This document shows positions 1 to 33,925 of a stretch of 33,925 bases of DNA, piece by piece (the stretch's first letter is position 1; the number at the start of each line of letters is the position of its first letter). Both the position numbers and the translations under genes were made by a program. Origin of the DNA: Verrucomicrobiota bacterium (GTDB lineage: Bacteria; Verrucomicrobiota; Verrucomicrobiia; Limisphaerales; JAHEOI01). The stretch is taken from positions 1-33,925 of the forward strand of contig JAHEOI010000014.1 of assembly GCA_018610125.1 (NCBI GenBank), in the 5' to 3' direction. The notes under the pieces are model-generated. The model saw only the letters and a list, made by a program, of their open reading frames with translations, was not told where the DNA came from and made no database searches.

Positions 1-141
1 GGTGTCGGCCTCATCGGCATGAAGGCGTCCGAGGCGGTCGGGCGAAATCCCGGTGCGGCCACCCAGATCCTGGTTCAGGCCATTCTGGCGATCGCCTTCG
101 CCGAAGCCATTGTGTTCTACGCTATTTTCTTGGTTGGGTAG
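1..141 (+). CDS. atpE: F0F1 ATP synthase subunit c, C-terminal fragment (5' truncated by window)
   Basis: Frame 1 reads GVGLIGMKASEAVGRNPGAATQILVQAILAIAFAEAIVFYAIFLVG*, with the GRNPGA loop and the conserved Glu in AFAEAIVFY; directly upstream of atpF. Confidence 0.95.
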   Translation, partial: GVGLIGMKASEAVGRNPGAATQILVQAILAIAFAEAIVFYAIFLVG

Positions 142-229
142 GCCGCCAGGTCAGGGATCAATATTGGGGCGTGCGGCTGGCAATGCCGCCGCCCCGTTGA
201 AGTCATATTGAGCTTGAGTTAGCCCGGTT

Positions 230-781
230 ATGGAAGAGATCATCTTGTTCGCCAACATTGCTCAGAATCTATCGCAAATTGCGAGTGATACGGCGGAGCG
301 CTTTGGGATTAATTGGCCGCACTTTATTTCCCAAGTTATCAGCTTCCTGATTGTCGCGTTCTTGCTACATCGGTTTGCGTACAAGCCGATCCTGAATGTT
401 CTGGAAAAGCGTCGGCAGCGGATTGCCGAGAGCTTGGAGAACTCGGAGCGGATTAAGCAGGAGCTCGCCGAGACGGAGCGGAATAGGAAAGAGGTGCTAA
501 ATCAAGCAAACGAGCAGGCCAATAAGATGATTCAAGAGGCCCGCGACGCGGCCGCCCGTATCAAGGAGCAGGAGACCCAAAAGGCCATTACTGAAGCTCA
601 GGAAATCCGCCAGAAGGCGCAACAAGCTGCGGAGGCGGATCGGGCGCGCATGGAAGCCGAGCTCAAGCAAGAAATCGGGCGATTGGTCGTCGAGACGACG
701 GCCAAGGTCACGGGGAAGGTGCTCAATGATGAGGACCAACGAAGGCTCGCCGAGGAGGCCAATCAGCATTTGGCCGCATAG
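230..781 (+). CDS. atpF: F0F1 ATP synthase subunit b
   Basis: N-terminal TM segment (FISQVISFLIVAFLLHRFAYKPIL) followed by a long charged coiled coil; position between atpE and atpH. Confidence 0.95.
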   Translation: MEEIILFANIAQNLSQIASDTAERFGINWPHFISQVISFLIVAFLLHRFAYKPILNVLEKRRQRIAESLENSERIKQELAETERNRKEVLNQANEQANKMIQEARDAAARIKEQETQKAITEAQEIRQKAQQAAEADRARMEAELKQEIGRLVVETTAKVTGKVLNDEDQRRLAEEANQHLAA

Positions 782-837
782 AGTTGGAGCCGCATAGAAT
801 TTAAGACCGCCAAGGGCCGATTCGGAACGCCTGAAAG

Positions 838-1233
838 ATGAGAATATCGAAACGAGCACGTCGAGAGGCCAAGGGATTGCTTCGAAGCTGCCTGGTGGAT
901 GGGGGATTGGATGAGGATCGTGTGCGGCAAGTGGTCAGGCTGATGCTTGAGCGAAAGCCGCGAGAGTATATCCAGATACTCTATCACCTCCACCGGTTGG
1001 TCAAGTTGGAGCTTTTGCGACGTACCGCCCGGGTGGAGAGTGCGGTGCCGCTGGATGAGGAACAGCAGGGCCGTTTTCGGGACGTGCTCGGCCGCTTGTA
1101 CCGGAAAGAGCTCGACATGTCGTTCGAGGAGAATAGCGCGTTGATCGGCGGAGTCCGCATTACCGTGGGACACGATGTGTATGACGGCAGCGTTAAGGCG
1201 CGTCTGGAGAGATTAAAGGGGCAATTCACGTAA
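838..1233 (+). CDS. atpH: F0F1 ATP synthase subunit delta, short form (131 aa)
   Basis: C-terminal OSCP/delta signature (ENSALIGGVRITVGHDVYDGSVKARLERL); lies between atpF and atpA. Confidence 0.88.
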   Translation: MRISKRARREAKGLLRSCLVDGGLDEDRVRQVVRLMLERKPREYIQILYHLHRLVKLELLRRTARVESAVPLDEEQQGRFRDVLGRLYRKELDMSFEENSALIGGVRITVGHDVYDGSVKARLERLKGQFT

Positions 1234-1394
1234 TGCCGATGCCACAGGGCGTTCCTGGCATCGTGAGAAATGCTTGTTCTTGAGCTTGACCGAAGGTCGC
1301 TCCCTCCCTGGGGGTTGCTCCGCGTGCGCGGGAGTTGCTTGAGACGGTGGAAAAGAAGGGTTAATTGAGCTAAGAGTAGTCGCAGGATCCGATT

Positions 1395-2930
1395 ATGAGC
1401 AATTTATTGCAGGAGATTGAGACGCAGATCGAGGGCGCGAAATCCTCGGTGGCGAAGGAGAATGTCGGGACAGTCCGTGAGATTGGTGACGGTGTGGCCA
1501 GGATCGAAGGGCTGACCGATGCCATGTACAACGAAATGCTCGATTTCGGCGACGGTGTGGTTGGGCTGGCGCTCAACTTGGAAGAAACCGAGGTCGGGGC
1601 GGTTGTGCTGGGTGATTTCACCGGTATCACCGAAGGTCAGGAAGTTCGCACCACGGGACGTCTGTTGCAGGTGCCGGTCGGCAAGGAGCTCCTTGGGCGG
1701 GTTGTCAACTCGCTGGGTGAGCCCGTCGACGACAAGGGGCCGATCGAGAATGACACCCACTATCCGGTCGAGAAGATTGCGCCGGGCATCGTGCGGCGCA
1801 AGTCGGTCAGTCAACCGGTGCAGACAGGCATCATGCCGATTGATGCCATGATCCCGATCGGTCGCGGTCAAAGGGAGCTGATCATTGGTGACCGCTCGAC
1901 CGGGAAGACCACAATCGGGGTTGACACGATTATCAGTCAGGCGCGGTTGAACCGTGCGGCCGAAGAGGCGGGCGATACCAACTACCGGCCGCTCTATTGT
2001 ATCTATGTGGCGATTGGACAGCGCCAATCCAATATTGCAGGGGTTGTCGACGTCCTCGAGAAAGCCGGAGCGATGCCGTACACCATTGTCGTGGCGACTT
2101 CGGCCTCCGACTCGGCCACCAACCAATATTTGGCCCCGTATGCCGGGTGCGCCATGGGTGAGTGGTTCATGGATAACGGGATGGATGCACTGGTCATTTA
2201 CGACGACCTCTCGAAGCATGCGACGGCGTATCGCCAAATCTCCCTGGTCTTGAAGCGGCCATCCGGGCGTGAGGCCTATCCGGGGGATGTGTTTTATCTC
2301 CACAGCCGCTTGCTGGAGCGCGCGGCCAGGCTGGACGAAAACTATGGCGGCGGCTCACTGACGGCACTGCCTCTGATCGAGACGCAGATGGGCGACGTCT
2401 CGGCGTATATTCCGACCAACGTGATCTCCATTACCGATGGCCAAATCTATTTGGAAACCGACCTCTTTTATCAAGGGGTCCGCCCTGCCATCTCGGTGGG
2501 ACTGTCGGTCTCGCGCGTCGGATCGGCCGCGCAGACCAAAGCGATGAAGCAGGTGGCGGGGCGAATCAAGCTCGACTTGGCCCAGTACCGAGAGCTGGCC
2601 GCGTTTGCTCAATTCGGGTCTGACTTGGATGCGAAGACGCAGGCGCAAATCGAGCGTGGCAAACGCGTCGTTGAGATCTTCAAGCAGCCGCAATACAATC
2701 CGCTCCCGGTCGAAATCCAAGTGGCTGTCCTTTGGGCCGCTCAAAACGGCTATTTCGATGATGTCGCCGTCGATAATATCAAGGATTGCCAGGATAAGCT
2801 CACGGACTTCTTGCAGAGTCGGAAAACAGATCTCCTAAAGAAGATCAAGACCGAACAGGTCGTCAGCGACGAGATCGCAGGGCAGCTCAAAGCCGCCGTC
2901 GAGGAATTCAAGCCGACTTACACCCAATAG
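1395..2930 (+). CDS. atpA: F0F1 ATP synthase subunit alpha
   Basis: Full-length 511 aa, P-loop [61 protein letters not shown]. Confidence 0.98.
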
Positions 2931-2964
2931 CCGAGAGCGACGGGCTTGAGACGGCAATGAGCTG

Positions 2965-2998
2965 CTTGCCGGGTCGTTGCGACGGCCCGGGGGGCAAG
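2965..2998. terminator. Hairpin just downstream of atpA
   Basis: cttgcc...ggcaag outer arms around gggtcgt-tgcg-acggccc (one G.T wobble); 35 nt past the atpA stop. No strong T-tract. Confidence 0.4.
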
Positions 2999-3082
2999 AG
3001 CTGCGCCGTTCTTTGAGGTTTCGGTTCGGTTGAAAGCAGGCCATAAGCGGGCCACTCGACTAAAAAGACCTCCCCACCAAGT

Positions 3083-3110
3083 AGGCAACGGCCTTGAGGC
3101 AACGGCCTTG
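3083..3110. repeat. 14-bp perfect tandem duplication (aggcaacggccttg x2)
   Basis: aggcaacggccttg at 3083-3096 repeated exactly at 3097-3110. Confidence 0.9.
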
Positions 3111-3112
3111 TG

Positions 3113-3152
3113 CGCGACAAAAAATGAGACGGGCGTCTCATTTTTTGTCGCG
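3113..3152. terminator. Large perfect palindrome, likely bidirectional terminator between convergent atpA and purM
   Basis: cgcgacaaaaaatgagacg-gg-cgtctcattttttgtcgcg: 19-bp perfect arms, 2-nt centre, A/T tracts on both strands, between convergent gene ends. Confidence 0.8.
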
Positions 3153-3191
3153 GCTGGGTTGCCGGCTTGCCGGGTCGTTTTCAGTGGGGCG

Positions 3192-4310
3192 TCATTCAAG
3201 AATGACTTCGCCTTGGCCGTGTCCGATCTTGCCGATCGGCCACGCCGAGTCGCCATGCCTTTGAATGCGCTTCCGGATGGAGTCGGCGGTGTGGTCGGCG
3301 ACAACCAAGACCAGGCCCACGCCCATATTGAAGACGCGGTACATCTCGCTTTCGGAGACATTCCCTTCCCGATGGAGCAATTCGAACACCGGTGGGATCG
3401 GCCAGGATCCTGTTTCGATTAGGGCGTCGCAATGGGATGGCAGGATTCTTGGGATATTATCGACGAAGCCACCGCCGGTAATATGGGCGATGCCTCGTAT
3501 GCCCCGATCTTTCGGGGACTTTGCCGGCCGATTGAAGCGATCCAAGAGCTTTTGGATGAGGCGTCCATAGCTGCGATGGACCCGGAGCAGTTCCTCGCCG
3601 ACCGATTGTCCCAGCTCCGTAACGTGATCGGTCGGTTTCATTCGCAGGGTCTCGAAAAAGACCTGTCGTGCCAGGGAGTAGCCATTGGTATGCAGACCAT
3701 TTGAAGCGACGCCGATAATTTGATCGCCCGGCTTGATCTGTTTGCCATCCAGGATGGCGGATTTCTCAACGGCGCCGACAATGGTGCCGCTGATATCGTA
3801 CTCCCCGGTTTGATAAAAACCCGGCATTTGCGCGGTTTCCCCGCCGAGCAAAGCGCAGCGGTTTTCGGCACAGCCACGCGTCATGCCGTCGACGATTTCC
3901 TCGAAGACGTGCGGCTTCAGCTCGCCGGTTGCAAGGTAATCGAGAAAGAAAAGTGGCTCCGCCCCAAGCACCGCGATGTCGTTGACACAATGGTTGACCA
4001 GGTCTTCGCCGATTGTGTCGTGTCGGTCCATCATGAACGCGAGCTTAAGCTTGGTCCCGACACCGTCCACGCTCGAGACCATTACCGGTTGACGGTATCG
4101 TTTCGTGTCGAGCTGGAAGAGGCCGCCAAAGCCGCCGACTTGGGAAAGTACACCGGCCCGGCGGGTCGAGGCGAGCTTTTCAGGGAGGCTCTTCTTGACA
4201 GCCGACCCGAGACCGATATCGACGCCGGCTTGGCTATAAGCTTGGCTTTCGGGCTTTTTTTGTGTCTTGGGAGATGGCTTGTTTGGCGTCTTTCGTTTCA
4301 CACTGCCCAC
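3192..4310 (-). CDS. purM: Phosphoribosylformylglycinamidine cyclo-ligase (AIR synthetase)
   Basis: YSQAGVDIGLG, SSVDGVGTKLKLA, HCVNDIAVLGAEPLFFLDYLATG, LLGGETAQMPGFYQTGEYDISGTIVG, HITGGGFVDNIPRILP, FNMGVGLVLVV. Confidence 0.97.
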   Translation of the reverse strand: MGSVKRKTPNKPSPKTQKKPESQAYSQAGVDIGLGSAVKKSLPEKLASTRRAGVLSQVGGFGGLFQLDTKRYRQPVMVSSVDGVGTKLKLAFMMDRHDTIGEDLVNHCVNDIAVLGAEPLFFLDYLATGELKPHVFEEIVDGMTRGCAENRCALLGGETAQMPGFYQTGEYDISGTIVGAVEKSAILDGKQIKPGDQIIGVASNGLHTNGYSLARQVFFETLRMKPTDHVTELGQSVGEELLRVHRSYGRLIQKLLDRFNRPAKSPKDRGIRGIAHITGGGFVDNIPRILPSHCDALIETGSWPIPPVFELLHREGNVSESEMYRVFNMGVGLVLVVADHTADSIRKRIQRHGDSAWPIGKIGHGQGEVILE

Positions 4311-4370
4311 CCTAGATCGAGCTGCCGATATTTCCCAAGTTGAAAAGCTGCCGGCCGGCTCGAAGCCGCC

Positions 4371-5432
4371 TTATTGACTCGCTGTTTTCTCGATAAGCGG
4401 CGAAAGCGCTTCATCAATCGCGTCTTCGGTCCGGCCGACCGATTGTTGAAAGAGGAACCATCGCTCGACATGCTCGACAGAAGCCTCGGGTGGTAGGTCC
4501 ACCAAAGGTCCGAGGGTTTCCACTTCAAGCATGTCACCATTCGTATAAAATTCGGCGTTACAGCCGAAATCGGGATATTCGGCGTCCGATCGTTCCGGAT
4601 ATCGCTTAATGAAGAGGTCGTCACGCCCTTTGGGGACATAGGCGGACCAGCCGAGACTGTTCCGCACTCCGAATTTTTCGGCGTCGTTGGCTTCGGGATC
4701 GCTTTCGAGCTGGATGTAGCGGTTGCCCCAGGTCCATCTCGGATCCCCCATTTCAGTATAGCCCCAGAGAGCGATCGCTCGAACCGGTAGCAGTTGATCG
4801 CTTTTCGGCTCCTGTGGGACGATGACCCGACCCGGTCCCTGCATGACGCTGAGCGCCCAAGGGGCAACCTCGATTTCCCAAGGGTTATGGTTAATGAGAC
4901 GGTGGAGGACTTCCACACGGTTCCGGTTTGGGGCGAGCGTGATCTCGATCTCTTTTTGAACGCGAGTCGAGGACTCGGTCGGTTGTGTCAGGGTCAACGT
5001 CTTGCCATCCCATTGATGCTTGACCGGGCTGTTGTCCGGGGCGTACGTGCGAGGTCTGACCTCGGGCGCATGCCAGAAGCGATGGCCGCCATAAATCCTC
5101 CAGGAGCTGCCGCCGGTCTTTCCCAATTGCTCGGGCCATTCCTTAAAGAGGTTTTCTTCACCATTGAAGGCGAGCCGAATGATTCGCGGACCCACATCCG
5201 TCGTGGCGATGAGCTCAATCTCTCCATTTGTTAATCGGATGCAGTTGGGCCATCCTTGATAGCTGACCTCCTCCTGTTTGACTGCTTCGGCATCGGCACC
5301 AAGGGTCAGCGAAAGGCATGTGATCCAACAAAGCCAGGCAATGGGCTTGGTGGAGCGATACAGCTTGCGAGGATTGACGGGGAGCGCGTTCACGTCGGAT
5401 AAGACGCGTGCCTGGATGGTTTGTGACTTCAT
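4371..5432 (-). CDS. Secreted DUF4380-like (galactose-mutarotase-fold) protein
   Basis: N-terminal hydrophobic segment; TTDVGPRIIRLAFNGEENLF, YGGHRFWHAPEVRPRTYAPDNSPV, VAPWALSVMQGPGRVIVP pattern as in DUF4380 proteins. Confidence 0.65.
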   Translation of the reverse strand: MKSQTIQARVLSDVNALPVNPRKLYRSTKPIAWLCWITCLSLTLGADAEAVKQEEVSYQGWPNCIRLTNGEIELIATTDVGPRIIRLAFNGEENLFKEWPEQLGKTGGSSWRIYGGHRFWHAPEVRPRTYAPDNSPVKHQWDGKTLTLTQPTESSTRVQKEIEITLAPNRNRVEVLHRLINHNPWEIEVAPWALSVMQGPGRVIVPQEPKSDQLLPVRAIALWGYTEMGDPRWTWGNRYIQLESDPEANDAEKFGVRNSLGWSAYVPKGRDDLFIKRYPERSDAEYPDFGCNAEFYTNGDMLEVETLGPLVDLPPEASVEHVERWFLFQQSVGRTEDAIDEALSPLIEKTASQ

Positions 5433-5708
5433 GAGGAGCAGTTTGTTTGGAATGGGAGAGGCAAGTCAAGATCAGCGCTGGAGATCGGGCGCCTTCCAAA
5501 ATGGATGAAGAGCCAGAGGGGGTGACCCGAAGGAAAGAGAAAGGGATCGTTGGCAGTTTCTTGGCGTTCCTGGTTAAAATGAGTTTGAACAGAGTGGATC
5601 TGTTGTTTTCCAACGTGAGGAGTGGAAAAGAGGGGGAGGAATATTACCCCTTGACAATGAACGGTTCGGTAGCGTCTGCTACGCAACCAGAATCTCAATC
5701 GGGAGACA

Positions 5709-6683
5709 GTGAGGATACGGTATTCGAACATGATCGAAATTAATAATCTTCGCAAAAGTTTCGGCCCCAAGGTGGCAGTGGATGGGGTGACGTTTAATGT
5801 TCAAAAAGGCGAGATCATGGGTTTTCTGGGACCGAACGGTGCCGGCAAATCCACGACGATGCGGATGCTTACCGGGTTCATTCCGCCGACTGACGGCAAG
5901 GCTTATGTCGGGGGTTATGACATTGACGGTGACCAGTCGATTGAGGCAAGGCGATTGATGGGATACCTGCCGGAAGCAGCGCCGCTTTATCCCGACATGA
6001 CGGTGCTGAATTTCCTCAATTTTGTTGCGGACATTCGTGATTTGCAAGGCGAGCAGAAACGTAAAGCCGTCGACCGTGTTATCGAGCTTTGCTTTCTCGA
6101 GGGGGTCCGGCATCAGTCGATCGATACGCTCTCAAAAGGTTACCGTCACCGGACTTGCTTTGCGCAATCGATCATCCACGATCCGCCGATATTGATTATG
6201 GACGAGCCGACGGACGGGCTTGATCCGAACCAGAAATTCGAGGTTCGGAGCATTATTCGCCGAATGGGTGAGAAAAAAGCCATTATCTTTTCGACTCACA
6301 TCTTGGAGGAGGTTGAGGCGGTTTGCTCTCGGGCAATGATTATCGATCGCGGCAAAATCGTGGCCAACGGGACGCCGGAAGAGCTCAAGGCGAAATCGGA
6401 GTACGCCGGGACCGTAACGCTGCGGCTGAGCGGCATCAGCGCTTCCAAAGCCTCGAAGCGTTTGGGCGACCTCGATGAGGTGCGCAAGACGACCACCCTT
6501 GAAGAGGGTGATTCCGCCGTATCGCTGCGGGTGTTTCCCAAAGAAGGAAAGAAGCGGGCTGAGCTGGCCCGGGCCCTCGTGAGCTGTGTGACCCAGGAAA
6601 ATTGGCAATTGGAAGACTTTCACACCGAAGAAGGACGCCTCGACGATGTCTTTCGGCAGTTGACTGAACCAGAGACCGCTTAA
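5709..6683 (+). CDS. ABC transporter ATP-binding protein, GldA-like
   Basis: Walker A GPNGAGKST, signature LSKGYRHRT, Walker B ILIMDEPTDGLDPNQ, H-loop STHILEE; an ATG at 5730 (MIEINNLRKSFG) is an equally plausible start. Confidence 0.95.
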   Translation: MRIRYSNMIEINNLRKSFGPKVAVDGVTFNVQKGEIMGFLGPNGAGKSTTMRMLTGFIPPTDGKAYVGGYDIDGDQSIEARRLMGYLPEAAPLYPDMTVLNFLNFVADIRDLQGEQKRKAVDRVIELCFLEGVRHQSIDTLSKGYRHRTCFAQSIIHDPPILIMDEPTDGLDPNQKFEVRSIIRRMGEKKAIIFSTHILEEVEAVCSRAMIIDRGKIVANGTPEELKAKSEYAGTVTLRLSGISASKASKRLGDLDEVRKTTTLEEGDSAVSLRVFPKEGKKRAELARALVSCVTQENWQLEDFHTEEGRLDDVFRQLTEPETA

Positions 6684-6707
6684 CCCAGAACCATTCGAGT
6701 ACGTGCT

Positions 6708-7430
6708 ATGCGACACAGTTGGATCATTGCAAAACGAGAATTGACCGCATTTTTTGCCTCGCCGGTGGCCTATGTCTTTATCGTCATATTCCTCTTGATG
6801 GCGGGCTTCTTTACCTTCAATCTCGGCAACTTCTTTGAACGGAACGAGGCCTCGCTCGACGCCTTCTTCGTTTGGCATCCATGGCTTTATCTGTTTCTGG
6901 TGCCGGCAATTGGGATGCGGCTGTGGGCCGAGGAGCGCCGTCAGAATACCATGGAATTCTTGCTGACGCTGCCGATTACGAGCTGGCAAGCGATCGTTGG
7001 GAAGTTCCTGGCTTCCTGGGCATTTCTGGCATTGGCGTTGGCCTTGACCTTTCCCATGATCTTCACCGTCGGTTATTTGGGCAATCCCGATCCGGGACCG
7101 ATCATTGGCGGCTATATCGGAAGCTTCCTCCTGGCCGGCTCTTATTTGGCGATCACTTCGATGACCTCGGCGATGACCCGAAATCAAGTGGTCAGCTTCA
7201 TTATCTCGGTGGTGATCTGCCTATTTCTGGTGCTGGCCGGCTGGCCGCCGGTGACGCAAATGCTCGGAACGTGGCTGGTCGAGATCATCTCCTCGTTCAG
7301 TGTCATGACCCACTTTGAGAATTTCCGTAAAGGGATTGTCGACTTGCAGGATATTGTGTTTTTCCTATCCGTGATGGGCTTTTTCCTATTTGCGACCAGT
7401 GTGATTATTCGTTCCCATCGCACAAATTAA
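6708..7430 (+). CDS. ABC-2 type permease, GldF-like
   Basis: 240 aa, six probable TM segments; WIIAKRELTAFFASPVAYVFI, RLWAEERRQNTMEFLLTLPITSWQ; next to a GldA-like ATPase. Confidence 0.9.
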   Translation: MRHSWIIAKRELTAFFASPVAYVFIVIFLLMAGFFTFNLGNFFERNEASLDAFFVWHPWLYLFLVPAIGMRLWAEERRQNTMEFLLTLPITSWQAIVGKFLASWAFLALALALTFPMIFTVGYLGNPDPGPIIGGYIGSFLLAGSYLAITSMTSAMTRNQVVSFIISVVICLFLVLAGWPPVTQMLGTWLVEIISSFSVMTHFENFRKGIVDLQDIVFFLSVMGFFLFATSVIIRSHRTN

Positions 7431-7485
7431 TGGGAAGGGTGAAAACGATTTGAATGAAAGCAATCAATCGAAAGGGGATTGAACG

Positions 7486-9438
7486 ATGAAACAGCGGCAG
7501 TTACAGACAATTCTGTTTTCAACGGTCGGCGTGATCCTGATGGCGGTCATCCTGATCGGAGTGAACGCCATCGTTAGCAGCGTGCACGTTCGGGCGGATG
7601 TGACCGAGGGCGGGCTTTATACGCTCTCGTCCGGCACCAAGGAGATCTTGAAGGAGCTCAAGAAGAAGGAAACGCCGATTGAGATCCGTTATTATGCCAC
7701 CCAGAGCCCGGAAATCATGCCTCCCAATTTGGCCACCTATGCCGACCACGTGGAGGATTTTCTAAACCAATACAAGCGATTTGCGGGCAATTCGGTCCGA
7801 ATCAAGAAGTTCAACCCGAAGCCGGATTCCGATGCGGCGGACTCGGCGAGCATGGATGGCATCCAGGGGCAGCAGCTTCGGACAGGTCAGAAGGTCTATC
7901 TCGGGCTGGTTGTGAGCATGGTCAACCGCGAGAAGGTCATTCCGTTTCTCAATCCAAACGAGGAGGCAATGCTCGAGTATGACATCTCCCGCGCCGTCGC
8001 GAACGTGATGGAGAAGGATAAGCCGACGGTGGCTGTCTTTAGCGGCTTGCCGGTGTTCGGGTCTTCGCCGCAAAATCCGATGATGCGAATGCGGCAGCAA
8101 CAACAGCAACAAGATCCTTGGCTCCTAATTAAAGAGCTGCGGAAGGACTTCGAGGTTCGAGAGCTCAGCAGCGGCTTCGGCGAGATCGGGTCCGATGTCG
8201 ATGTGGTGCTCTTATTGCATCCCAAAGGGCTTTCGAAGCAAGATCAGTACGCCATTGACCAATATCTGATGAATGGCGGGAAGATGATGGCCATGGTCGA
8301 TCCGATGTCGTTGATGGACCAAGGGAGCGGGCGGAGCCGGAACCCGCTCCAGCGGATGCAGCGGGGTGCGTCGACATTGGGGGAGCTAATGCCCGCTTGG
8401 GGATATCAGTTTAACACAAACAAGGTGGTCGCCGATCGGGCATTCTCGACTCGAGTGAGTCGATCAAACCGACAGCAACGCTCACCGGCTGTCCTTTCGA
8501 TTACCAAGGAGGGCATTAACGATGAGGATGTGCTCACTGCTCATATCGACCAGGTCTTGATGCCGTTTGCCGGGGCGATCGAAGGTGAGCCAAAAGAGGG
8601 GCTCAGTGAGACCGTGTTGCTGCACTCGACCGAGGATTCCCAGTTGATGGAGAAGATGAAGGCCCAATTCAGTGGGCGTCAGCAGGGAATGACCGATTTC
8701 GAGGCCTCGGGTAACCAGTATAAGCTGGCCCTTCGGCTAACCGGGAACTTCAAGACGGCGTTCCCGGATGGAAAGCCGGCCTCTGAGAACGGATCAGGTC
8801 AATCCGGCGACGGCGCTGCCGGTGAGTCGGGCAACGGTCAAAGTGGCCCCTCCGGACCGCATTTGAGCGAGTCGGATGGCTCCGGGGTCGTTGTCTTGGC
8901 CGGAGATACCGACTTTGTGGCCGATCGGTTTGCGGCGAATATTCAACGCCTCTTTGGTCAGGAGATGGTGCAGCTCAGAGGCGGCAATCTGCCCTTGGCG
9001 CAATCGGCTGTGGAGCAGTTGGCCGGTAATGATGCGTTGATCGCCGTCCGCAGTCGAGCTACGATGACGCGCCCATTTACCAAGATTCGCGAGATGGAAG
9101 AGAAGGCGCAGAAAAGATACAAGGAAGAGCTTAGTGAGGTTCAGAAGAGCCTCGAAGAGGTCAGGAATAGCCTGAGCAAGCTGCGTTCGGTCCAACAGAG
9201 CGGCAGTGAGGGGCAGACGATCCTCTCGGAGGAACAGCAGCAAAAGATCCAACAGTTCAAGGAGCAGCGGGCGAAGCTGAGTCAACGGCAAGAGGATCTG
9301 CGTCGGCAACTGCGGGCCGATATCAACGCTCTGCAGAATCGGCTTAAGTGGATCAACATCGCCGGGATGCCGGCGCTCGTGACGATCCTGGGGTTGATTA
9401 TCGCAATCGTGAAAAAGAAACGGACAGCGGCAAAATGA
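7486..9438 (+). CDS. GldG-like ABC-associated membrane protein (Gldg/IFT52-like domain)
   Basis: N-terminal TM; RADVTEGGLYTLSSGTKEIL; ARYDISRAV-type region, DVVLLLHPKGLSKQDQYAIDQYLMNGGKMMAMVDP; C-terminal TM; follows ATPase and permease. Confidence 0.85.
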   Translation: MKQRQLQTILFSTVGVILMAVILIGVNAIVSSVHVRADVTEGGLYTLSSGTKEILKELKKKETPIEIRYYATQSPEIMPPNLATYADHVEDFLNQYKRFAGNSVRIKKFNPKPDSDAADSASMDGIQGQQLRTGQKVYLGLVVSMVNREKVIPFLNPNEEAMLEYDISRAVANVMEKDKPTVAVFSGLPVFGSSPQNPMMRMRQQQQQQDPWLLIKELRKDFEVRELSSGFGEIGSDVDVVLLLHPKGLSKQDQYAIDQYLMNGGKMMAMVDPMSLMDQGSGRSRNPLQRMQRGASTLGELMPAWGYQFNTNKVVADRAFSTRVSRSNRQQRSPAVLSITKEGINDEDVLTAHIDQVLMPFAGAIEGEPKEGLSETVLLHSTEDSQLMEKMKAQFSGRQQGMTDFEASGNQYKLALRLTGNFKTAFPDGKPASENGSGQSGDGAAGESGNGQSGPSGPHLSESDGSGVVVLAGDTDFVADRFAANIQRLFGQEMVQLRGGNLPLAQSAVEQLAGNDALIAVRSRATMTRPFTKIREMEEKAQKRYKEELSEVQKSLEEVRNSLSKLRSVQQSGSEGQTILSEEQQQKIQQFKEQRAKLSQRQEDLRRQLRADINALQNRLKWINIAGMPALVTILGLIIAIVKKKRTAAK

Positions 9439-11063
9439 ATCGAAAGCAGTTAACGATCCTTGTGGTGGTAGGGGTGATCGTCGGCGCCCTCGGCCTGATC
9501 ACCTACCAAAAACAGAATCAGTCATGGCAAGCAACCAGCTCGGAAGATCGTGAAGCCGTTTTTCCGGACTTCACTCCGGATAAGGTGGGTGAGATCACCC
9601 TGCAAGATGGCACGAATCAACTGAGCTTGGTTGTCAAAGGGGATGAGTGGACCGTTCAACAACGGGATAACTATCCGGCCGACTTTTCAAAGATCAGCGA
9701 TCTTGTCACAACGATCTGGGAGCTGCAACCGGTCCGTCAGCTCGAGGTGGGCGAGTCGGAATTGGGTGCGCTGAAGCTTCTGTCTCCGGATCAGGAAGGC
9801 AACACCGGGACGCTGGTGACCTTTTCGGACAAGCAAGGGAATGAAATTCAGCGTGTCGTCTTGGGTAAGACCAAGACCAAGGAACGCTCGTCTTCGCGCG
9901 CTTCTCGTTTCGGCGGTGGGTCGATGCCGGTCGGGCGATACGTTCGGGCGGCTGAGGAAGGTGCCAAGGTGTTCCTGGTGGAGGAGACTTTCAGCTCGAT
10001 CGAGGTTGACCCATCAGCTTGGCTGGACACCACCTTCTTTAGCATCGACAACATTCGATCCGTGGCGATGGACGGAAAGGATAAGGCCTACCAATGGAAG
10101 GTAAGCCGAGAAACCGCGAATGGGGAGTGGAAGCTGGCCACCCCGAAAAAAGGGGAGACCCTCGCGACCAACAAGGTCTCGAGCTTGGGCAGTGTCTTCT
10201 CGTCGCCCTCCTTTAACGACGTGATTACCGAGGCGAATGCCCCGAAAGAAACCGGCCTGGAGAATCCCAAAGTCGCGACCATTACCACGTTCGACGATTT
10301 TACCTACCGGATTCAAATCGGGAAGAAGACTTCCGATAATGAGTATCCGTTGAGCATGGAGGTCTCGGCCGACTTGCCGCCGGTGCCCGAGCCGACGAAC
10401 GGCAACAAGAGCGGTCAGAAGGGTGATGGGAAAGGTCAGGATAGTCAAGGCAGCGGGAGCAGCAATGAAAAAGAAGCCGCTGCTAAAAAGCGCCGCAAGG
10501 AGATCCAACAGCTTCACGATAAATTGGAGAAAGAAAAGGCCTTTGAGAAGTGGACCTACCTTGTCCCAAGTTATACCGTCAATTCGGTTTTGAAGAAGCG
10601 CTCCGAGCTGATGGTGCAGCCTGATGACGAAGATGGGGATGGCCAAAAAGGTTCATCCGGGGCGGGGCTGTCGACTCAAGGCGCCCCACCCGCGCCGGGC
10701 TCTTCCGGCGGTAAGTCGCTCGTCCCGTCGGATATCCCTGGAGTGGATTCCAGTGAAGGAAGTGAAGGCGATTCCTCGGCCGATGGGGGCGAAGCCGGCT
10801 CAAGCCAAGGGGGCGACGAAGGCTCAGCCGAAGAGGATGGGCAAGGCTCGACTGCCAATGAGGGGGAGGAGGCGGAATCTTCCGCTTCCTCCGGCGAAGA
10901 AGGCTCGAGTGGCGAGAATGGCCCCCAGGATGCCGGCTCCAACGAGGAATCTGCCGGCCCATCCTCATCGGAGTCGACCGATTCAAGCGATTCGGGGCAG
11001 AGCGACGAAGCCGACTCGGAATCAGGGCAAGGCGATGAGTCCAACCAGACTTCGAGCTCATAA
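9435..11063 (+). CDS. DUF4340-like protein with long acidic low-complexity C-terminal tail
   Basis: ATG at 9435 overlaps the upstream stop (ATGA); N-terminal TM, FPDFTPDKVGEITLQDGTNQLSLVVKGDEWTVQQRDNYPAD; typical partner of GldG-like genes. Longer ORF start at 9348 rejected. Confidence 0.8.
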   Translation: MNRKQLTILVVVGVIVGALGLITYQKQNQSWQATSSEDREAVFPDFTPDKVGEITLQDGTNQLSLVVKGDEWTVQQRDNYPADFSKISDLVTTIWELQPVRQLEVGESELGALKLLSPDQEGNTGTLVTFSDKQGNEIQRVVLGKTKTKERSSSRASRFGGGSMPVGRYVRAAEEGAKVFLVEETFSSIEVDPSAWLDTTFFSIDNIRSVAMDGKDKAYQWKVSRETANGEWKLATPKKGETLATNKVSSLGSVFSSPSFNDVITEANAPKETGLENPKVATITTFDDFTYRIQIGKKTSDNEYPLSMEVSADLPPVPEPTNGNKSGQKGDGKGQDSQGSGSSNEKEAAAKKRRKEIQQLHDKLEKEKAFEKWTYLVPSYTVNSVLKKRSELMVQPDDEDGDGQKGSSGAGLSTQGAPPAPGSSGGKSLVPSDIPGVDSSEGSEGDSSADGGEAGSSQGGDEGSAEEDGQGSTANEGEEAESSASSGEEGSSGENGPQDAGSNEESAGPSSSESTDSSDSGQSDEADSESGQGDESNQTSSS

Positions 11064-11111
11064 ACCTTAACTTGCGAAGATTAGGGAAACAGGCAACATT
11101 TCCCTCTTCTT

Positions 11112-12050
11112 ATGGAAAATGCAGTTATAATCGGAACCGGCTGTGCCGGGCTAACCGCGGCGATTTATACCGCGCGTGCCGAGCTCCAGCCCTTGGTGGT
11201 CTCGGGCACAATGCCCGGCGGCCTTCTTACGACAACCACGATTGTTGAGAACTACCCCGGATTCGCGGAAGGGATCGATGGCACACAGTTGATGGTGCAG
11301 ATGCAACAGCAAGCGGAGCGCTTCGGTGCCCGGGTCCGGTATGGCACTGTGGAGTCCGTGGATGCTTCCGCGGATCCGATTCGATTGACCATCGACGGCG
11401 ACACTGTCGAGACGCTCAGCTTGATTGTGGCGAGTGGCGCCAGCCCGCGGCGTATCGGGTTGGAGAGCGAGACCAAATTGGAGACGAAAGGGGTTACCTA
11501 TTGCGCGACCTGTGATGGCGCGTTGCCGATGTTTCGGAATCAGCCTCTGGTTGTGGTCGGCGGTGGTGACTCCGCATGCGAAGAGGCGACTTACCTGACG
11601 CGGTTTGGATCGGTGGTCTATCTGGTGCATCGGCGTGACCAGTTGCGTGCGTCCAAGATCATGGCTGAGCGGACTTTGGCAAACGAGAAGATCAAACCGA
11701 TCTGGAATACGGTTGTCACGGAAGTGCTTGACACAAAGGCGGATAAGGTCACCGGGGTCCGCCTGCGCAATGTCCAAGACGGGTCCGAGAGCGAGCTGGA
11801 GGCGGCAGGGCTTTTCGTGGCGATCGGACATGTGCCAAATACCCATTTGTTCGAGGGACAGTTGGAGATGAATTCCGGATACCTCGTTCCCAAGAACGGT
11901 CGCGAAACCAGTGCGCCGGGGGTCTTTGTGGCCGGAGACTGCGCCGATTATATCTATCGCCAGGCAGTAACCGCTGCCGGTCAAGGATGCGAGGCGGCAA
12001 TCGATGCGGAGCGTTTTTTGGCCGCGGTCAGTCATAGCCAGAAGACGTGA
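11112..12050 (+). CDS. trxB: Thioredoxin-disulfide reductase
   Basis: FAD motif IIGTGCAGLTAAIYTARA, redox centre CATCDG, NADPH motif VVGGGDSACEEA and VHRRDQLRAS, GVFVAGDCAD. Confidence 0.96.
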   Translation: MENAVIIGTGCAGLTAAIYTARAELQPLVVSGTMPGGLLTTTTIVENYPGFAEGIDGTQLMVQMQQQAERFGARVRYGTVESVDASADPIRLTIDGDTVETLSLIVASGASPRRIGLESETKLETKGVTYCATCDGALPMFRNQPLVVVGGGDSACEEATYLTRFGSVVYLVHRRDQLRASKIMAERTLANEKIKPIWNTVVTEVLDTKADKVTGVRLRNVQDGSESELEAAGLFVAIGHVPNTHLFEGQLEMNSGYLVPKNGRETSAPGVFVAGDCADYIYRQAVTAAGQGCEAAIDAERFLAAVSHSQKT

Positions 12051-12250
12051 GCGCGGGATGGTCCGAGAACCTCTTTGATGGGCTCGGGGCTCCTTCTTTG
12101 AGGACGCGGTCCTCTGAATCCCCTGAAATCCCTTGTCCAATAAGTTCGTGTCCAATACATTTGACGGATTTGAGTCAAATTTTGGGCTTTGCCTCTTCCA
12201 TTGCTTTTGGCCTCAAGGAATCCGAGGCGAGTCGGAGGTGACGTTTCGCT

Positions 12251-12928
12251 GTGAAGTGGTTCCCTATGAAGCGATCCGCAGAAGTCAATCGAGCCACCCG
12301 GGAGACTGAGATCACCCTCCGGTGCAGCCTGGACGGTTCCGGAAAATCGGATATCGAGACGGGTATCCCTTTCTTCGATCACATGCTGACGCTGTTTGCC
12401 AAGCATGCCGTGATCGATCTGGAACTGCATTGCCGCGGAGACTTGGCTGTCGATGCCCATCACACCGTGGAAGACTGCGGCCTTGTGCTGGGTCAGGCAT
12501 TTTATAAAGCCTTGGGAGACAAGACAGGGATCCGTCGCTATGGGGCCGGTTTTGATCCGCGGAATCCCTTGACCGGCGAAGCGTATGTGCCGATGGATGA
12601 ATGCCTTGCTCGTTGTGTTATCGATTTTAGCGGACGCGCCTACCTCGTTTACCGGGGGCTGGACGATTTCGATTACGCACAGCTTACTCAAGAACAACAA
12701 AGGCAGGACATGAGCAGTGCCTTTCGCTTCGGGCTGGCCCGCGAGTTTTTTCAAGGATTTGTCAACGAGGCGCGCTGCAATCTCCACCTGGAATTGTTGT
12801 ATGGGCGCGAGCCCCATCACATTGTCGAAGCGCTCTTTAAGGCGTTCGCTCGGGCCGTTGATGCCGCTTGCCAGCATGATCCGCGCCTTTCAGGTGAAAT
12901 CCCAAGCACGAAAGGGGCTTTGGGGTGA
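12251..12928 (+). CDS. hisB: Imidazoleglycerol-phosphate dehydratase
   Basis: RATRETEI, TGIPFFDHML, DAHHTVEDCGLVLG, PMDECLA, PHHIVEALFKAFARA. Start is GTG 12251 or ATG 12266. Confidence 0.93.
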   Translation: MKWFPMKRSAEVNRATRETEITLRCSLDGSGKSDIETGIPFFDHMLTLFAKHAVIDLELHCRGDLAVDAHHTVEDCGLVLGQAFYKALGDKTGIRRYGAGFDPRNPLTGEAYVPMDECLARCVIDFSGRAYLVYRGLDDFDYAQLTQEQQRQDMSSAFRFGLAREFFQGFVNEARCNLHLELLYGREPHHIVEALFKAFARAVDAACQHDPRLSGEIPSTKGALG

Positions 12929-13132
12929 CAAATGAAGAAGCGGGCAATCGTCTTGGAGAGTGTAAGGTCATCCCCTCAATCACGGACGGACGAAGAATGG
13001 GACACCGCGGACGGCGTCCCTATCAGGGAGATCCGAAAGGGGCACGCCAAATTTGCCGCCGCCCATTATCTTGTTAAGGTGAGCTGGAGGCTATACAAGA
13101 TTTTGTGTGATTGCTGAGGGGCTTGGAAATAA

Positions 13133-15712
<2,580 letters not shown>

Positions 15713-15755
15713 GGGGAAGATGGACCATTTCGCTTTACGGTTAGGAGATTAGCCC

Positions 15756-18374
15756 ATGCCGGATTCCGACGAGAGGCAAGATTCCGAAGGTCGCGCACCA
15801 CACCTCAGAAACGAGCGCATCGAGAACGTCAACGTCACCGACGAGATCAAGAATTCCTTTCTGGATTATTCGATGTCGGTGATCATTTCCCGTGCCCTGC
15901 CCGACGCACGGGATGGGCTGAAGCCGTCGCAAAGGCGTATCCTTTACGCCATGCACGAGCTCTCGCTCTATCCGGGACGGAGCCATTTCAAGTGCGCCAA
16001 AATCTGCGGTGATACCAGCGGGAACTACCATCCACACGGCGAGGCGGTCATTTATCCGACGCTGGTGCACATGGCTCAGCCTTGGTCGATGCGCGAGCCC
16101 CTGGTCGATGGCCAGGGCAATTTCGGATCGGTCGAAGGCGATCCACCCGCTGCGATGCGGTACACCGAAGCCCGCATGACCCATCTTGGGGCGGCGCTCA
16201 TGTATGACATGGACAAAGACACCGTCGACTTTGTCCCCAACTACGACGAGCGATTAACCGAGCCGACGGTCTTCCCCGCTGCCTTCCCGAACTTGATCGT
16301 TAATGGCGCGACCGGTATTGCCGTCGGGATGGCCACCAATATCCCGCCGCATAATATGAGCGAGGTCATCGACGGGATTTGCGCTCAAATCGACAATCCC
16401 CAGATCACCTCGAAGGAATTGGCCCGATATATCAAAGGCCCTGATTTCCCTACCGGCTGTGTGATTTGCGGTTATGACGGGATCAAGAAATACTTCGAGA
16501 CCGGTCGAGGCAGCGTTAAGGTCCGTGGGAAAGTCGGGGTCGAGCAGCTTCGCGGCGGTAAGGAGCAGATTGTCATTACCGAGATCCCCTACACCGTCAA
16601 CCGAGCCACGCTGGTGGAGCGTATTGCCGGGCTCGTGAACGATAAGGTGCTGACCGATGTCACAGCGGTCCGTGACGAATCGGACGAGAATACGCGGGTG
16701 GTTGTCGAGGTCAAGCGAGATGCGATCCCGAAGGTGGTGATCAACAACCTTTACAAGCATACGCAGCTTGAGACCTCGTTTGCGGCCAACATGCTCGCGA
16801 TCGATCACCAACGCCCGAAGGTGCTCAATATCAAGCAGTTGATCGATTGCTACATCGAGCATCGCCGGGAAGTCATCATTCGTCGGACTCGGTATGAGCT
16901 GCGCAAGGCGGAAGATCGTGCCGAAGTGCTTGAGGGCTACCTCATTGCCTTGGCCAACCTTGACGAATTCATTCGGATTATTCGGGAGTCCGCCGACCGG
17001 GATGAGGCGAGGACGCGCTTGCTGGAGTACAATTTTGATCGTGCGACCGTCGAGCAGTTGGGCATCCTCATCCGCAGTGAAGCCCGGCTTGTCGAGGGGC
17101 GCTACATGTTCAGTGTGGCGCAAGCCAATGCGATCCTCGATCTCCGGCTTTACCAATTGACCGGGCTCGAGCAGGACAAGGTCCGATCCGAATACGACGA
17201 GCTGCTCGAGAAGATCAAAGATTTGATCGATATCCTCGCCAAAGAGGAGCGGGTTTTGACGATCATCAAGGAGGAGCTTCGGGAAATCCAGAAAAAGCAT
17301 GGCAAGCCGAGGCGGACGGAAATCATCCCGGACGAAGGGGAGATGGCGATTGAAGACCTCATCGCCAATGAAGGGGTGATTATTACCATCACCCATAAGG
17401 GCCTCATCAAACGGACCAATCTGAGCTCCTACCGCTCACAGAAACGTGGAGGCAAGGGCGTTATCGGGATGGGGACGAAGGAGGCGCCCAGCGGTGACGG
17501 CGAATCCAGTGAGTTTATCGAGCATCTTTTTACCGCGAGCACCCACGATTATCTCCTGTTCTTTACCAACACAGGTCGTGTCTATGTCGAGCGCGTCCAT
17601 GAAATCCCCGATATGGGCCGAACCGCAAAAGGCCGCAGCATTGCCAACTTGCTTGAATTGCAGGCCAATGAGCATGTCGCTGCCTTGATCCGGGTTGTGG
17701 CCCGCTCGGGGGAAAATCGCCAGGACACAACATGGCAGCAAGGCGGCTTTCTCTTCTTTGCGACCCGGCATGGCAAGGTCAAAAAGACCGCCCTTTCCGA
17801 GTACGCCAATATCCGCAAAGGCGGGATCATCGCAATCGGGATTGAGGAAGGGGATACGCTGATCGATGTCAAATTGACCGGCGGTGACGACGACATCGTC
17901 ATGATCACACAGAAGGGCCAGAGCATCCGCTTTTCGGAAGAAGAGGTGCGCTCTGTGGGGCGTCCCGCTTCCGGTGTCCGCGGGATTGCCTTGGACAAGA
18001 AAGATGCCGTGGTGGCACTGGCCAAGGTGGTTTCGGATGCCACGCTCCTGGTGGCCAGCGAGAACGGAATCGGCAAACGGACAAATTTTGACGAGTATCG
18101 TAAGCAGACGCGAGGGGGCAAAGGGATTATCACGATGAAGTACAGCGATAAGACCGGCGATCTTATCGGAGGCCTTACCGTGAACGACGGGGATGAGATC
18201 ATGCTGATCACCAACGCCGGGCAAATGGTCCGAATGGGAGTGACCGATATTCGCCTGACCGGTCGCAACACGCAAGGGGTCAAGCTCGTCAACCTCGGTA
18301 AGCGAGATAAGCTCCATGCCCTCGCTCCGGTCGTCATTGATGATGACGACGAGGAGGAGGCTAAAGAGGAATAG
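15756..18374 (+). CDS. gyrA: DNA gyrase subunit A
   Basis: DYSMSVIISRALPDARDGLKPSQRRILYAM, AMRYTEARM, C-terminal GyrA-box-like QKRGGKG (SYRSQKRGGKGVIGM); directly after gyrB. Confidence 0.97.
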   Translation: MPDSDERQDSEGRAPHLRNERIENVNVTDEIKNSFLDYSMSVIISRALPDARDGLKPSQRRILYAMHELSLYPGRSHFKCAKICGDTSGNYHPHGEAVIYPTLVHMAQPWSMREPLVDGQGNFGSVEGDPPAAMRYTEARMTHLGAALMYDMDKDTVDFVPNYDERLTEPTVFPAAFPNLIVNGATGIAVGMATNIPPHNMSEVIDGICAQIDNPQITSKELARYIKGPDFPTGCVICGYDGIKKYFETGRGSVKVRGKVGVEQLRGGKEQIVITEIPYTVNRATLVERIAGLVNDKVLTDVTAVRDESDENTRVVVEVKRDAIPKVVINNLYKHTQLETSFAANMLAIDHQRPKVLNIKQLIDCYIEHRREVIIRRTRYELRKAEDRAEVLEGYLIALANLDEFIRIIRESADRDEARTRLLEYNFDRATVEQLGILIRSEARLVEGRYMFSVAQANAILDLRLYQLTGLEQDKVRSEYDELLEKIKDLIDILAKEERVLTIIKEELREIQKKHGKPRRTEIIPDEGEMAIEDLIANEGVIITITHKGLIKRTNLSSYRSQKRGGKGVIGMGTKEAPSGDGESSEFIEHLFTASTHDYLLFFTNTGRVYVERVHEIPDMGRTAKGRSIANLLELQANEHVAALIRVVARSGENRQDTTWQQGGFLFFATRHGKVKKTALSEYANIRKGGIIAIGIEEGDTLIDVKLTGGDDDIVMITQKGQSIRFSEEEVRSVGRPASGVRGIALDKKDAVVALAKVVSDATLLVASENGIGKRTNFDEYRKQTRGGKGIITMKYSDKTGDLIGGLTVNDGDEIMLITNAGQMVRMGVTDIRLTGRNTQGVKLVNLGKRDKLHALAPVVIDDDDEEEAKEE

Positions 18375-18575
18375 CGGCCACACAGTGAAACGTCCTGGTC
18401 CTTTCGATCGGTTGGGAATAATCCACGCTGGTTGAAACTCCTCAAAGGGGATTGGCAGTGTTTTCGGACGACGTTGAAAGGGAGAGAAGCCTCACGTTCA
18501 GGGTCCGAAAGCAAATGTCAGCGATGGGATCGTGCTAGCGAAACGGAAACGAAACGAGTTATTGGAAACGCGATT

Positions 18576-19127
18576 ATGCCGAGACTTAAAAAGATTGAGC
18601 CGCAGGAAGCAACGGGAGAGGTGAAGCAATTATTTGATGAAGTGGAAAATAAGCTCGGGAAAATCCCGAATATTTTCCGGGGGATGGGCAATAGCGCCGC
18701 CGGACTTAAGGCCTATCTCTTCATGGCCGATTCGCTATCGAACGGTGAGCTTTCGCAGGCGGACCGGGAAGTGGTTTATTTGGCGGTGAGCCAGAAGAAC
18801 GAATGCCACTATTGTGTTTCGGCCCACACCACCATGGCCAAAAAAGCGGGGCTGACCGACGATCAAATCCTCTCCATTCGTCGGCATCAGCCGGAGAATC
18901 CGAAGCAACAGGCATTGGTCCGTTTTGTGACCCGTGTCATGGAGACCAAAGGCTTTGTGGAAGACGGTGAGCTGGAGGCCGTCAAGAATGCCGGCTACAG
19001 CGATGGGGAGATTACGGAAGCGATCGCCTACATTGGCCTGGCCACCTATTCCAACTTGTTCAACCATGTCTTTGGGACAGAGCTTGATTTCCCGGAAGCG
19101 CCGAAGCTTGAGGAACAGGCAGCCTGA
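18576..19127 (+). CDS. AhpD/carboxymuconolactone decarboxylase-like (peroxidase-related) protein
   Basis: KIPNIFRGMGN, E-CHYC-VSAHT (CxxC...H) and AYIGLATYSNLFNHV; ATG 18576 chosen because the upstream 48 aa look non-homologous. Confidence 0.85.
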   Translation: MPRLKKIEPQEATGEVKQLFDEVENKLGKIPNIFRGMGNSAAGLKAYLFMADSLSNGELSQADREVVYLAVSQKNECHYCVSAHTTMAKKAGLTDDQILSIRRHQPENPKQQALVRFVTRVMETKGFVEDGELEAVKNAGYSDGEITEAIAYIGLATYSNLFNHVFGTELDFPEAPKLEEQAA

Positions 19128-19151
19128 TAGGCCAGCCCGGGCTCAGGCCTC

Positions 19152-19199
19152 CGCTCAAAATGACGTCCCACGGGCAACGTCATTTTGAGCGCTTTTTTT
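19152..19199 (+). terminator. Rho-independent terminator after the AhpD-like gene
   Basis: cgctcaaaatgacgt-cccacgggca-acgtcattttgagcg (15-bp perfect stem) followed by ctttttttg. Confidence 0.92.
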
Positions 19200-19284
19200 G
19201 GGGGCGATAGTCCTGTATGGGCGCCCGCGTTGGGCTCCCGAGGTCTGCCCGCTAGCTTGTTGAGGATGAGTCAAGGTTTAGAAT

Positions 19285-19413
19285 GCCTTCGCAGAAGCGA
19301 AGGCGCGGACCGCAGCGGAGTGCGGTCCCTACCGCAACAGCGGTGGTAGGGTCGGCAGTCCCCTGCTGACCTTGATCGCCTTCATGCTTCGCATGGTCCG
19401 AGGCAACGCCTCG
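19285..19413. repeat. Cluster of six consecutive short hairpins (REP/BIME-like)
   Basis: gccttcgc-agaa-gcgaaggc (19285-19304); ggaccgca-gcggag-tgcggtcc (19307-19328); ccctacc...ggtaggg (19327-19351); ggtcggcag-tccc-ctgctgacc (19350-19371, one wobble); catgc-ttc-gcatg (19383-19395); cgaggc-aac-gcctcg (19399-19413). Confidence 0.8.
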
Positions 19414-20367
19414 CTAGGGTTGCGCCCGCCTGACACTGATTTGATAGAAGCGAGGTGTGCTCTTGTTGTCGATTGGGGCAATGTAGGTGTTTTCCGGAGG
19501 GGTGGCCTCAATATTGTCTTCGAGTGTTTCGAAGTCACCGCTGGGTGACTTGGAGACCTTAATGCTGTAAATGCGGTCTGGCGAGCTCTGCCAACGGAGG
19601 CGAATGCCTTCAGGGGCCAGAGCCACTTGAAGCGAGAAAACGGAGTCGCCTGCTTGCGGGTCTGTGCCGGCGATGAATTCCTCTTCGTTGGTCAATCTGT
19701 CGCCGTCCGGATTATCTTGGGCGGATTGGGAGAGATCGCCGAAATGCTCCTCTTCCCATTCATCCGGCAGGCCATCGCCGTCGGTGTCGGTGCTCTCTCC
19801 TTCAAACTGGACAGTCCCGAAGCTGATCCCCCCTTCGATGTCATCGAGCACGCGTCCTTCTGTCGTAACAAAGTTGGAGAAGCTCTCCTCCGTTCGGGCG
19901 AGTCCAAGGCTCAGATCGGGCGTTCCGGCCTCCGGCTTCGTGAAGGTGACAGTCCCGAGACGGATTTCATTTCCGCCCAGGCCGGCTTGCGGGCTCTCGG
20001 TATCAAGCCTGCCGCCGATCAAGAGGACCCGACTCGTTTCCGCCAGAATACGCGCCCCCGAGTACGGCTTGTTGTTTTTGCCGTCTCCGAAGTACCACTG
20101 CGCGCCATTCGTTTCGGCATCGATCGGCTCAACTTGGTCGGGATCGTAGCCGATACGGATACCGAAACTGTAAAGGGTCACATCAGGAGCATTTCCGAAA
20201 AGCTCCACGACGACCTGGTCGTCCTTCACGGTGCCTTCGGCAGACACATCCACTTCGGCGGCACCGACTGCTCCTGTTCCCGCGAAAGCGAGGGAGGCGA
20301 TGACGAGTGTGTTAATAGGATAGCTTAGCCTGGTCATGACTCGGTATTCGCGTTTGGGTTGTTTCAA
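19414..20367 (-). CDS. Secreted protein with cohesin-like N-terminal domain and TSP3-like C-terminal module
   Basis: Signal-like N-terminus; VVVELFGNAPDVTLYSFGIRIGYDPDQVEPID...EIRLGTVTFTKP (cohesin-like pattern); DTDGDGLPDEWEEEHFGD..NPDGDRLTNEEEFIAGTDP; C-terminal RIYSIKVSKSPSGDFETL...FYQISV. Confidence 0.65.
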   Translation of the reverse strand: MKQPKREYRVMTRLSYPINTLVIASLAFAGTGAVGAAEVDVSAEGTVKDDQVVVELFGNAPDVTLYSFGIRIGYDPDQVEPIDAETNGAQWYFGDGKNNKPYSGARILAETSRVLLIGGRLDTESPQAGLGGNEIRLGTVTFTKPEAGTPDLSLGLARTEESFSNFVTTEGRVLDDIEGGISFGTVQFEGESTDTDGDGLPDEWEEEHFGDLSQSAQDNPDGDRLTNEEEFIAGTDPQAGDSVFSLQVALAPEGIRLRWQSSPDRIYSIKVSKSPSGDFETLEDNIEATPPENTYIAPIDNKSTPRFYQISVRRAQP

Positions 20368-20397
20368 TAATAGGTGGTGCTTTGAGTGAGGCCTGGC

Positions 20398-22908
20398 CTA
20401 CTCACCGGCATTGACACCGCCGAATTGTGAGGCGAAGATAGCCAGGTCGTCGCCGTCCACATCCCCGTCTCCATCCAGGTCCGCGGAAGCGCCCGACGAT
20501 CCCTCCGATAGCTCAAGAGTGAGGTTTTCGTCAAACTGGTCTCGGTAGATCCGACCGAAACCCGTCGTGGTCCGAGCGCGTGCGTGTAGATCGAATTGAT
20601 AAGCGCAAGTATGCCACGGATCTAGATTCCCCGAGTCCGTGGAATTGAATACGGTCTCGGTGACGCCGTTCCAGGTCGGCCGTGAGCCGTCATTTTCACC
20701 TTCATACTGTTGCCGAACAATCCGGCCGCCGTTCTTATTACTCCCATATTCGACACCGATGTTGAAGCTATGCAGGTAGCCGTTCGGATGGCTGGCGGTG
20801 ATCTTGAAAGCGATATTTTCGGTCTCACTTGAAAGGTCGATAATGCCGCACTCTGGGACGGGTGAGCTGTCGTGCCGAACTTCGACAATTTTCGCCGTTA
20901 CGGGGGCATTGTCGATGACGAGCGTGATGCTGTCCTGCTCGTTGCTTGGCAATGAGACTTCATTCTTGTCTTTGTCGAAGGCCTTGATCTTGACCTGATA
21001 GATACCATTGGCAAAACGCCGGGTGTTCCAGATCATCTTCAAGTCGGGGTGGGCCCAATATCCTTCCTCGGTGCGTTCGTAGAGGCCATCCTCGTCCGGT
21101 CCGACATTGACGCGGCGCGCGTCGACACGCCCGGACGAGGAAACGAAGTAGCGCACCTTGGTGAGCGGATCATCCAACGGCTCGAACGCCGAGCTGTCCG
21201 GCGGCGTCCGACCACTCCACGGAGCGACAAGGATTTGATAGAATTCGACGTTGCCGTCGAACTCGCCAAACAGGCCGTTTAGCCATATCTTCCCGCCGAA
21301 TGGGGCATCATTGTAATCGGGAATCGAAAGCTCGCCGGCGGCCGCGTCGGAGACGTTGGCGAGACCCAAGCCCGTACCGTTTTGGGTGATTTGAGACACG
21401 GGAATATTGCCGACAGACGTAAACACGAAGCCGCTGGCGACGGGGCTCTCTCGGACTCCTTCTGTGCCGCTTGGGCCGCCGGTGTAGCCCATGTCGTTGC
21501 GGGAGCCGTCAGGATCGTCAAAGATGGATCTCGGATCGCCGGCGTCGATGCAAGGCGAGCCTTCGGTCAGGAGAAACCGGTCGGGAGCGGATTCATCGAA
21601 AAGCGGATCGGCCGAGATACTTCCGACACCGGCGGAAGCGGTGCTTCCGTCCTGGGCGTCATAGTCGCGAAAGGTGCTGTTCCAAACGTTGTTGTAGCTC
21701 AGCTTTGGTTTCGCATTGCTCAGTGCGGCGATGCCGACATTATTATTGACGACGATATTATTCTTGATGGTCGCGTCGGCTTGGCTGTAGCACCAGATGC
21801 CTTCGTTCTCGTTCTGAGCGACGGTGTTATTGATGACGCGGGTGCCGGCCGACTCTTTCCAAGCGATATAGATGCCAACCTCGTTACGGCAGACCCGGTT
21901 GTTGGCGATCAACGGTGTCGAATGCAGATTGACGATACCGTAGTCAATGATTTCGTTGTCCGTGTTCCCATTGTCGCAGACGAAATTGTTTTGAACGATG
22001 GCACTGGATCCGCCGCCGATTGCGATGCCATTCTTCGTGCCGGTGATCTTGTTTCCGGTAATCATGGGATCACCGCCGGTGATGTCGATTCCCACGATCG
22101 TCGGTTGCCCTTCTCCGGACCAAGTGAAGTGAAAGCCCTCCAATTTCGTGTCTGTAGCTTCGTCGGCTGTGACGATGGCGTCGCCGTTGCCTTCGACCGT
22201 CGTCTTTGCCTTGCCGGCTCCGACCACATCGACGCCGCTTCGCATGGAAAAGCTTTCTTGGAAGGTGCCTTCGGCGACTCGAACTGTTTGACCGGAATCC
22301 GCCGCGTCGATTGCGGCTTGGATCGACTCGCCCGATTCGACGAAAAGGTCCGCTGAATTCCCGGTTACTTCGATTTTGACACCTTGGCGGCGATGGGTAT
22401 CCAGCGGCGGCGAAGTCCCGTTGGTCTGAGAGACAGGGCAGGAAGTGTCCTCGGCGGGCACGGCGTAGAACACGCTGGCCGTGGGACCGGCCTCCTGGTT
22501 GATTTCAAATGTCACGGTGCTGAATTCCTCGATCGGGACGTTGCCAAAGTTGAAGGTCACCGGGACGCCTTCGTTCGAGTTGGCCGATAGCTCCACCCGT
22601 TCCGAGGGGCTTGCAATCACCTCGCCGTCGTAAGTCTCCTTCCGAGCGGTCAGGGAGAGGGTGTAATCGCCCGCGGTATTCGCCGCAAATTCCAGGGTCA
22701 CTGTGCCGAGACTGTGGCCCGGATATTCGGCTATGTAAAAGCCTCGGTCGATCAGATCGCCCGGCGAGCCCTCGCAGGAAATGAGTGTTTCACCCCGTAA
22801 GTCATCGGGGACCAAGCCGGTCAGACATGGAATGACTAAAAAGAGCCCGAGCTTGCCTAAAAGAGTCTGACGCCTGGGTAACAATCCTTTCGTTGGTAAT
22901 CCTTGCAT
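20398..22908 (-). CDS. Secreted right-handed parallel beta-helix (NosD/PbH1-type) protein with terminal dockerin-like motif
   Basis: SIQAAIDAADSGQTVRVAEGTFQES, repeated N-N-x-V/I beta-helix turns (NNTVAQNENEGIWCYSQADATIKNNIVVNNNVGI), SPCIDAGDP, C-terminal DLDGDGDVDGDDLAIFASQFGG. Confidence 0.85.
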   Translation of the reverse strand: MQGLPTKGLLPRRQTLLGKLGLFLVIPCLTGLVPDDLRGETLISCEGSPGDLIDRGFYIAEYPGHSLGTVTLEFAANTAGDYTLSLTARKETYDGEVIASPSERVELSANSNEGVPVTFNFGNVPIEEFSTVTFEINQEAGPTASVFYAVPAEDTSCPVSQTNGTSPPLDTHRRQGVKIEVTGNSADLFVESGESIQAAIDAADSGQTVRVAEGTFQESFSMRSGVDVVGAGKAKTTVEGNGDAIVTADEATDTKLEGFHFTWSGEGQPTIVGIDITGGDPMITGNKITGTKNGIAIGGGSSAIVQNNFVCDNGNTDNEIIDYGIVNLHSTPLIANNRVCRNEVGIYIAWKESAGTRVINNTVAQNENEGIWCYSQADATIKNNIVVNNNVGIAALSNAKPKLSYNNVWNSTFRDYDAQDGSTASAGVGSISADPLFDESAPDRFLLTEGSPCIDAGDPRSIFDDPDGSRNDMGYTGGPSGTEGVRESPVASGFVFTSVGNIPVSQITQNGTGLGLANVSDAAAGELSIPDYNDAPFGGKIWLNGLFGEFDGNVEFYQILVAPWSGRTPPDSSAFEPLDDPLTKVRYFVSSSGRVDARRVNVGPDEDGLYERTEEGYWAHPDLKMIWNTRRFANGIYQVKIKAFDKDKNEVSLPSNEQDSITLVIDNAPVTAKIVEVRHDSSPVPECGIIDLSSETENIAFKITASHPNGYLHSFNIGVEYGSNKNGGRIVRQQYEGENDGSRPTWNGVTETVFNSTDSGNLDPWHTCAYQFDLHARARTTTGFGRIYRDQFDENLTLELSEGSSGASADLDGDGDVDGDDLAIFASQFGGVNAGE

Positions 22909-23243
22909 AGAACGTTGCTTCTCCTGGTCGTTTTTAGATGATTTTCTTTCCCGAGTGCCCAGACCGCAGTCTTGGCGGTAAAAATCGATCGAAATCGCTT
23001 AAGGGTCAAGCACGCACCATGCCAAAGGGCAAGCCATGCGAGCTGTTTGGCTCTGTGCTGCGACGTTGGGCCTGCCTCGGGGAAGTTGGTCTTGAAGTCT
23101 CTTTGGCTTGGGGGTGCAGTCCCAGGGCGGGGGTTTTTTTGGGCAAGTTGGCCCATAATTCGAATCGCATTTAATGCGTTGCGGACCTGTTGCTAAAAAA
23201 CCATGTCTATGGTGTCGCCGAAGCAAGTGATACCAGGTCGCAT

Positions 23244-23402
23244 ATGGCAACCACCTGGACGACAAAACAGGCGGTTGATAATGCCCGGCTCAAGACCGAA
23301 AAGATTGCGTTTGGCAAGTTGGTTGATGAGCTTGGAGCGACCTGGAAGGGGATCGTACAACAGTATGCCGAGACCGGCAGCGCGGCGTCTTCAGGAGAAT
23401 GA
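23244..23402 (+). CDS. Possible small ORF (52 aa), hypothetical
   Basis: ATG at 23244, MATTWTTKQAVDNARLKTEKIAFGKLVDELGATWKGIVQQYAETGSAASSGE; plausible amphipathic composition but no recognised homology and no clear RBS. Confidence 0.35.
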   Translation: MATTWTTKQAVDNARLKTEKIAFGKLVDELGATWKGIVQQYAETGSAASSGE

Positions 23403-23507
23403 TGACACAGGGCGCAAGGGGAGTATTTCCTTGCCTGCCGGGCGGGGCATTGAGTACTCTTTGGGCGTCCAGATGAATGCGGTAACCCTCAACAGTAAGG
23501 ATTAGTC

Positions 23508-25043
23508 ATGAACGAGCAGAGCAGTGCAAAAGGACGATGGCTTTGGGCGGTGATCACAATCCTTTTCGCAGGAAGCCCGTTGGTTATGAACGGGGCGGAA
23601 GCGGAAGGGAAGCGTCCGAATATCATCTTTGTTTATGCCGATGACCATGCGTATCAAGCGATTCAATCGTATGGGGGATGGCTCTCCGAGTATGCGCCCA
23701 CGCCGAATATCGACCGGCTCGCGAGCGAAGGGATGTTGTTCCGAGAATGCTACGTCAGCAATTCCATTTGCGGGCCGATGCGCTCGGTTGTTCAGACCGG
23801 TAAGTACAGCCATCTGAATGGATTTTATCGGAACGGTCAGCGCTTCGATACGAGCCAACAGACTTTTCCGAAGCTGCTGCAGGAGGCCGGCTACCAAACG
23901 GCGATTGTCGGCAAGTGGCATTTGAAGGCCGAGCCGGTCGGTTACGATTATTACCATGTGCTTTATGGGCAGGGCCCTTATTATAATCCGGCAATGCGCA
24001 CGCCGGATGGGCGTGTCGAGCACACCGGTTACACGACCGACGTGATTACGGATGAGGCCTTGAAGTGGCTCAAGTCCAAGCGTGACCAAGACGAACCGTT
24101 CATGCTGATGTATCAGCACAAAGCGCCTCATCGGAATTGGCAGCCCGGGCCCGAACAGCTCTCGCTTTATGACGATGTGACATTGCCGGAGCCGGCGACC
24201 CTGTTTGACGATTATGCCGGCCGCGCCGGCCCGGTGAAAAACCAGAAGATGATGATCGCCAAGCATATGAACAAAGGCGATCTGAAGCTCCGGGTTCCGG
24301 GCGATCTCAATGAGACCCAGCGTTACCCTTGGAACGCGGCGTACCGCCCGAAGAATGAGGCGTTTCGTCAACAGAACCTCGAGGGAAAGGAGCTGGTCCG
24401 CTGGAAATACCAGCGCTATTTGAAGGATTACCTACGCTGTATTGCCTCGATCGATGCCAATTTGGGACGCTTGCTCGGCTACCTGAAAAAGTCCGGTTTG
24501 GCTGAAAACACCGTTGTCGTTTACAGCTCCGATCAAGGGTTTTATCTGGGCGAGCATGGCTGGTTCGATAAACGCTGGATTTATGAAGAATCGCTACGGA
24601 CTCCGTTGGTGGTCCGTTGGCCCGGCGTGACCGAGCCCGGCAGCGAAAACTCGCAGATCGTCTCACCGGTGGACTTTGCTCCGACCTTTTTGCAAATGGC
24701 GGGCGCGGAAGTCCCGAGCGATATGCAAGGGCGCAGCTTGGTTCCCTTATTGCAGGGGAAGAGGCCTAATGATTGGCGCGAGAGCTTCTATTATCACTAT
24801 TATGAGTATCCGGGGGCTCACAGTGTCCGGCGTCACTACGGGGTCGTTACCGACCGTTATAAGCTGGTCCACTTCTATAGGGAAGGCGAATGGGAGTTGC
24901 TCGATCTGAAGGCGAATCCGAAGGAGACAAAAAATTATTACGGCGAGGCCAAATACCAAGAGGTCCAGGAGCGACTGAAAACGGAGCTGAAACGGCTTCA
25001 AAAAGACTTAAAAGTGCCGGCGGATCAAACCAAGCTTTATTGA
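23508..25043 (+). CDS. Sulfatase (Cys-type, formylglycine-dependent)
   Basis: [17 protein letters not shown], active-site [10 protein letters not shown] (CxPxR at 23769-23783), [42 protein letters not shown]. Confidence 0.95.
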
Positions 25044-25111
25044 GCAGCGAGGCGTCGGTTTGTATCCGCGAAGGCGTTTGCAAGAGAAAGTCTCAACGAG
25101 AAAGCAAGCTG

Positions 25112-26506
25112 ATGAGAAACACGACGCGATTAAGAGGCCTGGGAAATGCTGTAATGGTGGCGGCGGCTGTCTTGGCGGGAGGTTTGAGCCTGCCCGGCCG
25201 GGCTGCGGCCGCCTCCCAGCCCAACATCATCTATGTTATGGCCGATGATTTGGGCTATGGGGATCTCGGCTGCTATGGTCAGGAGGAAATCAAGACGCCC
25301 AACATCGATCAGCTCGCCTCGGAAGGGATGCGATTTACCGACCATTATTCCGGTCAGACAGTTTGCCGTCCTTCTCGACTGAGCTTACGAACCGGTTACC
25401 ACACCGGGCACACCCCAATCGGCTCGAATGCCGATTATGACCTCGCCCCGAATGACCGCATCACCGCCAAGCTGCTGGGTGAGGCCGGCTACGCCGTTGG
25501 TGGAGTCGGTAAGTGGGCGCTGGGCGAAGCCGATACGACCGGGGCGCCACACAAGCAGGGCTTCGACCTTTGGTACGGTTACTTGAATCAGGTTGCGGCC
25601 CACAATTATTGGCCGGAGTTTCTTTGGCGAAATGGCCAAAAGATCGCACTGGAGAACGAAGTCGACTATGCCGATAGCGGTTACGCCAAGGGATTAAGCG
25701 GCGTTGCCACAAAAAAGGTCGATTACAGTCACGATCTCATGACAAGGGAGGCCCTTCGGTTTATCCGTAAGCACCAAAACGGCCCGTTCTTTTTCCAGGC
25801 GCATTACACCATCCCCCATGCCAATAACCAAGCGGGACGCCATGGAATGGAAGTCCCTGAATACGGGGAGTACAAAGATAAGGAATGGCCTGAGACCGAG
25901 AAGGGCTTTGCGGCGATGGTTACCCGATTGGACCGAGATGTCGGGCGTATCGTTGATCTCCTCCAGGAGCTTGGCATCGCCAAGGAGACGCTGGTCATCT
26001 TTACCTCTGACAATGGCCCTCATCACGAGGGAGGACACGATCATGCGTTTTTTAATTCGAATGGCCCATTACGCGGCTATAAGCGTGACCTTTACGAAGG
26101 GGGAATTCGGGTCCCGATGATTGCATGGTGGCCGGGTAAGATTGAAGCCGGGAGTGTGTCCGATCATGTCTCGGCCTTCTGGGATGTCATGCCCACAGCC
26201 TGTGAGGTTGCCGGTCTTGAGCCTCCGGGTGACATTGACGGGATTTCGTTTCTCCCTGAGCTCCTTGGCAAGCCCCAACGCAAGCATCACCACCTTTACT
26301 GGAAATTCAAAGGCAAGATCGCTTTGCGCCAGGGGAAATGGAAGCTCGTGCGCAATGGCAACGAAGAAGCTTACGAGCTTTACAATTTAAAAAAGGATCC
26401 CGGCGAACGCAAAAATCTGGCGAGTCACCGGCCCGAGCTTCTGCGGCAAATGAAAGCCACTGCCCGCAGCATCCGGAAAGAGGGCTCGGCCGATCTCGGT
26501 TTTTAA
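25112..26506 (+). CDS. Sulfatase / arylsulfatase (Cys-type)
   Basis: QPNIIYVMADDLGYGDLGCYGQEEIKTPNIDQLASEGMRFTDHYSGQTVCRPSRLSLRTG (CxPxR at 25364-25378), GVGKWALG, FTSDNGPHHEGGHDHAFFNSNGPLRGYKRDLYEGGIRVPMIAWWPG. ATG 25112 (signal peptide follows) preferred over 24890, which overlaps the upstream gene. Confidence 0.95.
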   Translation: MRNTTRLRGLGNAVMVAAAVLAGGLSLPGRAAAASQPNIIYVMADDLGYGDLGCYGQEEIKTPNIDQLASEGMRFTDHYSGQTVCRPSRLSLRTGYHTGHTPIGSNADYDLAPNDRITAKLLGEAGYAVGGVGKWALGEADTTGAPHKQGFDLWYGYLNQVAAHNYWPEFLWRNGQKIALENEVDYADSGYAKGLSGVATKKVDYSHDLMTREALRFIRKHQNGPFFFQAHYTIPHANNQAGRHGMEVPEYGEYKDKEWPETEKGFAAMVTRLDRDVGRIVDLLQELGIAKETLVIFTSDNGPHHEGGHDHAFFNSNGPLRGYKRDLYEGGIRVPMIAWWPGKIEAGSVSDHVSAFWDVMPTACEVAGLEPPGDIDGISFLPELLGKPQRKHHHLYWKFKGKIALRQGKWKLVRNGNEEAYELYNLKKDPGERKNLASHRPELLRQMKATARSIRKEGSADLGF

Positions 26507-26628
26507 AATCAAGCTTGACTGCGGCCAAAATGGGTCGATCATGCATGGTATGCTCGGCGGCAGGGTGGAAGTCTTGTCGTTACGACCGCAAGGTTAAGAG
26601 CATGACAAAAAAGAAATTCGGCCATTGA

Positions 26629-26662
26629 ATGGGGACTGGTTCCGTATCGGGACGGTCCCCAT
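26629..26662. repeat. Solitary REP-like imperfect palindrome
   Basis: atggggac-tg-gttcc-gtatc-gggac-g-gtccccat: 8-bp perfect outer stem plus 5-bp inner stem (one wobble). Confidence 0.7.
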
Positions 26663-26697
26663 CTTTGTTCCAGCCGTGTGTCGGCGCGTGAATCCAT

Positions 26698-27744
26698 ATG
26701 AAGCACCTGAGCGATTCAATCCCTTATGTCGGGGCCTGTGTTCTTATTATTTGCCTTGCCGGTTGTGGCGAGTCGAAGCGTTCAGCCTCGGAGGAGAAGG
26801 AAGGGGCCAATGCCAAGAGTCAGACAAGCACCGATGCGGTCTCGGCCACGAACGCGGGTCGACCCGAGCTTAGAGTGAAGTGGCCGCAGGGGAAGGCATT
26901 TCGATATAAGATTGCCGAGGACCGTAAGCTTGAAATCCAATCCCCCTTTCGACCGGAGCCGCGGCAGCGTCACCTTTCACAAACCCGGGAAATCGAAGTT
27001 TCGGTGCTGGAAAGCAGCGATACGGCTGGTGCCAAGCTTGGGATCGAGGTGACAGCACTCAAGTTCCGGCGAGAGCGGGCCAGTGGTGTGGAGACCTTTG
27101 ATTCCGGCACAGGGGGAACGGGTCACTCTGAGGGAGATCCGGAGCTGGTCAAGATTTTTGGCGGGCTGGTAGGCGAGCGCGTTATTGGGCAGGCAGGCTC
27201 GGACGGGCGTTTGAAGCGGATTGAAGCAGGTGCCATGGTGGATAAGGCAACGCTGAGGGCTTCGGGGTATTGGCGTGGTATGGCCGAGGCCTTGTTTGAC
27301 TCCGAAAATTTGAGCTTTTTCCTGTCGCCGATCCAAGCCCGGACGAATCGGTTGACTGACGGTATGGAGTGGGAGGCAGTGTTTTCAAGGAATTACGGAA
27401 GGGTCGGTGAGCTTCGCGGCGTTGGGACTTACCAGGTCGAGACATGGACACCTGGAAATGGAACCGAGAAAAAATCGGTGATGGTGGCGTTTGATGGCAG
27501 TCTGCAGTCGGCCAAGCCGGCGTCCGGCAAAGAGCGGGCGTATAAGCTAAAAGATGGCAGCATTTCTGGGCAGCTTCGCTTCGATCCATACAAGGGACGT
27601 CTCATTTCAAGTGAATGGAAAGAAGAGATGACCTTCCAACGCGAAGTACCGATGCCGCCGGGGAATAGCGGCAACGGAGGAGAAAGGAAGCGGCCGACCT
27701 CCAGCGTGCGACTCTCTCAAAAGGTCACCGTCAAGCTCCAATAG
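26698..27744 (+). CDS. Predicted lipoprotein, unknown function
   Basis: ATG; hydrophobic N-terminus with lipobox LAGC (IICLAGCGES); 348 aa, remainder beta-rich, no recognised catalytic motif. Confidence 0.75.
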   Translation: MKHLSDSIPYVGACVLIICLAGCGESKRSASEEKEGANAKSQTSTDAVSATNAGRPELRVKWPQGKAFRYKIAEDRKLEIQSPFRPEPRQRHLSQTREIEVSVLESSDTAGAKLGIEVTALKFRRERASGVETFDSGTGGTGHSEGDPELVKIFGGLVGERVIGQAGSDGRLKRIEAGAMVDKATLRASGYWRGMAEALFDSENLSFFLSPIQARTNRLTDGMEWEAVFSRNYGRVGELRGVGTYQVETWTPGNGTEKKSVMVAFDGSLQSAKPASGKERAYKLKDGSISGQLRFDPYKGRLISSEWKEEMTFQREVPMPPGNSGNGGERKRPTSSVRLSQKVTVKLQ

Positions 27745-27946
27745 ACGGTCTTTGGACGGTAAGGCATAAGGGGGCGGTTCCGGACTTTCGATCCTAGGGT
27801 CACGATAAGTGACAGGGCGCACGGTAAATGAGGGAGGATGGATCCGGTTAAGCGATGGATTCCGTCAAAGGAATTGACCGGAGCCGGTAAAAGCGGCAGC
27901 CATTGTTGCTCCGATACGAAGAAATCGCTCGCATTGCTGGCAGAGC

Positions 27947-30900
27947 TCATGGACTTGAAGCCGCCAACCGGTAAAAATAATCCTGATCCTTGCTGTCAAT
28001 GGCATCGCGCACCTTGATCCGACCCGTTGTAACCTGGGCTTCGATATGCTTTCGCTCTTTCCAAGCTGAGGTTTCCAGTGATGAGGTTCTCAAAAGGGTG
28101 TAGGAACGCCCGGCAACAGCCGTAAAGGTAATCGTGATTGTATCCCCTTGACGACGGATGCTGCTGAGCTCAAGGCGGCTTCGCTGATCCCAGGGGTGGG
28201 TACCGCCGGCATACTCTTGTCGATTCGTTTGGCCGTCGTCATCCGCATCCAGGGCGCCATCGGTTGTATCCAAGGGGTCAAGCCCATGGCTTACCTCCCA
28301 GCGGTTTGAAATGCCATCGTTGTCACGGTCCGCATTAATCTCTTCAGCAGACGCGTAGCCTGGGGTCGGGGGCGCTGCTGCTGTCCAATGCATGGGATCG
28401 TTTGGGTACAACCATCCATCCAAGCGCTTCAACGAGGCGCCGTCGCCGTCGGCATCGGCAGGCCAGGGAAGATCATCCGAGTAATTGATTGCATCCATCG
28501 AGACGTAGACCGGCTGAGTTGGCTGACCTCCCTCGAGCTCTCGAGGAGAAGCCCGGCGCGAAAGGACAACCCTTTCTCCGGCATTGTCGAGCCGGCCGTT
28601 GTAAGGTCCCACGATGACGCTATCGCCCGAGGGATCATATCGATCTCGGAAGGCTGCCAAGGCTTGCGATCCTTCCGAGGGCTCGAAGGCGACGACGACA
28701 AGGGCGCCGAAGGAAGGGAGTGTCACCTTGGGCAAATCAAAGCGAATCCCCTCTTCAACTCGCCATTTGGCGTCGCCGAGCGACACGCTCTGTTGCTGTC
28801 GATTTTGGAGCTCAATGAACTCAAACTGTGAGGCATTCGCTTGAGAGCCTGTTTCCGGTGGATGGTACATAATCTCGCTGATGACGAGCGGACTGATCAA
28901 CGGGTAGGCATTGGGGCGGCCTGTTCCAAGACGAAAGGCCTCCAAAGTGATCGGTCGCTGGATGCCGAATGTCGGCTGGCGCATTCGGGCGAGCTGCTGA
29001 CCATCGCTTGTGGCATGTCGTCCCAAAGACGTGTTAAGCGTCGTGGGGACCAATGGGAAATGCGTCCTGTGGCCTGTGAGGTCACCCGTTTGATCGACCG
29101 CAGAAAGATAGACTGACTGATCCTCGATGCCGTTTAGATCGAATGCCGAAATCGAGCCCGCTCCGCCGCCCAGTTGCTGCTCGTAAATGACGTGGAACCC
29201 ATTGCCAGGAATGACCGTGTCGGCGGGAATTCGATATTTTGTAAAAATGCCGGCTGTATCGCTAAGGTGCCAGCCGCCGATGCGCACCGTGCTATCGGTC
29301 GGATTATGCAGCTCGATTGCGTCCTCAAGCGGCGCTTCGGTATTACTGAGGACCTCATTGATACGGATAGGCAGGGGGAGATAATTGCTGGCTTCGGGGC
29401 TTCCAGTCCTTCGAAATTGAGCGATCCGCTCTTTTCCGTCCGGCAACCGCCCTTGAGAGACGCCATCGGCTTGCTCGTCGAAGCGAATAGTGTCGATGGC
29501 TGCCTGATCCGAACTGGAAAGCCCGATCGATTCCCCGTCCCCCGAGAGCTTGAAGTTGAGGTGGGTCGGTCCCGTGGTCGGGCGATCGTCAGCCTCGAAC
29601 TTTAAGAAGGCATCGGCGCCGGCGCCGATAAAGGAGTGGGCCGGCAATTGGTATTGCCCCGGCTCGTTCGGATCATCGGTCAGAAAAAATCCGCCGATAT
29701 CGACCGGATGGCTGTTTGGGTTGTAGAGCTCGAGCCAGTCCTCGCCCGAATCAGGGCGGGCCATCCACTCGTTCACTTTCAAGGAGGTCGCGGGGCTAAG
29801 CTGAGCAGGTTGATTGGGCTCGCGGGGTGTTCGGCGGGTTAGTTGCCATTGAGCCGGCGATTCGGGAATGCGACCGATGGAGCGATTTCGCGGCAGAGGG
29901 CCGAACGAAATTGAGTCGATCAGCTTCTTGCTTTCGGAAGCCGAATCGAGGAGGTACAGGGAGTCGCCATCACGATCGAGATTGATATTGGCGCCCGAGG
30001 ATGGGCCCTCCTGATTAAGCTCGATCACAAGGTATTCGCCTGGAGCGATGGCGGTCCCTTCCGGGAACCTCCATTGACGGTCACCGGATAGGCGGTCGCT
30101 CAGGGAAAACTGAGACAAGTCGACCGATGTGGCTCCCGGATTGTACAATTCGACCCAATCTGATTTAGAGGGGGACCCCGCGAGCCCGGTTGAGGTGTTT
30201 GCAGAGACCTCATTCAAGACGACGATCGGATCACCGGTACGCGGGTCTGGATTGTCGGCCCCCGGAGTCGGTTTCGGCAGCTTGCGATAAAGCCCCTTAC
30301 CGGTTTCCTTGGGCCCTTGAGAGACGTCCGTAGTCTGAGGGCCATACACGACTCGGTCGATCTCGCTTCTTCTCTTCTGAAACAACGCTAACATGCCCGA
30401 GTCTGGAGACAGCCTAAAGTCGAGATGGTTTGCGTTCCCTTGAGGTTGGCTATCTGCAATGAACACTCGATATCCATTGGCGGAGATGAAGGTAAGTGGA
30501 GCAATGTTGTGGCGCAGCGGCGTCGTATTCGGGGCGTCGGTCAACGCGAGCTTCCCGAGAGCCACCGGCAGCGCTTCCGGATTATGGATTTCGACGAAAT
30601 CCTCTTCGAAGCCGGATTGGCTTGTATCCGTCAGCCATTCATTAATCACCAGCGCTATAGGATCGCCGACAGGTTGAGCGACGTTCGGTTTGCCGAAGGT
30701 CGGTTGGGTCAGTCCCCAGCCGGTTTGCGGGATGCGTCCGATTGAAAGATCAGTGATTTGGGGCCCAAATTTGACGGAATCCAACTCCCGGCCTCCATTG
30801 CCGGGGCGATCGAGAAGATGCAAGGCTTCTCCGTCTCCGTCCAAGGCAAACCCGAGGTGGAGGCCGGGACCCTCATTGTCATCGTCGGCTTGCAGGACCA

Positions 30901-33900
30901 AATAAGTCCTGCCGGGTAGGGTGACGCCTTCCGGAAAAACGAACTTGTGCGGTTCCGTGAGATCGTCCGTCAAACGGTAGCCGGTCAGGTTAATGGGGGA
31001 ATCACTTTGATTGTAAAGCTCGACGAGATCAGAAAGCTCGCCGTTGTGGCGGATGCTGTCATTACGGGCCAGAAGCTCGCTGATTTGCAGCGCAGGCGAA
31101 GCCGGATCAACCTGCCAACGGTCCGAGGGGGTCGCCTGACCCTTGTCCTGCCATACCCCGGCCGCGTCCCTGCCGATAACGTGCACTTGATGCCAGCCTG
31201 CTCCCAAATCGCTCAAAACGATCGGCTCGCTAATTGGGATCGCTCGACTCAATGGATTTTGATCGAGCCGGTAGCGATAATGGGTTAGTCCGGGGCCGCT
31301 AACCCGCAGGATTGTCTCTGTTTGCGGGGTTGGAGAGCCGGGCTCTCCAGTGATGCGGGGACCGTGCGGGACTTGGGCGCCGATATCGCTGCCGTTGGGA
31401 CCGGCATTGATGGCCGGTGAGCCCGGGCGTAGATGAAAATCATCCGGTGGATTGACAAAGCGTGGCGCACCTTCGGCATTATGGCTTCCAAATTCGTGAT
31501 AATCCGCGGGAAGAAGGGAATAATCAATCCGAACTTCGGTTTTGCCCCATGTCGGATGACTCCGGTAGGCGTCCTCCAAGACAGAGTCATTCTTGGCGAA
31601 GATTGTCCCCAAAATGGCCGCCCCTCTACCGGGGGTGCCGGCATTGTTGCGGTGAAAATCGATGGCAGCGATGGCTGATCCGAAGATCGTATTGTGTTCC
31701 AGAGTGGCGAAGGAATCGCCGCGAATCAATAGAGCATAGTCGTTATCGAAAAAGAAATTCCGCACCAGATGCGGATGCGCCTGCATGTCTGCGACGATAC
31801 TGGAAACACGGTTTTCGGCGGCGGAGTCGCTCCTTCCAAAATGACCAAACCGGTTAGCCTGGATGAAGGCTTTCGCCGATTCGAGGTGGATTGCTGGGAC
31901 ACGCCCTCCTGAGAACCGATTGCGACGAATCTGAATCACGGTATCGGCTTCGCGTGGTGCGTAATGGACCAACGCACCCTCATCCGAACCGGTGATTTTG
32001 CCGAATTCATTCCCCACGATCTCAAGGAAAGGGTCGGACGCAAGGAGGCTGTCGCTGAAGATCATGGCATAGGGCTGCGAGGAAAAAATGCAGTCACGGA
32101 TCTCCAATGAAGACCGTGACGCCTCGATAGCTCGTCCGGCAATGTCAGCGAAACTACTTCGACGTATCTCGACGATGGCTTTGTCGGCAAATACTGCCTC
32201 CCGGTCCGCGGCGGTTGACCGGATATCCACAAAGGCAAGCCGGTTCTTGGTCTGGGCATCCACCAATCGGATTCCATTCCAGGTGGCATCGTTTTCCGGC
32301 GGGCTCGAAAGGCGGATTCGGTCAACGTCGCTCCCCACGGCAACCAGACGCCCTTGCACCTCGATGCCGGTGCCGGATTGAAAATAGACAGTGGTTCCAG
32401 GCTCAATCGTCAACGTAGTCTCGGACGGTACCGTAACACGGTCTTGAACCAGATATGGGCCTTGCTCGGGAGACCAACGAGTGTCCTGGGTTAACTCACC
32501 TCTAACCGGCGTTGTCGAGGCCGGCTCATACCAGACCTCGACGGACTTTCGCTCAAGTCGACTCCCACTGGGGTCAAGCGATTCGATGAGGACTCGATTG
32601 ATTCCCGGATACAATGCCACATTTTCTTTTTTCCACTCGGCTTTAAACGCCGTCCATGTAGCGGACTCGCCTTCAACACGAACGGCTCCGGTTTTCAAGG
32701 CGTTGGCGCGACCCCGCAGGGTGATGGAGGGTTGAGTTGTATGTAAAAAACCGTTTTTCGTCGGTAAATCGGGCGACACCTCGATGGTTTGCGGAATCAA
32801 CTGACGGATTGCCTGGCGTCGAGCGGCTGCCCAATCCTGCATGCGTTGGACCACTTCCGGCGGTACGTAGTCAGCCAACATATCCTCGATCAATGGATTG
32901 AATACGTTTGACGAAAACGTGGTTTGGCTGAGATCGATAAGTTGTCGATAATAGAGCCGTGAGAAGGGAGGCCACCTCAGGAGGCGATCGAACGTCGGCA
33001 TGTTGATGGCCCCGAAGATGGTGCCCTTGCCAAGGATGACGGCTTCCGTCGAGCCACGGTGGTCGCCTTCGCCCAGTATCGTATCAAGATCGTGAGAGAT
33101 CAGTCGAAAACGGCGGTCGGCCTCGCCCCGATAAAGATAATAGTCGTCGCCGAAACCGGTCGAAAGGTTGCTTTCGCGATTATTGAACAGGGCCATCAAG
33201 GCGAAATAGCGCATCCATTGCCGGACTGCAGCCACACGCTTGGCTTCTTGAGTGTAATCGGCTTTGGGAGCGTTGTTGAGAGTCTGTGTCAGCTCCAGCA
33301 AGTCACTCCAATCGGCTTCGCTTCGGTTGGTCTCTTTTGAATAACTGTTGGTATAGGCCTGATAATCCGGTCCGCGATAACCAAGATCGGCGGGCTCGTT
33401 ATCCCGAAATCCTTTATAGAGATTGCCCCCGTTATCCTCGGGAAAATGACGGTCGACAAACTCGCTATTCAAGGCCTCCTTGGCGACGTAGGATCCATAA
33501 GTCCGGGTGCGCGGGCCGGAGAGTGTGGCGTCATCATTATTGACGCGAAGTTGCACAGCCGTCGCGAAGCCGGATGGCACACCGGCATGAAGGCTTAGGA
33601 CGGCCCCGATATGCTGAGCATAAGAGTACTGTGCGTTCAGATTGAGCTCGGTCTGTTCTTTCCAGGGAACGTCGCTTCGGAAATTGACTTGATAGTTATT
33701 CGGCTGGCGATTCCGGGTGCCTTGCCCTCGATTGCGGATCCCCACGAGGTATCGAATTTGGGTACCGGTGCCGTCGACACTGATAAATGTGCCGTTCATT
33801 TCGGCGTTGCTCTTTGCCGCGCCTGTCAGCGGGGCCGAGCCGATAGCGTCAAGCTCCGCGCGCTCGGCGGCGGTCATGATGATCTTATAAAGCGGCTGCG

Positions 33901-33925
33901 CGCCGTCGTGAGAATCGTCATCGAC
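27947..33925 (-). CDS. Giant secreted CotH-kinase-like / beta-helix / multi-lamin-tail-domain protein (5' end beyond window)
   Basis: Frame is open to the window edge (VDDDSHDGAQPLYKIIMTAAERAEL). CotH-like FNNRESNLSTGFGDDYYLYRGEADRRFRLISHDLDTILG; beta-helix section (TIEPGTTVYFQSGTGIEVQGRLVAVGSD...SPAINAGPNGSDIG); six LTD-like units (e.g. ISELLARNDSIRHNGELSDLVELYNQSDSPINLTGYRLTDD); C-terminal DRDNDGISNRWEVSHGLDP...DADDDGQTNRQEYAGGTHP. Confidence 0.88.
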   Translation of the reverse strand, partial: VDDDSHDGAQPLYKIIMTAAERAELDAIGSAPLTGAAKSNAEMNGTFISVDGTGTQIRYLVGIRNRGQGTRNRQPNNYQVNFRSDVPWKEQTELNLNAQYSYAQHIGAVLSLHAGVPSGFATAVQLRVNNDDATLSGPRTRTYGSYVAKEALNSEFVDRHFPEDNGGNLYKGFRDNEPADLGYRGPDYQAYTNSYSKETNRSEADWSDLLELTQTLNNAPKADYTQEAKRVAAVRQWMRYFALMALFNNRESNLSTGFGDDYYLYRGEADRRFRLISHDLDTILGEGDHRGSTEAVILGKGTIFGAINMPTFDRLLRWPPFSRLYYRQLIDLSQTTFSSNVFNPLIEDMLADYVPPEVVQRMQDWAAARRQAIRQLIPQTIEVSPDLPTKNGFLHTTQPSITLRGRANALKTGAVRVEGESATWTAFKAEWKKENVALYPGINRVLIESLDPSGSRLERKSVEVWYEPASTTPVRGELTQDTRWSPEQGPYLVQDRVTVPSETTLTIEPGTTVYFQSGTGIEVQGRLVAVGSDVDRIRLSSPPENDATWNGIRLVDAQTKNRLAFVDIRSTAADREAVFADKAIVEIRRSSFADIAGRAIEASRSSLEIRDCIFSSQPYAMIFSDSLLASDPFLEIVGNEFGKITGSDEGALVHYAPREADTVIQIRRNRFSGGRVPAIHLESAKAFIQANRFGHFGRSDSAAENRVSSIVADMQAHPHLVRNFFFDNDYALLIRGDSFATLEHNTIFGSAIAAIDFHRNNAGTPGRGAAILGTIFAKNDSVLEDAYRSHPTWGKTEVRIDYSLLPADYHEFGSHNAEGAPRFVNPPDDFHLRPGSPAINAGPNGSDIGAQVPHGPRITGEPGSPTPQTETILRVSGPGLTHYRYRLDQNPLSRAIPISEPIVLSDLGAGWHQVHVIGRDAAGVWQDKGQATPSDRWQVDPASPALQISELLARNDSIRHNGELSDLVELYNQSDSPINLTGYRLTDDLTEPHKFVFPEGVTLPGRTYLVLQADDDNEGPGLHLGFALDGDGEALHLLDRPGNGGRELDSVKFGPQITDLSIGRIPQTGWGLTQPTFGKPNVAQPVGDPIALVINEWLTDTSQSGFEEDFVEIHNPEALPVALGKLALTDAPNTTPLRHNIAPLTFISANGYRVFIADSQPQGNANHLDFRLSPDSGMLALFQKRRSEIDRVVYGPQTTDVSQGPKETGKGLYRKLPKPTPGADNPDPRTGDPIVVLNEVSANTSTGLAGSPSKSDWVELYNPGATSVDLSQFSLSDRLSGDRQWRFPEGTAIAPGEYLVIELNQEGPSSGANINLDRDGDSLYLLDSASESKKLIDSISFGPLPRNRSIGRIPESPAQWQLTRRTPREPNQPAQLSPATSLKVNEWMARPDSGEDWLELYNPNSHPVDIGGFFLTDDPNEPGQYQLPAHSFIGAGADAFLKFEADDRPTTGPTHLNFKLSGDGESIGLSSSDQAAIDTIRFDEQADGVSQGRLPDGKERIAQFRRTGSPEASNYLPLPIRINEVLSNTEAPLEDAIELHNPTDSTVRIGGWHLSDTAGIFTKYRIPADTVIPGNGFHVIYEQQLGGGAGSISAFDLNGIEDQSVYLSAVDQTGDLTGHRTHFPLVPTTLNTSLGRHATSDGQQLARMRQPTFGIQRPITLEAFRLGTGRPNAYPLISPLVISEIMYHPPETGSQANASQFEFIELQNRQQQSVSLGDAKWRVEEGIRFDLPKVTLPSFGALVVVAFEPSEGSQALAAFRDRYDPSGDSVIVGPYNGRLDNAGERVVLSRRASPRELEGGQPTQPVYVSMDAINYSDDLPWPADADGDGASLKRLDGWLYPNDPMHWTAAAPPTPGYASAEEINADRDNDGISNRWEVSHGLDPLDTTDGALDADDDGQTNRQEYAGGTHPWDQRSRLELSSIRRQGDTITITFTAVAGRSYTLLRTSSLETSAWKERKHIEAQVTTGRIKVRDAIDSKDQDYFYRLAASSP

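Follow-up and report, generated by a model that had tools for sequence, protein, structure and literature searches.

Specific cohesin–dockerin binding outside a cellulosome has been verified for an archaeal pair from Archaeoglobus fulgidus (as cited in PMC9012536, refs 166–168). For the naturally truncated (group 2) dockerins of Ruminococcus flavefaciens a single binding mode has been proposed (PMC2930009), a mode in which one cohesin holds two short dockerins is also reported, and a 2025 structure of a truncated dockerin exists (PDB 9gvb; the last two as cited in PMC12817449). In cellulosome-like systems, monovalent adaptors, each with a single dockerin and a single cohesin, connect cohesin types (PMC11557425).

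We analysed a stretch of 33,925 nucleotides (hereafter the window) from a Verrucomicrobiota bacterium, in which a gene for an exported beta-helix protein with a dockerin-like tail is followed by a gene for a protein with a cohesin-like domain. No cellulosome is known from this bacterial group. Like the A. fulgidus pair, with binding verified for that pair only, the two candidates put a cohesin and a dockerin outside a cellulosome and lack a multi-cohesin scaffoldin. The A. fulgidus dockerin is a recognisable dockerin domain, whereas the putative dockerin of the window is one F-hand, its cohesin-like partner escapes profile detection, and the host belongs to the Verrucomicrobiota. The window dockerin is shortened, as in R. 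flavefaciens group 2; unlike the R. flavefaciens cellulosome, which has 222 dockerins in strain FD-1, this tail type occurs once per genome and is tied to one neighbour. Cohesin modules of secreted Clostridium perfringens glycoside hydrolases (PDB 2jh2, 2vo8 and 2w1n), the nearest folds of a natural-fusion homologue in genome G252, also belong to secreted proteins and lie outside cellulosomes, but the window pair has no detected glycoside hydrolase domain and no sequence-level relation to them. The G252 fusion resembles the monovalent adaptors in joining cohesin and dockerin in a single chain, whereas the window pair is two proteins. By analogy, the pair would work like the known non-cellulosomal and truncated-dockerin systems. 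What is new is the proposed one-to-one combination, within an operon-like unit, of a half-dockerin and a private, highly diverged partner of the cohesin fold. No published account of the pair was found in the literature searched, from which a 2009 review on non-cellulosomal modules and the paper of 2025 on truncated dockerins were absent.

The gene pair and its surroundings

The source assembly comprises 3.74 Mb in 388 contigs and is 72.6% complete, with the pair on contig 14. Both open reading frames described by the earlier note were confirmed on the reverse strand. The upstream gene (P0002; 22908–20398) encodes the exported beta-helix protein of 836 aa, as supported by the reading frame, Pfam and orthologues in eight further genomes (41–48% identity). 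The downstream gene (P0001; 20367–19414) encodes the partner protein, of 317 aa when read from the listed TTG, which leaves a gap of 30 nt after the P0002 stop codon. The starts of the aligned homologues point to an ATG at position 20337, which suggests that this is the likelier start of P0001, giving 307 aa and a gap of 60 nt. Both proteins begin with a signal-peptide-like stretch, as read by eye.

In the beta-helix protein, the signal peptide is followed by an N-terminal beta-rich domain (residues ~40–185), a right-handed beta-helix (residues ~190–460), further C-terminal domains and the single F-hand tail. The beta-helix call is solid (PF13229, NosD-like, E = 1.5 × 10−12). Reading frame, Pfam and homologues divide the partner protein into a signal peptide, a predicted cohesin-fold domain (residues 36–187; 19807–20262, reverse strand) and a second half of TSP3-type repeats (PF18884, E = 1.8 × 10−7) and a C-terminal module (residues 193–317; 19417–19791, reverse strand). 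Its first half had no Pfam match. A Pfam search, which the earlier note had proposed, recognised the beta-helix and called no cohesin or dockerin in either window protein, both falling below their cut-offs.

Several other features of the window were observed. Two tandem genes (23508–26506, forward strand), sulfatase-like as judged by eye, are divergent from the pair and are not conserved beside it elsewhere. A 1976-aa protein (27947–33877, reverse strand) combines a CotH kinase, six lamin-tail domains, a beta-helix and a TSP3 repeat. Straight after P0001, and reaching its stop codon, lies a dispersed multi-hairpin repeat (19262–19418), in which five or six small hairpins stand side by side, with a fold z-score of −4.75; it matched no Rfam family, and the same genome holds 45 or more complete or partial copies at 85–97% identity.

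Dockerin-like tail and cohesin-like domain

The dockerin profile and the tail alignment place a single dockerin-type F-hand, DLDGDGDVDGDDLAIFASQFGG, at residues 810–831 of the beta-helix protein (20416–20481, reverse strand), with Asp at all of positions 1, 3, 5, 9 and 12 of its Ca-loop. In a genome scan this tail scored 16.3 bits against Pfam Dockerin_1 (PF00404), covering about half of the profile, and the best orthologue reached 22.2 bits, against a curated cut-off of 22.9 bits. Curated dockerins have a second F-hand; no second tandem repeat was present in any of the nine orthologues. The single repeat is nevertheless well conserved. Asp or Asn occupies loop positions 1, 3, 5, 9 and 12, followed by a helix, in all nine tails, ten columns are invariant, and the one tail that begins with Ile departs at the −1 position only. 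A profile built from the nine tails matched the solved dockerin 2y3n_B (E = 4 × 10−9), its loop and helix aligning to both repeats of that structure. The orthologue set, the invariant columns and the match to 2y3n_B led us to reject a chance motif as the origin of the tail. The earlier note had read a dockerin-type tail here while cautioning that one repeat was visible, and the reading and the caution both held. On its sequence features, the tail is best named a half-dockerin, with one F-hand. A cysteine stands on each side of the F-hand in six of the nine tails (none in that of the window), and in those six a disulfide could possibly act as a staple that steadies the lone F-hand.

Sequence alone failed to prove that the N-terminal domain of the partner protein is a cohesin. 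The window protein had no match to PF00963, and one of ten homologous N-terminal domains touched that profile (E = 0.028). When the profile was compared with PF00963-type cohesins from the same clade, the alignment was weak (20% probability) and spanned 26 columns, with the strand motif 'FGIRIGYDPDQV' in register. Structure prediction was more informative. An AlphaFold2 model of the domain, built with ten homologues, was all-beta (pLDDT 81, pTM 0.79), and a Foldseek search of the PDB with this model returned cohesins at ranks 1–6, the best being 5lxv (E = 3.8 × 10−5, TM 0.63). At E ≤ 10−3, cohesins made up 15 of the 19 matches, and related beta-sandwich folds (AgI/II domains) also matched at lower rank. 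The model of the G252 fusion homologue matched cohesins in 21 of 21 cases at the same threshold. TM-scores to cohesins were moderate (0.4–0.6). The models provide good evidence that the domain has the cohesin fold, a nine-strand jelly roll. The cohesin-like N-terminal half proposed by the earlier note is upheld at the level of predicted fold, and the outcome it had named as contrary, placement in a non-cohesin family, did not emerge from the structural search.

Co-occurrence of the two genes across the order

We compared 320 genomes of the order. The profile of the N-terminal domain matched in ten of them, a weak partial match in G067 (20 bits) being set aside. Samples of the class and phylum beyond the order yielded a single weak partial match, and the three loci recovered by scanning GTDB contigs all belong to the order already covered. 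Full-length orthologues of the beta-helix protein, which scored 1319 bits or more where the next match scored 188 bits, occurred in nine of the 320 genomes. A stand-alone cohesin-like gene is present in the same nine, each time directly downstream on the same strand. The nine genomes span seven families. Around the nine pairs we found no conserved neighbours besides the pair itself, save one weak match between two loci; since other neighbours are not shared, a generally conserved gene order does not explain the adjacency.

Searched with a profile built from the tail alone, each of the nine genomes gave one strong match (59–72 bits). Among the 320 genomes, further matches of at least 30 bits were confined to two VWA proteins. 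In one (G252:C204), the dockerin-like tail is followed by the same cohesin-like domain within the chain, a natural fusion. In the other (G089:C177), the gene directly downstream carries this domain and is split by a transposase ORF. Two independent profiles, of the tail and of the N-terminal domain, therefore converge on the same extra loci. Paralogues that share only the C-terminal domains of the beta-helix protein had neither the tail nor a cohesin-like neighbour. Tree concordance between the two proteins (r = 0.79, permutation P = 5 × 10−5) is expected from shared descent and was not used as evidence of binding. We take the nine-of-nine linkage, the exclusivity of the tail, the fusion and the tail-less paralogues without a partner as good, though indirect, evidence that tail and cohesin-like domain function together. 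The adjacency, which holds in both directions, the single tail per genome and the fusion also lend independent support to the earlier note's suggestion of a cognate pair outside cellulosomes.

Two side observations came from these comparisons. In the disrupted locus (L068; G089:C177, 4701–8459), the transposase-like ORF lies at 5083–6297 and the second half of the cohesin-like gene runs into a beta-helix region. Among the paralogues, those of about 600 aa (loci L104–L109) include several beside a conserved small secreted protein of about 135 aa, possibly another fixed pair.

The C-terminal module of the partner protein is widespread. It was matched in 53 of 58 relatives, on exported proteins and with up to 39 matches per genome, and all 26 copies examined end within 45 aa of the end of their protein. 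All 11 cohesin-like proteins have it, and the beta-helix orthologues all lack it. Because of this distribution, we infer a role for the module in export or in retention at the surface. A protein from genome G103 (L110, contig C655, 1690–2943) has two N-terminal domains of the beta-helix protein's type fused directly to the module, with no cohesin or dockerin.

A proposed two-protein complex and its alternatives

We consider it probable that the pair is an operon-like unit encoding a dedicated cohesin/half-dockerin-like complex outside the cytoplasm, with one type of cargo per receptor. The cargo would be the exported beta-helix protein with its putative Ca-binding half-dockerin, and the receptor the exported partner protein with its cohesin-fold domain. 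Docking of the F-hand onto that domain would proceed as in cohesin–dockerin pairs, presumably depending on Ca and with 1:1 stoichiometry. As the partner protein carries the C-terminal module, which would handle export or retention at the surface, and the beta-helix protein does not, docking may tether the latter to the envelope through its partner. The beta-helix could then contact an extracellular glycan or other ligand.

The proteins might instead be co-expressed and act on the same target, with the F-hand serving as a Ca-stabilised C-terminal cap or sorting tag and the cohesin-fold domain binding, for example, a glycan. F-hand loops often occur in isolation, the tail has no second repeat, and the lower-ranked AgI/II matches would suit such a role. 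An AlphaFold2 model of the G252 dockerin–cohesin fusion (pTM 0.67), in which the dockerin helices formed with a pLDDT of about 60, is compatible with docking as well as with its absence. However, a mere cap would not track its partner across architectures, and elsewhere among the 320 genomes the tail occurs only on two unrelated VWA proteins, fused to or adjoining the same domain, which leaves this reading unlikely. Less plausible still, with about equal weight, are two readings that keep the interaction and alter its partners or stoichiometry. The tail would be one client of several if the cohesin-like domain were a scaffold receptor for ordinary two-repeat dockerins; most pair genomes hold a few Dockerin_1 proteins over the cut-off, including two in the window's genome by the count that the earlier note had suggested. 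Yet each receptor has a single cohesin-like domain, genomes G252, G251 and G199 keep the pair without any dockerin over the cut-off, and some ordinary dockerins sit in one chain with their own PF00963 cohesin. A 2:1 mode, in which two beta-helix proteins, each by its single F-hand, share one cohesin-like domain, would be in keeping with the loss of half of a dockerin's usual bulk and with the tripartite mode reported for R. flavefaciens group 2 dockerins (as cited in PMC12817449); we rate it as very improbable.

A cellulosome combines a multi-cohesin scaffoldin with many dockerin enzymes. We found one cohesin-like domain per partner and one matching tail per domain in each genome, and each pair genome has 0–4 PF00963 cohesins, along with a few matches to dockerin. 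A multi-subunit scaffold was rejected as the main account on these grounds, and the earlier note's placement of the beta-helix protein on a scaffold was not borne out; because there is one domain per partner and one tail per domain, the arrangement looks like a private 1:1 pair rather than a scaffold with many clients.

Within the dedicated-complex reading, a more specific version is tentative and somewhat short of an even chance. The single F-hand would bind a private, highly diverged cohesin family and act as a non-covalent, clip-on surface anchor in place of the C-terminal module that other exported proteins of the order have in their own chain, with reuse on VWA proteins and a possible disulfide staple in six of the nine species.

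If the dedicated complex is real, it would be the smallest cohesin–dockerin docking (about 25 residues) and a one-to-one clip for a surface protein, and would hint at a general route by which these bacteria attach exported proteins. A short orthogonal docking tag of this kind would also be a useful laboratory tool. The nine natural orthologous pairs and one natural fusion offer a test of the minimal dockerin and of how specificity evolves. Because both partners fall under the Pfam cut-offs, similar pairs elsewhere may go unnoticed.

At one further locus (L071; G000:C2), a beta-helix protein has a complete dockerin of two repeats (39.6 bits). The same reading frame also covers a membrane stretch, a Cys in a lipobox-like setting and a weak match to cohesin (13.9 bits), so that the locus may hold another such pairing, separate from the first.
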